A stretch of 64,000 nucleotides of DNA from Dysgonomonas sp. PF1-14 (GTDB taxonomy: Bacteria > Bacteroidota > Bacteroidia > Bacteroidales > Dysgonomonadaceae): contig NZ_JARXWN010000007.1 in NCBI RefSeq assembly GCF_029892965.1, positions 124,001 through 188,000 on the forward strand, read 5' to 3'. A program made the translations under genes and the position numbers. Positions 1 to 64,000 of the stretch are shown piece by piece; the stretch's first letter is position 1; each line of letters starts with the position of its first letter. A model generated the notes under the pieces. It was given only the letters and a program-made list of their open reading frames with translations. It did not search any database and was not told the origin of the DNA.

Positions 1-551
1 CATGGATAGCAGCCGGAATGGGAGCAAGGGTAACAGTGTTGGATAAGAGCCTGCCGCGTCTACGCTACCTTAGCGATGTGATGCCGGCAAATGTTACTAC
101 CCGCTATTCGGATACACATACCATTACCGAGCTTTGCAAAGATGTAGACCTGATAGTCGGAGCTGTACTCATAGCAGGAGATAAAGCACCACAGGTGGTG
201 ACACGCGATATGTTGAAGCTGATGCAGCCCGGAACCGTATTGGTAGATGTGGCTATAGATCAGGGCGGATGCTTTGAAACTTCGCGTCCGACTACACACC
301 TCGATCCGGTATTCGTTATAGATGAGGTAGTGCATTATTGTGTGGCAAACATACCGGGTGCCGTACCTATGACTTCTACGCTGGCACTGACCAATGCAAC
401 ATTGCCGTATGCCTTGGAGCTTGCCAATCTGGGCTGGGAAGAAGCCTGCCGCCAATATAAGGATCTGAGAAAAGGACTGAATATAATAAAAGGAGATGTT
501 GTGTACAAAGCTGTAGCTCACACATTCGGTCTCGAGTATAAGGAATATTAA
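1..551 (+). CDS. ald: Alanine dehydrogenase, C-terminal part (5' end outside window)
   Basis: This is the last 183 or so residues of an L-alanine dehydrogenase, which interconverts L-alanine and pyruvate plus ammonium using NAD. The reading frame is open from base 3, so the gene begins before the window. The fragment starts inside the Rossmann NAD-binding domain (MGARVTVLD). It carries the family-typical stretches VDVAIDQGGCFETS, with the conserved Asp near the active site, and NIPGAVPMTSTLALTNATLP. The C-terminus is of normal length and ends before the cytochrome bd genes, 21 bp upstream of the DUF4492 gene. The call is secure for the family. Only the N-terminal substrate-binding half cannot be checked. 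Confidence 0.93.
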   Translation, partial: WIAAGMGARVTVLDKSLPRLRYLSDVMPANVTTRYSDTHTITELCKDVDLIVGAVLIAGDKAPQVVTRDMLKLMQPGTVLVDVAIDQGGCFETSRPTTHLDPVFVIDEVVHYCVANIPGAVPMTSTLALTNATLPYALELANLGWEEACRQYKDLRKGLNIIKGDVVYKAVAHTFGLEYKEY

Positions 552-572
552 AATTACAAAAACGCAATAATT

Positions 573-806
573 ATGAATGAAACGATGCCCCGATTCAATT
601 TCTTTACAATGTTTAGAGATGGATTTAAAAGTATGACTTTGGGTAAAACGCTATGGACTATCGTAATTATCAAGCTAATTATCATGTTCTTGATTTTACG
701 GCCTTTCTTTTTCCCAAATTTTCTGAACTCGAAATTTGATGATGCCGAGAGTAAGTCAGATTATGTAACTGAAGAGTTGATTAATAATTCTACGGTAAAC
801 GAATAA
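573..806 (+). CDS. DUF4492 small membrane protein of the cytochrome bd unit
   Basis: A 77-residue protein with an amphipathic N-terminus (RFNFFTMFRDGFKSM), one hydrophobic segment at about residues 28-49 and an acidic tail. This is the DUF4492 pattern. From knowledge of the family, such genes often sit directly before cydA in Bacteroidota and some Campylobacterota. Here the gene lies 40 bp upstream of cydA, on the same strand. The role is not established. Position, size and single membrane span make an accessory or assembly subunit of the oxidase the natural guess, comparable in idea to CydX of Proteobacteria but not visibly homologous. Start chosen at the first ATG. Confidence 0.85.
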   Translation: MNETMPRFNFFTMFRDGFKSMTLGKTLWTIVIIKLIIMFLILRPFFFPNFLNSKFDDAESKSDYVTEELINNSTVNE

Positions 807-846
807 TTGGAATCCTCATATAATTACTAATATAAAACTATTATTT

Positions 847-2400
847 ATGGAACTACTAAGTACATCGTTAATAGACTGGTCAAGAGCCCAGTTTGCTATG
901 ACAGCAATGTATCACTGGTTGTTTGTCCCTCTCACTCTGGGGTTAGGGATCATTATGGCAATCATGGAAACAATGTATGTGCGTACAGGTAACGAGCAGT
1001 GGAAAAAAACTGCGAAATTTTGGATGAATATCTTTGGTATCAACTTTGCTATCGGGGTTGCTACAGGACTTATCCTCGAGTTCCAGTTTGGTACCAACTG
1101 GTCAAATTATAGCTGGTTTGTAGGAGATATATTCGGTGCTCCGCTGGCTATCGAGGCTACTGTTGCCTTCTTTATGGAAGCTACGTTTATCTCCATCATG
1201 TTCTTCGGATGGAAACGTGTGAGCAAAGGATTTCACCTTGCATCTACATGGCTGACTATCACAGGGGCAACCCTTTCGGCTTTGTGGATTCTTGTTGCCA
1301 ACGCATGGATGCAATATCCTGTAGGCATGGAGTTTAATCCGGATACTACACGTAACGAGATGATCGACTTCTGGGCTGTAGCATTATCGCCTGTGGCAAT
1401 CAACAAATTCTTCCACACCGTTCTTGCCGGATGGGTATTGGGAGCTGTATTTGTCGCCGGTATTGCTGCATGGTATATGCTGAAGAAAAAGAATGCCGAG
1501 TTTGCCCGCCAGAGTATGAAAGTAGCTGCTATGTTCGGTCTTGTATCATCTTTGCTTATCCTGTGGACAGGTCACGGTTCGGCTCAGCAGGTAGCTGAAA
1601 AACAACCGATGAAACTGGCTGTTATGGAAGGCTTGTATGAAGGAGGAGAAGGAGTGGGGCTTATCGCTTTTGCCATCCCTAATCCTGCAAAAGAATCATA
1701 CAACGACAATGTAGATCCTTATATCCTAAATATAAATATCCCGAAAGGCCTTTCATGGCTTAGCTTTGGTGAACTGGATGCCTATGTGCCGGGTATAAAA
1801 GATATTATAGATGGAGGCTATAAAGAGCCGGATGGTTCTACAGCCCTGTCTTTCGTCGAAAAGCAATCGAAAGGAAAGCTGGCTATTCAGGCACTGGCAG
1901 ACTATAAGAAAGCTAAAAAAGACGGAAATGAAGCTGCTGCTACCGAATATAAAAATGTGTTGAAAGCAAATTATGCTTATTTCGGTTACGGTTATCTTGA
2001 AACACCTGATCAGCTGATACCAAACATTCCGTTGGTATTCTGGCCGTTCCACATTATGGTGTATCTTGGCGGATATTTTATCCTGTTATTTATAGTTTTA
2101 TCTTTCTTGGTGTATCGCAACAAGGATATTGAAAATAAGAAATGGCTGTTGTGGGCATGTGTATGGACTATTCCATTGGCATATGTTGCCGGACAGGCAG
2201 GATGGATGGTTGCAGAGATCGGACGTCAGCCTTGGGCTATTCAGGATGTATTGCCATTGCAGGCGGCGGTGTCGGCTCTTTCGGCAAAATCTGTGATTAT
2301 AACTTTCTGTTTATTCCTTGCATTATTTACAGGATTGCTTATTGCAGAGATCCGTATCATGCTGAATCAGATAAAGAAAGGTCCGGAGGACTCTCACTAA
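847..2400 (+). CDS. cydA: Cytochrome bd ubiquinol oxidase subunit I
   Basis: The 517-aa catalytic subunit of cytochrome bd, the inner-membrane oxidase that reduces oxygen to water with quinol electrons at low oxygen. Diagnostic elements: His23 in MYHWLFVPLTLG, matching the haem b595 ligand of E. coli CydA; Glu103 and Glu111 in the GDIFGAPLAIEATVAFFMEA segment, matching the proton-path glutamates E99/E107; and the GRQPW motif at residues 459-463. A long hydrophilic stretch (about residues 255-390), rich in Lys and Ala, forms the quinol loop. Together with the DUF4492 gene and cydB it forms one operon ending in a strong hairpin after cydB. The 105-bp gap to cydB is AT-rich and shows no clear terminator. 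Confidence 0.97.
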   Translation: MELLSTSLIDWSRAQFAMTAMYHWLFVPLTLGLGIIMAIMETMYVRTGNEQWKKTAKFWMNIFGINFAIGVATGLILEFQFGTNWSNYSWFVGDIFGAPLAIEATVAFFMEATFISIMFFGWKRVSKGFHLASTWLTITGATLSALWILVANAWMQYPVGMEFNPDTTRNEMIDFWAVALSPVAINKFFHTVLAGWVLGAVFVAGIAAWYMLKKKNAEFARQSMKVAAMFGLVSSLLILWTGHGSAQQVAEKQPMKLAVMEGLYEGGEGVGLIAFAIPNPAKESYNDNVDPYILNINIPKGLSWLSFGELDAYVPGIKDIIDGGYKEPDGSTALSFVEKQSKGKLAIQALADYKKAKKDGNEAAATEYKNVLKANYAYFGYGYLETPDQLIPNIPLVFWPFHIMVYLGGYFILLFIVLSFLVYRNKDIENKKWLLWACVWTIPLAYVAGQAGWMVAEIGRQPWAIQDVLPLQAAVSALSAKSVIITFCLFLALFTGLLIAEIRIMLNQIKKGPEDSH

Positions 2401-2505
2401 TTTGTCAAGTATACTAGACACTAGTTTACTAGTCTATTAAATTTTCATATTAACAACTAGAATTCTAGAAATCTTTATACTAGAAATCTAAAAAAAGATA
2501 TAACT

Positions 2506-3651
2506 ATGGATTATTCATTTTTACAACATTATTGGTGGTTCCTTATGTGCCTGATCGGGGGGATTTTTGCATTCCTTCTGTTTGTTCAGGGCGGACAATC
2601 GATGCTATTTTCGTTAGCGAAAGATGAGAAGGAGCGCATGATCCTTGTTAACGCGTTAGGACGTAAATGGGAATATACATTTACTACTCTTGTAACATTT
2701 GGTGGTGCATTTTTTGCTTCCTTCCCATTATTCTATTCTACCAGCTTCGGTGGTGCATACTGGGTATGGATGGCTATATTATTCTGTTTCGTATTGCAGG
2801 CAGTATCTTATGAGTTCCAGTCGAAACCGGGTAACCTTTTCGGACGCAATACATACAGATGGTTCCTGTTTGTTAACGGTTTGCTGGGTACATTCCTTGT
2901 AGGTGCGGCGTTAGCTACATTCTTCACCGGTTCTGATTTTACAGTGAACAAAGGTAACATGACAGATGTATTAAGCCCTGTTATCAGCCGTTGGGGGTCT
3001 GAGTGGCATGGTTTGGAAGCGTTGGCCGAGCCACGTTGCTGGCTTCTTGGCCTTACTGTTTTCTTCCTTGCGCGTACACTTGCCTGCTTGTTCTTTATCA
3101 ACCGTTTGCAGGATGAGACATTGGTAAGCCGTTCACGTAAATTCTTACTTTATAATGCTCTACCTTTTGTGGTATTTTTCCTTGCATTCGTTATCTGGAC
3201 TTGTCTGGCTAAAGGTTATGCTGTAGATCCGGTATCGAAAGTGGTAAGCCTTGTTGAGTATAAATATTTCCTCAATCTGGTGGAAATGCCGATTGTATTT
3301 GCCGTATTTGTAGTAGGGGTGCTTCTGGTACTGTTTGGTATTGGTAAGTCGCTGCTATCTAAGGAATATCGTTCGGGAATATGGTTTACAGGTGTAGGTA
3401 CGGTACTTACAGTATGTATGTTGTTGCTTATCACAGGATTCAACAACACAGCTTACTATCCGTCTGCTACAGACCTGCAAAGCTCACTGACTATCGAGAA
3501 CTCTTCGTCCAGTGAATTTACACTGACAGTGATGTCTGTTGTGTCTCTTCTTATTCCTTTTGTTCTTGCATATATAGTATATGCTTGGAACTCTCTGGAA
3601 AAGAAACATTTCGATGTGAAAGACCTGAAAGACGACGGGCACGTTTATTAA
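2506..3651 (+). CDS. cydB: Cytochrome bd ubiquinol oxidase subunit II
   Basis: The 381-aa second subunit of the bd oxidase, a polytopic membrane protein that pairs with CydA. It starts MDYSFLQHYWWFLMCLIGG and has about eight or nine hydrophobic helices. The segment GSEWHGLEALAEPRCWLLGLTVFFLARTLA belongs to the CydB family, though the protein diverges from the E. coli type as is usual in Bacteroidota. It is 105 bp downstream of cydA and is followed within 20 bp by a Rho-independent terminator, so it closes the operon. No cydC/cydD exporter genes follow. Confidence 0.95.
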   Translation: MDYSFLQHYWWFLMCLIGGIFAFLLFVQGGQSMLFSLAKDEKERMILVNALGRKWEYTFTTLVTFGGAFFASFPLFYSTSFGGAYWVWMAILFCFVLQAVSYEFQSKPGNLFGRNTYRWFLFVNGLLGTFLVGAALATFFTGSDFTVNKGNMTDVLSPVISRWGSEWHGLEALAEPRCWLLGLTVFFLARTLACLFFINRLQDETLVSRSRKFLLYNALPFVVFFLAFVIWTCLAKGYAVDPVSKVVSLVEYKYFLNLVEMPIVFAVFVVGVLLVLFGIGKSLLSKEYRSGIWFTGVGTVLTVCMLLLITGFNNTAYYPSATDLQSSLTIENSSSSEFTLTVMSVVSLLIPFVLAYIVYAWNSLEKKHFDVKDLKDDGHVY

Positions 3652-3670
3652 TATATCTATAATAATATGA

Positions 3671-3705
3671 AAGCAGGAAGGCTGAAGAGCCTTCCTGCTT
3701 TTTTT
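3671..3705 (+). terminator. Rho-independent terminator of the cyd operon
   Basis: A perfect 13-bp stem (3671-3683 with 3688-3700), a GAAG loop, and a T run through 3705. It sits 19 bp after the cydB stop codon. Confidence 0.93.
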
Positions 3706-3720
3706 CTTAAACAGTTACTT

Positions 3721-3755
3721 AAAACAAAAAGGGAACAGATCATTCTGCTCCCTTT
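3721..3755 (-). terminator. Rho-independent terminator of the ferredoxin gene
   Basis: Read on the minus strand, an 11-bp stem (3745-3755 with 3728-3738, one G-T pair) has a 6-nt loop and is followed by TTTTTGTTTT. It lies 22 bp beyond the ferredoxin stop and faces the cyd terminator, so the two convergent units are insulated. Confidence 0.88.
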
Positions 3756-3776
3756 ATATTTTGTAGCCCTGATAAA

Positions 3777-3944
3777 TTATGCAGGGTGAATTGCTTCAGT
3801 TGGACATGCATCAGCGCAAGTACCACAATCTGTGCAAGTGTCAGGATCTATAACATAGATATCTCCTTCCGAAATTGCGTTTACAGGACACTCGTCTATA
3901 CAAGTACCACAAGCAATGCAATCTTCATTAATTACGTAAGCCAT
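3777..3944 (-). CDS. 2[4Fe-4S] ferredoxin (clostridial type)
   Basis: A 55-aa protein starting MAYVINEDCIACGTCIDECP. It has two classic CxxCxxCxxxCP clusters (Cys 9, 12, 15, 19 and Cys 37, 40, 43, 47), the arrangement that binds two [4Fe-4S] clusters. Such ferredoxins shuttle low-potential electrons in the cytosol, for example to and from pyruvate:ferredoxin oxidoreductase. It is a single-gene transcription unit with a full Bacteroidota promoter (3983-4013) and its own terminator. An open frame on the opposite strand here is only its antisense shadow. Confidence 0.96.
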   Translation of the reverse strand: MAYVINEDCIACGTCIDECPVNAISEGDIYVIDPDTCTDCGTCADACPTEAIHPA

Positions 3945-3982
3945 GATTTTCGTTTTTTAATATTATTACTAACTTTGATGCA

Positions 3983-4013
3983 CAAATATAGTTAGTTTTT
4001 TTATTCATCCAAA
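3983..4013 (-). promoter_or_regulatory. Bacteroidota sigma promoter of the ferredoxin gene
   Basis: On the minus strand TTTG (4013-4010) is followed after 19 nt by TATATTTG (3990-3983), matching the TTTG-N17-22-TAnnTTTG consensus. It lies about 40 bp upstream of the ATG. Confidence 0.8.
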
Positions 4014-4221
4014 ATTCAGGCTATTAGATATTATAAATATAGTTATTGGTTATATCTATAATTTATTTGAGAAAATTTTCTAATTATTTATACATTAGTT
4101 TGTTATGTTGAGTTTGCAATTTGGGGTGAAATAAATAATTAACGCTTATTTTTAATCTTTCTAAGTTATTATGTTCCGATTCAGGTATAATAACAGGAAA
4201 GGATAATCGTTTATAATGTAA

Positions 4222-4947
4222 ATGAAACACAAATCAGGATATATCAGATTATCTATACTGCTGCTTATGTGCAGCTTTGTATCGGTGGTGTACGGTCAGG
4301 TTCAGTACCGTAAGCCACTCAATCAGCCGTTTGGCGATCAGAAATTGTATCATCTCGGTTTTTCGATAGGGATCAACGGACAGGATATGCTGTTTAACCA
4401 TACCGGATATGTTGGTGAAAATGGCGAAGCATGGTTTGCCGAGATACCTTCCTACTCGGTAGGGTTCAGTGTTGGGATCATTGGTGACCGTTATCTCAAC
4501 CAATACTTTAATCTTCGTTTGTCGCCCAGCCTGCATTTGGGAGAGAGACGCTTTGTGTTTAAAGAACAAACTTCAGGAAAAGAATATGAGCGCTCACTAC
4601 GGGCTAATTATCTGACAATACCACTGCATCTCAAATTCAGTGTGCCACGTATGCAAAACTATCGCCCTTATGTCATAGGCGGAGTCTATGCAGCTATGGA
4701 TCTTGGGACGAAGAAAAATGATGCCCTGTATTTCAAGAAAATGGATTATGGTCTGGAGTTCGGGGTAGGTTGTAACATATATTTGCCATTATTTAAGCTT
4801 TGTCCCGAATTGCGATTTTCGTTCGGTCTTGCCGATCTGGTGAATAAAGACCGTTCGGGACTGGATGAACAGGAATTGCTCAAATATAGTCAGGCAATCG
4901 CTTCCGGCAAATCGCGTATGATCTCGCTTATATTCAACTTTGAATAA
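4222..4947 (+). CDS. porT: PorT-like outer membrane beta-barrel protein
   Basis: A 241-aa protein with a cleavable signal peptide (MKHKSGYIRLSILLLMCSFVSVVYGQ). It then has alternating-hydrophobicity beta strands ending in Phe-Asn-Phe-Glu, typical of an eight-stranded barrel. The stretches YHLGFSIGINGQDM, LSPSLHLGERRFVF and ANYLTIPLHLKFS match PorT-family proteins. In Porphyromonas gingivalis PorT is needed for type IX secretion. In Bacteroidales that lack a full T9SS, related barrels remain with unknown roles. No other T9SS gene is in the window, so the functional assignment is inference and the family assignment is fairly good. Confidence 0.75.
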   Translation: MKHKSGYIRLSILLLMCSFVSVVYGQVQYRKPLNQPFGDQKLYHLGFSIGINGQDMLFNHTGYVGENGEAWFAEIPSYSVGFSVGIIGDRYLNQYFNLRLSPSLHLGERRFVFKEQTSGKEYERSLRANYLTIPLHLKFSVPRMQNYRPYVIGGVYAAMDLGTKKNDALYFKKMDYGLEFGVGCNIYLPLFKLCPELRFSFGLADLVNKDRSGLDEQELLKYSQAIASGKSRMISLIFNFE

Positions 4948-4962
4948 ACAAAATCTCTTCTT

Positions 4963-5388
4963 ATGAATCTCAGATATCAGGATAATTGTAATAATATATC
5001 GTGGGAAAGGGTTGTGGAAATACTGAAACAAGTAGGTATGTCATATACTGATCCCGAAAAGCATAAAATATCTTTTGAGGTAAGTCATGCTGTTGTGTTT
5101 GTTTTCGATGGAGATAATTTAATTGGCATTGGACGTGTTATCTCTGACGGTGTACGCCAGTCTGCTATGTACGATATAGCAGTAGACCCTGCATATCAGG
5201 GGCACCGGATAGGGCAGGAGATAGTGAGTCGGTTGCTTACAGCTACTTCCGGTTGTAATTGTATCTTGTACGCATCACCCGGTAAAGAGGGCTTTTATAA
5301 GCGGCTGGGATTTAAAAAAATGAAGACTGGGATGGCTTTCTTCACCAATCCTCAAAGAATGGTGGACGGGGGCTTTGTCGAAGAGTAA
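4963..5388 (+). CDS. GNAT-family N-acetyltransferase
   Basis: A 141-aa acetyltransferase of the GNAT fold. The acetyl-CoA pyrophosphate-binding motif is visible as YDIAVDPAYQGHRIGQEIVSRL (Q-x-x-x-x-G after the beta4 strand). The C-terminal strand is GFYKRLGFKKMKTGMAFF. The substrate cannot be read from sequence. It starts 15 bp after the porT-like gene, and its stop codon overlaps the start of the next gene (TAATG), so the three genes are likely cotranscribed. Confidence 0.88.
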   Translation: MNLRYQDNCNNISWERVVEILKQVGMSYTDPEKHKISFEVSHAVVFVFDGDNLIGIGRVISDGVRQSAMYDIAVDPAYQGHRIGQEIVSRLLTATSGCNCILYASPGKEGFYKRLGFKKMKTGMAFFTNPQRMVDGGFVEE

Positions 5389-5687
5389 TGAATAATGCCG
5401 AGAAAAAGACAGTCGCGAAGATGATTCGCATATACTGTGCTGCTAAACATGGAGGAAAGGACGGTTTATGCCTCGAGTGTACGGCTTTGAACGAGTATGC
5501 AGAAAAACGACTCGAGCGTTGTACTTATGGCGAAGATAAGCCTAGTTGTCAGAAATGCCCTATTCACTGCTACAAGCCTGATATGAAAGCCCGAATACAG
5601 GAGGTGATGCGTTTTTCGGGGCCTCGAATGCTGTTTCGAAGTCCGTTGATGGCATTGCACCATTTGTGGAAGAACTTCAGGTCGTAA
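5388..5687 (+). CDS. ygbA: YgbA-family (nitrous oxide-stimulated promoter) protein
   Basis: A 99-aa cytosolic protein with the conserved cysteine pattern of the YgbA_NO family: GLCLEC near the N-terminus, RCTYG, CQKCPIHCYKPDMK in the middle, then VMRFSGPRMLF. The family is named from nitric-oxide-responsive genes. In enterobacteria ygbA is under NsrR control and tied to recovery from nitrosative stress; the molecular activity is unclear. The conserved cysteines suggest metal or Fe-S binding. Its ATG overlaps the GNAT stop codon by one base, so translation is probably coupled. Confidence 0.85.
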   Translation: MNNAEKKTVAKMIRIYCAAKHGGKDGLCLECTALNEYAEKRLERCTYGEDKPSCQKCPIHCYKPDMKARIQEVMRFSGPRMLFRSPLMALHHLWKNFRS

Positions 5688-5718
5688 CGAATAATCAGAA
5701 GTTTTATCAATAGATTGT

Positions 5719-5744
5719 ACAGTTAGCTGAGGGTGGCTGACTGT
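5719..5744 (+). terminator. Possible hairpin terminator after ygbA
   Basis: A 9-bp stem (5719-5727 with 5736-5744, one G-T pair) lies 31 bp after the stop codon. It is not followed by a T run, so its role as a terminator is uncertain. Confidence 0.35.
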
Positions 5745-5768
5745 AAATTATGTTGTCTAAAAAAACAG

Positions 5769-5992
5769 AAAATGGTCTTTGAAATAATAATGTAAAAACT
5801 GTAATCTTTGTCAGCTTTTAGTTAAAATGTAGTATACAGCCTTGTAGGGGGGACCCATGTGTTTGCCCGAAGATCGGATAAACGAGCAGGATGTGCGCAC
5901 CAGCGAGGTTTAGTTAAGAGATTTCTCACGCAAAGACGCAAAGGAATAACACTTGTAACTAGCGTTAGTTTTGTCAGTTTTTAGTTAAAATT
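5769..5992 (+). repeat. Dispersed modular repeat R1, copy a
   Basis: This fills most of the gap between ygbA and aroC. It holds GGTCTTTGAA, three TTTTAGTTAAAA-type separators (about 5815, 5909 and 5978), a central block beginning CAGCCTTGTAGGGG and reading through AGATCGGATAAACGAGCAGG, and a CTCACGCAAAGACGC block. The same blocks in the same order recur at 11611-11888 (minus) and 26843-27401. No open frame of note. Confidence 0.8.
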
Positions 5993-6026
5993 ATTTTCAA
6001 ATACTTGTTAGTACTTATAATCCTTG

Positions 6027-7103
6027 TCAGATGAAAGCCTTGTTTATCTTACTAAGTAGATAATAGTCTAAGATAGTCATGGCTGCCATTGCTTCCACGA
6101 TAGGTACTGCACGTGGTAATACACAGGCATCGTGGCGTCCGCGAGCCTTTAAATCGGTGTTTTCACCGTCTTTATTCACGGTGTCCTGGTGTATAAGGAT
6201 TGTTGCTACAGGTTTGAATGCTACCCGGAAGTATATGTCTTGTCCGTTGGATATTCCGCCTTGTATTCCGCCCGAGTGATTGGTGCGGGTATTTATTTTG
6301 CCATTGTCGTTATAGAATACATCGTTTGCTTCCGATCCACGATGGCTAACATCGAATCCATCGCCATATTCGAATCCTTTTACTGCATTAATGCTTAGCA
6401 TAGCACTGCCAAGAGAGGCATGCAATTTGCCGAATACGGGCTCACCCAGACCGACAGGAGTACCTTTTATTACGCATGTGATAACTCCTCCGATGGTATC
6501 GCCTTTTGCTTTCACTTCTTCTATCAGGCTTATCATTTCGGCAGCCTTTTCGGGGTCGGGGCAACGCACAGGCGTAGATTCTATCAGAGAAAGATTGTAC
6601 TCTGTATATGGTTTCTCCAGTCTGATATTTGCTACCTGCGATGTAAAGGCTGTAACTTCTATAGACAGTTGTTTCAATGCCAGTTTTGCAATAGCACCGC
6701 CTACACATCGGGCTATGGTTTCCCTTGCCGAAGAGCGTCCTCCCCCTCTGTGGTCGCGGATACGGTATTTTTGGCTATAGGTATAATCGGCATGAGACGG
6801 ACGATAGATGTCTTTCATATTGTCGTAGTCCGATGAATGCTGATTGTTATTCCGTATAATGAATCCGATAGGAGTGCCTGTGGTGCGGTTTTCATATATT
6901 CCCGAAAGGAATTCGACCTCATCGGCTTCCTTGCGGGGTGTGGTTATCTTCGATTGTCCCGGTCGGCGGCGGTTGAGCTCACTTTGTATAAAGTCCATAT
7001 CAATAGTGATTCCTGCGGGGCAGCCGTCTATGACGCCACCAATAGCAGCACCGTGCGATTCGCCGTATGATGTAAGCCTGAAAATGGTTCCGAATGTATT
7101 CAT
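6027..7103 (-). CDS. aroC: Chorismate synthase
   Basis: A 358-aa enzyme for the last shikimate-pathway step, converting 5-enolpyruvylshikimate-3-phosphate to chorismate with reduced FMN, for aromatic amino acids and menaquinone. Signature segments visible: [18 protein letters not shown] at residues 15-32, [20 protein letters not shown], and near the C-terminus [20 protein letters not shown]. Length is standard. It is a lone gene on the minus strand, divergent from the DUF3078 gene. A TAAATTTG -7 element lies 27 bp upstream of its ATG. Confidence 0.97.
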
Positions 7104-7129
7104 CTGAAGTTTTTCTGAAATATGATTTA

Positions 7130-7137
7130 CAAATTTA
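7130..7137 (-). promoter_or_regulatory. -7 element of the aroC promoter
   Basis: TAAATTTG on the minus strand (TAnnTTTG). Two TTTG motifs lie further upstream, but the spacing (12 or 23 nt) is outside the usual range, so only the -7 box is certain. Confidence 0.5.
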
Positions 7138-7252
7138 CACCAAAATATTCAAATGGCACACAAAAGGATAAAAATAGGCTCAGATTCATCCGTAATGTGA
7201 CGATGGAAAGGCTTTTAATATAAATTAAACGAATAAATTAAGATTTAATTGC

Positions 7253-7260
7253 TAAATTTG
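7253..7260 (+). promoter_or_regulatory. -7 element of the DUF3078 gene promoter
   Basis: TAAATTTG lies 49 bp before the ATG at 7309. A transcript from here would begin near 7267. This rules out the in-frame TTG at 7249 as start codon. Confidence 0.55.
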
Positions 7261-7308
7261 CAGATTATTATTACTACGAAAATTCTGACATTGAAAAGAA
7301 TAAGTGAA

Positions 7309-8799
7309 ATGAGGGTAAGTAAAATCTATTTCAGCCTTATTATATTTTTATTTATTAGTTTATCTGTATATGCCCAGACAGATCGAAACAGTGGGGTAAA
7401 GAAAGATAGTTTGTTGAATAAGATAACAGATATTGAATCGAGGGTTCGTGAAGTTTCTACCAAAGATACAATGCGGGGATTTTCAGCGCCATTGAAGATA
7501 GATACAGCTTATGCCAATCAGATACAGGAGGCTAGTCTGCAACCGGCAAGGGATAAGAACGGACTGATTGTGATGATTCCCGACTGGGTTCCGTTTTCTA
7601 ACAATGTGTCGTTTCGCGATACTGTAATTTTTGAGCCGGCGTACTTGCCTGTCATATTTGAAGGTAAGATATTGCCGCGTAATATTGATTTCAGGTCGAA
7701 AGATACTACTACGTCAGGCGTAGAACCTTTTCATCTTATATCTCCTGATAGTACATTTGCACCACTATTAGAGCGTGTAAACCATATAGAAGATATGAGA
7801 AAACTGTATTATACAAGTAATCCTCAGAAAATACAGCTGAATGCTTTAGCATTTAAAGGAAGTCCTGTGATTAAAGAAACTGTAGTGGAGCAAAGGAATC
7901 CGTTTAAGGATTTAATAACAGCCGAGAATCCATTCGAATTCAGTACACCTGAAATAGAAAAGATAAAGATAAAGCCTGTATATTGGATCATCAATGGAAA
8001 GCATGAATTACAGGCTTCTCAAAATAGTTTCTCGGAGAAATGGGGCAGTGATAATAACTTTAACCTATATAGTAATCAGGTTGTAAATGCAAATTACAAG
8101 AAAAAGAAAATAGCATTCAATAATCTGTTTGAGTGGCGTCTGAATCTTCAGCAAATAACGGGATCGAAAAAAGACGACAACGATGGTATAAATATTATAG
8201 ATGATTATCTCAGAACATACAGTACTTTTAGTATTGAGGCTTTCAAGAAATGGTCTTATTCTACTAATCTTGAAATGAAAACTCCACTATTTGAAAAGAA
8301 AAAGGTTGGTGACCGTACTGTTGTTCAACGTGCTATACTATCTCCTTTCGAACTTAATCTGGGTCTCGGTATGCGTTATAAGACTGAGACAGTGTCGAAA
8401 CAGGATAAGTACCGTAAATTTAATGTCGCAGCAGACCTTTCTGTGCTCTCACTCAATTATAAGTTTGTAGGAGACAACAGGGTGGATGAAAAGCAGTTTG
8501 GTATCGAAGAAGGTAATAAGTCGAAAACAGAATATGGTTCTACATTCAATGTGAATCTCTCTTATAGCCGTAACAGATATACAAGTTTTACTTCACGTCT
8601 GAAATATTTTACCAACTATGAGAAGGTATATGTAGAGTTCGAGAACTCATTGAATTTTGCTCTGAACAGGTATTTGTCTACCACGTTGTATTTGTATGTG
8701 AAGTATGACGACTCCCTTGCACCTGAGAATAGAGACCCGAAATTTAAATTTTTTAATTATAACGAAATGCTCCGCTTTGGTCTTACCTATACATGGTAA
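7309..8799 (+). CDS. DUF3078 outer-membrane-associated protein
   Basis: A 496-aa exported protein. The ATG at 7309 is chosen because it gives a clean signal peptide (MRVSKIYFSLIIFLFISLSVYAQ) and follows the -7 box; an in-frame TTG 60 bp upstream would bury the signal. The second half has the DUF3078 pattern of regularly spaced aromatic beta strands (GKHELQASQNSFSEKWGSDN, then KIAFNNLFEWRLNLQQ) and ends in LRFGLTYTW, as barrel proteins do. DUF3078 proteins are widespread in Bacteroidota and have no assigned function. The N-terminal 200 residues look like a periplasmic extension. It is monocistronic. Confidence 0.8.
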   Translation: MRVSKIYFSLIIFLFISLSVYAQTDRNSGVKKDSLLNKITDIESRVREVSTKDTMRGFSAPLKIDTAYANQIQEASLQPARDKNGLIVMIPDWVPFSNNVSFRDTVIFEPAYLPVIFEGKILPRNIDFRSKDTTTSGVEPFHLISPDSTFAPLLERVNHIEDMRKLYYTSNPQKIQLNALAFKGSPVIKETVVEQRNPFKDLITAENPFEFSTPEIEKIKIKPVYWIINGKHELQASQNSFSEKWGSDNNFNLYSNQVVNANYKKKKIAFNNLFEWRLNLQQITGSKKDDNDGINIIDDYLRTYSTFSIEAFKKWSYSTNLEMKTPLFEKKKVGDRTVVQRAILSPFELNLGLGMRYKTETVSKQDKYRKFNVAADLSVLSLNYKFVGDNRVDEKQFGIEEGNKSKTEYGSTFNVNLSYSRNRYTSFTSRLKYFTNYEKVYVEFENSLNFALNRYLSTTLYLYVKYDDSLAPENRDPKFKFFNYNEMLRFGLTYTW

Positions 8800-8880
8800 A
8801 AAAGTTTTGCAGGTAACCTCTTCGTTATTTATAACTTAAGCCGACTCATAGAATAAAATTATTTATTAATGCCATTTTTA

Positions 8881-8912
8881 TTTGGAGCATTAGGTTTATT
8901 TGCATACTTTTG
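8881..8912 (+). promoter_or_regulatory. Promoter of tRNA-fMet
   Basis: TTTG at 8881-8884, 20 nt, then TACTTTTG at 8905-8912: an exact Bacteroidota promoter. It lies 12 bp before the tRNA 5' end. Confidence 0.85.
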
Positions 8913-8924
8913 CACTCACAATAT

Positions 8925-8996
8925 CGCGGGGTGGAGCAGTGGTAGCTCGCCAGGCTCATAACCTGGAGGTCATCGGTTCGAATCCGGTCTCCGCAA
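8925..8996 (+). tRNA. Initiator tRNA-fMet (CAT)
   Basis: A full cloverleaf. Acceptor strand CGCGGGG pairs with CTCCGCA, leaving the C1-A72 mismatch that marks initiator tRNAs. The anticodon stem is CCAGG/CCTGG with loop CTCATAA (anticodon 8957-8959), and the T loop is TTCGAAT. Discriminator A is at 8996; CCA is not encoded. The third base pair of the anticodon stem is A-T where the usual initiator has G-C. Confidence 0.96.
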
Positions 8997-9005
8997 CTGA
9001 AAGAG

Positions 9006-9043
9006 ACGGAAACTGTTTATTACAAACAGTTTCCGTTGTTTTT
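9006..9043 (+). terminator. Terminator of tRNA-fMet
   Basis: A perfect 13-bp stem (9006-9018 with 9024-9036), a 5-nt loop, then TGTTTTT. It starts 10 bp after the tRNA. Confidence 0.9.
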
Positions 9044-9086
9044 ATACATACTTGTCGGGGCAGATACGGGGCAGTAGTCAAGGAAA

Positions 9087-9539
9087 TTATCCTCCATATA
9101 TGCTATATGATTTCTCGAGATATATTTGCTCCTCTTTGTAAAAATAATCTAGCAATGCCCAATCATTTCCTAATTGTTCAATATTGATCCAGTCATCTAA
9201 AGTGTAGCTTTTTTGCCTATTTTTATTGTCTCTAAATGGATATCTGAATGCGAATGTAAAACGTCCGATTTGGAATGCAAAAATAAGACCATTTTCACTA
9301 TTTAGATATAAGTTATGTATTGAGAACGAGTATTTACAATCGTTAGGTATATTTTGACCATATTTATCAAAGAATACCCTTGCTCCCTCGTCAAATCCGA
9401 AATCATCCCATAATTGTAATCTATCGCTTTTTTCTAAAGATAAAAATGATAAAATTCTTTCATTTTGAGGATTAGAGAATATCCTTTCTTTAAGATTTTC
9501 CATAAGATTTTTTATAAAAAGTAATAATTCCTCACCCAA
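9087..9539 (-). CDS. Hypothetical protein, possibly the second half of an amber-split gene
   Basis: A 150-aa soluble protein that I do not recognise, starting at a TTG (an ATG at 9503 would give 138 aa). It is rich in aromatic and acidic residues (LQLWDDFGFDEGARVFFDKYG, FAFRYPFRDN), a look shared with small immunity-type proteins, but no family can be named. The frame stays open upstream of the TTG for nine more codons, in the same frame as the preceding gene, and ends at that gene's TAG stop. It may therefore be a separate gene with a weak start, or the distal part of one longer gene broken by a nonsense codon. It is the last gene of the minus-strand cluster after tRNA-fMet. Confidence 0.55.
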   Translation of the reverse strand: MGEELLLFIKNLMENLKERIFSNPQNERILSFLSLEKSDRLQLWDDFGFDEGARVFFDKYGQNIPNDCKYSFSIHNLYLNSENGLIFAFQIGRFTFAFRYPFRDNKNRQKSYTLDDWINIEQLGNDWALLDYFYKEEQIYLEKSYSIYGG

Positions 9540-9563
9540 TTCTGTAGCAAATCTATCTGGTAC

Positions 9564-10127
9564 CTAAACATTTGTCCAGCCTTCATAATATATATACTCA
9601 TTATCTGTTGCCAAGATATAATGTTGAGAATTCCATTTATCTTTTGCCAGAAAGCATTCCCTTATTTTGTAGTTTTTGAGAGGGTCAAATCCGTTTAGCT
9701 CAGAAGCTTCCATTATATGATTATTTACGGACACTTGACAGTAACTTTTACCGCTTTGGACATGTTCTCTTGAAGAATCGATGAGAAGAGGGTAATTAGA
9801 CCATCTCATAAAATAATCAACAGAGGTCTGTTTTATAATATCTTCATCACCATAATAGCCAATAGCGATACCATAATTAGATCTTAATTGTTCTTCAGGG
9901 AATGTATCATCAATATCCCATTCTTCGAACAGGCAGAGGGTACGGAATGCAAAAAGAGCAAACACTTTCTCTATCGGTATATCTTCTTTCTGCATTATAA
10001 GGAGATGTCCTGTCCATGCTTCTCCACCATTCCAAAAGGAGATAAACTCCATTGGTATGGTGTTTCTGTATTGTAATACAGCATCAATATTCTCTTTTAA
10101 AACAGTATTAGAATGTTTTCCTATCAT
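9564..10127 (-). CDS. Hypothetical protein
   Basis: A 187-aa protein starting MIGKHSNTVLKENIDAVLQY. No signal peptide or membrane segment. The stretch IPMEFISFWNGGEAW is loosely reminiscent of SMI1/KNR4-type immunity domains (an IP followed by an NGG turn), but the similarity is too weak to assign. It ends in TAG, directly followed in the same frame by nine sense codons and then the downstream hypothetical frame. It lies 46 bp after the GNAT gene on the same strand. No toxin gene is seen nearby. Confidence 0.65.
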   Translation of the reverse strand: MIGKHSNTVLKENIDAVLQYRNTIPMEFISFWNGGEAWTGHLLIMQKEDIPIEKVFALFAFRTLCLFEEWDIDDTFPEEQLRSNYGIAIGYYGDEDIIKQTSVDYFMRWSNYPLLIDSSREHVQSGKSYCQVSVNNHIMEASELNGFDPLKNYKIRECFLAKDKWNSQHYILATDNEYIYYEGWTNV

Positions 10128-10173
10128 TGTTCTATTTTTGCTTACAATGTAAGTATACTTTTTCGATCTTCGA

Positions 10174-10656
10174 TTAAATTGTTTGTAAGAGTTTAACCAT
10201 TCTGAAATTTGTGAGATATGAATTGTTACTCTTCCTTGATTGTTGTTTCTTTACTCTGTACCCACATAATTCAAAAAACGGGCGTGCAGTAATACTTACA
10301 TCCGAATATATAAAATGATTGTTCTGCAAAACTGCCTTTTTTTCAATCGCTTCTAATAATCGTCTTGCGATCCCTAGCCTCTGGCAATCCTTATGCACAT
10401 ACATGAAATCCAGATAACCATCAGGAGCTAAAGAACTAAAGCCTACAATTTGTTCTTTATATTCGGCTACAATAAAGTATTGTGAATCGATTCGTTCTTT
10501 CCATTTATCCGTATTATTATAAGATGAAGACCAATCATTTATTTGCTCTTTAGAATAATCATCATTACTGATGTTCTGAACCGTATCATAAAATAATTGT
10601 GCAATTTCTTCTATATCCGAGTCATTTGCAGGTCTTATTGTCAAATCCTTCATCAT
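10174..10656 (-). CDS. GNAT-family N-acetyltransferase
   Basis: A 160-aa acetyltransferase, MMKDLTIRPANDSDIEEIAQLFYDTV at the N-terminus. The acetyl-CoA site is visible as LDFMYVHKDCQRLGIARRLLEAIE (Q-R-x-G-x-A) and the C-terminal catalytic strand as ARPFFELCGYRV. Related proteins are annotated as YafP-like or generic acetyltransferases; the substrate is unknown. Its start lies 35 bp inside the upstream ACT-domain gene, in another frame, so the two are cotranscribed and probably translationally coupled. Confidence 0.85.
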   Translation of the reverse strand: MMKDLTIRPANDSDIEEIAQLFYDTVQNISNDDYSKEQINDWSSSYNNTDKWKERIDSQYFIVAEYKEQIVGFSSLAPDGYLDFMYVHKDCQRLGIARRLLEAIEKKAVLQNNHFIYSDVSITARPFFELCGYRVKKQQSRKSNNSYLTNFRMVKLLQTI

Positions 10657-11020
10657 AATTAATGATTTTATAATTCTTCTTCAGAGCAGTAATTGCATTT
10701 TGAAAGTTCTCTTTTTTCACTAGTATATAATCAGTGTTATAAGTAGAGATGGCAAAAATGCTGATATTATTTTCAGCCAGTAGCGTTGCTATTTTAGCCA
10801 GAATACCGACCAGAGAGAAATCAAGGGTTCCTTTAATCTTAAAGGCTTTCCATCCCTTTTCACATTCTATACGATCCGACGGTATAGATGATTCTTCACA
10901 TACTAACGAGATTTCCTCATTTGTTTTCCCTATAAAAAAATATTCATCCTTTAGATTGATGTTTTCGGTTCCTTGCAGTTTACATACTGCAAATTTTTTG
11001 TTTAGTATCTCTAATTCCAT
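10622..11020 (-). CDS. ACT-domain protein
   Basis: A 132-aa protein starting at the ATG at 11020 (MELEILNKKFAVCKLQG). A longer open frame to 11107 overlaps the upstream gene and has no better start. The C-terminal half has the ACT ligand-binding pattern with the conserved GTLDFSLVGILAKIATLLAENNISIFAISTY loop and helix. Small two-ACT proteins of this type (ACT_7, CASTOR-like) are taken to bind amino acids; no ligand is known here. It sits 25 bp after the zinc-ribbon gene and overlaps the GNAT gene by 35 bp. Confidence 0.82.
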   Translation of the reverse strand: MELEILNKKFAVCKLQGTENINLKDEYFFIGKTNEEISLVCEESSIPSDRIECEKGWKAFKIKGTLDFSLVGILAKIATLLAENNISIFAISTYNTDYILVKKENFQNAITALKKNYKIINYDEGFDNKTCK

Positions 11021-11045
11021 ATATTCATGATTGTTTTGATTAGAT

Positions 11046-11396
11046 TTAATGCCAATCGTAGCCACAGAATCGGCATTGCTTTGCCTGTGGCGTTCTTGCC
11101 AGACCATTGCATTTAGAGCAATAGTTTAGAAAAACTTTGTGGGGAGATTCAGCCATAATTCTTTTTGCTACATTTATATAAAAGACATCCTCTCCGTCTT
11201 TTAGAAGGTCTAAAGCCGGTTGCCAATCTGATAACCATCCCTTCTCTTTATATAATTCTGTCACTTTAATATGATTATCCTCTTCTCTGTCTGATAATTT
11301 GATCGTAGAATGTTGATGCCTTAATGCTAACTTTTCCTCGTCAGAAAACAGATGATAATAATATGTAGTTATATACCTTGCTGTTTCTATATCCAT
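11046..11396 (-). CDS. Hypothetical protein with C-terminal zinc ribbon
   Basis: A 116-aa protein starting at the ATG at 11396 (MDIETARYITTYYYHLFSDE). The open frame continues upstream to 11447, but the internal ATG fits better. The end of the protein holds two CxxC pairs, CSKCNGLARTPQAKQCRFCG, a treble-clef or zinc-ribbon arrangement. The rest is acidic and helical. Function unknown. It is the first gene of a tight minus-strand run with the ACT-domain and GNAT genes. Confidence 0.68.
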   Translation of the reverse strand: MDIETARYITTYYYHLFSDEEKLALRHQHSTIKLSDREEDNHIKVTELYKEKGWLSDWQPALDLLKDGEDVFYINVAKRIMAESPHKVFLNYCSKCNGLARTPQAKQCRFCGYDWH

Positions 11397-11447
11397 ATTT
11401 ATATATGTATTAGTTTTTATCAAATATAGGCAAATCTCCACCAACAT

Positions 11448-11610
11448 CTCCTCCTTTCTTTCGTAATCTTTGAGGGTCTAAAGCATTATAACATCTCGCT
11501 GGTGTTAAGATCTACTGTTCAAATATTAATCTATCTTTTTACTACACAGCACACAGACTGGAATTGGGGCGCATCCGCTCCTCGAACGTTATTTTTGCAT
11601 GGGTAAGAAG
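11448..11610. other. Intergenic stretch upstream of the zinc-ribbon gene
   Basis: Together with the adjoining R1 copy this makes a gap of almost 600 bp. I see no open frame, no exact TAnnTTTG box and no hairpin of note here. A GC-richer patch near 11565-11585 stands out from the AT-rich surround. Confidence 0.4.
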
Positions 11611-11888
11611 AAAAATTTTAACTAAAACCTGACAAAACTAACGCTAGTTACAAGTGTTATTCTTTTGCGCCTCCGCGTCTTTGCGTGAGAAATCTTTTAA
11701 CTAAATCTCGCTGGTGCGCACACCCTGCCCGTTTATCCGATCTTCGGACGAACACATGGATCCCGCCCTACAAGGCAGCACACTGCATTTTAACTAAAAC
11801 CTTACAAAGCTTACTCGAAAATATTAGTTTTTAATTACACGTGTTTCGATTCTAGAATCTTAATTCTTAAAAGAACGCTTTTCTATAT
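11611..11888 (-). repeat. Dispersed modular repeat R1, copy b (empty MITE site)
   Basis: On the minus strand this carries the R1 blocks in order: TCTATATAGAAAAGCGTTCT, then GAATTAAGATTCTAG, the TTTTAGTTAAAA separators, the GTAGGG...CCGAAGATCGGATAAACGGGC block, CTCACGCAAAGACGCGGAGG, and the closing separator. It matches copy c closely over about 260 bp. The difference is that copy c has a 182-bp insert at the TAA of GAATTAAGATTC, which is intact here (about 11859-11861). Confidence 0.82.
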
Positions 11889-11962
11889 AGATAAACTTTT
11901 CTATTTTTCATACTTCTGTATATATTATCTTTGACGACACAAAATAGAATGATTGTATAAAT

Positions 11963-11990
11963 AACAGGTGTCCGTATACGGACACCTGTT
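11963..11990 (-). terminator. 28-bp perfect palindrome, likely terminator of the repeat-rich lipoprotein gene
   Basis: A fully self-complementary 28-mer centred on GTATAC, 44 bp after the stop of the minus-strand lipoprotein gene. As RNA it would form a long stem with a minimal loop. On the minus strand it is followed by ATTTATAC rather than a clean T run, so a role as a dimeric protein-binding site cannot be excluded. Confidence 0.6.
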
Positions 11991-12033
11991 GCTGTAATAA
12001 ATTAATATTGAACACAAAACGAATGTAGGAAAC

Positions 12034-13644
12034 TTATCTGCTTCTACCTGATCCGCTACGTTCGGTTGCTTCTCTACGGCTACGTTCCTGTTTTTCCTGC
12101 TCCTCACGCTGTCTTCTGCTCTCGGCTTCGCGTCTTTCAGTAGCTTGTCTCTCTTGAGCTTCCCGCTGTCGGCGGCTTTCTGCTTCCTGCTTTTCCCTTG
12201 CTTGTTTTTCTTGTCCCTCTCGTTGCCTTCTGTTCTCGGTTTCTCTTCTTTCAGCTTCTTGTCTTTGTTGAGTTTCTCTTTGTCGGCGGCTTTCTGCTTC
12301 CTGTCTTTCGCGGGCTTGTTTTTCCTGTTCCTCACGCTGTCTTCTACTCTCGGTTTCGCGTCTTTCAGTAGCTTGTCTCTCTTGAGCTTCCCGCTGACGG
12401 CGGCTTTCTGCTTCCTGCTTTTCCCTTGCTTGTTTTTCTTGTTCCTCTCGTTGCCTTTTGCTCTCGGCTTCTCTTCTTTCAGCTTCTTGCCTTTGTTGAG
12501 TTTCTCTTTGACGACGACTTTCCGCTTCCTGCTTTTCCCTTGCTTGTTTTTCCTGTTCTTCGCGTTGTCTTCTGTTCTCGGCTTCTCTTCTTTCAGTCGT
12601 TTGTTTCTCTTGGGCTTCCTGCTGGCGGCGGCTTTCAGTTTCTTGTCTCTCTCGTTCTTGTCTGTCCTGATTAGGTACAATATATGTTGGTCGTTGTGCC
12701 GGAGTTTCAGGTTTGCTCGGATTTTCGATAATAGGCCTTCTGTCAGGTCTTAATCCTGTTGAACCCTCAGGTGTAGGCACTGGTCTTACACTTGGTCTGT
12801 CATTATCTGTAGGCCTTGTACTTGTTGGAGGTACAGGTCTTACAGTTGGCCTGTCGTTTTCGGTAGGTCTTGTATTCTCAGGCCTGTTTGGTCTGGAAGT
12901 CGGTCTTTTAGATATATCCGGATTCGGTCTTTCTATCGGTCTGATACTAGTCGGAGGTATAGGTCTAACGGAAGGTACAGACGGGTATTCCGGTTTAGGC
13001 TGAATTGGTTTAGGCCTGTTTGGCAGATGAGGTCTGTTTGGCCTATTGGGGCTTACCGGTTTTGTATAAGACGGATATGTATAATCATAATAGTCATCGT
13101 AATAATAATCATTGTAATAGTAGCTCGAACTATTGTCGTAATAATAATAGTCTGAATAATAGTTATTATCGGGCAGAGGATAATAATAACCTCCATAGTA
13201 ATTATTATTGTTGTCATAATACGGAGTATAATCCTGATAATAATAATTGTCTATCGGTTGACTATTATAATCATAATACGGTTCATTATTATACGGTATG
13301 GACGGAATTACATTCTCCGCGCTTATGGCGTCGGTAGGTGTTGCCAGAATATAGAAGCCGGAGCTGTAATTATTCTTGTAGGCTTCGCTATTCCCACTAT
13401 ACTTTGCCTGAGGTTGTTTGTTATAAGTTGGCTCATCATTCAAATATGAAGTGCTGATATTTTCATTCCAAATATCTTCTGTATAGAAGGTCGTATCGGA
13501 TATTGCATCGGTTTGGCTGTTAGTTACTTCAATACGTTCCGTATTGTTCTCATTATTGTCCTTTTCGGTATTCTTACCGTCGTTACAACTTTGTTGTAGC
13601 AGCGTCAGACTAATTATCCATATAAAAACCAAAATCCGTTTCAT
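12034..13644 (-). CDS. Repeat-rich putative lipoprotein (Tyr/Asn, Pro/Arg and Glu/Arg/Gln regions)
   Basis: A 536-aa exported protein. The signal peptide ends in a lipobox (MKRILVFIWIISLTLLQQSC). Three low-complexity regions follow. Residues about 110-195 are dominated by Tyr, Asn and Asp. Residues about 196-330 are rich in Pro and Arg (repeated RPNRP, RPTENDRPTVRPVPPTS). Residues about 345-536 are a charged Arg/Glu/Gln coiled-coil-like tract. This tract is built of four tandem 38-residue units, each made of two 19-residue halves of the type RREAENRRQREEQEKQARE. Because the DNA repeats, long spurious frames open on both strands over it. Function unknown; an envelope-anchored spacer or scaffold is a guess. 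Confidence 0.82.
   Translation of the reverse strand: MKRILVFIWIISLTLLQQSCNDGKNTEKDNNENNTERIEVTNSQTDAISDTTFYTEDIWNENISTSYLNDEPTYNKQPQAKYSGNSEAYKNNYSSGFYILATPTDAISAENVIPSIPYNNEPYYDYNSQPIDNYYYQDYTPYYDNNNNYYGGYYYPLPDNNYYSDYYYYDNSSSYYYNDYYYDDYYDYTYPSYTKPVSPNRPNRPHLPNRPKPIQPKPEYPSVPSVRPIPPTSIRPIERPNPDISKRPTSRPNRPENTRPTENDRPTVRPVPPTSTRPTDNDRPSVRPVPTPEGSTGLRPDRRPIIENPSKPETPAQRPTYIVPNQDRQERERQETESRRQQEAQEKQTTERREAENRRQREEQEKQAREKQEAESRRQRETQQRQEAERREAESKRQREEQEKQAREKQEAESRRQREAQERQATERRETESRRQREEQEKQARERQEAESRRQRETQQRQEAERRETENRRQREGQEKQAREKQEAESRRQREAQERQATERREAESRRQREEQEKQERSRREATERSGSGRSR
12060..12620 (-). repeat. Tandem 114-bp repeats inside the lipoprotein gene
   Basis: About four head-to-tail copies of a 114-bp unit (38 codons) with a 57-bp half-period. 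Alternate units resemble each other most (TQQRQEAE versus AQERQATE endings), giving a higher-order 228-bp period. This is expected to be prone to copy-number change. Confidence 0.8.
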
Positions 13645-13844
13645 AGCAATAAGTATTAGTCGTTTATATTATAGTGCTTTCTTCTATCCGCAGTGTGTTG
13701 AAAATCCCGCGAATAAGATGTTTCTTTTCCAAAATACAACCACTGTCATATTTATATAATATAGACTGATTTTATGACAATAAGTTTAATTCTGGAATTT
13801 TTTAAATAAGAAATAATGTGAAGTGCTGCTCAGCTTTCCTGTAA

Positions 13845-13856
13845 GCAAACGTTTGC
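13845..13856. promoter_or_regulatory. LacI-family-like operator upstream of the GH13 gene
   Basis: GCAAACGTTTGC is a perfect 12-bp palindrome with the central CG and the AAACGTTT core typical of LacI/GalR-family operators. It lies 57 bp upstream of the -7 box of the GH13 gene and 105 bp before its start codon. The regulator is not in the window. Recognition is by motif only. Confidence 0.5.
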
Positions 13857-13912
13857 GGAGTAATTTTAGCAGATTTATACAATGAGCTATAAATTGTTAA
13901 TAGTAAGTGATT

Positions 13913-13920
13913 TAATTTTG
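13913..13920 (+). promoter_or_regulatory. -7 element of the GH13 lipoprotein promoter
   Basis: TAATTTTG fits TAnnTTTG and lies 41 bp before the ATG. The best upstream element is ATTG at 13893-13896, with 16-nt spacing, which is weak. The rest of the 316-bp gap from 13645 holds only the LacI-like palindrome. Confidence 0.55.
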
Positions 13921-13960
13921 CTGTTAATTAGTCTGTAGTCTAACAGAACAAATCATTACC

Positions 13961-15862
13961 ATGAAAATTAAACATTTATTCCTGTTCTTTCTTACTATTA
14001 TTTGGCTGTCGTGTAGCGATGACGATTCCAATCCTGTGCCAGTCGATCCCGAAGTCCCTGCTACCCCTGTCGTTGTAGGTATGCGTGATGGGATAAATCT
14101 CATAAGCGATGATTCATTGGGATTTGTTCTTTTTGCTCCGGGTAAAGAATCCGTTTATCTGATAGGCGACTTCAATAATTGGGAAGTTTCCGAGAAATAC
14201 AAGATGAAGAAGGACAGTGAGACTAACCGTTTCTGGATACGTATCGGCGATCTGCAAAAGGATAAAGAATACATTTGCCAATATCTTATAGATAATGCAA
14301 TAAGGGTAGCAGACCCTTATGCCAACAAGATATCCGATCCTTGGAACGATTCTAAAATATTGAGTACTATTTACCCTAATCTGATAGCTTACCCTACAGG
14401 TAAAACCGAAGAGATAGCAATGGTAGTGAATACATCTCCTGATAGCTATTCGTGGAAAGTATCTAATTTCAAGGTGTCGAACCCCGATAATATGGTTATC
14501 TATGAAATACTTATCCGCGACTTTACCGAAGAGGGTAGTATTAAAGGTGTTCAGGGAAAACTCGACTATTTGCAAAATCTGGGAGTAAATGCCATCGAAC
14601 TGATGCCTTTTAACGAGTTTGAAGCAAATAACAGCTGGGGCTACAATCCGTCTTTTTACTTTGCACCCGATAAGGCTTATGGTACATCCAACGATTATAA
14701 AGCATTCATCGATGCCTGCCATCAGAGAGGTATAGCCGTTATTATGGATATTGTACTTAATCATAGCTACGGACAAAGCCCTATGGTGCGGATGTATCAC
14801 GATGGCAAATACAATCCTACGGCAGATAATCCTTGGTACAATCAGAAATCAAACTTTGCCAATCCCGATGCACAATGGGGATGCGATTTCAATCACGAAA
14901 GCCAGTACACCAAAGTATTTGTCGACAGTGTTTTTTCATACTGGATGAAAGAGTATAAGATAGACGGCTTCCGTCTCGATTTTACTAAAGGTTTCTCAAA
15001 TACGCCATATCCTGCCGATTCGTGGGGCAGCCCTTACGATGCAGCCCGCATAAAGAATCTGAAACGTATCTATGACGAAATAAAGAAGAGAAATTCTGAC
15101 GCCATCGTTATTTTCGAACATTTATCAGATAATGACGAAGAAAAAGAGCTTGCCGAATATGGTATAAAATTGTGGGGCAACATAAATTACAACTTTAACG
15201 AAGCCACTATGGGGTGGGGTGCCGGTCAGGGAGAGTATGGTCCTAAAGGAGATGTGAAATGGGCATCCTATAAGGAGAGAGGGTGGACTAAACCCAATCT
15301 TGTGGCCTATATGGAGAGCCACGATGAAGAGCGGATTATGTTCAAAAATAACTCATACGGAAACGATGAGCATCCACCATACAATGTTCAGGAATTAGCA
15401 ACCGGACTACAGCGCACTGAGGCGGCAGCAGTAATACTAATGACATTGCCCGGTCCTAAGATGATATGGCAATTCGGTGAAGTAGGTTACGACTTCGAAT
15501 TGAATAATGACCGTCTGGGGAAAAAGCCTGTACGCTGGGACTATTATGATGTGCCGGAGAGAAAAGCCTTGTATGATGTATATGTCAAAATGAATAAGCT
15601 TCGCAATGCAAATAGTGCGTTCTCTACTGCCGATTACACAATAGATCTGGCAGGGCAATATAAGCAGATATTACTCAAATCGGGCAATGATTATGTTTGT
15701 GCTATAGCCAATTTTGATTTAGAACCTTTGTCGGCTGAGGTCGATTTGGGTAAGGCAGGCCAGTGGCAGGAATATTTTACGAATACAACAACAGATTTCC
15801 CAACCGGAAAACAAACGATAGAATTACAACAGGGAGAATACAGATTATATATAAGTAAATAA
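13961..15862 (+). CDS. GH13 alpha-amylase-family lipoprotein
   Basis: A 633-aa surface or periplasmic glycoside hydrolase. The signal peptide has a lipobox (IIWLSC, Cys18). Residues about 40-140 form an N-terminal immunoglobulin-like domain of CBM48 type (VYLIGDFNNWE). The GH13 barrel follows with its four conserved regions: DIVLNH at 263-268; GFRLDFTKG with nucleophile Asp340; IFEHL with acid/base Glu386; and ESHDEE with Asp455. A C-terminal beta domain closes the protein. It acts on alpha-glucans such as starch, glycogen or maltodextrin; exact specificity is not readable. It is monocistronic, without SusC/SusD neighbours, with a LacI-like operator upstream and a clear terminator downstream. 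Confidence 0.93.
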   Translation: MKIKHLFLFFLTIIWLSCSDDDSNPVPVDPEVPATPVVVGMRDGINLISDDSLGFVLFAPGKESVYLIGDFNNWEVSEKYKMKKDSETNRFWIRIGDLQKDKEYICQYLIDNAIRVADPYANKISDPWNDSKILSTIYPNLIAYPTGKTEEIAMVVNTSPDSYSWKVSNFKVSNPDNMVIYEILIRDFTEEGSIKGVQGKLDYLQNLGVNAIELMPFNEFEANNSWGYNPSFYFAPDKAYGTSNDYKAFIDACHQRGIAVIMDIVLNHSYGQSPMVRMYHDGKYNPTADNPWYNQKSNFANPDAQWGCDFNHESQYTKVFVDSVFSYWMKEYKIDGFRLDFTKGFSNTPYPADSWGSPYDAARIKNLKRIYDEIKKRNSDAIVIFEHLSDNDEEKELAEYGIKLWGNINYNFNEATMGWGAGQGEYGPKGDVKWASYKERGWTKPNLVAYMESHDEERIMFKNNSYGNDEHPPYNVQELATGLQRTEAAAVILMTLPGPKMIWQFGEVGYDFELNNDRLGKKPVRWDYYDVPERKALYDVYVKMNKLRNANSAFSTADYTIDLAGQYKQILLKSGNDYVCAIANFDLEPLSAEVDLGKAGQWQEYFTNTTTDFPTGKQTIELQQGEYRLYISK

Positions 15863-15902
15863 TCTGGTATTCCCTACATACTACGATCATGGTTTTACTT
15901 AG

Positions 15903-15934
15903 TTACCCCGAATCAACCTTCGGGGTAATTTTTA
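15903..15934 (+). terminator. Terminator of the GH13 gene
   Basis: A 10-bp perfect stem (15903-15912 with 15919-15928), a 6-nt loop, then TTTTTAT. Confidence 0.92.
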
Positions 15935-16155
15935 TAGTACAAACAGAAAGAAATAATTGTCAAAGCAACAATATTTAGCCCGAGAATCCGTTTTATTATT
16001 AATATAGATGAGAACAATTACAAAGCTGCACAAAAATAAAAGAACTCAATTCTGATCTTTCCATTATTTTTTGCTGTATTTTTGTGATAATAAGTTTATA
16101 GAACGAACTTTCTATAGAGGTGTGTTGTTTACTAATTAATAAAAATAATTATATT

Positions 16156-16413
16156 ATGAAAAAATTACTTTTCACACTATTTATGGCTTTGGCGCTTACA
16201 GCTTGTGGTACAGCTTATAATACACAGTTAAAGCAAGTGCAGTTGGGTATGACTCCTGACCAGATTGTAAATCTGATGGGTGAAAAATATACTGTAGTAG
16301 AGCAAAGAGACTACAATAATCAGACACTGATGTATGTAGACAAATTTAAAAATCAATGGTATTTCCAGTTTGTAGACGGACATCTTTACAAATGGTATAA
16401 AGAAAAAGAATAA
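16156..16413 (+). CDS. Small SmpA/BamE-like lipoprotein
   Basis: An 85-aa lipoprotein (MKKLLFTLFMALALTACGT, lipid Cys19). The ATG at 16156 is chosen over an upstream in-frame ATG at 16120 because it places the signal peptide at the N-terminus. The mature part, LKQVQLGMTPDQIVNLMGEKY followed by a Tyr/Phe-rich beta hairpin, matches the small SmpA/OmlA (BamE) fold: a GMT turn and helix followed by strands. In Proteobacteria BamE assists barrel assembly; here only the fold resemblance is claimed. A TATTTTTG -7 box (16077-16084) precedes it and a terminator follows. Confidence 0.75.
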   Translation: MKKLLFTLFMALALTACGTAYNTQLKQVQLGMTPDQIVNLMGEKYTVVEQRDYNNQTLMYVDKFKNQWYFQFVDGHLYKWYKEKE

Positions 16414-16436
16414 TTCAGACAAATAAAAGATAAGAG

Positions 16437-16467
16437 AAGGGTTGTACGATATGTGCAACCCTTTTTT
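16437..16467 (+). terminator. Terminator of the small lipoprotein gene
   Basis: An 8-bp stem AAGGGTTG (16437-16444) with CAACCCTT (16456-16463), followed by TTTT, 23 bp after the stop. Confidence 0.88.
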
Positions 16468-16571
16468 CATGGATATTTGAGGCTGAATTACTTGCCTGTC
16501 ACAATTATTTTTCTCTAAGACGATATAGGTATAATCTATCAATAATAATTTTTATATAAATAAAAACTATA

Positions 16572-16579
16572 TATATTTG
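16572..16579 (+). promoter_or_regulatory. -7 element of the ahpC promoter
   Basis: TATATTTG, 44 bp before the ahpC ATG. No matching TTTG at the right distance upstream, which would suit an activator-dependent promoter such as an OxyR target (inference). Confidence 0.5.
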
Positions 16580-16623
16580 CGTCATAATTATAAATTTTAT
16601 TTATCTAAAAACTCGAAATTATT

Positions 16624-17190
16624 ATGGAACCAATTATCAACTCCAAACTACCGGAATTTAAAGTCCAAGCTTATCACAATGGTGCATTCAAAACAGTTTC
16701 AAGCGAAGATGTAAAAGGAAAATGGGCTATTTTCTTTTTCTATCCTGCCGATTTTACATTCGTATGTCCTACCGAACTGGTAGACGTTGCCGATAAATAC
16801 GATCAGCTTCAGGCAATGGGTGTAGAAGTATATTCTGTAAGCACAGATTCACACTTCGTACACAAAGCATGGCACGATGCATCAGAAAGCATCCGTAAAA
16901 TCAAATACCCGATGTTGGCAGACCCTACAGGTGTATTGAGCCGTTCATTCGGTGTAATGATCGAAGAAGAAGGAATGGCTTACAGAGGAACTTTCCTTGT
17001 TAATCCGGAAGGACAAATCAAAATTGCGGAAATCCATGATAACGGAATCGGACGTAATGCTGATGAACTGTTACGCAAAGTAGAAGCAGCTCAGTTTGTT
17101 GCTACTCACGATGGTGAAGTTTGTCCTGCAAAATGGAAAAAAGGAGAGGAAACACTGAAACCAAGCATCGACCTGGTTGGTAAGATCTAA
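16624..17190 (+). CDS. ahpC: Alkyl hydroperoxide reductase subunit C (peroxiredoxin)
   Basis: A 188-aa typical 2-Cys peroxiredoxin that reduces hydrogen peroxide and organic hydroperoxides in the cytosol. The peroxidatic Cys48 is in PADFTFVCPTE and the resolving Cys167 in DGEVCPAKW. The catalytic Pro and Thr of the PxxxTxxC motif are present. It is paired with ahpF 73 bp downstream, the flavoprotein that re-reduces it. A hairpin with a T run lies between the two genes, so ahpC should be made in excess of ahpF. Confidence 0.98.
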   Translation: MEPIINSKLPEFKVQAYHNGAFKTVSSEDVKGKWAIFFFYPADFTFVCPTELVDVADKYDQLQAMGVEVYSVSTDSHFVHKAWHDASESIRKIKYPMLADPTGVLSRSFGVMIEEEGMAYRGTFLVNPEGQIKIAEIHDNGIGRNADELLRKVEAAQFVATHDGEVCPAKWKKGEETLKPSIDLVGKI

Positions 17191-17206
17191 TCAAACAAAT
17201 ATAGTG

Positions 17207-17237
17207 AGACCGGCTGACAAACGCCGGTCTTATTTTT
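17207..17237 (+). terminator. Partial terminator (attenuator) between ahpC and ahpF
   Basis: An 8-bp perfect stem (AGACCGGC 17207-17214 with 17223-17230), an 8-nt loop, then TATTTTTT. No new -7 box is evident before ahpF at 17264, so ahpF is probably reached by read-through. Confidence 0.82.
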
Positions 17238-17263
17238 TCATTACTTTAATTCAAAGCTAAAAT

Positions 17264-18823
17264 ATGCTAGACTCATCGTTGAAAGATCAATTGAAAGGAC
17301 TCTTTGCTGATCTGAAAAATCAATATACATTCGATGTATCGGTATCGGCCGCACACGATAGCCGCAGCGAACTAGTAGAGCTCCTGAGCGATGTTGCTGC
17401 CTGTTCGGGCAATAATATATCATTGCAGGAGAAGAGCGGAGATGCTTTAGAGTTTTCATTGCTGAAAAACGGACAACCGACAGGAATAAAGTTCAGAGGA
17501 GTACCCAACGGACACGAATTTACCTCACTGCTACTGGCTATACTCAATAGTGATGGCAAGGGAAAGAATATTCCTGACGATTTTATCGCAGGCAGGGTAA
17601 AAGTGCTTAAAGGCCCCATCCGCCTTACTACCTATGTATCGCTTACATGTACCAACTGCCCTGATATAGTGCAGGCATTGAATGTGATGGCCGTTCTCAA
17701 TCCCGAAATATCACACGAGATGGTTGACGGTGCTATCAATCAACAGGAAGTAGATGCCCTTAAATTGCAGGGAGTACCAGCTGTATTTGCTGACGGACAG
17801 CTATTACACGTTGGTCGGGGCGATTTCGGCGAACTGCTTACAAAGCTCGAGAATCAATACGGTTCCGATCGTCAGGCAGTAGATTCATCTGCACCAAAAG
17901 AATATGATGTAGCCGTTGTAGGTGGAGGTCCTGCCGGATCGGCAGCAGCAATCTATTCGGCACGTAAAGGACTAAAGGTGGCTTTACTGGCGGAGCGTAT
18001 CGGCGGACAGGTGAAAGAAACAGTTGGTATAGAAAACCTGATTTCCGTACCTAAAACAACAGGAGAGCAGCTTGCCAACAATATAAAACTTCATATACAG
18101 GATTATCCGGTAGACATCATGGAACACCGCTCTGTGGAAAAGGTTGAGATCGAAAATTCGGGTAAAGTAATTTATCTGAGCGGAGGCGAAAAAATTATTG
18201 CTCCGGCATTGATCATTGCTACCGGCGCCAGTTGGAGAAAACTTAATGTACAGGGCGAGTCCGAATATATCGGAAAAGGCGTGGCATTCTGTCCGCACTG
18301 TGACGGACCTTTCTACAAGGGTAAGCATGTGGCTGTAGTAGGAGGGGGTAACTCTGGTATAGAAGCTGCTATCGACTTGGCTGGAATTTGTTCCAAAGTG
18401 ACTGTTTTTGAGTTTCTTGACGAACTGAAAGCTGATAAAGTATTACAAGAGAAAGCTGCAAGCCTTCCGAATGTGGAAATAATAGTCAGCGCACAGACTA
18501 CAGAAGTAGTAGGAAACGGTGAGAAAGTTACAGGCATCCGTATAAAAGACCGTAAAACAGAACAGGAAAAAGTGTACGATCTGGATGGTATCTTTGTGCA
18601 GATCGGGCTTGCGCCGAACAGTGCAGCCTTTAAAGGTCTGGTAAATATGAACCGCTTTGGTGAAATAGAAGTAGACAGTCATTGCCGTACATCCGAAGCA
18701 GGAATCTATGCGGCAGGAGACGTATCTACTGTTCCGTATAAGCAAATAATAATCGCTATGGGAGAGGGTGCAAAAGCCTCACTTTCGGCATTCGAAGACC
18801 GCATACGCGGTGTTCTGAATTAA
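17264..18823 (+). CDS. ahpF: Alkyl hydroperoxide reductase subunit F
   Basis: A 519-aa FAD- and NADH-dependent disulfide reductase that passes electrons to AhpC. The N-terminal tandem thioredoxin-like domain carries a CxxC at Cys129-Cys132 (CTNCPD). The FAD-binding GGGPAGSAAAIYSARKG begins at about residue 220, the redox pair CPHC is at 343-346, a second nucleotide-binding GGGNSGIEAAIDLAG follows, and the C-terminal FAD motif is YAAGDVSTVPYKQ. Length and domain order match the family. It follows ahpC and ends at a strong terminator. Confidence 0.98.
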   Translation: MLDSSLKDQLKGLFADLKNQYTFDVSVSAAHDSRSELVELLSDVAACSGNNISLQEKSGDALEFSLLKNGQPTGIKFRGVPNGHEFTSLLLAILNSDGKGKNIPDDFIAGRVKVLKGPIRLTTYVSLTCTNCPDIVQALNVMAVLNPEISHEMVDGAINQQEVDALKLQGVPAVFADGQLLHVGRGDFGELLTKLENQYGSDRQAVDSSAPKEYDVAVVGGGPAGSAAAIYSARKGLKVALLAERIGGQVKETVGIENLISVPKTTGEQLANNIKLHIQDYPVDIMEHRSVEKVEIENSGKVIYLSGGEKIIAPALIIATGASWRKLNVQGESEYIGKGVAFCPHCDGPFYKGKHVAVVGGGNSGIEAAIDLAGICSKVTVFEFLDELKADKVLQEKAASLPNVEIIVSAQTTEVVGNGEKVTGIRIKDRKTEQEKVYDLDGIFVQIGLAPNSAAFKGLVNMNRFGEIEVDSHCRTSEAGIYAAGDVSTVPYKQIIIAMGEGAKASLSAFEDRIRGVLN

Positions 18824-18848
18824 GCGAAGACAATACTACACACAAGGT

Positions 18849-18879
18849 AGCCGTATAATTTTTTTATACGGCTTTTTTT
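18849..18879 (+). terminator. Terminator of ahpCF
   Basis: A perfect 9-bp stem (18849-18857 with 18865-18873), a T-rich loop and a TTTTTT tail. Confidence 0.92.
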
Positions 18880-18940
18880 ATGATACTCTCATCATACGTT
18901 ATAAAAAAGCATTATCTTCGTCGGATTAATATTTAACATA

Positions 18941-19801
18941 ATGAAAACACATTACTTCACACTACTGCTTATTATTATTGTTATTACAGCTTGCAGCAAT
19001 GAGAAGAAGCAAACTCAAATTATTGGAAAATGGGATCTGGAGTTTGCCGACCTTAAATCAGTATTAGACTTGAATTCAGACAAAACACCGAATGCTAAAA
19101 ACAGAAAAGAGGTATTGCCGGATAACCAGATTATATTGAATGCTGATAGTACATACTTTCTTGTGTTAAGTAAACTGCAAAATATATCATTTGGAAAATG
19201 GAGCTTTAATAATGATCAAATAATATTAAAACCAACAGATCCAAGTCAGGATAAATTAATATTTATAATAGATGAAATAGGATCGGACAAGATGAAGTCC
19301 AGACTTGATTTTGCAGAAAAACCTCTTTCAGACAATTACTTGTATATTTATAACTATTTTGAATACAGGAAACAAGATCCGGATTTCTTTAAGTCATCTT
19401 TTAGCAATTATGGCAATATCGATAAAAATCGATGGCGTATCAAAGCAAGCCAACCGGAAAGTGAGGCACAAATAAGAGATCGGGTTCGGGGAGCACTAGA
19501 CTTTACCTTATCATATCTTAAATACAATCAAGAATATATCTCCGGACAGAAGAAAAATTCTATAAGCTTAAAAATACTAAGAAATGTTCCTTTGTTTTTC
19601 GCAAGTAATGGGATACAGTTGGAACCGAATGACGATTGGGCAGAAATATTCTATGACGACAATGATCTTCAATTGAGCTATTCTATATGGGAAAAAGCTT
19701 TTCAAGGCATAAAGGATGTGTATATATCTGATGAATATAAAGGTAAACCTTTAGAACTCAATTTATATATCTTGGAACATCTTCGGGATGCTCTCAATTA
19801 A
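18941..19801 (+). CDS. Hypothetical lipoprotein
   Basis: A 286-aa lipoprotein (MKTHYFTLLLIIIVITACSN, lipid Cys18). The first 110 mature residues (QIIGKWDLEF..., then LNADSTYFLVLS, FGKWSFNNDQIILKP) show the G-x-W start and strand spacing of lipocalin-like domains common in Bacteroidota lipoproteins. The second half (residues about 160-286) is unrelated and unrecognised. It stands alone between ahpF and the DPP IV gene. Codon use looks like the neighbours. Function not assignable. Confidence 0.75.
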   Translation: MKTHYFTLLLIIIVITACSNEKKQTQIIGKWDLEFADLKSVLDLNSDKTPNAKNRKEVLPDNQIILNADSTYFLVLSKLQNISFGKWSFNNDQIILKPTDPSQDKLIFIIDEIGSDKMKSRLDFAEKPLSDNYLYIYNYFEYRKQDPDFFKSSFSNYGNIDKNRWRIKASQPESEAQIRDRVRGALDFTLSYLKYNQEYISGQKKNSISLKILRNVPLFFASNGIQLEPNDDWAEIFYDDNDLQLSYSIWEKAFQGIKDVYISDEYKGKPLELNLYILEHLRDALN

Positions 19802-19854
19802 TGCTTTTTTCTTAAAGCGATGCAAATAGCTTTTCTCAACTTCTGAAAAATAGG

Positions 19855-19862
19855 TATATTTG
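19855..19862 (+). promoter_or_regulatory. -7 element of the dipeptidyl peptidase IV promoter
   Basis: TATATTTG, 25 bp before the ATG at 19887. This shows that the in-frame TTG at 19860, which overlaps the box, is not the start. Confidence 0.55.
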
Positions 19863-19886
19863 CAAGAAACAAAAACGAAACAAGAT

Positions 19887-22040
19887 ATGAAGCGTATTTT
19901 AGGATTGTTGGCTGTTGCCCTCTTATTTACTACAGTAAACGCACAGCGTTTAGACCTGAGAGATATAACTTCCGGTAAATATTATGCACGCGGTGTGTCG
20001 CCGGTGACTTCGTCAGCAGATGGAGAATCGTATTATCAGGCAGACGGCGAATATAAAATGATCATTAAGTATTCATACAAAACGGGCTTACCGACAGATA
20101 CGATATTTAATGTGAAGAAAGCTCGTGATTGTACATTCGATTCGTTTCAGGGATTTCTTATCAGTCCCGATGAAAAACGCCTGGTGGTGTATAACGATGC
20201 TGAATCTATCTACCGTCACTCATTCAAAGCTAATTATTACTATTACGATGTACGCCGCAATCTTGTGCGTAAACTGACCGAGAACAAAGAAAAGCAGTCG
20301 ATCCCTGTGTTCTCGCGCGATGGGCGTATGCTGGCATATATGATAGATAATAATATATGGCTTGCCAAGTTCGATTACGATACCGAATCGCAGGTAACAA
20401 AAGATGGTGCATTCGGTAAAATTATCAATGGTGGTACCGACTGGGTATATGAAGAGGAATTCGGTACAACAACCTTGATGGACTTCTCTGCCGATGGTCA
20501 GTTACTGGCTTTTGTCCGTTTCGACGAAACCAATGTACCACAATATTCTATGCAGATATATGAAAATCAACTGTATCCATCGCTGTTTTCATTCAAATAT
20601 CCGAAAGCAGGAGAACCGAACTCAAAGGTAACATGTAATGTATTCGATATAGATTCCAAGACAATACGCAAAATGAATATTCCTGCCAATACGGAATATA
20701 TCCCTCGTATAGAATTTCTTCCGAGTGGCGATGAATTGGCTATATTTACGCTGAACCGTGAGCAAAATAAGTTTGATCTGTACTTTGCCAATGCACGTTC
20801 GGCTGTTGCACGTTCGGTTATACATGAAGAAAATGACCGGTACATAGATTCGGAACTATTCAATACTGTTCATTTCTTCGACAATCAGTTTACCTATGTC
20901 AGCGAGAAGAGTGGTTATGCACATATCTATCTGTACGACAATACCGGAGTTCAGCAGAAACAGCTTACAACAGGTGACTATGACGTGACGGAACTACTTG
21001 CTGTAGACCCTGTGTCTAAAACAGTATTTTATGAATCGGCAGAAGAAAGTTCTATGCGACGTGCCATTTATAAAATAGACATGGTGAAAGGCGTAAAGAC
21101 AAAATTGTCGGCAAAACAAGGTGTAAACAGTGCTACATTCAGCGAGAACGGTAAGTATTATATCAACAACTATAGCAATGCTACTACTCCGCGCATAGTG
21201 ACCGTACATGACGCTACAGGTAAAGAACTTCGTGTGTTGGAAGACAATGCAGCTCTGACACGTACCCTTGCCGGAATGAAACTGCCAACGAAAGAGTTTA
21301 TCACGGTGAAATCCGCCGATGGCAGAGATATGAATGCTTATATAATGAAACCGGCAGATTTTAACGCGTCGCGCAAATATCCATTGGTAATGATTCAGTA
21401 TAGCGGTCCTAATTCGCAACAAGTAAAAGATAGCTATGGCATGGACTGGACAGATTATCTGACTACGCAGGGATTCATAGTTGCCTGTGTAGACGGACGA
21501 GGTACGGGAGCGAAAGGCGAAGAATTCCGCAAATGTACCTATATGAATCTGGGGATTTACGAATCGGAAGATCAGGTAGCTGCCGCTAAGCATTTTGCAA
21601 CACTGCCTTATATAGATGGTAGCAAGATAGCTATTTGGGGATGGAGCTATGGCGGGTACAATGTGCTGATGAGTATGAGTCGAGGAAACGGCGTATTCAA
21701 GGCAGGAGTGGCTATAGCCCCTGTTACCGATTGGAAATTCTACGATTCGGTATATGCAGAACGGTTTATGCGTACACCTCAGCAAAATGCTTCGGGATAT
21801 GAAGCCGGATCAGCTATCAAATTAGCAAATAAGCTTGAAGGTAATCTGCTGTTGATACATGGTTCGGCTGATGATAATGTCCATTTTCAGAATACGATGG
21901 ATTATGCCGCTGCCCTTGTACAAGCTAATAAGCAGTTCGATATGTTCGTATTCACCGATAAAGACCATTCTATACGCGGTGCTGCTAACAGGGCTTATCT
22001 GTACGAAAAGGTGATCAAGTTTTTGAAAACGAATATGTAG
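19887..22040 (+). CDS. Dipeptidyl peptidase IV (S9B prolyl oligopeptidase family)
   Basis: A 717-aa exported serine peptidase that removes X-Pro (or X-Ala) dipeptides from peptide N-termini in the periplasm. The start at 19887 gives the signal peptide MKRILGLLAVALLFTTVNAQ. The N-terminal beta-propeller contains DWVYEEEF, holding the Glu pair that binds the substrate amino terminus. The C-terminal alpha/beta-hydrolase domain has Ser587 in GWSYGG, Asp662 in ADDNVH and His694 in DKDHS; the Asp-His spacing of 32 equals that of human DPP4. It is monocistronic. With the S46 peptidase further on, it points to use of proteins and peptides. Confidence 0.95.
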   Translation: MKRILGLLAVALLFTTVNAQRLDLRDITSGKYYARGVSPVTSSADGESYYQADGEYKMIIKYSYKTGLPTDTIFNVKKARDCTFDSFQGFLISPDEKRLVVYNDAESIYRHSFKANYYYYDVRRNLVRKLTENKEKQSIPVFSRDGRMLAYMIDNNIWLAKFDYDTESQVTKDGAFGKIINGGTDWVYEEEFGTTTLMDFSADGQLLAFVRFDETNVPQYSMQIYENQLYPSLFSFKYPKAGEPNSKVTCNVFDIDSKTIRKMNIPANTEYIPRIEFLPSGDELAIFTLNREQNKFDLYFANARSAVARSVIHEENDRYIDSELFNTVHFFDNQFTYVSEKSGYAHIYLYDNTGVQQKQLTTGDYDVTELLAVDPVSKTVFYESAEESSMRRAIYKIDMVKGVKTKLSAKQGVNSATFSENGKYYINNYSNATTPRIVTVHDATGKELRVLEDNAALTRTLAGMKLPTKEFITVKSADGRDMNAYIMKPADFNASRKYPLVMIQYSGPNSQQVKDSYGMDWTDYLTTQGFIVACVDGRGTGAKGEEFRKCTYMNLGIYESEDQVAAAKHFATLPYIDGSKIAIWGWSYGGYNVLMSMSRGNGVFKAGVAIAPVTDWKFYDSVYAERFMRTPQQNASGYEAGSAIKLANKLEGNLLLIHGSADDNVHFQNTMDYAAALVQANKQFDMFVFTDKDHSIRGAANRAYLYEKVIKFLKTNM

Positions 22041-22061
22041 AAATGCAGATATTATTATAGC

Positions 22062-22093
22062 AAAGCCTTTCAGTTTGATATTGGAAGGCTTTT
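22062..22093 (+). terminator. Terminator of the DPP IV gene
   Basis: A 10-bp stem (AAAGCCTTTC 22062-22071 with 22083-22092, one G-T pair) 21 bp after the stop; a short T run follows. Confidence 0.78.
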
Positions 22094-22234
22094 CGATTTC
22101 ATATCCGAACGTAAATCTTATAAAATCTTTTCCTCGAGCGGGATTAATTAGCCTCAGAATTGTTCATCTATCAGTTATAATTTAATTAAATGACATTTTA
22201 ACCCCTCTCGTTTTTTTCAAAACTTTCTATAGGT

Positions 22235-22242
22235 TATCTTTG
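22235..22242 (+). promoter_or_regulatory. -7 element of the lipA-yjbQ promoter
   Basis: TATCTTTG with a T7 run about 18 nt upstream in place of a perfect TTTG. It lies 55 bp before the lipA ATG. Confidence 0.55.
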
Positions 22243-22297
22243 TTCTTATTTCTTATTTCACAAGTTATATAAATCAATAGAATAGATTATAATAGTC

Positions 22298-23140
22298 ATG
22301 GAGCACGTAAAAAAACCTGAATGGTTAAAGATCAGATTAGGAGGAAGCGATCACTTCTCCGAAACCCAAAATATAGTAGAATCTCATGGATTGCACACTA
22401 TTTGTTCGAGTGGACGCTGTCCGAATATGGGTGAGTGTTGGGGCAGGGGAACAGCCACTTTTATGATCGGGGGCGATATATGTACGCGCTCATGCAAGTT
22501 CTGTAATACAAAAACAGGGCGTCCGATGCCATTGAACAGGAACGAACCGTCGAATGTGGCAAAATCCATTCAGCTGATGGGGCTAAAACATGCGGTAATA
22601 ACATCGGTGGACAGGGACGATTTGCCCGATCAGGGAGCGCAGCACTGGGTAGATACCATCAACAAAGTACGTGATGTGAATCCGACCACTACTATAGAGG
22701 TGCTTATCCCTGACTTTCAGGGAAAGATGGAGCTTGTAGATCTGGTTTGCAATGCTGCACCGAATGTAATCTCTCACAATATGGAGACAGTAAGAAGCCT
22801 TACGCCTAAAGTGCGTAGTGCAGCTAAGTATGATGTCAGCCTGTCAGTATTGGGGCGTATTGCCGCTAACGGACTGAAAGCTAAGTCGGGTATAATGCTG
22901 GGCTTAGGCGAGACTACCGAAGAGATAGAACAGCTGATGGACGACCTGCTTGCTGTAAACTGCTCTGTTCTTACTATCGGACAATATCTGCAACCATCGC
23001 GCAAACACCTTCCGGTAATGCGGTATGTTCATCCTGATGAATTTAAAAGGCTGAAAGATGTTGCGATGAATAAAGGGTTTAGCTATGTAGAAAGCGGACC
23101 GTTAGTACGCTCTTCTTACCATGCTGAGAATTGTTTGTAA
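22298..23140 (+). CDS. lipA: Lipoyl synthase
   Basis: A 280-aa radical SAM enzyme that inserts two sulfurs into the octanoyl chain on lipoyl domains of 2-oxoacid dehydrogenases and the glycine cleavage H protein. Both iron-sulfur motifs are present: the auxiliary cluster CX4CX5C at Cys36, Cys41 and Cys47, and the radical SAM CX3CX2C at Cys62, Cys66 and Cys69. The C-terminal region has the expected RSSYHAE serine ligand segment. It is cotranscribed with the YjbQ gene 15 bp downstream. Confidence 0.98.
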   Translation: MEHVKKPEWLKIRLGGSDHFSETQNIVESHGLHTICSSGRCPNMGECWGRGTATFMIGGDICTRSCKFCNTKTGRPMPLNRNEPSNVAKSIQLMGLKHAVITSVDRDDLPDQGAQHWVDTINKVRDVNPTTTIEVLIPDFQGKMELVDLVCNAAPNVISHNMETVRSLTPKVRSAAKYDVSLSVLGRIAANGLKAKSGIMLGLGETTEEIEQLMDDLLAVNCSVLTIGQYLQPSRKHLPVMRYVHPDEFKRLKDVAMNKGFSYVESGPLVRSSYHAENCL

Positions 23141-23155
23141 TCTTTCAGAAATATA

Positions 23156-23566
23156 ATGATCGAACAGATAGAATTTTCGTTACAGCCCCGTAAAAGGGGC
23201 TTTCATCTTGTTACAAACGAAGTGTTGCAAAATCTGCCTGCATTACCGCAGAAAGGGCTGCTGAACTTGTTCATAAAGCATACATCAGCAGCGCTTACTA
23301 TCAATGAAAATGCCGATCCCGATGTGCGCGATGACATGGAAGCTATTTTCAACAGATTGGTTCGCGAACGTGAGCCGTATTATACACATACTTCGGAAGG
23401 TGATGACGATATGCCTGCCCATGCCAAATCGACTATTGCCGGAGTCAGTCTGACAATACCAATCACCAATGGCAAGTTGAATATGGGAATATGGCAGGGA
23501 ATCTATTTATGTGAGTTTCGCGATTATGGCGGGAAGCGTAGTATTGTAGCTACCGTTATCGGATAG
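23156..23566 (+). CDS. yjbQ: YjbQ/UPF0047 family protein
   Basis: A 136-aa protein of the YjbQ (UPF0047) family, shown by HTSAALTINENADPDVRDDM, THTSEGDDDMPAHAKS and the C-terminal GIWQGIYLCEFRDYGGKR. E. coli YjbQ has a weak thiamine-phosphate synthase activity that may be secondary; the true role is unknown. It lies 15 bp after lipA in the same operon. Confidence 0.93.
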   Translation: MIEQIEFSLQPRKRGFHLVTNEVLQNLPALPQKGLLNLFIKHTSAALTINENADPDVRDDMEAIFNRLVREREPYYTHTSEGDDDMPAHAKSTIAGVSLTIPITNGKLNMGIWQGIYLCEFRDYGGKRSIVATVIG

Positions 23567-23582
23567 AATTGTTAAGTGCATT

Positions 23583-23707
23583 AAGTTACCACGCCTTTTA
23601 AGTAGTGGATAAAAGATTATAATAAAAGAGACTTTAGTCTAACCATTTTGGCTAAAGCAGCAGCTGCCCATAGTCCATAATCCTCCACTTGAAAGTGGAG
23701 GCTATTA
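23583..23707 (+). repeat. Three-hairpin REP-like repeat R3, copy 1
   Basis: It holds CCACGCCTTTTAAG...GTGG, then ACTTTAGTC...GGCTAAAGC, then the perfect hairpin CCTCCACTT/AAGTGGAGG (23682-23701). The same three motifs, in the same order, occur on the minus strand at 58515-58640. It lies between yjbQ and the convergent hemW gene and may also serve as a terminator. Confidence 0.72.
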
Positions 23708-23741
23708 ATAATCATAATATAGAAGGAAAAGAGTTGGAAAT

Positions 23742-24872
23742 TTAATCTATATACATCATATCGCTCATGATGCCGTCTGAAATAAATATACCTTCTCTGG
23801 TGAGTTTCAATACATTGTCGTTGTTACTAACAAAGCCTTCGTCTATATATTTCTGCACGTTGCTGAGTGCATAGGCTTTCATCTTCTGTCCAAACTGTTT
23901 TTCCAGTTCATAGATGTTCACTCCCCACATAGTGCGCATTCCGGTAAGGATAAAATCATTGTACCGCGTGTTTTCATCAAGGTATTCCACTTCGGTACTT
24001 GGTACAGATTTATCAATAGCTTCGATATATTTTGAGATAGATGCAATGTTCCATCCCCTGTTTTTGCCGTCGTATGAATGTGCGGCAGGCCCCAATCCAA
24101 GATACTTTGCTCCCAGCCAGTAAGAACTGTTGTGCTTGGAATATAGCTCGTTACGGGCAAAATTGGATATTTCGTATTGGCTAAACCCAGCAGCAGAAAG
24201 CCTGTCTATCATTTCTGAAAACATATCTACACTGGTATCTTCGTCCACAGGCATCACGTCACCCTGTTTAAATAGGCGGAAGAGACGTGTTCCCTGTTCA
24301 TAGATGAGGTGATAGGATGAGATATGCTGTATGTCGAGTGCAATGGCTTCTTCGAGGTTTTGCCGCCATATCTCCATTGTCTGATTGGGTAGCCCGTACA
24401 TCAGGTCGATACTGATATTATCATAGCCGGACGCTTTACAAAGCATAACGGCTTCTTTTGCCTTTTGGGCAGAATGCCTCCGTTTCAGGAATTGAAGTTC
24501 CTCATCGTTAAAGCTCTGGATGCCTATACTCAAACGGTTGAAAGGTAGTTTTTGGAGGGTTTCGAGATATTTGGGACTCAGATCGTCAGGATTGGCTTCC
24601 ATTGTTATCTCAGCATCCCCAACTATGTCGAAGTTATTAGCGATAGCTTCAAATATAGCGTTGAAATCGTCGTAAGTAAGCTGCGATGGTGTACCTCCGC
24701 CAAAGTATATGGTTTTTATTTCCTCTCCCGACAGATAAGCTTTCCGCAACTCTATCTCTTTGCATACAGCAGATACATACGCCTTTTTGGGCGATATATC
24801 GGTACGGGTGTAGAAATCACAATAGATACACCGTGTCTTGCAAAAGGGAACATGAATATAAATGCCTGCCAT
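23742..24872 (-). CDS. hemW: Radical SAM heme chaperone HemW
   Basis: A 376-aa radical SAM protein, HemN-like. The cluster motif is CKTRCIYCDFY (Cys11, Cys15, Cys18) followed by Asp rather than the fourth Cys of true HemN, which points to HemW. It includes FGGGTPSQL, ITMEANPDDLSPKYLE and the HemW C-terminal winged-helix domain. HemW proteins bind heme and deliver it to targets such as respiratory enzymes; coproporphyrinogen oxidase activity is not expected. It lies 26 bp after the acyl-CoA synthetase gene on the same strand. Confidence 0.92.
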   Translation of the reverse strand: MAGIYIHVPFCKTRCIYCDFYTRTDISPKKAYVSAVCKEIELRKAYLSGEEIKTIYFGGGTPSQLTYDDFNAIFEAIANNFDIVGDAEITMEANPDDLSPKYLETLQKLPFNRLSIGIQSFNDEELQFLKRRHSAQKAKEAVMLCKASGYDNISIDLMYGLPNQTMEIWRQNLEEAIALDIQHISSYHLIYEQGTRLFRLFKQGDVMPVDEDTSVDMFSEMIDRLSAAGFSQYEISNFARNELYSKHNSSYWLGAKYLGLGPAAHSYDGKNRGWNIASISKYIEAIDKSVPSTEVEYLDENTRYNDFILTGMRTMWGVNIYELEKQFGQKMKAYALSNVQKYIDEGFVSNNDNVLKLTREGIFISDGIMSDMMYID

Positions 24873-24898
24873 GCGGGATGTGTATTGTTCGGGCTTGC

Positions 24899-26710
24899 TT
24901 ATTCTTTGTACATGTTGTCGATAATATCTTTGTATTTCTCGGCTACAAATTTACGCTTGACCTTCAATGTATTGGTCAACTCGCCTGTTTCCATCGAGAA
25001 AGGTTCACGCATAAGCCAGTATTTCTTGATCTTCTCGTATGGGGCAAAATTAGCCTGAAGCAACTCGATCCGTCCGTCCAGCATACGCAGGATATCTACA
25101 TTCGATAGCAGGTCGTCAATTTGGTTATAAGAGATATTGTGGGCTTCGGCATATTCTATAAGCGCCTTGTAATCGGGTACGATCAGTGCACTCACAAATT
25201 TGCGCTCATCGGCTATAATAGCAATCATGTCGATGAATTTATCTTCTGCAACTCTGGTCTCGATAGCTTGTGGTGCGATATATTTGCCATTAGCTGTTTT
25301 GAAGAGGTCTTTGATACGTTCTGTCAGATACAGCACGTTGCCTTCCAATCTTCCGGCGTCTCCTGTACGGAAAAAACCGTCCTCGGTAAAGGATTTGGCA
25401 GTTTCTTCAGGTTTGTTATAATATTCCCGCATCACAGTTTTGCCTTTTACCAGTATTTCATTGTTGCTTTCGTCTATTCTAACATCCACTTCGGGCATTA
25501 ATGTTCCGATAGAACCAATTGTAAAGTTTTTTTCGGGATAGAAACTGACTGTTGCAGACGTTTCGGTCAGACCATATCCGACAATAATCGGAATATTTAC
25601 TGATAACAGAAATTCTATGATAGCGTCAGAGAGCGGTGCTCCGGCACAAGGAAATATATTTCCCCTTTCTATACCTACAACCATTTTGAGGACGCGGAAT
25701 ACGGTATTGTTATAAAAAGAGAACTTAATACGTGTTCCGAGTGGTGGGCGTATGCCGTTATTTTTGTAGTCCAGATTATATTTCCGCCCCGTTTTCATCG
25801 AGTCGGTATATATCCACTTCATGATACCTTTCGAATCCGCTATTTTTTCGTTAACACCTGCATATACCTTTTCCCAGAAACGGGGAACACTACACATAAT
25901 AGTGGGGCGTATTTGTTTTATCGATTTCTGTATCTCTTTGGCATCCTGATTGATGGCTATCGTCATACCCTTATGGAGGGCATAGTATGTCCATGCTCTT
26001 TCAAAAATATGTGCCAACGGCAGGAAATTCATGGATACATCTTTGTTGGAAGTCATGGTAAGCCGCATATCGTGGATACGGAATACCTGTAAGAAACAGG
26101 TGTGTGGCAGCACAACACCTTTGGGCTCTCCGGTAGTTCCCGAAGTGTATATGATACATGCAATATCGTCATCTTGTCTCGATTTCATGCGTACACGCAC
26201 GATAACCTCTGCATTTGAATTCTCACCCGAAGCGATAAAGTCATCAAAATAAACGGACGTTTTATCTTCGGGATGAAATTTGATATTAGGATCGAATACG
26301 ATGATTTTTTTCAGAGGGGATGATTCTTTTTGCTGTACTTTATAGGCATTGTTATACTGGAATTGCTCACCGGCAAAAAGCACCTCCACATTGGCATCGT
26401 TGACGATGTATTCTACCTGTGTAGGCGATGATGTAGCGTATATGGGTATAGATACACACCTGTTGGCATACGATGCAAAGTCGGTATATATATACTGCGG
26501 CATATTCTGTGAATATACAGCTATTTTATCACCTTCGTTGATACCGATTTCTGCCATTGCCCAAGCTGTTTTCATGACATAGTCCGAGAACTTTCGCCAC
26601 GAAATGCTTTTCCATTTTTTCTCGTAAGGATTTCTGTATTTGAGGGCAGTCTTTTTTCCGTATCTGATAGCTTGGCGGTGTACCAGTATTGACAGATGAT
26701 AATAATTCAT
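24899..26710 (-). CDS. Long-chain acyl-CoA synthetase (AMP-forming)
   Basis: A 603-aa AMP-dependent ligase activating fatty acids to acyl-CoA. The P-loop motif YTSGTTGEPKG is followed by the A5-type GYGLTETSATVSFYP and the TGDAGRLEGNVLYLTERIKDLFKTANGKYIAPQAIE hinge with the catalytic-lysine region. No signal peptide or strong membrane segment. It is a FadD/FACS-type single enzyme, with no beta-oxidation cluster beside it. A TAACTTTG -7 box lies 31 bp upstream on the minus strand. Confidence 0.93.
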   Translation of the reverse strand: MNYYHLSILVHRQAIRYGKKTALKYRNPYEKKWKSISWRKFSDYVMKTAWAMAEIGINEGDKIAVYSQNMPQYIYTDFASYANRCVSIPIYATSSPTQVEYIVNDANVEVLFAGEQFQYNNAYKVQQKESSPLKKIIVFDPNIKFHPEDKTSVYFDDFIASGENSNAEVIVRVRMKSRQDDDIACIIYTSGTTGEPKGVVLPHTCFLQVFRIHDMRLTMTSNKDVSMNFLPLAHIFERAWTYYALHKGMTIAINQDAKEIQKSIKQIRPTIMCSVPRFWEKVYAGVNEKIADSKGIMKWIYTDSMKTGRKYNLDYKNNGIRPPLGTRIKFSFYNNTVFRVLKMVVGIERGNIFPCAGAPLSDAIIEFLLSVNIPIIVGYGLTETSATVSFYPEKNFTIGSIGTLMPEVDVRIDESNNEILVKGKTVMREYYNKPEETAKSFTEDGFFRTGDAGRLEGNVLYLTERIKDLFKTANGKYIAPQAIETRVAEDKFIDMIAIIADERKFVSALIVPDYKALIEYAEAHNISYNQIDDLLSNVDILRMLDGRIELLQANFAPYEKIKKYWLMREPFSMETGELTNTLKVKRKFVAEKYKDIIDNMYKE

Positions 26711-26740
26711 GGGAATTTCTTTTTGATTCAGTTATTGGCA

Positions 26741-26748
26741 CAAAGTTA
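26741..26748 (-). promoter_or_regulatory. -7 element of the acyl-CoA synthetase/hemW promoter
   Basis: TAACTTTG on the minus strand. The nearest upstream TTTG is 25 nt away, somewhat too far. Confidence 0.5.
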
Positions 26749-26842
26749 ACTTTTTAATATGATATAGTGCCATCAAATGGAGTTTTTTATGGTTGCAGGA
26801 ACATCTATTGTCGTGGTAATTAAGAAGGGAGTGTGGAGTTGT

Positions 26843-27401
26843 CAAAATTTTATCTATATGGAAAAGCGTTCTTTGAAGAATTAAGAGCTTGTTTAAATTT
26901 TATTCGTTTAGGTTTTCAGCACTATTTTTGGAATGATTTTTTCTTATCTGAAGCGCGAATAGCGGGCTATTCAAGCTGAAGAAAGGGGAAAATCGGATAA
27001 AAAGAGACTGAAAATGAACGAAAAAAGAACGATAACAAAATGTTTTGGTAAAATTTAAACAGGCTCTAAGATTCTAGAATCCAAACATGTGTAATTAAAA
27101 ACTGATGTTTTTGAGTAAGCTTTGTAAGGTTTTAGTTAAAATGCAGTGTGCAGCCTTGTAGGGGCGAACCCATGTGTTCGCCCGAAGATCGGATAAACGG
27201 GCAGGATGTGCGCACCAGCGAGATTTAGTTAAAAGATTTCTCACGCAAAGACGCGGAGGCGCAAAGAAAATATATAGCTTTGTAGTAGGGGCAGTAGCTT
27301 GTCTATGCCCGTTTATTATCAGGGTGGGTACCCACAAGGGATGCTCCTACAGAAGAAAAGGTAATATATAACTTGGTATCTTTGTCAGGTTTTAGTTAAA
27401 A
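26843..27401 (+). repeat. Dispersed modular repeat R1, copy c (interrupted by a MITE)
   Basis: This fills most of the 822-bp gap before the flippase gene. Its left end (TCTATATGGAAAAGCGTTCT...GAATTAA) is separated from the rest by the MITE at 26885-27066. It then continues TAAGATTCTAGAATC, the separators, a block with the inverted repeat GGGCGAAC...GTTCGCCC, AGATCGGATAAACGGGCAGG and CTCACGCAAAGACGCGGAGG. An extra hairpin module GTAGGGGC...TATGCCCGTTTA follows, then GGTACCCACAAGGG, and the closing separator at 27387-27401. Copies a and b share most of it. Confidence 0.82.
26885..27066. mobile_element. 182-bp MITE-like element with TAA target duplication
   Basis: The ends are inverted repeats: GAGCTTGTTTAAATTTTA on the left and the complement of GAGCCTGTTTAAATTTTA on the right, 17 of 18 identical. 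It is flanked by TAA on both sides (26882-26884 and 27067-27069). R1 copy b shows the uninterrupted target, GAATTAAGATTC. There is no coding capacity; the interior has a hairpin GAATAGC/GCTATTC. A 3-bp target of TNA type fits mobilisation by an IS5-family transposase in trans (inference). Confidence 0.85.
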
Positions 27402-27507
27402 AATTCTATATACAACTTTTGTGTTAATTAGACATAATGTGGTGTGTACACCTTTTGACAATGGATAAAAACATGTGGCTTATCTTATAACTCAGAACTT
27501 ATTTTGC

Positions 27508-27515
27508 TACTTTTG
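27508..27515 (+). promoter_or_regulatory. -7 element of the flippase operon promoter
   Basis: TACTTTTG, 17 bp before the ATG at 27533, leaving a very short leader. No TTTG at the proper upstream distance. Confidence 0.5.
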
Positions 27516-27532
27516 TAGTCTAATCGATTTAT

Positions 27533-29038
27533 ATGGCCGGTAGTGGAATGAAAAGTTTAGCGAAAGATACTGCAATCTACGGATTGAGCAGTATCGTAGG
27601 ACGCATACTAAACTATTGCCTTGTTCCGCTGCATGTATATGTTTTCACCAATCCGTCGGAGTACGGTCAGGTTAGTTATATACAGGGGATTGTCGCTGTT
27701 CTGCTTATTTTGCTTACTTACGGTATGGAAACGGGGTTCTTCCGTTTCATGAACAAGCAGGAAGAGAATCCCGATAAGGTGTATTCTACATCTCTGATAT
27801 CGCTGGGTACTACTTCGCTCTTGTTTATCTTGTTATGTATATGCTTTATAAACCCTATTTCGGAATTGATGAATTACCCGAATAAGGAGCATATACTGAT
27901 GATGGCTATTGTAGTAGCTATAGACGCATTTATAGCAATACCTTTCGCCTATCTGAGGTATCAGAAAAGACCTATACGATTTGTGACATTGAAGCTGGCA
28001 TTTATATTCATTTATATAATACTGAACCTTATCTTCCTGCTATTGTGTCCTTGGATTTATGAGAACTATCCGGATTTTCCGTTGATAAAGTTTTATCATC
28101 CGGGTATAGGTATCGGCTACATCTTCCTTGCTAACCTTATAGCGACTATAACAATATTATTACTGCTGGTGCCGACAACAATGAAGCACTTGAAGTTTGA
28201 CTTTGACGGGGCTTTGTTGAAGCGGATACTGAAATATTCATATCCGTTATTGATACTGGGGCTTGCCGGTGTTATCAATCAGGCTATAGCGCCGTTGACT
28301 TACCCTTTTATTTTTGCTCCTGATTCGGACAGGGCTTTCACCGAACTGGGTATCTATAGTGCCTGCCTGAAGATTACGGTAATCATAACCATGTTTACTC
28401 AGGCATTCAGGTATGCATATGAGCCTTTCTTCTTCGGAAAAGGGAAAGATGGTGGCAGCACAAAACCCTATGCCGATGCGATGAAGTTCTTTATAATATT
28501 TGCCCTGCTTGTTTTTCTGGGGGTAATGTTTTATCTCGATATTATAAAGTATATCATAAGTGAGAATTATACGGTAGGGCTTGGTATAGTGCCTATTGCC
28601 ATGCTGGGTGAAATATGTTTTGGTATCTATTTTAATCTGTCGGTATGGTATAAGCTGACCGATCAGACAAAATACGGGGCATACTTCTCGGTATTCGGCT
28701 GTCTGATACAGATAGCGATAAATATAATATTTGTCCCTATCTATGGCTACATCGCCAGTGCATGGGCTACACTGATCTGCAATCTGCTGATAATGACCAT
28801 CTCTTATTTTATAGGACAGAAGTATTTCCCTATAAAGTATGAATTGAAGAGTATTTTCCTTTATTTCGTTCTGGCTGCTGTCTTTTACGTTGCAGCAATG
28901 TATCCGCAGATAGATAACGAGGTATTACGTCTGGCATATCGTACATTGTTCATTATTGCCTATGTTGTTGTTATAGTGAGGAAGGATCTGCCACTATCTG
29001 AGATTCCTATTATTAGCAAATATGTAAAGAAGAAATGA
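27533..29038 (+). CDS. Oligosaccharide flippase family membrane protein
   Basis: A 501-aa protein with about 14 hydrophobic helices and the N-terminal pattern of the polysaccharide transport (Wzx/MVF-like) family: MKSLAKDTAIYGLSSIVGRILNYCLVPLH. Such proteins flip lipid-linked sugars across the inner membrane. Translation may begin at 27533 or at Met6 (27548). Its stop overlaps the start of the LTA-synthase-like gene (ATGA), so the two are coupled. No glycosyltransferases are adjacent, so the cargo is unknown. Confidence 0.88.
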   Translation: MAGSGMKSLAKDTAIYGLSSIVGRILNYCLVPLHVYVFTNPSEYGQVSYIQGIVAVLLILLTYGMETGFFRFMNKQEENPDKVYSTSLISLGTTSLLFILLCICFINPISELMNYPNKEHILMMAIVVAIDAFIAIPFAYLRYQKRPIRFVTLKLAFIFIYIILNLIFLLLCPWIYENYPDFPLIKFYHPGIGIGYIFLANLIATITILLLLVPTTMKHLKFDFDGALLKRILKYSYPLLILGLAGVINQAIAPLTYPFIFAPDSDRAFTELGIYSACLKITVIITMFTQAFRYAYEPFFFGKGKDGGSTKPYADAMKFFIIFALLVFLGVMFYLDIIKYIISENYTVGLGIVPIAMLGEICFGIYFNLSVWYKLTDQTKYGAYFSVFGCLIQIAINIIFVPIYGYIASAWATLICNLLIMTISYFIGQKYFPIKYELKSIFLYFVLAAVFYVAAMYPQIDNEVLRLAYRTLFIIAYVVVIVRKDLPLSEIPIISKYVKKK

Positions 29039-31098
29039 AGCTTCATTTTTCCCATAACCTTAAATTATTTCTCAGCAGCACAGTACAGGCTGTTATTGTC
29101 TATCTGTTCCTGTTATTGCTGTTTGCTGCCTTCCGAATTGTTATATTGTTGTTTTTCAACAATTCGCCGGAGATATACAATGAGACATCAGATCTGCTAA
29201 AAGCATTCTTTACAGGCTTTCGGTTCGATACGATGGTTATTTTCTATGGACTGTTGCCAGTGATGGTGCTGAACCTTATCGGAGTCTTTACCTCATCAAA
29301 AGGAGAAAAGTATTATGCCCGCTTGACGGGTATTTACCATGTATATTACACAGTACTGATAATGCTGATGCTTATTATATCTGTTATCGACCTTTACTTT
29401 TATAACTTCTTTATGACACGTATCAGCGTATTGATCTTCGGTTTTGTAGAAGACGATACTTTGGCTGTATTAAAAGCTATCTGGGTCGACTATCCTGTAA
29501 TTCCGATATTAATAGGCTTGATTGTTGCCGGATGGTGTGCATACAAGTTAGTTGGATTTATACAGAAAGTAAGTTTGGATAAGTTGAACACATCTGTAGC
29601 CGTCAACCTGATATTGCTTGTTGTAGTCGGGTTCTTCTTTGTATTCGGCATACGCGGTACGTTTGCTTTCTATCCGTTGAAGATAAACGATGCTATTGTT
29701 TCGCAATATGTATTTATCAATAATCTGGTTCCAAACGGTGTATTTGCCCTGAAAACAGCCTTTAAAGACCGGAAAGAACAGGATGTGAATGTAAACACAG
29801 AAAAGACAATAAAAAAATGGGGATTCGCCTCTGCGGATGAGGCTATATCATTATATACAGGGAGGCAGATACCCGATAACGCCGATTCATTGAAAATGGC
29901 ATTGATGGATCGCACTCCTGTCAACGATTTCTTAGCTCAGAATAAACCGAATGTGGTGTTTGTACAGATGGAGAGTATGAGCGAACATTTTATTTCTATG
30001 CACGACAGGGAAAACTTCAATCTACTTGGTGCGCTCGAAGATGTATTACCCGATTGCATTCATTTCACACATTGCCTTTCAGCTACTGATGCAACGATAC
30101 ATACACTGGAAGGAATCATGCTGAATAGCCCGATGACTCCTGTTTCGCAGTCGATATATATGAATAAGACACTGGAGACATCTGTCGCCAAACCATTCAA
30201 GGGACAAGGTTATCATACTGCGTTCGTTACCGGAAGTAAGTTGGGATGGCGCAATCTCGATAAATTCATTCCTCATCAGTATTTCGATACAACGGAAGGT
30301 TCGGCGCACATAGAAAAGAATATCCCTCATACGCTTTCCAATGAGTGGGGGTGTTATGATGAGTTTATGTTCGACCGTATGTACGATATATTACAGAGCG
30401 GCAATGGTCAGCCACAATTCATATTCGGTATGTCTATTACCAACCATACTCCGTATTCGTTACCAAAGACTTACAAGCCTTATCCGGTAAATATACCGGA
30501 TGCTATCAAGCCGAAGTTCTCATCGGGTGAGGCCTATGCACAGACACACTTTTCTACCTATCAGTATGCGAACGACTGTCTGGGACGCTTTATAAAGAAA
30601 GTGAAAGAATCTCCGTTAGGTGAAAATACAATCATTGTGGCTACAGGCGATCATACGGCGCGTCGCATATTCGATTATAACGATTCCGAGATGCTGCAAA
30701 AGTATGCTGTTCCACTGATTATATATATTCCCGAAAAATACAGGGCGTTGGTCGATATGCCTGATGTGAACGGATTCACATCTCATAAAGATATCTTTCC
30801 TACTATATATCATCTGTCTTTGTCAGATGCCATTTATGTGAAATCAGGTATTAATCTGTTCGATAAGGATAAGCTTGCATCCAATTTTGCCATTACGGGC
30901 TATAAGCTGCTGATGACCGGTGAGGGATGTGTGTTCTTCGATAACAAACCGGTCTACTATACATGGAAAGATGGAGAAAAAACACAGTTGCAACCGGCGT
31001 CTGGCGATATAAAACAATTGGAGGACGATATGAAGTATGCTAAATCTTATACAGCATCTATGACATATCTTATACAACGCTGTTTATCAGGTAAATAA
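29035..31098 (+). CDS. LTA synthase family sulfatase/phosphotransferase
   Basis: A 687-aa protein with about five N-terminal membrane helices (to about residue 215) and a C-terminal alkaline-phosphatase-fold domain outside the membrane. Metal and catalytic segments are visible: VFVQMESMSEHF, the candidate nucleophile Thr in SATDATIHTLEG, and ATGDHTARR near residue 540. Relatives transfer glycerophosphate or phosphoethanolamine to glycans or lipids (LtaS, OpgB, EptA-like). Gram-negative Bacteroidota have no teichoic acids, so here it most likely decorates a glycan or lipid. The 4-bp overlap with the flippase gene supports a shared substrate (inference). Confidence 0.87.
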   Translation: MKLHFSHNLKLFLSSTVQAVIVYLFLLLLFAAFRIVILLFFNNSPEIYNETSDLLKAFFTGFRFDTMVIFYGLLPVMVLNLIGVFTSSKGEKYYARLTGIYHVYYTVLIMLMLIISVIDLYFYNFFMTRISVLIFGFVEDDTLAVLKAIWVDYPVIPILIGLIVAGWCAYKLVGFIQKVSLDKLNTSVAVNLILLVVVGFFFVFGIRGTFAFYPLKINDAIVSQYVFINNLVPNGVFALKTAFKDRKEQDVNVNTEKTIKKWGFASADEAISLYTGRQIPDNADSLKMALMDRTPVNDFLAQNKPNVVFVQMESMSEHFISMHDRENFNLLGALEDVLPDCIHFTHCLSATDATIHTLEGIMLNSPMTPVSQSIYMNKTLETSVAKPFKGQGYHTAFVTGSKLGWRNLDKFIPHQYFDTTEGSAHIEKNIPHTLSNEWGCYDEFMFDRMYDILQSGNGQPQFIFGMSITNHTPYSLPKTYKPYPVNIPDAIKPKFSSGEAYAQTHFSTYQYANDCLGRFIKKVKESPLGENTIIVATGDHTARRIFDYNDSEMLQKYAVPLIIYIPEKYRALVDMPDVNGFTSHKDIFPTIYHLSLSDAIYVKSGINLFDKDKLASNFAITGYKLLMTGEGCVFFDNKPVYYTWKDGEKTQLQPASGDIKQLEDDMKYAKSYTASMTYLIQRCLSGK

Positions 31099-31133
31099 TA
31101 TTATTAATACTATATACTATAAAAATTGAAAGA

Positions 31134-33254
31134 ATGAAAAGACTATTATTATTATCAACTCTGTTCCTAGCAGTGCTGCTGGCAAATGCAGACGAAGGGA
31201 TGTGGTTGCTTAAAGAACTGAACCGGCAGAGTGCTGCCCGGATGAAAGAACTGGGATTTACATTCCCAATAGATAGTGTTTACAGCGAGACGAATCCGTC
31301 GCTGAAAGATGCGGTTGTCATATTTGGTGGCGGCTGTACAGGTGTGGCTGTATCAGATCAGGGATTGATCTTCACCAACCATCACTGTGGATATGGTAAT
31401 ATACAAAAGCTTAGCTCAGTTGAACATGACTACCTGAAAGACGGTTTTGTGAGTCAGACATTCAGTGAAGAATTACCTGCCGAAGGGCTGATGGTGGCTT
31501 TCCTGCAAAAGACTGAGGATATCACCAGTTATGTTACAGTAGCGCTTTCTCCGGATGATACAGAAGACATGCGCGATCAGAAGATAGATTCGCTATCGCA
31601 GAAATATCTGGAGCAATATAAGGGTAACGATTTTATACGTGCACAGGTAGTGCCTTTCTATTCTCACAACAAATATTATGCTGTAATATATGAAGTATTC
31701 AGAGACGTAAGGCTTGTATTCACCCCACCATCATCGGTTGGTAAATTTGGCGGAGAAACCGATAACTGGATGTGGCCGCGCCATACAGGAGACTTCTCTG
31801 TTTTCCGCGTGTATGCCAATAAGGATAACAAAGCTGCCCGCTATAGCGATGACAATGTCCCTTACAAGCCTAAATATTCGGTTCCTGTTTCCATTCAGGG
31901 ATTCAAGGATAAAGATTATGCAATGACTATCGGTTATCCGGGTAGTACTGAGCGTTATATGTCTTCATGGGGAATCAACCAAATGGTAGAATCGGAACAC
32001 AAACCACGTATCGAGGTGCGTGGAGCAAAGCAGGACATCTGGAAAAAAGCAATGAATGCCAGTGATGCTGTACGTATCAAGTATGCTTCTAAATATGCAG
32101 GTAGCTCTAACTACTGGAAGAATGCGATGGGGATGAATGAAGCCATTGCCAAACTGGGTGTAATAAACGACAAAGAAGAGCTTGAGAATAAGTTCTCTAA
32201 ATGGGTTTCGTCATCTAATAATACATCGAAGTACGGAAATGTATTATCCGATCTGAAAGAGGGCTATACCTCTACTATGGATGCAGCCAAAATACAGACT
32301 TATCTGTATGAGACATTCTACAATGGTATAGAGATCACCCGCTTTGCCAATACAGCATTGTTTGTAAACAAGATGGAAGAAGGCAATAAAGAGGATGAAC
32401 TCAGAGGCAGAATGATAAATGCTTATAAAGATTATGAGCCTTCACTCGATCGTCAGGTGATGCCGGTATTGCTGAAGCTATATGCAGAACGTGTTCCTGC
32501 CGAATATCTTCCGTCTGTTTATGAGACAATCAATAAGAAGTTTAAAGGCGACTACGACAAATATGCCGATTGGTTCTATGCTAATACTAAGTTCACCAGT
32601 CTTGATGATCTTGTATCGCTTATCACAAGCGGCAAAGAGAAAGATTTGGAAAAAGATCCTGCTATCGAGCTTTCAAGATCATTGGAGCCTTGTCTGAAAT
32701 TGCTACAAGCCGGAACAGCTCCTTACTATCCACAGATAGAAAAAGGAGAGCGCCTGTTCATGGCCGGACTGATGGAGATGGAACCGGGTAAGACATTCTA
32801 TCCCGATGCCAATTTCACACAACGCCTCAGCTACGGTTCTATCGGAGGATACAAGCCTGCCGATGCTGTGATCTATAACTACTATACAACTTCGCAAGGA
32901 GTGTTGGCTAAACAAGTTCCCGGAGATCCTGAGTTCGGAGTACAGCAATATATCCTTGATGATCTGGCTAAAGGCGACTTCGGACAATATGCCAACGAGA
33001 ACGGTGAAATGTCCGTAGCATTCCTTTCTAATAATGATATCACAGGAGGTAACTCGGGTAGCCCTGTATTCGATGGTAAAGCTCAACTGATAGGTCTGGC
33101 TTTCGATGGCAACTGGGAATCGTTGAGTGGGGACATCCTGTTTGAGCCGGAACTTCAACGTTGTATCAGTGTTGACATTCGCTATGTACTTTATATGATA
33201 GATAAGGTAATGAAATGTCCAAGATTGATAGATGAACTGAAAGTGGTTAAGTAA
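31134..33254 (+). CDS. dpp7: S46 family dipeptidyl-peptidase, DPP7 type
   Basis: A 706-aa exported serine peptidase. Signal peptide MKRLLLLSTLFLAVLLANA. The chymotrypsin-fold triad is visible as His in TNHHCGY (residues 81-87), Asp in PRHTGDFSVFRVYANKD, and Ser in GGNSGSPVF near residue 646. The residue after AFD in GLAFDGNWE is Gly, as in DPP7, which takes hydrophobic P1 residues, not the Arg of DPP11, which takes Asp/Glu. DPP7-type enzymes liberate dipeptides in the periplasm for uptake in asaccharolytic or protein-using Bacteroidales. It follows the LTA-synthase-like gene by 35 bp and ends in its own terminator. Confidence 0.94.
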   Translation: MKRLLLLSTLFLAVLLANADEGMWLLKELNRQSAARMKELGFTFPIDSVYSETNPSLKDAVVIFGGGCTGVAVSDQGLIFTNHHCGYGNIQKLSSVEHDYLKDGFVSQTFSEELPAEGLMVAFLQKTEDITSYVTVALSPDDTEDMRDQKIDSLSQKYLEQYKGNDFIRAQVVPFYSHNKYYAVIYEVFRDVRLVFTPPSSVGKFGGETDNWMWPRHTGDFSVFRVYANKDNKAARYSDDNVPYKPKYSVPVSIQGFKDKDYAMTIGYPGSTERYMSSWGINQMVESEHKPRIEVRGAKQDIWKKAMNASDAVRIKYASKYAGSSNYWKNAMGMNEAIAKLGVINDKEELENKFSKWVSSSNNTSKYGNVLSDLKEGYTSTMDAAKIQTYLYETFYNGIEITRFANTALFVNKMEEGNKEDELRGRMINAYKDYEPSLDRQVMPVLLKLYAERVPAEYLPSVYETINKKFKGDYDKYADWFYANTKFTSLDDLVSLITSGKEKDLEKDPAIELSRSLEPCLKLLQAGTAPYYPQIEKGERLFMAGLMEMEPGKTFYPDANFTQRLSYGSIGGYKPADAVIYNYYTTSQGVLAKQVPGDPEFGVQQYILDDLAKGDFGQYANENGEMSVAFLSNNDITGGNSGSPVFDGKAQLIGLAFDGNWESLSGDILFEPELQRCISVDIRYVLYMIDKVMKCPRLIDELKVVK

Positions 33255-33278
33255 GGTAATCCTTATAATAAAGCAAGA

Positions 33279-33316
33279 ACAGCTGTCTGATTATATTTTC
33301 AGGCAGCTGTTTTGTT
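33279..33316 (+). terminator. Terminator of the S46 peptidase gene
   Basis: A 13-bp stem with one G-T pair (33279-33291 with 33300-33312), an 8-nt loop, then TTTTGTT. Confidence 0.88.
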
Positions 33317-33396
33317 ATAAAATAAATAGCGGAAAAGTACCCTTATTTCCAAAATTTAAGATAATATTGTAGCTGCAAACTATATTATCCCGCTTT

Positions 33397-33837
33397 ATGA
33401 AAAAGATATTATTCTTCCTACCATTAATTATTATGTTCGTTACTTTGTCCTGTAATCCAAACAAAACGGGCGGAGAAGGAGAGTCTAAACAGACTAAAAG
33501 TCGTATGACATATTTCGAGTATGGAGGTTATACAGATACTATCTATGCCCATATATCGGGAGAAGTGTACGAAGTAGGAGAGGATGGTAAATTACAACCC
33601 TTGTCTGATGCTACTGTTGAAATAGAACAGATAAAAAGGACTACGCAAACCAACGAGATCGGCATATTTGGTTTCTGGCTCGAAAAAGGAGTTTATACGA
33701 TTGTCGTAGCCAAAGACGGTTATCAGCCGTTGACACTGACCAATTATGTTTCTATTCCCGATCAGCTGTCTTCCACAAAGATCATTCTGGAAAAAGGAAC
33801 GGAGATGCAGACGGTAAACGTTCCCGATAGGAAATAA
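33397..33837 (+). CDS. Lipoprotein with a carboxypeptidase-regulatory-like domain
   Basis: A 146-aa lipoprotein (MKKILFFLPLIIMFVTLSCN, lipid Cys19). The mature part is a single beta-sandwich of CarboxypepD_reg type: HISGEVYEVG..., LSDATVEIEQIKRTTQTNEIGIFGFWLEKGVYTIVVAKDGYQP. This domain is common in Bacteroidota surface proteins. No catalytic features. It stands alone, convergent with dnaK. Function unknown. Confidence 0.8.
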   Translation: MKKILFFLPLIIMFVTLSCNPNKTGGEGESKQTKSRMTYFEYGGYTDTIYAHISGEVYEVGEDGKLQPLSDATVEIEQIKRTTQTNEIGIFGFWLEKGVYTIVVAKDGYQPLTLTNYVSIPDQLSSTKIILEKGTEMQTVNVPDRK

Positions 33838-33981
33838 AAAAGAAGATGTTCTTAAAGAGTTCATCTACTTCATTGCCAGCCTCATCTGTCGTAGGTCACA
33901 TACTTTAGTGTGCTCCCGTCCTCCAGAGAATCGGCGACTTCGTATCTAAACACTTAAAAAACACTTCTAATTGAAAATACA

Positions 33982-34007
33982 AGAGGCTGCCTTATGGGAC
34001 AGCCTCT
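33982..34007 (-). terminator. Terminator of dnaK
   Basis: An 8-bp perfect stem AGAGGCTG/CAGCCTCT (34007-34000 with 33989-33982 on the minus strand), a 10-nt loop, then TGTATTTTC. It begins 26 bp after the dnaK stop. Confidence 0.8.
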
Positions 34008-34032
34008 CTGCTTATATAAAAGTATGTAAATA

Positions 34033-35928
34033 TTACTTCACTTCTTCAAAGTCTACATCAGTCACATCATTGTCACCACTATTAGACTGGCTTCCTCCTT
34101 GTTGTTCGTTCGGGTTTGCGCCGGCTTGTTGTTGGTTGTACATGTTTTGACTCATTTCGTGCAACAGTTTGTTCATTTCTTCCATTGCAGCATCTATAGC
34201 AGCAATATCCTGAGCCTTATGAGCATCTTTCAGTTTTGTCAGAGCTGCTTCGATAGGAGCTTTCTGTTCTGCCGGAACTTTGTCTCCAAGCTCGCTTAAC
34301 TGTTTTTCGGTCTGGAAGATCATAGAGTCGGCCTGATTCAACTTGTCGATTCTCTCTTTTTCTTTCTGATCCGATTCAGCATTAGCGGCAGCTTCGTCTT
34401 TCATGCGTTGTATTTCAGCATCGCTCAGTCCCGAAGAAGCTTCGATACGGATTGATTGTTCTTTTCCTGTTGCTTTATCTTTAGCCGATACGCTAAGGAT
34501 ACCGTTAGCATCAATGTCGAATGTTACTTCGATCTGAGGTACTCCACGCGGAGCAGCAGGTATGCCATCAAGATTGAACACTCCGATCTGTTTGTTATCC
34601 CTTGCCATCGGACGCTCACCCTGTAATACATTGATTTGTACAGATGGCTGATTGTCGGCAGCAGTAGAAAATGTTTCACTTTTCTTAGTTGGGATAGTTG
34701 TGTTAGACTCTATCAGTCTGGTCATCACACCTCCCATAGTCTCTATACCAAGTGAAAGCGGAGTAACATCGAGTAACAATACATCTTTTACTTCACCTGT
34801 CAATACACCTCCCTGTATAGCAGCACCTACGGCAACTACTTCGTCCGGGTTAACACCTTTTGAAGGAGCTTTTCCGAAGAATTTTTCTACTTCAGCCTGT
34901 ACAGCAGGTATACGTGTCGAACCACCAACGAGAATAACTTCGTCAATATCGCTTGGTGAATAATTAGCATCTTTCAACGACTGACGGCAAGGTTCGATAC
35001 ATTTGCGGATCAGGTCGTCTGCCAGTTGTTCAAATTTAGCGCGGGTAAGCGTTTTTACCAAGTGTTTTGGAATTCCGTTAACCGGCATTATATATGGCAG
35101 GTTGATCTCAGTAGAAGTTGTGCTCGAAAGTTCTATTTTAGCTTTTTCTGCAGCTTCTTTCAGGCGCTGAAGAGCCATCGGGTCTTTGCGAAGGTCAAGT
35201 CCTTCTTCTTTCTGGAACTCTTCGGCTAGCCAGTTGATAATCACGTTATCAAAGTCGTCACCACCAAGGTGAGTATCACCATTTGTAGATTTTACCTCAA
35301 ATACGCCGTCACCCAACTCAAGGATAGAAATATCGAATGTACCGCCACCAAGGTCGAATACTGCGATTTTCATGTCTTTGTTTGTCTTGTCAAGACCGTA
35401 AGCAAGAGCAGCAGCAGTAGGTTCGTTCACTATACGTTGAACTTTCAGACCTGCGATTTCGCCTGCTTCTTTTGTAGCCTGACGCTGAGCATCGTTGAAG
35501 TATGCAGGAACTGTAATGACAGCATCGGTAACTTCCTGTCCCAGATAATCTTCAGCTGTTTTCTTCATTTTCTGAAGTATCATAGCTGATATTTCTTGCG
35601 GAGTGTAAAGACGTCCGTCGATGTCTACTCGAGGCGTATTGTTATCTCCTTTTACTACTTTATAAGGTACGCGTGGTACTTCAGGTTGAGCCTGATCCCA
35701 TGTTTCGCCCATAAAACGTTTGATCGAATATATTGTTTTTTCAGGATTTGTGATAGCCTGGCGTTTTGCAGGATCACCTACTTTACGCTCGTTTCCTTCA
35801 ATGAAAGCAACTACAGATGGAGTAGTTCTTTTTCCTTCGTTGTTTGCGATAACGATAGGTTCGTTACCTTCAAGTACAGCCACGCAAGAGTTGGTTGTAC
35901 CTAAGTCAATTCCTATAATTTTTCCCAT
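34033..35928 (-). CDS. dnaK: Molecular chaperone DnaK (Hsp70)
   Basis: A 631-aa Hsp70 starting [21 protein letters not shown]. The ATPase domain (to about residue 380) has the phosphate loops [20 protein letters not shown] and [13 protein letters not shown]. The linker [15 protein letters not shown] and substrate-binding domain follow, then a lid and a disordered Gln/Asn/Gly tail ending [11 protein letters not shown], the conserved C-terminal EEVK-like motif. It is monocistronic here, without dnaJ or grpE next to it. No CIRCE inverted repeat is seen upstream. Confidence 0.98.
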
Positions 35929-36233
35929 TTTAGTTTGTATATTTATTTGTTATTATTTCTGATTACTTATATTTTTTCGCTTTTCAGCGACACTATCCAT
36001 TATTCAAATGCTGTGCCAAAATGATCGTTTCTCCCAAAAAAAATAAAATATGACGATTTGGCAGAATAACTTCGATTCATAATCAGAAAGAGACATACAA
36101 AAGATTTAACAGCAAAGGGCACAAAGATTCAGCTACTGATTTGCACAATTGTCAGAGATCGTAGTCATAGCTATTTTATACGACGGAAACTTTTTGTAAA
36201 TTTGAAATATAATATTTTCACAATACTATTTAT
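35929..36233. other. Divergent promoter region between dnaK and rarA
   Basis: An AT-rich stretch. A 5-bp hairpin (TCGCT/AGCGA, 35977-35990) lies in the presumed dnaK leader. A TAAATTTG -7 box for rarA is at 36197-36204. No clear TAnnTTTG box for dnaK and no heat-shock operator are recognised. The text near 36110-36130 (CAGCAAAGGGCACAAAG) faintly echoes the R1 CACGCAAAGACGC module. Confidence 0.5.
36197..36204 (+). promoter_or_regulatory. -7 element of the rarA promoter
   Basis: TAAATTTG, 29 bp before the rarA ATG; no good TTTG upstream. Confidence 0.5.
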
Positions 36234-37502
36234 ATGAGCCAGCCATTAGCAGAACGATTGCGCCCGCGCACATTAGACGAATATATAGGACAAAAGCACC
36301 TCGTGGGAGAAGGTGCTGTACTTCGCAAGATGATAGAGTCGGGCAGGGTGCCGTCTTTTCTACTTTGGGGGCCACCGGGAGTGGGTAAGACAACATTGGC
36401 TCAGATTATAGCCAATACGCTCGATACCCCCTTTTATACATTAAGTGCTATCAATTCGGGAGTAAAAGATGTACGTGAGGTTATTGAACAAGCCAAAAAG
36501 AGCCGTTTTTTCGATACACGCAGCCCTATTTTGTTCATAGATGAAATACACCGTTTTTCTAAGTCGCAGCAGGATTCGCTTCTTGGGGCGGTCGAGACGG
36601 GAGTTATCACACTGATTGGTGCTACTACAGAGAATCCTTCATTTGAGGTCATACGCCCGTTACTGTCGCGTTGTCAGGTGTATGTGCTGCAATCACTGGG
36701 TAAAGAGGATCTTATAGAATTGGCAAACAGAGCTATTACAGAAGATGTTATTCTCAAAGAAAAAGGCATTACACTCAAGGAAACCAATGCTTTGTTGCGC
36801 TTCTCGGGAGGGGATGCCCGTAAACTATTGAATATATTGGATTTGGTAATAAATGCTGATGCTGAAGATAAGATAGAGATAACCGATCAGCTTGTTACCG
36901 AACGGTTGCAGGAAAACCCTGCTGCATACGATAAGGGCGGAGAGATGCACTATGACATTATTTCTGCTTTTATCAAATCTATACGGGGAAGTGATCCCGA
37001 TGCGGCGATATACTGGCTTGCACGTATGGTTGCCGGAGGGGAAGATCCGAAATTTATAGCCCGCCGCCTTGTAATTTCGGCAGCCGAAGATATTGGTCTT
37101 GCAAACCCGAATGCACTATTGCTTGCAAATGCCTGTTTCGATACGTTGCAAAAAATTGGCTGGCCAGAAGGACGAATTGTACTGGCAGAAGCTACTATCT
37201 ATCTGGCAACGTCACCGAAGAGCAACTCCGCCTATATGTCGATAGATGAAGCAATAGGTCTTGTAAATGAAACAGGAAACCTTCCTGTACCTTTGCATCT
37301 GCGTAATGCTCCGACCAAACTGATGAAAGAGCTTGATTACGGAAAAGAATATAAATACGCGCACAGCTTCGAAAATAACTTTGTAGTGCAGGACTATGTG
37401 CCCGAAGAGATAAAGGGACGGCAATTCTGGAAACCACAGCAGAATGCCTCGGAAATGAAGATTGTAGAATGGTTGAAGAAGCTGTGGAAAAACAGATATT
37501 AA
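36234..37502 (+). CDS. rarA: Replication-associated recombination protein A (RarA/MgsA)
   Basis: A 422-aa AAA+ ATPase acting at stalled replication forks. It begins MSQPLAERLRPRTLDEYIGQKHLVGEG, as in the family. Walker A is GPPGVGKTT, Walker B is ILFIDEIHRFSKSQQD, sensor 1 is LIGATTENPSFEV, followed by the MgsA C-terminal tetramerisation region (ARRLVISAAEDIGLANPNAL, SIDEAIGLVNETGNLPVPLHLRNAPTKLMK). It is the first gene of a plus-strand run with the hydrolase (6 bp apart) and the GrpB-family gene. Confidence 0.97.
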   Translation: MSQPLAERLRPRTLDEYIGQKHLVGEGAVLRKMIESGRVPSFLLWGPPGVGKTTLAQIIANTLDTPFYTLSAINSGVKDVREVIEQAKKSRFFDTRSPILFIDEIHRFSKSQQDSLLGAVETGVITLIGATTENPSFEVIRPLLSRCQVYVLQSLGKEDLIELANRAITEDVILKEKGITLKETNALLRFSGGDARKLLNILDLVINADAEDKIEITDQLVTERLQENPAAYDKGGEMHYDIISAFIKSIRGSDPDAAIYWLARMVAGGEDPKFIARRLVISAAEDIGLANPNALLLANACFDTLQKIGWPEGRIVLAEATIYLATSPKSNSAYMSIDEAIGLVNETGNLPVPLHLRNAPTKLMKELDYGKEYKYAHSFENNFVVQDYVPEEIKGRQFWKPQQNASEMKIVEWLKKLWKNRY

Positions 37503-37508
37503 GTTGGT

Positions 37509-38318
37509 ATGAAAAAGATCATAGTTCGTATATTGATAATTCTGTTATCGCTTCATATCCTTTTCTGCGTATTCTTTTATGTCATGCAGAGGCGGTTTAT
37601 CTTTTACCCTACCAAACTGGAAGCATCTTATAATTTCTCGTTCGGGCAGAAGTACGAGGAGGTAAACATTAAAACACAGGATAATTGTATATTGAACGGG
37701 CTTCTGTTTAAAGTGGAAAACCCGAAAGGGCTGATTTTCTATCTGCATGGTAATGCCGGTGCATTGGATTCGTGGGGACGATTGGCTCCGGTATATACAG
37801 ATTTAGGATATGATGTTTTCTTTCTCGATTACAGGGGATTTGGGAAGAGTGAGGGAGAGATTGATGGTCAAGCCCAGTTATTGGGTGATGTGCAGGCTGC
37901 ATATAACGAACTAAAGAAACATTATGAAGAGGATAAGATTATCGTTCTCGGCTATTCTATTGGTACAGGGCCTGCCGCTTATCTAGCTTCTGTGAATAAG
38001 CCATTGATGCTGATTCTGCAAGCACCCTATTACAGTCTGACAGATGTTATTCAAGGTTATTGCCCTGTCGTTCCGGAATTCCTTGTAAAGTATAAACTGG
38101 AGACGTATAAATATATTGAGAAATGTACCCTGCCGATCGTTATATTTCATGGTGATGAGGACAAGACAATCCCTTATAAAAACTCGGTACGGCTGAGCGA
38201 TTTGCTGAAAGATACAGACCGTTTTGTTACACTCAGTGGCGAAGGGCATAATCATATAACATATAATAATCTGTACAAGGAAACTTTAACTGAAATATTA
38301 AACAAACAGCAGGAATGA
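37509..38318 (+). CDS. Alpha/beta hydrolase with N-terminal membrane anchor
   Basis: A 269-aa serine hydrolase. Residues about 5-27 form an uncleaved membrane helix, so the enzyme probably sits on the periplasmic face. Catalytic residues: Ser in GYSIGTGPA, Asp in HGDEDKTIPY, His in GEGHNHITYN. The oxyanion segment is YLHGNAGALDSWG. It resembles the BEM46/YfhR-type family, which has no firm substrate. It starts 6 bp after rarA and overlaps the GrpB-family gene by 4 bp. Confidence 0.9.
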   Translation: MKKIIVRILIILLSLHILFCVFFYVMQRRFIFYPTKLEASYNFSFGQKYEEVNIKTQDNCILNGLLFKVENPKGLIFYLHGNAGALDSWGRLAPVYTDLGYDVFFLDYRGFGKSEGEIDGQAQLLGDVQAAYNELKKHYEEDKIIVLGYSIGTGPAAYLASVNKPLMLILQAPYYSLTDVIQGYCPVVPEFLVKYKLETYKYIEKCTLPIVIFHGDEDKTIPYKNSVRLSDLLKDTDRFVTLSGEGHNHITYNNLYKETLTEILNKQQE

Positions 38319-38878
38319 CGGATAAACCATTGAAAAATATGACAAATGAGGAGCTCTGGAAACTATTTCCCATAGTGATCAGCGAATATAAGCCATATTG
38401 GAAAGATTATTACGCGTCTGAGAGAACATCATTGAAAAAAGCACTGGGTAAAGATATGCTGCGCATACACCATATCGGGAGTACGGCTATACCTAACCTA
38501 CCCGCCAAGCCTACGATAGATATATTGATAGAGATAAGGGATGAGACGGATACTCAGCAGCTTATAGAGCGAATGGAGAAGGAGGGATATATCTATTCGT
38601 CCCAACCGAAGAAGCCTTCGCCTCACATGATGTTTATGAAAGGTTATACACCACAAGGCTTTGCCGAAAAGGTATTTCACGTACATGTGAGGTATTCCGG
38701 TAATTGGGACGAAATATATTTCAGGGATTACTTGCTTACCCATCCCGAAACTGTCAGAGAATACGGAGAACTGAAACTAAAACTGAAAACAGAATTTGAG
38801 CACGACCGTGATGCTTATACAGCAGCAAAGACCGACTTTATAAGAAGAATTACTAACTTGGCAAAGCGGGACAGGTAA
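38315..38878 (+). CDS. GrpB family nucleotidyltransferase-like protein
   Basis: A 187-aa GrpB/UPF0157 protein, a nucleotidyltransferase-fold family. The diagnostic stretch is RIHHIGSTAIPNLPAKPTID, with the HVHV segment later (KVFHVHVRY). Members include small-molecule nucleotidyltransferases and proteins of unknown role. Its ATG overlaps the hydrolase stop codon (ATGA), indicating coupling. Not to be confused with the heat-shock protein GrpE. Confidence 0.9.
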   Translation: MTDKPLKNMTNEELWKLFPIVISEYKPYWKDYYASERTSLKKALGKDMLRIHHIGSTAIPNLPAKPTIDILIEIRDETDTQQLIERMEKEGYIYSSQPKKPSPHMMFMKGYTPQGFAEKVFHVHVRYSGNWDEIYFRDYLLTHPETVREYGELKLKLKTEFEHDRDAYTAAKTDFIRRITNLAKRDR

Positions 38879-38905
38879 CCGATTTCCATATAATACTATG
38901 TAAAT

Positions 38906-39520
38906 ATGTACAACACACGACAGGATATAGAGAATGAGTTAAATAAACATCTGGATACTAATGAAAAATTATATTGGGTAGGCCAACCTAAACAGGGTTT
39001 TAACTTAAAGGGTGGAGATTGGTTCATAGTCATTTTTGGAATTTTTTGGTGTGGGTTTGCTGTTGTCTGGATAATATTGGCATACCTTATAGCCGGATCG
39101 ACTTTCTTTCCTGTGTTTGGGATAATTCTCTTTTTTTGGGGATTATTTATTTTTATTGGACGTTTCATACTTGATATAAGAAGACGGAGAAATACAATCT
39201 ATGGACTAACTGATAGTCGTGTCATTATAAAATCGGGAATTTTTAGTCAGGAAGTTAAATCATACGATCTGCATTCTATGTCTGATATAAAATTGACCGA
39301 AAGTGCTGATGGCAGTGGTTATATAACCTTAGGCGCTGATAACTCAACCAGATATACAGGGCGTTCGATAAATATAGTAGGCTACATCTGGTTACCGGGT
39401 ATGCCTTATCCTCCTATGATAGAGTCAGTAGATAACACGAGAACGATTTATAATCAGATAATAGAATTGAAAAGAAAAAGAACTGATTACTTAGAAGGAT
39501 TATTTCATGTACAAAAATAA
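38906..39520 (+). CDS. Bacterial PH-domain membrane protein
   Basis: A 204-aa protein with a short N-terminal cytosolic part (LNKHLDTNEKLYWVGQPKQG), two adjacent membrane helices at about residues 40-85, and a C-terminal bPH-type beta domain (IYGLTDSRVIIKSGIFSQEVKSYDLHSMSDIKLTES). The YGLTDSRVI phrase is characteristic of bPH/DUF304 proteins. Function unknown. It follows the GrpB-family gene by 27 bp. Confidence 0.85.
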   Translation: MYNTRQDIENELNKHLDTNEKLYWVGQPKQGFNLKGGDWFIVIFGIFWCGFAVVWIILAYLIAGSTFFPVFGIILFFWGLFIFIGRFILDIRRRRNTIYGLTDSRVIIKSGIFSQEVKSYDLHSMSDIKLTESADGSGYITLGADNSTRYTGRSINIVGYIWLPGMPYPPMIESVDNTRTIYNQIIELKRKRTDYLEGLFHVQK

Positions 39521-39547
39521 TCGGCACAAATCTTCATCTGTGCCGAT
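39520..39547 (+). terminator. Possible terminator after the PH-domain gene
   Basis: A 9-bp perfect stem (ATCGGCACA 39520-39528 with 39539-39547) beginning at the stop codon; no T run follows, so termination may be partial. Confidence 0.45.
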
Positions 39548-39603
39548 CGGTATTGCCCAAGGGTATTACGAATAGAAACTTAATAATTAATAACAAACTA
39601 TTT

Positions 39604-40011
39604 ATGAGAAAAATTCTATATATTTTATTTGCTCTTTGTTTATGTATAGGGTCTTCCGGATGTGGAAATCGTAGTGAATTTAGAGTTAAAGGGTTTGAAG
39701 AGGACAAATATAGTCCAATTATAAATATATATCTGGAATATGATGTAACGATGACAACCTTAAATATTGAGTCTGAAATAAAAGATTGGAATTTAATAAA
39801 AAAGGAAATTAGAGAGGATTATTGGTCTTTCAGTGAGGATATATCTAAACCCAATGAAATTATTAGAGTAGATGGTAGTTACGATAAAAGTATAAATATA
39901 TACTTAGAGCAAAACTCCAGTGAAAATGTACGAGCATCTCACATCACAGTATATTATGCTGGAAAACATAGAAAAATAATACAAATAATACAAAACTACA
40001 AGCCGTATTAA
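39604..40011 (+). CDS. Small hypothetical lipoprotein
   Basis: A 135-aa lipoprotein. The ATG at 39604 gives MRKILYILFALCLCIGSSGC with lipid Cys20; a longer in-frame reading from 39553 would hide the signal. The mature part is an unrecognised, mostly beta, Lys/Glu/Ile-rich sequence. It is noticeably more AT-rich than its neighbours. It lies just before a shared bidirectional terminator. Confidence 0.7.
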   Translation: MRKILYILFALCLCIGSSGCGNRSEFRVKGFEEDKYSPIINIYLEYDVTMTTLNIESEIKDWNLIKKEIREDYWSFSEDISKPNEIIRVDGSYDKSINIYLEQNSSENVRASHITVYYAGKHRKIIQIIQNYKPY

Positions 40012-40038
40012 GTGCAAAAGTCTAGAATTATAAAGGAT

Positions 40039-40068
40039 AAACCGTAGTGTATTTAAACACTACGGTTT
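40039..40068. terminator. Bidirectional terminator between the lipoprotein and aldo/keto reductase genes
   Basis: An 11-bp perfect stem (AAACCGTAGTG 40039-40049 with 40058-40068), an 8-nt loop, T-rich on the plus side and A-rich before it. It serves the two convergent genes ending at 40011 and 40086. Confidence 0.85.
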
Positions 40069-40085
40069 TAATATATATTCCTATT

Positions 40086-41003
40086 TTACTCCCATTCAGG
40101 GAACTGAGTAGTATTCAAGTCCAGTGCAGCTATCTCTTTCATATCCGCATCATTGAGTTCGAAATCGAATATGCTTATATTTTCGAGCATATGCTTTTCA
40201 TTGTCTGTACGTGGAATAGTAACTATTCCCCTTTGTACGATCCATCTCAAAGCTACCTGTGCATTTGTCTTGTTGTACTTTTTACCGATAGCAGCAAGTA
40301 CCGGATTGTCGAAGATGGCGTTTCGCCCTCCTGCAAAAGGAGACCATGCTTCCATCTGTATATCGAGCTTCTTCAACATATCCTGAGCTTCAAATTGTTG
40401 GAAGAACGGATGAGTCTCAATCTGATTGACTGCCGGTTTAATTTTTGCATACGATAGTAAATCGTTAAGCTGTACAGAATCAAAATTACTTACTCCGATG
40501 GCTTTTATCTTACCTGCTTCGTAAAGTTCTTCCATTGCTTGCCACGAACCTTTCACATCTCCGCGCGGACGATGGATAAGGTAAAGGTCTATATAGTCGA
40601 CACCCAGTTTCTGCAAAGAAGATTCGAGTGCTTTTTTTGCACTCTCATATCCCATGTCATCTACCCAAAGCTTAGTGGTGATGAAGAGTTCTTTGCGGTC
40701 TATTCCGCTCCTTTTGATTCCTGCACCTACTTCCGTTTCATTTCCATAAATAGGGGCTGTATCTATCAGACGGTAACCAGAAGCAATCGCTTTAGCGACA
40801 CTGTTGATACCTACAGAGTCTTTTAACTCAAGTGTACCGAAGCCGAGTACAGGCATTTTTACACCATTGTTAAGTGTAACGGTCGGAATAGAAATAGAAT
40901 CAGATTGTTGACCATCGGTCGTAGCAGACTTCTTCGGCTGGTTGCAAGAAACCAGTGAGAATGTCAACAATGCACACAGAATAATTGCACCTAGTTTTTT
41001 CAT
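40086..41003 (-). CDS. Aldo/keto reductase with a lipoprotein signal
   Basis: A 305-aa NAD(P)H-dependent aldo/keto reductase. The barrel has the four catalytic positions: Asp and Tyr in RLIDTAPIYGNE, Lys in LFITTKLW, His in YLIHRPRG. The cofactor-binding C-terminal IPRTDNEKHMLEN is also present. Unusually, the N-terminus is a lipoprotein signal (MKKLGAIILCALLTFSLVSC, lipid Cys20) followed by a polar linker. The enzyme would then sit in the envelope, where NADPH is not expected. The start is supported because the barrel begins only after residue 40 (VTLNNGVKMPVLGFGT). It is close relatives of 2,5-diketogluconate reductase type. Confidence 0.9.
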   Translation of the reverse strand: MKKLGAIILCALLTFSLVSCNQPKKSATTDGQQSDSISIPTVTLNNGVKMPVLGFGTLELKDSVGINSVAKAIASGYRLIDTAPIYGNETEVGAGIKRSGIDRKELFITTKLWVDDMGYESAKKALESSLQKLGVDYIDLYLIHRPRGDVKGSWQAMEELYEAGKIKAIGVSNFDSVQLNDLLSYAKIKPAVNQIETHPFFQQFEAQDMLKKLDIQMEAWSPFAGGRNAIFDNPVLAAIGKKYNKTNAQVALRWIVQRGIVTIPRTDNEKHMLENISIFDFELNDADMKEIAALDLNTTQFPEWE

Positions 41004-41063
41004 ATTGTTTTATAGAATTAAAGAATAATCGGGGAAGATACAGATTTTTTATTGAAGTCACTC

Positions 41064-41852
41064 TTAATCACCTTCTTTGCAGCAGTCGCATCCTTCGTGT
41101 TTTTCCAATACACGATGAGGAAAATCGCCATGACCGATGATTTCGATAGGGCAGGAGGAATATGATTTTTCGAGCCAGTCGGTAGTGATATTCGTTCCCG
41201 AATGATAGTGTAGACCTTCATTCACGCAGGCTATGTTTTTCACCAGAGAGACCACAGTCCCCACATCGTGAGACACCAGAATAATGGCAGTTTCTTTGTT
41301 TATTTCTTCCAGTATTTTGTAGAAATCACTTTCGAAGCGTTTGTCGACATATGAATTAGGTTCATCTAGTACCAACAGATCGGGATCATCTATAATAGCC
41401 CTTCCGAGTAATGTGCGTTGCAGCTGTCCGCCTGATAAAGCGCCTATCGGTCTGTCGATCAGTTTGTCCAAACCCATTTGATGGGCTATTTTCTTAACTT
41501 TCTCTTTCTGTTCTTTTGTGTATGGCGACAGGATATGCCGTTTTATCGTAAGCCCCGACAAAATGACATCGTGTACCGAAATCGGAAACTTTTTATCTAT
41601 CTGGTTTATCTGTGGCAGATAGCCGATGTTGATTTTATCGGTCACTACATTATGCTTGAAAAAAGAAATGTGCCCATGAGTTGGTTTAACTAAGCCCAAT
41701 ATTGTTTTTAATAGGGTTGTTTTACCTCCACCATTAGGTCCGATAATACCCAGAAAGTCATTCTTGAAAACAGTCAGATTGACGTTTTTCAGTACATGGG
41801 GATTATCTTCGTATCCTACCGACAAATCTTTTATTTCGAGAATCTTACTCAT
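41064..41852 (-). CDS. znuC: Zinc/manganese-type ABC transporter ATP-binding protein
   Basis: A 262-aa ABC ATPase. Walker A is GPNGGGKTT, the signature is LSGGQLQR, Walker B is LLVLDEPNSYVD and the switch His is in ILVSHDVGTV. It is of the ZnuC/MntB/TroB type by sequence and by its overlap (8 bp) with the downstream end of the znuA-like gene. The C-terminus ends in EGCDCCKEGD, a Cys cluster that could bind metal. No permease gene follows; the next gene is the aldo/keto reductase. Confidence 0.92.
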   Translation of the reverse strand: MSKILEIKDLSVGYEDNPHVLKNVNLTVFKNDFLGIIGPNGGGKTTLLKTILGLVKPTHGHISFFKHNVVTDKINIGYLPQINQIDKKFPISVHDVILSGLTIKRHILSPYTKEQKEKVKKIAHQMGLDKLIDRPIGALSGGQLQRTLLGRAIIDDPDLLVLDEPNSYVDKRFESDFYKILEEINKETAIILVSHDVGTVVSLVKNIACVNEGLHYHSGTNITTDWLEKSYSSCPIEIIGHGDFPHRVLEKHEGCDCCKEGD

Positions 41853-42732
41853 TATCTACAGCAAGAGCTTTGGCTATTTTTATCATTTCTTTGCTCCACT
41901 CAAAGGAGAGCAGGTTCAAAGGTACTGCTTTTCCGCCGATAGCCTCAGCTATTGTTTCAGCATTTTTAGTATCGAATTCCTGTTGTATAAAAACAACTCT
42001 TATCCCTTCAGTTTTGGCAGTGTCTATCAAAGCCTTTAGTTGCGACGGTGAAGGATTTTTGCCTTCATATTCAATAGAATATTGAGTGAGGCCGTATTCT
42101 TTTGCAAAGTAGCTGAGAGCCGGATGGTAAATAATAAAAGCCTTGCTCGGTGCTTTGTCCAGATACGATTTTATAATGCTGTCGGTCTGATTAAATTCGG
42201 CAACCAGTTTGTCGTAATTAGCTGTGTAGTCAGCTTCATTCGCTTTGTCAAGCTCTACCATTGCTTTATACATGTTCTCTGCAATTATTCTGGCAGATGT
42301 TATCGAACTCCATGTATGAGGATCGCCACCTATGTGTCCATGACTATGTTCGTCTCCATCGTGATCGTGATGTTCGCATGACTCCTTCACTGGTGTTATT
42401 CCTTCCGAGCAGTTTATGACTTTCAGACTGCTGTTGTTTTTAGTAGCTTTATCTATCAGTGAGTTCTCGATGCCCAGATACCCTATTTTAAAGTAGGCTT
42501 CACTTTTATCGAGGTTCATCATTTGCGACGGGGTAAAGTCTGCACTTTCGGGATTCGAGCCCGGTGGGACAATACAGTTTACTTTGTAATGATCGCCTAC
42601 TATTGTTTCCAGAAAATATTTCTGAGGTTCAATAGTTACAGCCAGTGTTTTTTGCTTCTCATTCTTGGGGGAAGTGCAGCTATTGAGTACAGCGAATCCT
42701 AGTACAATAAATATAAATAGTTTGTATTTCAT
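41845..42732 (-). CDS. znuA: Metal ABC transporter substrate-binding lipoprotein (ZnuA-like)
   Basis: A 295-aa cluster A-I solute-binding protein, anchored by a lipobox (GFAVLNSC, Cys19). Residues about 121-139 form a His/Asp-rich loop (HHDHDGDEHSHGHIGGDPH) typical of zinc-binding ZnuA. Conserved segments around the metal ligands include IGGDPHTWSS, IIYHPALSYFAKEYGL and RVVFIQQEFD. It captures zinc (possibly manganese) in the periplasm. It lies 12 bp after the carbonic anhydrase gene and overlaps znuC by 8 bp. Confidence 0.93.
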   Translation of the reverse strand: MKYKLFIFIVLGFAVLNSCTSPKNEKQKTLAVTIEPQKYFLETIVGDHYKVNCIVPPGSNPESADFTPSQMMNLDKSEAYFKIGYLGIENSLIDKATKNNSSLKVINCSEGITPVKESCEHHDHDGDEHSHGHIGGDPHTWSSITSARIIAENMYKAMVELDKANEADYTANYDKLVAEFNQTDSIIKSYLDKAPSKAFIIYHPALSYFAKEYGLTQYSIEYEGKNPSPSQLKALIDTAKTEGIRVVFIQQEFDTKNAETIAEAIGGKAVPLNLLSFEWSKEMIKIAKALAVDNE

Positions 42733-42744
42733 TCTTTTCAGTCT

Positions 42745-43389
42745 CTATTTCTCTTTTGTCAGGTCGTAAATCTTACGTATGCGGTTCAGTTCTTTTTCGA
42801 AGTCTATATTCAGGTCTTTCAATATACCTTCGTTCAGGTCATATACCCAGCCTGCTACACGAGGATAGCCTTTTTCATAATATGATTTTTGTACCTCTGC
42901 CGTTTTTATCACATTCAGGCATTGCTCATATACATTGATCTCTACCAGACGGTTGTATCTTTCGTCGGGGGAGGCTATGTTGTCCAGTTCCTTTTCGTGC
43001 AGACGGTACACATCGCGTACGTTTCGCAACCAGGGGTTTAGTATCCCCAGATCTTTGGGTTGCATGGCGGCTTTTATCCCTCCGCAGTTATAATGCCCGC
43101 ATACGATAATAAACTTTACATTGAGATGCTCTACTGCATAGTTTATGACAGACAATACATTCAGGTCATTGTTTACCACCATATTGGCAATATTGCGGTG
43201 TACAAACACTTCGCCGGGTTGAAGTCCCATTATTTCATTTGCATGTACGCGGCTGTCCGAGCAGCCTATATACAGGTAGTCGGGATTCTGCTCTTTGGCA
43301 AGATGGGCGAAGAAATCAGGATTTTCCCCGTTCATCTTCTCTACCCATTTTTTGTTGGCTTCAAATATCTTTTTGTAAGAATTTTCCAT
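42745..43389 (-). CDS. Beta-class carbonic anhydrase
   Basis: A 214-aa zinc enzyme interconverting carbon dioxide and bicarbonate. Zinc ligands Cys43, His99 and Cys102 are in YIGCSDSRVHANEIM and VCGHYNCGG; the Asp45-Arg47 catalytic pair is present. No signal peptide, so it is cytosolic. Its ATG follows the coaE stop with no gap, and znuA follows 12 bp on. A zinc enzyme directly beside a zinc uptake protein is sensible grouping. Confidence 0.96.
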   Translation of the reverse strand: MENSYKKIFEANKKWVEKMNGENPDFFAHLAKEQNPDYLYIGCSDSRVHANEIMGLQPGEVFVHRNIANMVVNNDLNVLSVINYAVEHLNVKFIIVCGHYNCGGIKAAMQPKDLGILNPWLRNVRDVYRLHEKELDNIASPDERYNRLVEINVYEQCLNVIKTAEVQKSYYEKGYPRVAGWVYDLNEGILKDLNIDFEKELNRIRKIYDLTKEK

Positions 43390-43971
43390 TTACGTACTTA
43401 GTTGTTGCAGTGTGTTTAGCACTTGCTCTATTAATGATTTTGTACCATCATTAACAATTACAAAGTCTGAAAGTTCGGCTTTCTTCTCATCCGGCATCTG
43501 ATTTTGGATGCGCTCCATTACTTTATCGCGTGTGGCATTGTCCCTTTTCTGTGTACGTTCTATTTTCATCTCCAGAGGGGTATATACCATCACTACTTTG
43601 TCTACAAAACGGTTGAACCCTGATTCGAACAGAATTGCTGCTTCGTGTGCCACTATGTTGTATTCCTTGTGTGCTATAACCCATTCTTTAAAGTCTTTTT
43701 CAACCTCAGGGTGGATAATTGCATTTACGGTTTCCAGTTTCTCTTTGTCGTTGAATATGTGAGAGGCGAGCAGGGGCTTATTCAAAACTTCTCCGGCAAA
43801 TAGTTCTTCACCGAATAGCTTTATCAGTTTTTCCCTTATTACAGGAGAGGTAGCTACCAGTCGTTTACTCTCGGTATCAGCTATATAAACAGGTATTCCA
43901 CACATAGAGAAAATCTGTGATACAGTAGATTTACCGCTACCTATACCTCCGGTTATACCTAATATTGTCAT
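43390..43971 (-). CDS. coaE: Dephospho-CoA kinase
   Basis: A 193-aa kinase for the last step of coenzyme A synthesis. The P-loop is ITGGIGSGKSTVSQ at residues 5-18; GIPVYIADTESKRL holds the conserved Asp and Arg region; the lid has ERTQKRDNATRDKVMERIQNQ. It abuts the carbonic anhydrase gene and follows ybbR by 72 bp within the nusB-yajC-ybbR-coaE run that is common in Bacteroidales. Confidence 0.96.
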   Translation of the reverse strand: MTILGITGGIGSGKSTVSQIFSMCGIPVYIADTESKRLVATSPVIREKLIKLFGEELFAGEVLNKPLLASHIFNDKEKLETVNAIIHPEVEKDFKEWVIAHKEYNIVAHEAAILFESGFNRFVDKVVMVYTPLEMKIERTQKRDNATRDKVMERIQNQMPDEKKAELSDFVIVNDGTKSLIEQVLNTLQQLST

Positions 43972-44043
43972 ATAATGCCGTATATATTGAAGAATTTATT
44001 TACAGTTGTAATCCGTTATTGTACAGTTCGGATAATCGAAATC

Positions 44044-45027
44044 CTATTTCTGTTCCAGAACGAATTCCACTTCGGAAGGAACCGGTATTTTCGTTTGTAT
44101 ATAATCCGGACTTTTTGTGATCCGTACAGGTACGGAGGCATCTTTGAATTCCTTGATGTCGTTATAGTCTATTGTAACCTGAAAGCCATCGGATGTAATT
44201 TCGTTAAACCGTTTTAACCCTACGAATATCGGTATCTTCACCGAAGACGGGAAAATCCGGATATTGAGGTTTTCAGGTAGATTAACACATGTGACAGGGA
44301 CTTCTATCTCTTTTTCATTAAATTCATCTACCGGAATAGATAATTCTACAGTACTTGGTATGAATTTAACTCCTTTGATGGAGCGTATGGCTACCAGCAT
44401 TTTTTTGTCATTGGTAACGTTTGTCAATGTATCATTTACCGTATGCGCATAGAATAGGGTATCCAGTGCGGCTTTACTGCCATATACTATGACCGAATCG
44501 GGCTTAACGGTCAGTTCCCCGTCGAGCAGATAACCCGGAGCAAGATTGACATAACCGTCATATATCACAGGTAGTTTTTTCTGACGCAGTACGGCATAGG
44601 CATACGATACGCGGGTAGGAGAGTAGCTTATAAGTTCGGAAGTAACAAATAGTTTGCCTCTGATGAGCTGCTCGAAATTGCGTCCCTGAATAACTTTCTC
44701 CTGTGTGCCTTTTACGATGTCCCTCACATCTACCACGAGGGAATCTTTCCGGCGGGTAAAGTAGTATCTGAACAGGGCTGCCCCATCATCTTTTATGCGT
44801 ACATAAACATCGTCGGGCAACTCGTTCTCGAATACAATGCTGTCGGGCACATTTACATATTTAACGGGTATAGTAAGGGTTGACTCAAACTTCTGACGAT
44901 AGACCTGCATCATCCAGAAGATTGAGGAAAGCAATACGAAAAACAAAAAAGTCAGAATCTTTTTCCATGAAATTCTTTTGAAAAATGATCTGACTTCCTG
45001 CAATATTTTATCTCTAGTATCGCTCAT
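44044..45027 (-). CDS. YbbR-domain protein (CdaR-like)
   Basis: A 327-aa protein with one N-terminal membrane helix (WKKILTFLFFVLLSSIFWMMQ, about residues 21-41) and an extracytoplasmic region of repeated YbbR-like beta modules (for example KLPVIYDGYVNLAPGYLLDGELTVKPDSVIVYG). In Firmicutes the related CdaR modulates the diadenylate cyclase CdaA; no cdaA is next to it here. It lies between yajC and coaE. Confidence 0.88.
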   Translation of the reverse strand: MSDTRDKILQEVRSFFKRISWKKILTFLFFVLLSSIFWMMQVYRQKFESTLTIPVKYVNVPDSIVFENELPDDVYVRIKDDGAALFRYYFTRRKDSLVVDVRDIVKGTQEKVIQGRNFEQLIRGKLFVTSELISYSPTRVSYAYAVLRQKKLPVIYDGYVNLAPGYLLDGELTVKPDSVIVYGSKAALDTLFYAHTVNDTLTNVTNDKKMLVAIRSIKGVKFIPSTVELSIPVDEFNEKEIEVPVTCVNLPENLNIRIFPSSVKIPIFVGLKRFNEITSDGFQVTIDYNDIKEFKDASVPVRITKSPDYIQTKIPVPSEVEFVLEQK

Positions 45028-45060
45028 AAGCTATACCTTACTTATTTTCATTGACCGCAA

Positions 45061-45396
45061 TTATTGGTTTGTCTGATTGTCTGCGGCAGAAACGTAAACA
45101 GACGATTTTTCTATTTTAATTCTTGTACCTTCGGCAATCTCTACAATGAAATACGAATCGCCTACTTCTTTTACTTTTCCGTGAATACCTCCGGCAGTAA
45201 CAACTTTATCGCCGGTCTTGATGGCATTGCGTTGCTCCTGTAATTGTTTTTGTTTCTTTTGCTGTGGTCTGATCATAAAGAAATACATGATGGCAAACAA
45301 CAGAACCATCATTATGATCATAGTAGTACTACTGTTCATAAATCCACCCGGAGCTGCACCATCAGCTGCCTGTAACAATACATTTAATAAAGTCAT
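45061..45396 (-). CDS. yajC: Preprotein translocase subunit YajC
   Basis: A 111-aa single-span membrane protein that associates with SecDF. It has a hydrophobic helix (TMIIMMVLLFAIMYFFMIRP, about residues 24-43) followed by the hallmark RPQQKKQKQLQEQRNAIKTGDKVVTAGGIHGKV. Length and layout match YajC of Bacteroidales. It is downstream of nusB and 33 bp before ybbR. Confidence 0.96.
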   Translation of the reverse strand: MTLLNVLLQAADGAAPGGFMNSSTTMIIMMVLLFAIMYFFMIRPQQKKQKQLQEQRNAIKTGDKVVTAGGIHGKVKEVGDSYFIVEIAEGTRIKIEKSSVYVSAADNQTNQ

Positions 45397-45510
45397 AATT
45401 AGTATTTAATATTGGGTTTACACTATTTTTGTTTTCCTTCCCGTAATACGAGATACAAATATAAGCTAATATTTTGAAATAGGCTTAAAGACGAAAAGCG
45501 ATAAATATTA

Positions 45511-46434
45511 TTATTTCTTAATTATCTTTTTGTCCTCTTTCAGTTCTTTCACAATGGCATCCAGTATTCCGTTTATAAACGAAGCACTTTTTGCCGTACT
45601 GTATGATTTGGCTATGTCGATATATTCATTCAGCGTTACACTGATCGGAATAGATGGGAATGTCATAATTTCGGTAATCGCTATCTGCATGATTACCATA
45701 TCCATGAGGGCGATACGCTCCGACTCCCAGTTTTTGGTATATTTGTCTATAAGTTCCTTGTATTCCTTACCATTGAGTAACGATTCTCTTAGCAGTTTAA
45801 CAGCAAATTCCCTGTCTGTTTCATCTTTAAACATCGGTAGCATTTCCTGTGCAGAGCCATTTGTGCCGTCGAAGCGTTTGATTGTTTTCAGTACAAAAGA
45901 TTCGATGATTTCGATGTCGTCGTTCCAGTAAAGGCTTTCGTCTTCCAGTATCTGGTACAGGTCTTCGTTGACACATACAATATGTTTAAATATCTTGCGC
46001 CAGAATTCGCGGTCGTTGTCATAGCTCTGAGGCTGTTCTATGTATTCTTTATATATGTCCGAATTGAGGATATTGTCTAACAGATTGCGGATAAAGGCAT
46101 CGTGTTCCATCCACGAGAAAGGCCTGTCTTTGAGATATTTTGCAAGAGTGCTGTTTGTCCGTAGTTGATTGATGAATTTGTTGTCCAGTAGTCTTGTATT
46201 GGGTTTTTTGTCTTCCTCAGTAGGCAGCAACTTCGACTTTCGGGCATCTACTCTTTGTGCATAAGCATCGGTGAGCTCCACCATGAGCGACAGGAGATAG
46301 AAGTACAGATCGTATGATTTTTGGAGACTGAAAATAAGCTCGTTTTCAGCTTTTCTCAAATCGGTAGTTTCGCTATGACTACAAGAGAATAATATCTGAA
46401 CAACTCTGATACGGATAAGAACGCGGTTTATCAT
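45511..46434 (-). CDS. nusB: Transcription antitermination factor NusB
   Basis: A 307-aa NusB, about twice the length of the E. coli protein because of an insertion and N-terminal extension usual in Bacteroidota. The N-terminus MINRVLIRIRVVQILFSCS matches the family's RNA-binding start. The C-terminal half has DMVIMQIAITEIMTFPSIPISVTLNEYIDIAKSYSTAKSASFINGILD, the NusB core. It binds boxA RNA with NusE (S10) in rRNA antitermination. It heads the minus-strand run to znuC, with a TATTTTTG -7 box 26 bp upstream. Confidence 0.95.
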   Translation of the reverse strand: MINRVLIRIRVVQILFSCSHSETTDLRKAENELIFSLQKSYDLYFYLLSLMVELTDAYAQRVDARKSKLLPTEEDKKPNTRLLDNKFINQLRTNSTLAKYLKDRPFSWMEHDAFIRNLLDNILNSDIYKEYIEQPQSYDNDREFWRKIFKHIVCVNEDLYQILEDESLYWNDDIEIIESFVLKTIKRFDGTNGSAQEMLPMFKDETDREFAVKLLRESLLNGKEYKELIDKYTKNWESERIALMDMVIMQIAITEIMTFPSIPISVTLNEYIDIAKSYSTAKSASFINGILDAIVKELKEDKKIIKK

Positions 46435-46459
46435 TACCTAAATAAAATGTTTAAGGCTG

Positions 46460-46467
46460 CAAAAATA
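46460..46467 (-). promoter_or_regulatory. -7 element of the nusB-yajC operon promoter
   Basis: TATTTTTG on the minus strand, 26 bp before the nusB ATG. Confidence 0.5.
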
Positions 46468-46591
46468 AGCATTTTTTTGTAATAGCATACCCTAATATCC
46501 ATTATTGTTTATACAATGTGTGAAAAGTGAAGAAGTTTATCTATAGGATGAGGTGAATTATAAATTATGAGTTATAAATTATGAATTAACT

Positions 46592-46692
46592 CGAAAAACG
46601 GTCTTTGAAGAAGTAAGGAAAGAGTCAGGTTTGTAAGGTTTTAGTTAAAAGCTAGTGTACAGCCTTGTAGGGGCGAACGCAAGGGATTCCCA
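46592..46692 (+). repeat. Dispersed modular repeat R1, partial copy d
   Basis: It carries GGTCTTTGAAGAAGTAAGG, the AGGTTTTAGTTAAAA separator, and GTGTACAGCCTTGTAGGGG then breaks off into CGCAAGGGATTCCC. It is part of a 509-bp gap between nusB and cmk. The rest of the gap shows AT-rich text with short runs of the GTTAACTGATAACTG type and a -7 box for cmk, but no gene. Confidence 0.7.
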
Positions 46693-46860
46693 TACATACG
46701 ACAAAAAGAGAATATATGTCAACTTTACATGCGCTACGCTCCTGTGACGGTTGGTTGTTTCCTTTTGCATTTTGTTAACTGATAACTGTTCACTGCTAAC
46801 TGAAAAGTCAATATCTGCAAAATGTTGTGGTCGGGCTGTTATCGGTCGGTTGTTTTAGAT

Positions 46861-46868
46861 TATCTTTG
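46861..46868 (+). promoter_or_regulatory. -7 element of the cmk-ispH promoter
   Basis: TATCTTTG, 75 bp before the cmk ATG; no good TTTG at the right distance. Confidence 0.45.
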
Positions 46869-46943
46869 TCTGTCCTCATTATTTATATTATCTATGACTA
46901 ATAGGATAAACATTTATCATTATCGAACGTTTAAACTGTAAAT

Positions 46944-47636
46944 ATGAAGAAGATCGTTATTGCAATCGATGGCTTTTCATCAAATGGTAAGAGTACTATG
47001 GCAAAAAGCCTCGCAAAACAGATAGGCTATATCTATATAGATAGCGGAGCAATGTACAGGGCGGTAACGCTATATTGTATCGAGCACCGGTTATTCGACG
47101 GAGATAAACTGGATGAGGACAGATTACATGACGATATAAAGGATATAAAGATAGAGTTCTTCCTGAATAAAGATACCGGTACGCCCGATACTTACCTTAA
47201 CGGAGAAAATGTGGAAAAGCAAATTCGTACGATGGAAGTTTCTTCAAAAGTAAGTATTGTAAGTGCTATTCCGTTTGTGCGCCATGCTATGGTTGCTATG
47301 CAGCAAGAGATGGGAAAAGCCAAAGGAATAGTCATGGATGGACGCGATATAGGAACTGTTGTTTTTCCTGATGCCGAACTGAAAGTATTCGTTACTGCCG
47401 ATGCTGAAATAAGGGCGCAAAGGCGTTTTGATGAATTACGGTCGAAGGGAGATGATAAAACGACATTCGAAGAAGTGCTTGAAAACTTAAAGACCAGAGA
47501 CCATTTGGATCAGACGCGGGCCGAAAGTCCCCTGAAAAAAGCGGATGATGCGATTCTTCTGGATAATTCATATATGACCATTGACGAACAGATGCAATGG
47601 CTACTAGATAAGTTTAAACAAATAACAACAAACTAA
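46944..47636 (+). CDS. cmk: Cytidylate kinase
   Basis: A 230-aa (d)CMP kinase that makes (d)CDP. The P-loop is [16 protein letters not shown] at residues 4-19; [13 protein letters not shown] and [22 protein letters not shown] are the substrate and NMP-binding stretches. The stop codon TAA at 47634-47636 is directly followed by the ATG of ispH, indicating a two-gene operon. Confidence 0.97.
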
Positions 47637-48512
47637 ATGAGTAATATAGAGATAGATGCTAAGTCGGGCTTTTGTTTTGGAGTAGTAAATGCCATAAAAA
47701 AAGCTGAAGAAGAACTTGCAAAGGGCGGAGTGCTGTACTGTCTGGGCGATATTGTTCACAACAATCTGGAAGTAGACAGACTCGAAAAGCTCGGACTGAA
47801 AACTATAAATCATGAAGAGTTTGCCCGCCTGAAAGATGTCAGAGTGCTGTTGCGCGCGCATGGCGAACCACCTTCCACATATCAGATAGCTAAAGAAAAT
47901 AATATTGAAATTATCGATGCATCGTGCCCTGTGGTACTTCGTTTGCAGAAGAAAATACACGACAAGTATGACAATGAGAAGGATAACAATACTCAGATCG
48001 TTATTTACGGCAAGAACGGCCATGCCGAAGTAAACGGCCTTTTGGGGCAGACAGATTCCAGTGCTATCGTTATTGAGAAGAAAGAAGATCTCGAAAAACT
48101 TGACTTTTCCCGTAATATTTGTCTTTTCTCACAGACAACAAAACCACTCGACGGATTTCAGGAGATTATAGATATCATACAGAGCAGGATGATCGGCGAT
48201 GCACGTTTCGAGTTCTTTGATACTATTTGCCGTCAGGTATCGAACCGCATACCAAATATTAAGGAATTTGCGATGAAGCATGATATAATCTTTTTCGTTG
48301 CCGGAGAGAAAAGCTCGAACGGAAAGGTGCTGTATGCCGAATGTAAGAAATACAATCCCGATTCATACTTTATAACCACCCCATCCGATATAGATCCTTC
48401 GGTGGTGAGCAAAACCGCTACAATAGGTATCTGTGGAGCTACTTCTACACCTAAGTGGCAGATGGAAGAGATAGAGGCAAAAATCAATGAGATAAGATTA
48501 GGGTTAAATTAA
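47637..48512 (+). CDS. ispH: 4-hydroxy-3-methylbut-2-enyl diphosphate reductase
   Basis: A 291-aa iron-sulfur enzyme for the last step of the MEP isoprenoid pathway, giving IPP and DMAPP. Cluster cysteines are Cys13 (SGFCFGV), the Cys of DASCPVV and the Cys of GICGATSTP. Substrate-binding residues appear as LRAHGEPP and SQTTKPLDGF. Length is normal. It begins the base after the cmk stop codon. Confidence 0.97.
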   Translation: MSNIEIDAKSGFCFGVVNAIKKAEEELAKGGVLYCLGDIVHNNLEVDRLEKLGLKTINHEEFARLKDVRVLLRAHGEPPSTYQIAKENNIEIIDASCPVVLRLQKKIHDKYDNEKDNNTQIVIYGKNGHAEVNGLLGQTDSSAIVIEKKEDLEKLDFSRNICLFSQTTKPLDGFQEIIDIIQSRMIGDARFEFFDTICRQVSNRIPNIKEFAMKHDIIFFVAGEKSSNGKVLYAECKKYNPDSYFITTPSDIDPSVVSKTATIGICGATSTPKWQMEEIEAKINEIRLGLN

Positions 48513-48555
48513 CCAAAATGCTTACATTAATTAACAGAGTCTTTAATTTTATTCG

Positions 48556-48563
48556 TACTTTTG
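48556..48563 (+). promoter_or_regulatory. -7 element of the pfkA promoter
   Basis: TACTTTTG, 48 bp before the pfkA ATG; the upstream element is poor. Confidence 0.5.
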
Positions 48564-48611
48564 CACTGGATTTCACAAAGAGCAAAGTAAAAGAATAAAA
48601 TAACTAGAATT

Positions 48612-49592
48612 ATGGCTAATGTTAAGTGTATTGGGATTTTAACCTCAGGAGGTGATGCTCCCGGTATGAATGCTGCGATACGTGCCGTTACCCGTGCTGC
48701 TATTTTCAACGGTATGGAGGTAAAAGGTATCATGCGTGGTTATAAAGGATTGATATTCGATGAAATTGTTCCATTTAAAACCAATAGTGTGAGTAACATC
48801 ATACAACAGGGTGGAACAATCCTTAAAACAGCGCGCAGTAAAGAATTTCAGACTCCCGAAGGAAGACAGATTGCATACGAAGCACTGCAAAGGGAAGGTA
48901 TTGATGCACTGGTAGTTATAGGCGGTGACGGCTCTCTTACAGGTGCCCGCATATTTGCACAGGAATTTAACTATCCTATCGTAGGACTTCCGGGTACTAT
49001 CGACAACGACCTTTTGGGAACAGATCTTACCATTGGCTACGATACAGCACTAAATACCATTATGGAGGCTGTGGATAAAATACGCGATACAGCCAGTTCT
49101 CACGAACGCTTGTTCTTCATCGAAGTAATGGGGCGCGAATGTGGTTTCCTGGCATTGAACGGAGCCATCGCTTCCGGCGCAGAAGCTGCCATCATTCCCG
49201 AAATGATGTTACAGCAAGACCAGTTGGGTGATCTTATTTCCAACGGCTTCCGCAAGAGTAAGAACAGTAGCCTTGTGCTTGTTACCGAAGGTGACATCAC
49301 CGGAGGTGCAATGGCAATGGCAGAGCGTGTTAAGACTGAATATCCTCAGTATGATGTGCGTGTGACTATATTAGGACATGTGCAGCGTGGAGGTTCTCCT
49401 ACAGCAAACGACAGGATTCTGGCAAGCAGAATGGGTGCTGCGGCAGTCGATGCCTTGCTAGACGATCAGCGTAATGTGATGATCGGAATACAGAACGATG
49501 AAATCGTATATGTGCCGTTTTCTAAGGCTATAAAGAAAAATAAGCCTTTACAACAGAATTTGCTGGATACATTGAAGATACTTTCTATATAA
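48612..49592 (+). CDS. pfkA: ATP-dependent 6-phosphofructokinase
   Basis: A 326-aa glycolytic kinase converting fructose 6-phosphate to the 1,6-bisphosphate. ATP and substrate motifs: [17 protein letters not shown] at the N-terminus, [11 protein letters not shown] with the Gly-Asp-Gly that marks ATP use (not pyrophosphate), [13 protein letters not shown] with the catalytic Asp, and the C-terminal [15 protein letters not shown]. It is monocistronic with its own -7 box and terminator. Confidence 0.97.
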
Positions 49593-49618
49593 GACGAATA
49601 GAAGCAGATTGTATAATG

Positions 49619-49647
49619 AAAGGATTGGCTGATGCCAATCCTTTTTT
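49619..49647 (+). terminator. Terminator of pfkA
   Basis: An 11-bp perfect stem (AAAGGATTGGC 49619-49629 with 49634-49644), a TGAT loop, and a T run to 49647. Confidence 0.93.
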
Positions 49648-49691
49648 ATGTGCGGTTCTTTTTAGATGACGATAATTATTGGTGCCAATAA

Positions 49692-49723
49692 AAAAGCCCT
49701 GATAGATTTCTATCAGGGCTTTT
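49692..49723 (-). terminator. Terminator of rpsP
   Basis: A 14-bp perfect stem (49692-49705 with 49710-49723), an ATTT loop, followed on the minus strand by a T run. Strong in both directions. Confidence 0.92.
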
Positions 49724-49745
49724 CGTATATGCTGTTTATATTTTA

Positions 49746-50354
49746 TTATTCAGCACTTTTTTCTTCTTCTGCCGGAGCTTCTGCTTCAGCAACAGGAGCT
49801 TCGTCAACCACTGCTTCAGCCACCTCTGCAACTGTCTCTACGGCTTCCTCTGCCGGAGCAGCTTCTGCTTCTGCTTCAGCCTGTGCTGCATTTTCTTCAG
49901 CTTTCTTCTGAGCTACAGCTTCAGCTTTCGCTTTGTTGGCAGCTTTTTCAGCATCTAGGCGAGCTTTTGCATCAGCCTTAGCCTTTGTTTCATTCTTATT
50001 GATGGCAGCCTGATTGCCTTTTTCTTTTTCAGCTTTCCATGCTTCAAATTTCTTGTCAGCAGTAGCTTCGTCAAAAGCACCTTTAGCAACACCACCCAAA
50101 AGGTGTTTCTTCAATAGCACACCTTCTTCAGAAAGTATGTTACGAGTAGTGTCGGTAGGTTGAGCACCAACTTGTAACCAGTACAAAGCCCTGTCGAAAT
50201 TTAAAGTTATTGTAGCAGGATTTGTGTTCGGGTTATAAGAACCCACCTTTTCAATAAATTTTCCATCCCGTGGAGCTCTGCTATCTGCAATGACGATGTG
50301 GTAGAAAGGGTAACCCTTGCGTCCTCGTCTTTGTAAACGGATCTTTGTAGCCAT
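49746..50354 (-). CDS. rpsP: 30S ribosomal protein S16 with long C-terminal tail
   Basis: A 202-aa S16. Residues 1-80 are the conserved core ([42 protein letters not shown]). An extension of more than 100 residues of Ala, Glu and Lys follows, ending EEKSAE; such tails are usual in Bacteroidales S16 but absent in E. coli S16 (82 aa). In other bacteria rpsP is with rimM and trmD; here it stands alone. A TATCTTTG -7 box (50405-50412, minus) lies 50 bp upstream. Confidence 0.97.
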
Positions 50355-50404
50355 TTTCTTTCTTTAGTTAATTTTAATTATTACATAATTGTTATTAGCG
50401 GGTG

Positions 50405-50412
50405 CAAAGATA
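50405..50412 (-). promoter_or_regulatory. -7 element of the rpsP promoter
   Basis: TATCTTTG on the minus strand followed by GCACCCGC; no exact TTTG upstream. Confidence 0.5.
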
Positions 50413-50476
50413 GGGATAAGTTTTTGAAATACAATATCTATTTCCCTTTTCTTTTCGATATAATCTGTAAAATAGA

Positions 50477-50508
50477 AGAAGGTTAAACCAAAATCAGTTT
50501 AACCTTCT
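50477..50508 (-). terminator. Terminator of rpsT
   Basis: A 12-bp perfect stem (50497-50508 with 50477-50488), an 8-nt loop, then TATTTT on the minus strand, 36 bp beyond the rpsT stop. Confidence 0.9.
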
Positions 50509-50544
50509 GCGTTATATAGATGTTTATATTAGTATCGCTATTTC

Positions 50545-50796
50545 TTACAGAGCGTTTACGTGAGCAGCTAACTTCGATTTCAAGTTGCCTGCTTTATTTT
50601 TATGTATCACGTTTTTCTTAGCCAGTCTGTCAAGCATAGAACATACCGATGGATATTGCTTTCTAGCTTCTTCCTTATCTGTTAGTAAACGGAATTTACG
50701 AACAGCGTTACGGGTTGTTTTAGCTACATATCTGTTTCTCAAGCGTCTTACTTCTGCTTGTCTGATTCTTTTTTCTGCTGACTTATGATTTGCCAT
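50545..50796 (-). CDS. rpsT: 30S ribosomal protein S20
   Basis: An 83-aa basic helical protein binding 16S r[25 protein letters not shown] at the N-terminus and ending [11 protein letters not shown]. Normal length. It follows tRNA-Glu by about 45 bp on the same strand with no separate promoter visible, so it is probably transcribed from the tRNA promoter. Confidence 0.97.
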
Positions 50797-50839
50797 ATTG
50801 ACTAATCCTTATTTTTGTTATTTATTTTTGTTTTTTTTG

Positions 50840-50911
50840 TAGCCCATAGGGGAGTCGAACCCCTCTTTCAAGAATGAAAATCTTGCGTCCTAACCGATAG
50901 ACGAATGGGCC
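50840..50911 (-). tRNA. tRNA-Glu (TTC)
   Basis: A complete cloverleaf on the minus strand: acceptor GGCCCAT with ATGGGCT (first pair G-T), anticodon stem CAAGA/TCTTG with loop TTTTCAT (anticodon TTC), T arm GGGG TTCGACT CCCC, discriminator A. CCA is not encoded. Confidence 0.95.
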
Positions 50912-50965
50912 ATCCTGTGGAGCTCTGCTGTATTTACAGCTTTATTCTCCTTGCGATTGCGGATG

Positions 50966-50996
50966 CAAAGGTAACTCATTTTTGATTACGTGCAAA
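50966..50996 (-). promoter_or_regulatory. Promoter of tRNA-Glu (and probably rpsT)
   Basis: On the minus strand TTTG (50996-50993), 19 nt, then TACCTTTG (50973-50966), a full consensus promoter about 55 bp before the tRNA. Confidence 0.82.
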
Positions 50997-51077
50997 TATT
51001 TCATTACATTTTTTTTGAAATTCTTTACTCCACCTTGTTATATGGCTGATTTTCAATATTATTTTTTAATGACAAAA

Positions 51078-51827
51078 TCAGTCTTTTTTATTCAGATTCG
51101 ATGGCATTTCCTCTTCCTCTAAATAATGATTTGATAAAACAGTTACCGGAGCCTTCTTCATAATCAGTAATTGGCATACCAATGTGAGCCATGTTATCAA
51201 AAATGGCAATGCTTTTAAAGCATAAGGTCTTACTATTTCTTTCTTTATATATGCCGGGGCAAGGTCGGAAGACCCCAGTACTGATAGTAGAATAGCTAAA
51301 ACAAGGAGTGTTATTACATATTTGTTATATGGCTTTTCTTGCAGAATGAACCATATTACAAAACCGCTCATTGCTATAATATATATACATGATTCGGAAC
51401 CGGAGCTAAAAAGTACGATAAAGATAAGAGCTGAAGCCAGAATGCCTAGTTGATACCGTAGATCGTTGTATAGGTTTATTTTTATATATTGTAGCCCAAA
51501 CAGGAACAAGGCCGGCACTAGGAATACAAAATTGGAAAGGTCGTACATGCCAAGTATCTTTTTTATCATTCCTATAGCTGAGATATTCTGCATTAAGGAA
51601 TCCGAATTATTAATGTTTTTGTGGACTAGTGATTCGTACCAATCGGCGTAGCTCTGTATAATAAACTCGGATGAGGAGAAGAACATTGGTAAAACAAAGA
51701 AAACGGCACACCAAAAGATAAACGAAGCACTAAACTTGATTTTATTTTTTGAAAAGAAAAAGAAAGCAAGCCCGACTATCTCATATAGTTTGATGAAAAA
51801 GCCTAGAGCGATTAAACAGAGTCGCAC
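51078..51827 (-). pseudogene. 5'-truncated polytopic membrane protein, GT87/DUF2029-like
   Basis: A 249-residue remnant with seven or so hydrophobic helices. The phrase LIALGFFIKLYEIVGLAFFFFSK resembles the central part of GT87/DUF2029-type mannosyltransferases, which are near 400 aa, so about 150 N-terminal residues seem missing. The frame opens with a GTG at 51827 and runs a further 17 codons upstream into GC-rich text of repeat R2, where the homologous sequence stops. No N-terminal fragment is found on the other side of the repeat. The gene is probably inactive, truncated by a rearrangement at the repeat. The family identification is moderate. Confidence 0.65.
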
Positions 51828-51846
51828 GCGCCGACAAGGCAGGGTA

Positions 51847-52144
51847 ATCGTCCCCCAATCGTGCGTCAGCCTGCGCCGTTAGCTTTATGGACGGGGTACC
51901 CGTAGGGAGAGAAAGGCGTGAAACAAAAACGTGTTTGAGCTGAACTATCGGTTCGTATTATACAAATCTTAGAGCGAGTTTTTTTGTTTAGCCTTTGAGC
52001 CCTTTAACGGGTCGGCCTATGAAGCGGGGCGCTAAAGACTTTTTGATTCCTTTTGCGGCTTTGGGCAAAAGGAATGTAAGTAATCTGTGATTACGCGCAG
52101 TAATATGAAATAGAACATATTAATCCAACTACTGCTTCATATGA
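51847..52144 (+). repeat. Dispersed GC-richer repeat R2, copy A
   Basis: About 255 bp are nearly identical to 58211-58463 in the same orientation, with weaker similarity for another 40 bp. Landmarks: ATCGTCCCCCAATCGTGCG at the start, CGGTTCGTATTATACAAATC in the middle, an 11-bp inverted repeat ATTCCTTTTGC...GCAAAAGGAAT (52046-52056 with 52065-52075), and CTGTGATTACGCGCAG at the end. No protein of note. It adjoins the truncated gene. A hairpin module resembling one in R1 copy c (TAGGGGC...TATGCCCGTTTA) follows at 52155-52184. Confidence 0.82.
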
Positions 52145-52196
52145 GTTATAAATATAGGGGCTGACCCGCGTGTATGCCCGTTTACAAAAAGAATAT

Positions 52197-53882
52197 CTAA
52201 TAGCTGAACTCGTACTCATAGCTGCTCTCATTACCACAGCCATCTTTTGCTGTAAATACCAGCTTATGCTTCTGTCCTTTTTTCAGACGCGATGGATCAA
52301 ACTTATAGCTATATACAGGCGATTTCATGTCGTTCTCGAACAGGGCAAAGCCTCCGTCTATAGTCCCCCGATATGAAGCTATACCACTTTTATCGTCCAC
52401 CAAACGAATCTTTATTTCTTTCTGCGCTACCCATTTAGCCGGAAGCACTGGGGTGATTACAGGTGCTTTAGTATCGGAACTCACAGCGTATGTATGTCCG
52501 AGTTCACGTAGCTTTACAGTAACGGCTCCGTTATCATATGTACCACCCACCCACGACTCTTTACCATTCTTATTTATGCGCACAATACCATACTGAGACT
52601 TGTTCGGCAAGCTGTCTCTGGTCAGTTTGATAGTCATTGTAGCAGAGCCATGCAACGGCACATACGTATCATTCACCTTATATATAGATGAAAGATAAGA
52701 AGGGGTCTGCGTGCGGTTCATTACAAAACACAGATCATCATACAGATTTCCTTTAGGTATAGTTATCGAAAACAGATCGGCGGCATAGTGGTTATCTTCG
52801 TCCCATGCCATCTTTTCCGAACAGCCATCCAATTGTGGTATCTCCTGTTTTTTTCCAGTCAGGCTGAATGAGTAAGTTGTTTTATTACCATAAATATCTT
52901 CCAACTCGTAGCGAAAAGCGTATGTTTTTTCCTGATCTATATCTATATAACCGTTATTCACAGCCTTATAGATAGGTAGACCGTTACCCGGTTCTATAAA
53001 AGATTTTTGATAAAAGGCTTTCTTTTCCGACCAGAAGTCAAAATCTATCAGACTGTTTATCATACGGGTTTTATCGAAGTCTACCGAAACTATATCGGAT
53101 GCAAATATCTCTTTATTATCGCAGAACAAGCGCACTTTCTTTACCCCATATATATTGGTAGTGCCCGGCATACGGTCGTTGGCATATACCCCCAGTCCGA
53201 TTCGTCCCCATACCTTTATTGTATCTTTTATTGCCGAATAGCCTCCTTTTTTAAGAACAGTCACCGGCTCTCTCATAGGGCTGCTGCTTCCGTTCACTAC
53301 TCCCGCCCCTCTGACAGGATAGATTCCTATACCTTTCATCTGAGGTGCTACACCATCGGCTACTTGTGTTTTATAATACTCTAACGGATCGAGGGCAACC
53401 TGATCGGCCGTATTACGTATTTCGAAGTGTACGTGTGGGCCACCGGAAGAACCGGTATTGCCGCTGTAAGCGATCAATTCTCCTCTCTTTACCGGAAACT
53501 GAGCAGCATCTAAAGACAGATCAACTCTGTAGCTTTCTTTTTCATATTGCTTTTCCTTTATATATTCTACAAATCGGGGCGCATAACTATTCAGATGTCC
53601 GTAAACGCTTGTCTGCCCAGACGGATGGTTTACATAAATAGCCAGACCATAACCCGAGGGAGAAACAGATATACGTGAAATATAACCATCGGCAATAGAA
53701 TATACAGGCTTGTTTATTACCGCCTGTGTCTTGAGATCTATCCCCGAATGAAAGTGATTGGGACGAAGTTCTCCGAAATTGGCACTAAGGACAATCGGAA
53801 TATCGAGAGGCGACCTGTATTTGTCCTGAGCAGATAGAACAGTTGTATATATAAGGAATAGAAATATGAATATTCTTTTCAT
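52197..53882 (-). CDS. M23 family metallopeptidase
   Basis: A 561-aa exported peptidase. Signal peptide MKRIFIFLFLIYTTVLSAQ. The LytM/M23 domain occupies about residues 25-165, with zinc ligands in HFHSGID (His45, Asp49) and the HVHFE motif. A long C-terminal region of about 380 residues, beta-rich, follows (YAFRYELEDIYGNKTTYSFSLTG, LVFTAKDGCGNESSYEYEF). M23 enzymes cut peptidoglycan cross-links or lack activity and serve as amidase activators; here all metal ligands are present. It has a full consensus promoter upstream. Confidence 0.93.
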   Translation of the reverse strand: MKRIFIFLFLIYTTVLSAQDKYRSPLDIPIVLSANFGELRPNHFHSGIDLKTQAVINKPVYSIADGYISRISVSPSGYGLAIYVNHPSGQTSVYGHLNSYAPRFVEYIKEKQYEKESYRVDLSLDAAQFPVKRGELIAYSGNTGSSGGPHVHFEIRNTADQVALDPLEYYKTQVADGVAPQMKGIGIYPVRGAGVVNGSSSPMREPVTVLKKGGYSAIKDTIKVWGRIGLGVYANDRMPGTTNIYGVKKVRLFCDNKEIFASDIVSVDFDKTRMINSLIDFDFWSEKKAFYQKSFIEPGNGLPIYKAVNNGYIDIDQEKTYAFRYELEDIYGNKTTYSFSLTGKKQEIPQLDGCSEKMAWDEDNHYAADLFSITIPKGNLYDDLCFVMNRTQTPSYLSSIYKVNDTYVPLHGSATMTIKLTRDSLPNKSQYGIVRINKNGKESWVGGTYDNGAVTVKLRELGHTYAVSSDTKAPVITPVLPAKWVAQKEIKIRLVDDKSGIASYRGTIDGGFALFENDMKSPVYSYKFDPSRLKKGQKHKLVFTAKDGCGNESSYEYEFSY

Positions 53883-53911
53883 TGGATTGTGTATGATTAA
53901 TTAAAGTGCTG

Positions 53912-53943
53912 CAAAAGTAGAAGTTTTTAATGATTTTGACAAA
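53912..53943 (-). promoter_or_regulatory. Promoter of the M23 peptidase gene
   Basis: On the minus strand TTTG (53943-53940), 20 nt, then TACTTTTG (53919-53912), 29 bp before the ATG. Confidence 0.83.
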
Positions 53944-54060
53944 ACCATTAACAGTTCATAACTTGCAGATGATATCTGTTATGGTATCATTTTCAATTTA
54001 TCTATATAACAAATACTGATTGGCATAAATAATTATGATTACAGATTAATCAGATAGCGA

Positions 54061-54579
54061 TTACACCAGATCAAATTCAAAAATCTCTCCATATTCCGCC
54101 ATATTATCGAATGCACCGGATAGCTCGGCTTTACCAAAATATACGCGGAAGCAATTAATTACCCCACCATGTGCAAAAATAATAACGGATGAATAATCCT
54201 CTTCTTTCAGTTCATCGAGAAAAGAAGCTACTCTGTCGTACATCTGTCTGAACGATTCGCCATTAGGTGTAGGTGTATTCACCCAATCTTTTTCCCATTC
54301 TGCGATGTCCATTTTATCCCATTGCTTCATTTCCCAGTCGCCCATATACATTTCTTTCAGGCGGTCGTACAGCCTGATATCGGTATAACCACAATACTCG
54401 GCGAGGCATTTACTTCTGCTCAAAGGACTGGAAAATACGGCATCGTAGGGTATATCTTTCAGCTTTTGTTTTACTGCCTCCGCCTCTTCTTCAAAGGTAT
54501 GTTTCAATGGCACATCGGTTTGTCCGTAACAAAGCCCCTCTACTCCTACCGCCGTATGGCGCACTATATATATTTTCAT
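54061..54579 (-). CDS. Histidine phosphatase family protein (alpha-ribazole phosphatase-like)
   Basis: A 172-aa phosphoglycerate-mutase-fold phosphatase. The catalytic His is in YIVRHTAVGVEG (RHT); other active-site parts are FSSPLSRSKCLAEY and IFAHGGVINCFR. The early phrase CYGQTDVPL is typical of CobC-like alpha-ribazole phosphatases of cobalamin synthesis. No other cobalamin gene is in the window, so the substrate is uncertain. Confidence 0.88.
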   Translation of the reverse strand: MKIYIVRHTAVGVEGLCYGQTDVPLKHTFEEEAEAVKQKLKDIPYDAVFSSPLSRSKCLAEYCGYTDIRLYDRLKEMYMGDWEMKQWDKMDIAEWEKDWVNTPTPNGESFRQMYDRVASFLDELKEEDYSSVIIFAHGGVINCFRVYFGKAELSGAFDNMAEYGEIFEFDLV

Positions 54580-54740
54580 GTATGGTATCTGATTAAATAT
54601 TGATTTCGGATAAAAACAAAGGTAAAAATAATATTGTACCTTTGAAAGCAGTGTATAAAATGAAGAGTTATTTATCTATAAGATATGTTCAGTTAACAGT
54701 TAACAACCAAAATAAGTATAACGATGAAACATGTAAAAAA

Positions 54741-54830
54741 TGTGAGGTTTTAGTCAAAATTATCTCACGCAAAGACGCGAAGGCGCAAAGTAAAATACTT
54801 GTAACTCTTGTAAGGTTTTTGTTAAAAACG
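54741..54830 (+). repeat. Dispersed modular repeat R1, partial copy e
   Basis: GAGGTTTTAGTCAAAAT, then CTCACGCAAAGACGCGAAGG, CTTGTAACTCTTGTAAGG and a closing TTTTTGTTAAAA. The central block of the full copies is missing. It lies just upstream of the B3/B4 gene and creates a spurious 85-codon extension of that frame. Confidence 0.72.
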
Positions 54831-54854
54831 AAAAATATTGAATTGATTATAAAT

Positions 54855-55520
54855 ATGTTAAATGTAATAGTATCAGATGAAATAAAGAAAGCCTGCCCCG
54901 AATTTTCAGGTGCAGCGATATTAGCAAAAGTAAAAAACAGTCTGTACAACGAAGGCTTGTGGAAACAGATAGACGCTTTGGTGAAAGAATATAAAGCCGG
55001 ACATGCAATAGAAGATATCAAAAACAATCGTGCGATCGCTGCCACACGCACTGCCTACAAACGGCTGGGGAAAGACCCCAACCGCTACCGCCCTTCATCG
55101 GAAGCGCTTTGCCGCCGCATTGTCAGGGGATTACCGCTATATCAAATAGATACGCTGGTTGACATGATTAATCTGGTTTCTATACGCACAGGTTATTCTA
55201 TTGGCGGATTCGATGTCGACAAGATAGAAGGCGATACGCTTACACTGGGTGTAGGCATGGCAGATGAACCATACGATGCCATCGGACGGGGAATACTGAA
55301 TATAGAAGGATTACCTGTCTACAGAGACGACTCAGGCGGCATAGGTACCCCAACCAGCGACCACGAACGCACCAAAATAGGAATAGAAACGACTAACTTT
55401 CTGGCTATAATAAACGGATATAGCGGAAAAGACGGATTGCTGGAAGCTGTAGAATATATGCAAAATTTATTAAGGGAATATGCAGATTCGGATGGCGGAC
55501 AAATAATTTATTTTCAATAA
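54855..55520 (+). CDS. B3/B4 tRNA-binding domain protein
   Basis: A 221-aa protein of the B3/B4 domain family, the fold found in the beta subunit of phenylalanyl-tRNA synthetase, here free-standing. Visible family stretches: YKRLGKDPNRYRPSSEALCRRI, LVDMINLVSIRTGYSIGGFD and DEPYDAIGRGILNIEGLPVYRDD. Free-standing members are proposed to edit mischarged tRNAs or bind amino acids; not proven. The ATG at 54855 is chosen because the frame upstream (to 54600) is R1 repeat sequence and the family starts here. The unknown 376-aa gene follows after 1 bp. Confidence 0.88.
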   Translation: MLNVIVSDEIKKACPEFSGAAILAKVKNSLYNEGLWKQIDALVKEYKAGHAIEDIKNNRAIAATRTAYKRLGKDPNRYRPSSEALCRRIVRGLPLYQIDTLVDMINLVSIRTGYSIGGFDVDKIEGDTLTLGVGMADEPYDAIGRGILNIEGLPVYRDDSGGIGTPTSDHERTKIGIETTNFLAIINGYSGKDGLLEAVEYMQNLLREYADSDGGQIIYFQ

Positions 55521-55521
55521 T

Positions 55522-56652
55522 ATGGGAGCATTTTTCACGAATATCCAAATTAAGGTATCATCAGGTGGTACTGAATCTAGAGAACAGGTTATTGAATGTG
55601 TAAAGCAGATCAATATTGAGAAAGGTTACAAATCAGTAGATTCTGCAGAAAAAGCTGATAAATCCGTTATTATATCATCTGCCAATAATACATCATGGAT
55701 AGCTGTATATGACGAAGATGTTGAATGTCAGAGTTTAGAAACATTAAATTCATTAGCTACGTCTCTATCAAGAAAACTAGATACTACAACGCTGAGTATT
55801 TTGGTAAACGATAGCGACTACGTCTACATCGGCTTAAACAAAAATGGAGCGACAGTCGATACTATTTCGAACCTGAATGAGAATATGGATATAGATTTCT
55901 CCAATAACCAACCGGATGAATGGAAAAATCTTATACTTGAGGATTCTTTTTCTTTTGATGAGTTAAAAAAAGCTTGGGAAGAGAGGGAGATATTCGTTGA
56001 ATCGTTTCTGAACAGTTTTGCTAAACTATTCGATATATCACAACAGAATATAAGTGAAGGATACAATTATCTTTTAGAAAGCGAGCTGATAGCTGGAACT
56101 ATACTACATTTTATAAAAGAAAAAAAGGAAGCATCAGAAAGGAAACCGATACCTGTATCTTTAAATATGCTCGCAAGAGAAGGTGATTTGAATTTCCGGT
56201 CAAATACAACAAATAAGGTTAGATGGATTATTACAAACTTTGGTGAAGCATCTCATGGCATTGATATAATGCTAACCGGAGAGAGCATAGAGAATAACTA
56301 TATCCGTCCTAAATCGGCAAGAATCAAATCTTTTATAGATCACACAGATTTATATATATACAACGGTTCATTTATCGAAACCAAAACTCAGACAGGTGAA
56401 AAGATGTTCTATATAAGACTCGAAGAATTTGAAATTCCTAAAGGAGAAAAGCCTTCTTCCGAGATGAATAGGAAGGAGCAAGATCGCATCTATCAGCTGC
56501 TTTACAATATATCTATTGCTATTGAAATAGAGTTTGAAGAACTTGAAAAATGTGAAAGCAATTTGAGTTTCTTTGTCAGCCCTTTTCTTAACAGGCAAAT
56601 AGGCACATATTATGAATCCTTATTGGTAAATAATGCAGCGGAAATGACATGA
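55522..56652 (+). CDS. Conserved hypothetical protein, 376 aa
   Basis: A soluble, acidic protein starting MGAFFTNIQIKVSSGGTESREQ. The N-terminal region (WIAVYDEDVECQSLETLNSLATSLSRKLD, ILVNDSDYVYIGLNKNG) has the layout of an uncharacterised family I have seen in Gram-positive and other bacteria with similar FFTN...WI.VYDE openings, but I cannot name it. The middle (about 130-190) is helical and charged. The C-terminal part has beta strands (KMFYIRLEEFEIPKGE). No signal peptide, membrane helix or catalytic motif. It is tightly placed: 1 bp after the B3/B4 gene and overlapping nnr by 4 bp. Confidence 0.75.
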   Translation: MGAFFTNIQIKVSSGGTESREQVIECVKQINIEKGYKSVDSAEKADKSVIISSANNTSWIAVYDEDVECQSLETLNSLATSLSRKLDTTTLSILVNDSDYVYIGLNKNGATVDTISNLNENMDIDFSNNQPDEWKNLILEDSFSFDELKKAWEEREIFVESFLNSFAKLFDISQQNISEGYNYLLESELIAGTILHFIKEKKEASERKPIPVSLNMLAREGDLNFRSNTTNKVRWIITNFGEASHGIDIMLTGESIENNYIRPKSARIKSFIDHTDLYIYNGSFIETKTQTGEKMFYIRLEEFEIPKGEKPSSEMNRKEQDRIYQLLYNISIAIEIEFEELEKCESNLSFFVSPFLNRQIGTYYESLLVNNAAEMT

Positions 56653-58103
56653 AAATACTGACGGGAAAAGACATAAAAGAAGCTGACCGATATACTATCG
56701 CGAATGAACCGATAAGCTCTATCGACCTGATGGAAAGAGCATCAGAAAGCATTGCCCAATGGATATGCCGTAATATAGATAAAGAATATTCCTTGCTGTT
56801 CTTTGTCGGAAAGGGGAATAATGGTGGTGACGGGCTGGCTGTTGCGCGCATATTATCACAGAAGGGCTACAAATGTTCGGTCTGCCTTGCCTACGCAAAG
56901 GAGCAACTATCGGAGGAATGCCTTACTAACCTGAAACGCCTGCCCGACAATGTAATATCCGGTAATACAAACAGTATAAGCAGTGACACCATTATCGTCG
57001 ATGCCCTGCTGGGCACAGGTGTGAAAGGTGAAATCCAAGAACCTCTGGCAAGTATTGTACATACAATAAACAGCTTACCGAACAGCGTTATCTCCATCGA
57101 CCTGCCATCAGGGATGATCAGCGAGTTCGGCAATGCTGAACAACTGATTGTCAAAGCTGATACAACCCTTACACTGCAATTTCCCAAACTGGCGATGCTT
57201 CTACCCGAAGCCGGAGAATACTGTGGCAATATAGAAATCCTACCCATCGGCTTGAGCCAAGAATATGTAGACAACACCCCTACCTTATATCACTATGTGA
57301 CAGAAGATCTGATAAAAAGCATCGTTCTGAAACGTGATAAGTTCGCACACAAAGGAACATACGGTCACGCTCTGCTCATTTGCGGATCGAGGGGTATGGC
57401 GGGTGCGGCAATTTTGTCTACAGGCGCGGCGTTACGTTCGGGCTGTGGATTGGTCACCCTGCATATACCTGCCGATGAGCGTATGGCAGTACAAGCAACT
57501 TATCCGTCGGCAATGCTGAGCCTTGACAAGGATTTGTGTTTCTCGGAATTACCTTCCGATATTTCCAGATATACATCTGTCGGTATTGGCTGTGGACTGG
57601 GGCAGGCAGCACAGACTGTTGAAGCTTTCGGACAACTGCTACAAGCAACATCAAAGCCGATGGTTATAGATGCCGATGCTTTGAATATCCTGTCAGAGCA
57701 TCCCGAACTAAAGAAATATATTCCGGAAGGCTCTATTCTCACCCCTCATCCGGGTGAATTGCAACGCCTTGTCGGAAAATGGGAAGACGAAGAGCAAAAA
57801 ATAAGATTGGTCAGAAAACTGGCATCGAAACTGCAAACTGTTGTGATTGTAAAAGGTGCGCATACTATGGTCTGCCTGCCGGATGGCAATTGCTATTTCA
57901 ACTCTACCGGGAATAGCGGTATGGCAAAGGGTGGAAGCGGCGATGTACTCACCGGATATATCACCGGACTACTCGCACGCGGATACAACGCCCCTCATGC
58001 TGCTATACTGGGTGTGTACAGGCATGGACAAGCGGGAGACAAAGCTGCTCTGAAGCATGGTATAGAGGGAATGAACAGCAGGGATATGATAGATGAATTG
58101 TGA
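56649..58103 (+). CDS. nnr: Bifunctional NAD(P)H-hydrate epimerase / ADP-dependent dehydratase
   Basis: A 484-aa metabolite-repair enzyme. The N-terminal YjeF_N epimerase domain (residues about 1-205) has FVGKGNNGGDGLAVARIL and VDALLGTGVKGEI. The C-terminal carbohydrate-kinase-like dehydratase (about 215-484) has KGTYGHALLICGSRGMAGAA, VIDADALNIL, LTPHPGELQRL and GNSGMAKGGSGDVLTGYI, holding the catalytic Asp. It converts damaged NAD(P)HX back to NAD(P)H in the cytosol. Its ATG overlaps the stop of the 376-aa gene (ATGA). Confidence 0.97.
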   Translation: MKILTGKDIKEADRYTIANEPISSIDLMERASESIAQWICRNIDKEYSLLFFVGKGNNGGDGLAVARILSQKGYKCSVCLAYAKEQLSEECLTNLKRLPDNVISGNTNSISSDTIIVDALLGTGVKGEIQEPLASIVHTINSLPNSVISIDLPSGMISEFGNAEQLIVKADTTLTLQFPKLAMLLPEAGEYCGNIEILPIGLSQEYVDNTPTLYHYVTEDLIKSIVLKRDKFAHKGTYGHALLICGSRGMAGAAILSTGAALRSGCGLVTLHIPADERMAVQATYPSAMLSLDKDLCFSELPSDISRYTSVGIGCGLGQAAQTVEAFGQLLQATSKPMVIDADALNILSEHPELKKYIPEGSILTPHPGELQRLVGKWEDEEQKIRLVRKLASKLQTVVIVKGAHTMVCLPDGNCYFNSTGNSGMAKGGSGDVLTGYITGLLARGYNAPHAAILGVYRHGQAGDKAALKHGIEGMNSRDMIDEL

Positions 58104-58210
58104 ATTATGCTAATAGTATTTGAGGTTGCATTAAATAAACGTTTGTTTATTAGTTACTAGTTACTTCGCCCTTTGGGCAGTTACAAGTTACAAGTAAAAA
58201 CCCTTTATTT

Positions 58211-58505
58211 ATCGTCCCCCAATCGTGCGTCAGCCTGCGCCGTTAGCTTTATGGGCGGGGTATCCATCGGGCGAAAAAAGCGTGAAACAAAAACGTGTTT
58301 GAGCTGAATTATCGGTTCGTATTATACAAATCTTAGAGCGAGTTTTTTGTTTAGCCTTTGAACCCTTTAACGGGTCGGCCTATGAAGCGGGGCGCTAAAG
58401 ACTTTTTGATTCCTTTTGCGGCTTTGGGCAAAAGGAATGTAAGTAATCTGTGATTACGCGCAGAAAGAAATTGAACATATAATTTCAACTCCTGATTCGC
58501 ATTAT
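58211..58505 (+). repeat. Dispersed GC-richer repeat R2, copy B
   Basis: Same sequence and orientation as 51847-52144. It lies in the 644-bp gap after nnr. On its minus strand a 97-codon frame crosses it, but since its sequence is part of the repeat and lacks a family, I do not call it a gene. The gap before it (58104-58210) holds only AT-rich text with a weak AATAAAC/GTTTATT hairpin. Confidence 0.82.
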
Positions 58506-58514
58506 TTATATTTT

Positions 58515-58640
58515 TAGTTACCTCCACTTTTAAGTGGAGGAGATAAAATGTATGAGTACAAGTGGCTTTAGCCAAAATTATTTTGACTAAAGTCTTTTTG
58601 AAAAGTGTCTTATCCCACACCTTAAAAGGCGTGACAATTA
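58515..58640 (-). repeat. Three-hairpin REP-like repeat R3, copy 2
   Basis: Read on the minus strand: CACGCCTTTTAAGGTGTG hairpin, ACTTTAGTC...GGCTAAAGCC, then CCTCCACTT...AAGTGGAGG (58521-58540 on plus). Order and spacing match copy 1 at 23583-23707. Confidence 0.72.
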
Positions 58641-58747
58641 TCATTTTATTCTTTGTGTATTATCCGTTCTTTTTTTTGAAATAAATATGCTGTAAATATT
58701 GTTTTAATGAAAATTTATTTTCATATTTGTGATATCATTTTAATATC

Positions 58748-59662
58748 ATGATTAAATCAAATATGAAAACACTTGAAAAGAAATTTGAAGGAACAAAGGT
58801 GTCAGGATTTCTGGCAATTTTTATCGGAGTTGTTATCATTGCATGCCTTGTCTTTATCATCTCTCTGGAGCAGGTATGGTCTATCGGTTTAGGTATAGTA
58901 GGTATCATTCTCGTTATACCCGCTGTATTCTACGGACTTTTGATGGTGGAGCCTAACGAAACCCGTGTTATGATCTTTTTCGGAAAATATAAAGGAACCC
59001 TTACCGACAACGGATTCTTTTGGGTAAATCCTTTCTACTCTACACGCCGTATTCCTATCCGCGCGCGCAATCTGGATATCGAACCTGTAAAGGTGAACGA
59101 CAAGGTGGGTAATCCTATTATGATAGGTGCTGTACTTGTCTGGCGAGTGAAAGATACATACAAAGCTACTTTCGATATCGATTCGGCAGGACACAGTGTT
59201 ATGATGGCTGCTTCCAGCTTTGTGAAAGTACAGAGCGATGCTGCACTGCGTCAGGTGGCGGGGATGTATGCCTATGACAATAATAACCATGAGACTGATT
59301 CCATTACCTTGCGTTCGGATGGCGATGAGGTGAGCCAGAAACTTGAGGACGAGTTGAACAACCGCCTTGCTATAGCCGGTATAGAAGTGATAGAAGCCCG
59401 CATCAATTATCTGGCCTATGCAGCCGAGATAGCCAGTGTGATGCTTCGCCGCCAACAGGCCGATGCGATTATTGCCGCGCGCGAGAAGATTGTCGAAGGT
59501 GCTGTGAGCATGGTGCAGTTGGCTCTCGATAAATTGCAAAAAGATGAAATTGTAGATCTGGATGAAGAGCGTAAAGCCGCTATGGTAAGCAATCTGCTGG
59601 TAGTGCTTTGCGCCGATGAAGCCGCACAGCCTATTGTGAATGCCGGAACGTTACATCATTAA
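58748..59662 (+). CDS. SPFH (band 7) domain membrane protein
   Basis: A 304-aa protein. Two N-terminal hydrophobic helices (about residues 20-65) are followed by an SPFH domain ([38 protein letters not shown]) and a coiled segment ([42 protein letters not shown]). SPFH proteins form membrane-attached scaffolds and often regulate proteases or membrane order. Translation may start at 58748 or at Met6 (58763). The ribbon-helix-helix gene follows after 18 bp. Confidence 0.92.
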
Positions 59663-59680
59663 AATTATTACCTTTACAGC

Positions 59681-59866
59681 GTGGCAAAGAAAGAATCTAC
59701 CGTAAAAAGTTTCGTTCTGCGTGTCGATCAGGAAATGATGGATGCGATCGAGAAATGGGCTGCCGATGAATTTCGCAGTACCAACGGGCAGATACAGTAT
59801 ATTCTCGATCAGGCATTACGTAAAGCAGGACGTATCAAAAAGAACAAATCCGAAGAAATGAAATAG
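59681..59866 (+). CDS. Small ribbon-helix-helix-type DNA-binding protein
   Basis: A 61-aa protein with a GTG start. SFVLRVDQEMMDAIEKWAADEFRSTNGQIQYILDQALRKAGR has the beta strand, two helices and N-G-Q-I-Q turn of Arc/MetJ-type domains, so DNA binding is likely. From memory such a gene often follows this SPFH gene in Bacteroidota, so the pair is probably functional rather than chance. It may autoregulate the two-gene operon. No toxin gene is adjacent, so it is not an obvious antitoxin. A terminator follows. Confidence 0.82.
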   Translation: MAKKESTVKSFVLRVDQEMMDAIEKWAADEFRSTNGQIQYILDQALRKAGRIKKNKSEEMK

Positions 59867-59883
59867 ATAGAATGTTAATTAAG

Positions 59884-59915
59884 AAGCCGAACATAATAAA
59901 AGTTCGGCTTTTTTG
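59884..59915 (+). terminator. Terminator of the SPFH operon
   Basis: A 9-bp perfect stem (AAGCCGAAC 59884-59892 with 59902-59910), a 9-nt loop and a T run. Confidence 0.92.
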
Positions 59916-59990
59916 TTATATATAAGATAATACATGTACAATGTGGGTTAAAAACATGTAAATTTATTATTTATTATGTTTATAAATAAC

Positions 59991-59998
59991 TATCTTTG
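59991..59998 (+). promoter_or_regulatory. -7 element of the OmpA-like lipoprotein gene
   Basis: TATCTTTG, 62 bp before the ATG; no exact TTTG upstream. Confidence 0.5.
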
Positions 59999-60059
59999 CA
60001 CCGTTTTTTACTAAAGCAGGAACTTTACAATTCGAACATCGATAGAACAAAATTATTTT

Positions 60060-62552
60060 ATGAAAAAGAGCATTAACAAACTAACTTTACCAATACGTAT
60101 CATGTCTTTATTATCAGCTATTGTGATAATACTGATGGTTATGTCTTCGTGTAAGACTCAACGCTCCGTAAAGGAAATCAGGGCAGCTCGTGACGGGGTT
60201 GATTATATACCCGAAAAAGTGAAAATAAAAGTCTCTAAAACTACAGCTGATGCTATGACCAAGGAGCTTTTCATGCAATCGAAACGTCCGAATATAGAAT
60301 TGCCTTATATCGAAGGAGGTGATATAAAAGGTGTTAGGACTGTATCGGAAGAGGTGACATTCACCAATTCGGAGGTTATACCCCGTTCAGGAACAGAAAC
60401 CGGTAAAGAAACCAACCTTAGCGAAGTTCAGCACCTTAACGAGGTGGTGGTTACAGCTAAGTCTCGTTTTACGCCAGAGCAAAACGGACGTGTAAACGTA
60501 GACTTCGTCGTTAAAGTCCCTAAAGAAATACTATCTTCCAACTGGCGTGTAACAATGAATCCTATACTGTTGCACAACGACTCGGTAGTGCCGTTGAAGA
60601 GCGTGGTGCTCAAAGGACAGGATTTCTACAACAAGCAAAAACAGGACTATGCCGACTACGACGAGTATGTGAAATCGATAGTAGGTAAATCCGATTATGA
60701 CAGCATATTCCTTGATCATAAGGGAGTAAGGGAAGATATCAACTTCCAGCAGAAATTCTACTATGGTCAGTACCATAAGGAATGGAGTCGTCAGTCAGAC
60801 TATGAAGAATGGAAATCGAAAAAAGATGATGCAGAAGCTTTGGTTGCAGCCAAACAGGTAGGTTACGACCAGAAGACATATCACGAAAATGCCCGTAAAG
60901 CAAGAGTGAGAATAATGAAAGAACATGCTAAGGGCAAAGATACTACCGGACTGTTCAATAAATATATGAGAAGTGTAGCCAAGCCGGGAGACCTGAAGAA
61001 AGGTAAAATAAAAGTAGAGCAAAAAGACGATTATCGTATCGACTTTTATAAAGAATATTCACGCAGAGCCAGAGAACGTGTAATGGATGACTGGGCTAAA
61101 GGTAAAGATACCATCGGTGCCTATAACCGTTATATGAAAGGTTTCGACAAGAATATGAGGACAATGGTACTGGAAGGCGAAGATCTGCGTAAAGTGCCTG
61201 AAAGATTCCGCGACCTGTACAGATCGGGGCGTAAGATGGACGAAATAACAAATCAGTCGCTATCAGACAAAGACTCTATTGAAATAGCTCAACACCGTTA
61301 TCTGTTTGAGGATATTGCCCTCAATGAAATGAAACAGGAAAGACGTGAAGATAAAAAAGAGGAAATGATCGTTTTCCCATACGAGTTGAATACGCGTCTT
61401 GATAGTGTTGTACAGTCCGACAGAGACTTTACATTCTACTACAAACAGGATTATCCTGTGTCGCCGGGTATGAAAAGGCTACGCCTGACAATGAGCAGCC
61501 GCGTTGACGCTGTAGACAGAAGCAGTTTTGCCCAGCCACAATCAGATACATTGTCATATTTCATCTCATCATTGTCGCAGTTGGTCGATACTTCTCTCAT
61601 AGTGAAAACCACAACTCTACACCGCGATGTATATAACAGTATGGTTATATATCCTAAGTTTGCTGCCGGAAAAGCTGTGTTCAATGCCGGATATAGCGAT
61701 AATAAGGCTCAAACTAATAAGGCTCTGGATACATACCGTACATTTACCGGAGAAGGTAAGTTGTTGATGGATAGTGTTGTACTGAGGGTTTCTACATCAC
61801 TCGACGGTGAGTACGAAAAGAATATCGAACTGTCTAAAAAACGTGCAGAAGCACTTAAGGCATACTTTGTAAAAACATTGGGTGTAACAGAAGATATATT
61901 CAAAATACGTTACAGTGGCGAAGACTGGAATACAATGGCCAGACTGATCGTGAGACGTACAGATATGCCTAACAAGCCTCAGATACTGGATATGCTTACA
62001 CAGGCTGTAAACCCTGACCAGTGCGAGGCTAGCATTAAGAAAGATTTTCCACAGGATTATAAGATCATCCGCGACTCTATCTATCCTATGCTCAACAAGG
62101 CCGACGTTATATTCAATATGACTCGTCCGGGCATGGCTGACGAAATCACAGTGAATAAAGAAGAGCGCCCTGAATATGCACAGGCACTTCAATATCTGCA
62201 AGACAGAGAGTACTGGAAAGCTTTGGATATATTGTCTAACTACCCTGACTACAATACGGCACTTTGCCTTGTATGTATGGGATACAATGCAAAAGCTCTT
62301 GACTTGCTCGAGAGTCTGAAACAAACAGGTAATACCGAATATCTGCTGGCGATACTGGCTATCCGTTCGGGTGACGATAACAAGGCGATAACACACTTGC
62401 TGAAAGCTTGTGAGCTGGATCCGTCGAAAGCATACCGTGCTCCGCTCGATCCGGAAGTAGCAGCATTTGTGAAAAAACACAAACTGCAAGATCAGTTAAA
62501 TGCAGGTTCTGAAGCAGCTTCGCAAGTGACTGATGAAGAACTGAATCAGTAA
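60060..62552 (+). CDS. Large lipoprotein with OmpA-like and TPR-like regions
   Basis: An 830-aa exported protein. The signal is long and ends at VIILMVMSSCK, a probable lipobox with Cys near residue 31. A hydrophilic, Lys/Arg/Asp-rich middle (about 200-440) contains two similar segments (MKEHAKGKDTTGLFNKYMRS and MDDWAKGKDTIGAYNRYMKG). Then comes an OmpA/MotB-like part (about 540-650: FNAGYSDNKAQTNKALDTY, then NIELSKKRAEALKAYFVKTLG) that could bind peptidoglycan. The C-terminus (about 690-815) looks like TPR helices. Probably an envelope scaffold; role unknown. It is monocistronic with a strong terminator. Confidence 0.82.
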   Translation: MKKSINKLTLPIRIMSLLSAIVIILMVMSSCKTQRSVKEIRAARDGVDYIPEKVKIKVSKTTADAMTKELFMQSKRPNIELPYIEGGDIKGVRTVSEEVTFTNSEVIPRSGTETGKETNLSEVQHLNEVVVTAKSRFTPEQNGRVNVDFVVKVPKEILSSNWRVTMNPILLHNDSVVPLKSVVLKGQDFYNKQKQDYADYDEYVKSIVGKSDYDSIFLDHKGVREDINFQQKFYYGQYHKEWSRQSDYEEWKSKKDDAEALVAAKQVGYDQKTYHENARKARVRIMKEHAKGKDTTGLFNKYMRSVAKPGDLKKGKIKVEQKDDYRIDFYKEYSRRARERVMDDWAKGKDTIGAYNRYMKGFDKNMRTMVLEGEDLRKVPERFRDLYRSGRKMDEITNQSLSDKDSIEIAQHRYLFEDIALNEMKQERREDKKEEMIVFPYELNTRLDSVVQSDRDFTFYYKQDYPVSPGMKRLRLTMSSRVDAVDRSSFAQPQSDTLSYFISSLSQLVDTSLIVKTTTLHRDVYNSMVIYPKFAAGKAVFNAGYSDNKAQTNKALDTYRTFTGEGKLLMDSVVLRVSTSLDGEYEKNIELSKKRAEALKAYFVKTLGVTEDIFKIRYSGEDWNTMARLIVRRTDMPNKPQILDMLTQAVNPDQCEASIKKDFPQDYKIIRDSIYPMLNKADVIFNMTRPGMADEITVNKEERPEYAQALQYLQDREYWKALDILSNYPDYNTALCLVCMGYNAKALDLLESLKQTGNTEYLLAILAIRSGDDNKAITHLLKACELDPSKAYRAPLDPEVAAFVKKHKLQDQLNAGSEAASQVTDEELNQ

Positions 62553-62572
62553 TCAGACACTGAAATATATAG

Positions 62573-62612
62573 ATAGCCCCGCTCTCAACTAAAAGAGCGG
62601 GGCTATTTTTTA
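62573..62612 (+). terminator. Terminator of the OmpA-like lipoprotein gene
   Basis: A 13-bp perfect GC-rich stem (62573-62585 with 62594-62606), an 8-nt loop, then TTTTT. Confidence 0.94.
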
Positions 62613-62752
62613 TCTTTTAAAATGGTAGTTTTTTGAATGGTTTTTTTAATTTTGTCGACGACTTGCATCTTTTGATGACAGATACAACCTTAATTGAAAT
62701 AATGTAGCAGCATTTTTATGCCTTATATGATTTAATCAATAAAATGTAGAAG

Positions 62753-64000
62753 ATGAATTACAGATCCCTTACTTCTCAGGAGATAGATGTGTTAAAATTG
62801 CAGAATTGTACTGCTGACGATTGGAATAATATAACGGTGCATCCCGATTTCAAGCCTGATTATATCAAGCATGTGAATTTCTCGGGTACGATAAAACTGG
62901 GCGTTTTCGAAAAAGAATTTACATTACCCGGCGGTCTGAAAAAGCATACGGGAATAAATCATGCCTGCTTACACAACTGTGAATTGGGCGACAATGTGCT
63001 TATAGAAAGCATCCAGAACTATATAGCCAATTACCGTATAGGAAACAATGTGCGGATACAAAATATACACCACCTGTATGTCGATTGTGAATCATCGTTC
63101 GGTAACGGTGTCGAAGTTGCCGTATTGAACGAAACGGGTGGGAGAGAAGTGATGATCTACGATAAACTAAGCGCCCATTATGCTTATATACTGTCCTTCT
63201 ATCGCCATCGTCCCGAACTGACTAAGAAATTGCAGAATATGGTGCAGGCATATGCACAGGAACAATCATCTTCTATAGGTACTATCGGCAACGATGTGAC
63301 TATTGTAAATGCCGGAGCTATAAAGAATGTAAAGATAGGAGACTGTACCGTTATCGAAGGGGCACGCCACTTAGAGAACGGCAGCATCAACAGTAACGAA
63401 CACGATCCTGTCCATATCGGATATAGCGTGATGGCTAACGATTTTATCATCTGCTCGGGCTCGCGTGTAGAGGACGGGACAATGCTTACACGCTGCTTTG
63501 TGGGACAATCCTGTCAGTTGGGACATACCTACTCGGCAGGCGATTCGCTGTTCTTTAGCAACTGTCAGGGTGAGAACGGAGAGGCCTGTGCGCTGTTTGC
63601 CGGTCCTTATACTGTGACGCACCACAAGTCCACTTTACTTATTGCGGGTATGTTCTCGTTTATGAATGCCGGTTCGGGCTCCAATCAGAGCAACCATATG
63701 TACAAGCTGGGGCCTATACATCAGGGAATCGTTGAGCGCGGAGGTAAGACCACCAGTGATTCGTATATACTGTGGCCGTCGCGTATCGGTGCATTTTCAC
63801 TGATCATGGGGCGTCACTATCACAATACCGATACTTCTAATATGCCATTCTCGTACCTGATAGAGGATAAGAATGAAACCGTATTAGTGCCGGGCGTTAA
63901 CCTTCGCAGTGTGGGTACTATCCGCGATGCGCAGAAATTTCCGAAGCGTGACAAGCGTAAAGACCCGAACAAGCTGGATCAGATAAACTTCAACTTGCTC
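62753..64000 (+). CDS. DUF4954 family protein, N-terminal part (runs off the window)
   Basis: The frame is open from ATG 62753 to the window end (416 codons, no stop). It begins MNYRSLTSQEIDVLKLQNC. The sequence shows the irregular hexapeptide-like turns of a left-handed beta-helix (ELGDNVLIESIQNYIANYRIGNNVRIQNIHHL, TIGNDVTIVNAGAIKNVKIGDCTVIEG). Stretches such as LFAGPYTVTHHKSTLLIAGMFSFMNAGSGSNQSNHMYKLGPIHQGIVERG are strongly conserved in DUF4954 proteins of Bacteroidota. Relatives resemble sugar-nucleotide pyrophosphorylase or acyltransferase helices; function unknown. Its upstream region has no obvious promoter. Confidence 0.88.
   Translation, partial: MNYRSLTSQEIDVLKLQNCTADDWNNITVHPDFKPDYIKHVNFSGTIKLGVFEKEFTLPGGLKKHTGINHACLHNCELGDNVLIESIQNYIANYRIGNNVRIQNIHHLYVDCESSFGNGVEVAVLNETGGREVMIYDKLSAHYAYILSFYRHRPELTKKLQNMVQAYAQEQSSSIGTIGNDVTIVNAGAIKNVKIGDCTVIEGARHLENGSINSNEHDPVHIGYSVMANDFIICSGSRVEDGTMLTRCFVGQSCQLGHTYSAGDSLFFSNCQGENGEACALFAGPYTVTHHKSTLLIAGMFSFMNAGSGSNQSNHMYKLGPIHQGIVERGGKTTSDSYILWPSRIGAFSLIMGRHYHNTDTSNMPFSYLIEDKNETVLVPGVNLRSVGTIRDAQKFPKRDKRKDPNKLDQINFNLL

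Follow-up and report, generated by a model that had tools for sequence, protein, structure and literature searches.

A 182-bp element in the genome of Dysgonomonas sp. PF1-14 is a MITE, very probably mobilised by an IS5-family DDE transposase that acts on it in trans and duplicates TNA targets; it consists of a single hairpin whose fold has been kept while its sequence changed. It lies at 26885-27066 of the window, the 64,000-nucleotide stretch of contig C7 (positions 124,001 to 188,000) that was analysed. The whole element is one long hairpin, and its relatives have retained the shape while the letters changed. The insertion had been noticed in a sequence-only reading of the window; that observation is real and was correctly read, and the conservation of the fold beyond the genus, together with its strand polarity, adds to it.

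The element and its insertion site

Rereading and recomputation of the sequence confirmed a copy of 182 bp, assigned to subfamily A, at 26885-27066, with its best-folding strand as the plus strand. No plausible gene is present, since the mechanically called ORFs touching it encode only 23, 24 and 48 amino acids, and the 48-aa ORF begins outside it. The terminal inverted repeats, GAGCTTGTTTAAATTTTA on the left (26885-26902, plus strand) and GAGCCTGTTTAAATTTTA on the right (27049-27066, minus strand), match at 17 of 18 positions, and the element is flanked on both sides by a TAA target site duplication (26882-26884 and 27067-27069), all as the sequence-only reading had described. Short length, absence of coding capacity, terminal inverted repeats and a target site duplication with a known empty site are the features of a MITE. 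The neighbouring genes are an AMP-binding enzyme gene on the left (minus strand, start 26710) and a plus-strand ORF on the right (start 27533), for which a Pfam search gave no match at E<=1e-3.

The element splits copy c of the repeat R1 (26844-27265, plus strand) into 26844-26884 and 27067-27265. The uninterrupted site claimed for copy b of this repeat (11611-11888, minus strand) was borne out, with a single intact TAA at 11860-11862 on the minus strand. The empty site reads ...AAGAATTAAGATTCTAGAATC... in the reverse complement of copy b, and the filled site in copy c reads ...GAAGAATTAA, followed by the element and then by TAAGATTCTAGAATC.... Aligned with copy b, the flanks of copy c are 93% (26844-26886) and 94% (27067-27265) identical. 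Insertion of a non-autonomous element into another repeat, as first proposed, is supported by the duplicated TAA, by further copies and by their TNA sites. Only two R1 copies cover the site, so copy number alone cannot decide between insertion and deletion, yet it is most improbable that R1 originally contained the segment and that copy b later lost it, because TAA is single in copy b and double in copy c and the element occurs at many other sites with TNA duplications; the target duplication alone answers against this account. The repeat itself is composite (window 11560-11900, 26840-27265 and 5801-5995), and its pieces recur genome-wide in 63 matches, mostly short fragments. Its parts include a self-complementary gggcgaac...gttcgccc stretch and a caaagacgcggaggcgcaaag stretch.

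Copies in the genus and a candidate IS5-family partner

A search of the whole PF1-14 genome, as the sequence-only reading had suggested, yielded at least 40 dispersed matches at E<=1e-3 (40 candidates scored). The extracted set holds 41 full-length copies from this genome, comprising 22 of subfamily A, 17 of subfamily B and two others. Median pairwise identity is 0.978 within each subfamily, and 10 of the 231 pairs in subfamily A are identical, so that calling the transposition recent was fair for subfamily A. Matches were found in 13 of the 25 genomes of the genus, PF1-14 included, with at least 35 in G007 and at least 32 in G009 (33 candidates scored per genome). In addition, a pattern scan of named genomes gave 12 stretches; they belong to Dysgonomonas sp. 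521, to Dysgonomonas sp. UBA7710 and to entries under the names Prevotella sp. or Bacteroidia bacterium, and the Prevotella-titled records with the element are L118, L122, L124 and L125.

From 86 end pairs, 75 copies were kept that measured 165-200 bp and matched the window copy over a sufficient length. Equal 3-bp flanks were present in 58 of them, 57 being TNA, against a mean of 28.9 and a maximum of 43 under shuffled pairing (TAA 30, TTA 24, TGA 2, TCA 1, CTA 1), and the remaining 17 had no matching 3-bp flank. Median identity between genomes was 0.71-0.84, yet the length stayed near 182 bp, with 71 of the 75 copies at 181-183 bp among rows pre-filtered to 165-200 bp. The tips of the MITEs are mostly GAGYC in G000 and G015, GTAAC or GAAAC in G007 and G009, and mixed in G012, and both ends of one copy mostly change tip together. 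Smaller elements of 67-106 bp with similar ends were also observed (L031 3568-3673, L035 562-643, L036 442-517 and L038 617-683), two of which (L031 and L036) have matching TAA or TTA flanks, and a 75-bp-period repeat within an ORF (L044 2169-2933) includes GAGCCTRTGTAAATTTTA, which resembles a MITE end.

The surroundings of the copies were also considered. Gene orientation, taken from crude codon-score gene calls, showed no clear pattern around the 41 PF1-14 copies (++14, --8, -+8, +-4, 7 undetermined on one side) or around 79 non-Dysgonomonas elements (++24, --22, -+12, +-20, one undetermined). No clean orthologous empty site was obtained with the PF1-14 copy L015 and its flanks; among the matches listed, the left gene was conserved and the right flank unmatched. 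Neither the window element nor one class-level element matched plasmid or phage records at E<=1e-5, and one G356 and one G317 element gave no match in plasmid records at the same threshold.

The partner of the MITE is likely an IS5-family element with the same ends. The search for it started from a transposase fragment near a MITE copy on contig C9 and led to same-end elements in related genomes. In a congener (G011), an IS of 875 bp (L066 891-1765) has GAGCCTGTTTAAATTT at both ends and is flanked by a TTA duplication, and its transposase is split over two overlapping frames of 180 and 90 aa, which score 130.7 bits (cut-off 110) and 54.8 bits against NCBIfam transpos_IS5_3 and match DUF4096 and DDE_Tnp_1 in Pfam. 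As a member of the IS5 family (transpos_IS5_3), it shares identical 16-bp ends and a TNA duplication with the MITE. Another IS, from a different genus of the same family (L131 112-968), has ends GAGTCTGTTTAAATTT, one 251-aa frame and the flanks TAA / TTA. Two more, L133 (G004) and L140, have GTAACTGTTTAAATTT at both ends, the flanks of L133 having only the letters TA in common, and a GTAACTGTTTAAATTT-type tip is also found on MITEs of G007 and G009. Ends identical to those of the MITE are thus present on IS5-family elements (L066 and L131), with the model match to IS5_3 for L066; among these partner elements, L066 alone has equal flanks. The IS tips GAGYC and GTAAC both occur in the genus, and no genome-by-genome pairing of MITE and IS of the same tip type was found there. 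These same-end elements support the IS5-like affinity and TNA target suggested earlier. The transposase would act on GAGYCTGTTTAAATTT-type (or GWAACTGTTTAAATTT-type) ends and duplicate its TNA target; we infer movement by this enzyme, of which only a fragment was found in the PF1-14 assembly.

The proposed search for a transposase gene between matching ends was therefore successful in related genomes, and PF1-14 itself contributed the fragment only; no autonomous partner was found in its draft assembly of 49 contigs. The absence of a transposase from the window holds for DDE_Tnp_1 and IS5_3, since no match to either in this genome falls in C7:124001-188000. In PF1-14, only the N-terminal fragment on C9 comes close to the transposase of L066, at 80% over 55 aa. 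It lies directly behind a MITE end (L040/L065) and is accompanied by a second, slightly different end, GAACCTGTTTAAAAATGG, forming a chimeric remnant. On C11 (L055 1435-1830), a DDE_Tnp_1 C-terminal remnant adjoins a MITE with TTA on both sides; apart from it, no such ends were found near the other IS5_3 and DDE_Tnp_1 matches of this genome. The IS5_3 copies on C16 and C5 (L144, L156 and L164) were rejected as partner because MITE-type ends are absent within the stretches examined. Given that the assembly has only the fragment and IS5_3 copies lacking such ends, the partner is lost, unassembled or elsewhere within the species. Derivation of the MITE from the IS by internal deletion was also rejected, since letters shared with the IS extend, by eye, over only 16 bp on one side and 21 bp on the opposite side. 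Unlike the MITE, the IS5 family encodes a transposase, and no hairpin match was found inside the IS: covariance model R1, run over 14 IS5-type loci, gave a sole match with E 0.36, located outside the IS.

Porphyromonas gingivalis, a species of the same order, offers a close comparison. Its MITEs with IS5-type ends, MITE464/PgRS and BrickBuilt, have been described together with the elements ISPg1, ISPg4 and ISPg9 (PMC4596501). Like the element described here, they are non-coding, have only terminal repeats in common with IS5-family elements and have ends beginning with GAG; moreover, long stem loops are predicted for BrickBuilt, for which SNPs potentially suggesting compensatory mutations are mentioned (PMC4596501). 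In contrast to the present element, their ends are GAGACTGTTGCA/GAGACC..., their stem loops arise from internal tandem repeats and their target duplications vary in length and sequence, and the available part of PMC4596501 gave no cross-species count of covarying pairs.

A strand-polar hairpin across genera

Folded at full length, the plus strand reaches -61.6 kcal/mol (z -8.6), where shuffled sequences average -31.4, and the minus strand reaches -42.3 kcal/mol (z -7.0). For 24 diverse Dysgonomonas copies, the consensus structure has 62 pairs, and across the copies 96.0% of the pairings are standard. Both sides had changed in 19 pairs, compared with 12.1 in shuffled alignments, none of 500 shuffles reaching 19, and the covariation score was 0.236 versus 0.138 for shuffles and at most 0.092 for slid controls. 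When 42 copies including other genera were aligned, 44 pairs had changed on both sides versus 34.8 shuffled, and covariation was 0.498 versus 0.199, in an alignment made to the covariance model and hence leaning towards the structure of the model.

The apical part of the hairpin (26949-26980, plus strand; columns 65-96 of alignment A1) consists of a short stem that ends in a CGGG tip loop (26963-26966, plus strand) and is surrounded by purine-purine internal loops, and exactly CGGG is the deepest hairpin loop in 113 of 153 elements. Both of the loops closest to the tip frequently read 5'-GA/5'-GA, that is, tandem G-A pairs; exceptions are most of G317 and, at the inner loop, subfamilies A and B, the window copy having GA/GA in the outer and GC/AA in the inner loop. 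Towards the 3' end, the stretch at 27022-27047 (plus strand, columns 138-163) is unpaired in the Dysgonomonas consensus fold and partly paired in single-copy folds. Among symmetric internal loops of the plus strand, purine-purine ones outnumber pyrimidine-pyrimidine ones in each of the 17 genomes examined, for instance 184:44 in G000, 169:13 in G356 and 121:5 in G355. The strand chosen by the covariance model as plus folds better in 78 of 79 non-Dysgonomonas elements, a result that is partly circular because the model search itself chose the strand and leans to the better-folding one; the tip sequence gives the same polarity as this choice. In one copy (L099 437-617, G015), the apical ~45 bp appeared by eye to run opposite to those of the other aligned copies, as though the arms had recombined. 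The conserved polar hairpin is well supported as a structure and unproven in function. No known Rfam RNA family was found for it at gathering score: the window contained two tRNAs only, the element region gave three matches at E<=5, all far below gathering score, and nine other loci gave one tRNA and no further family.

Covariance model R1 found matches in at least 11 of 295 genomes of the order, including PF1-14 and one congener. The nine further genomes, at E<=1e-3, had best matches of 38.8-105.4 bits each, and rescoring with 150 candidates each gave 34 matches in G356, 27 in G355, 18 in G317, 16 in G264, 10 in G237, 4 in G332, 2 in G249 (one place, both strands) and 1 each in G276 and G233. 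As a control, 22 loci chosen for reasons other than the MITE, 75 kb in total, gave a best score of 20.5 bits (E 0.067), whereas the rescored matches reached at least 38 bits. Equal 3-bp flanks were found in 50 of the 79 non-Dysgonomonas elements of the order, 47 of them TNA (shuffled 22.0, maximum 35). Two matches to the MITE model in G355 (L244, C34:200554-200917) are of unequal length and one base apart.

At class level, covariance model R2 found matches in at least 25 of 237 genomes, 23 of them outside the order; since only 9-11 candidates were scored per genome with either model, absence in these large scans means little. Eighteen class-level loci were inspected (L267-L284), nine of which have equal 3-bp flanks. 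A second structured MITE-like group with the same IS5-type ends was recognised among them by a RAGGC (5' arm) ... AACGAAG-like (3' arm) core in 14 of the 18 loci, a pattern that was chosen after looking and whose difference from the Dysgonomonas apical motif was judged by eye. Class-level matches scored on both strands in four genomes, and these may be plain palindromes.

RNA-level constraint and competing accounts of the fold

In Dysgonomonas, the observed preference for G-U over A-C changes favours an RNA-level constraint between lineages. Parsimony over pairs common to the folds of both strands counted 51 WC-to-GU against 18 WC-to-AC events (naive p 9e-5; events not fully independent, trees rough), divided into 35:14 on terminal and 16:4 on internal branches, along with 33 WC-to-WC events; in unpaired columns, neither C>T nor A>G was in excess per cell. 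These Fitch counts used 70 distinct rows, L099 with its inverted centre and identical rows being left out. A second way of choosing pairs gave 57:25 overall and 42:13 outside PF1-14; the ratio was 12:5 (p 0.14) within subfamily A of PF1-14 and 4:4 within G007. Pairs slid by -3, -2 and -1 gave WC-to-GT against WC-to-AC ratios of 25:7, 31:9 and 29:13, and those slid by +1, +2 and +3 gave 17:18, 11:17 and 10:7; sliding was judged unsuited as a control for G-U because it retains the per-column bias.

In the four genomes counted from other genera the G-U preference does not hold, so that the RNA reading fails to replicate there: G356 gave 31:22 (p 0.27), G317 10:24 (reversed, p 0.024), G237 5:9 and G355 2:2, and alignment folding gave 13:21 for G317, G237 and G355 together. 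The counts for other genera omit L208, L209, L214, L226, L246-L249, the 171-bp G355 elements and all of G264, G249, G276 and G332, and the G356 structure was taken from the consensus, as alignment folding of both strands gave 0 common pairs. The G-U data are accordingly read as a sign that source copies of at least one lineage are constrained, and not as proof of RNA function.

It is possible, and here tentatively proposed, that the fold would matter as RNA, with transcripts through the plus strand folding into a long double-stranded stem, as has been proposed for Correia/NEMIS. Such a stem would make insertions of active source copies tolerable or processable. Selection would bear chiefly on those copies from which new ones arise, rather than on every copy, since the copies of other genera diverge among themselves with no preference for G-U. 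A broader form of this proposal, equally tentative, takes the element as the vehicle of an order-wide, IS5-dependent and strand-specific hairpin that is selected as RNA in source copies and would bear double tandem G-A loops beneath a CGGG-capped stem, with the second same-end group, which has a different conserved core, playing a like part in other orders of the class.

Proposed precedents for RNA-active MITEs come from other phyla. Transcripts of Correia/NEMIS, ERIC/RU-1 and RUP are predicted to form long stem-loops, and cutting or binding of Correia/NEMIS RNA by RNase III has been proposed (PMC2229807, PMC2649163). These elements are similar to the one described here in their 100-200 bp length, terminal inverted repeats and TA-containing ends (PMC2229807, PMC2649163). 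They differ in their ends, whereas the present element has a 3-bp TNA duplication and probably an IS5_3 partner, and its covariation has been measured between genera; its likeness to an RNA-active MITE of the Correia/NEMIS type lies in the predicted fold. Searches of the open-licence literature turned up no Dysgonomonas MITE, no MITE hairpin whose covariation had been measured between species, and no account of this family, its likely partner or its strand polarity.

Somewhat unlikely, in our judgement, is a fold that arose as a by-product of DNA mechanics, in which a palindromic origin followed by template switching or arm-to-arm correction yields paired changes without selection. Paired changes are indeed common (the 33 WC-to-WC events), the inverted apical ~45 bp of L099 is what palindrome-mediated exchange would give, and the G-U preference is absent in G317, G237 and G355 and weak in G356. 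However, copying between arms should abolish internal loops, yet several genera have retained specific purine-purine loops and the CGGG tip on one strand; a strand-symmetric process should not yield strand polarity, and the 51:18 excess of G-U over A-C in Dysgonomonas, with unpaired columns free of a C>T or A>G excess, also argues against it.

Action of the hairpin as single-stranded DNA or as a one-strand cruciform, for transposition or for a host protein, appears improbable. Tandem G-A loops and strand polarity are also possible in DNA, and the near-fixed length of the element in Dysgonomonas is compatible with such a role. REP elements with RAYT partners are, as here, multi-copy strand-polar hairpins in intergenic DNA. 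However, REPs have neither long terminal inverted repeats nor a 3-bp target site duplication and their partner is a Y1 enzyme, whereas the ends and 3-bp TNA duplications of the present element are typical of a double-strand DDE mechanism. Still more doubtful is an ordinary dead-end MITE with random filler between IS5 ends and an apparent conservation due to recent common source copies: the MITEs of P. gingivalis do share only terminal repeats with their IS (PMC4596501), but here the length remains close to 182 bp even where the median identity of copies from different genomes is only 0.71-0.84, and covariation exceeds both shuffles and slid controls.

With a candidate partner transposase, defined ends and dozens of copies in some genomes, a single anecdotal insertion has become a testable system, in which the fold has outlived the sequence of the element across genera. 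If the proposal of RNA-level selection is true, mobility and RNA function would be coupled within one unit of ~150-200 bp. Should the fold be needed, small bacterial transposons would be selectable for RNA shape; should it not be needed, the element would provide a clean case of how palindromic elements stay palindromic.
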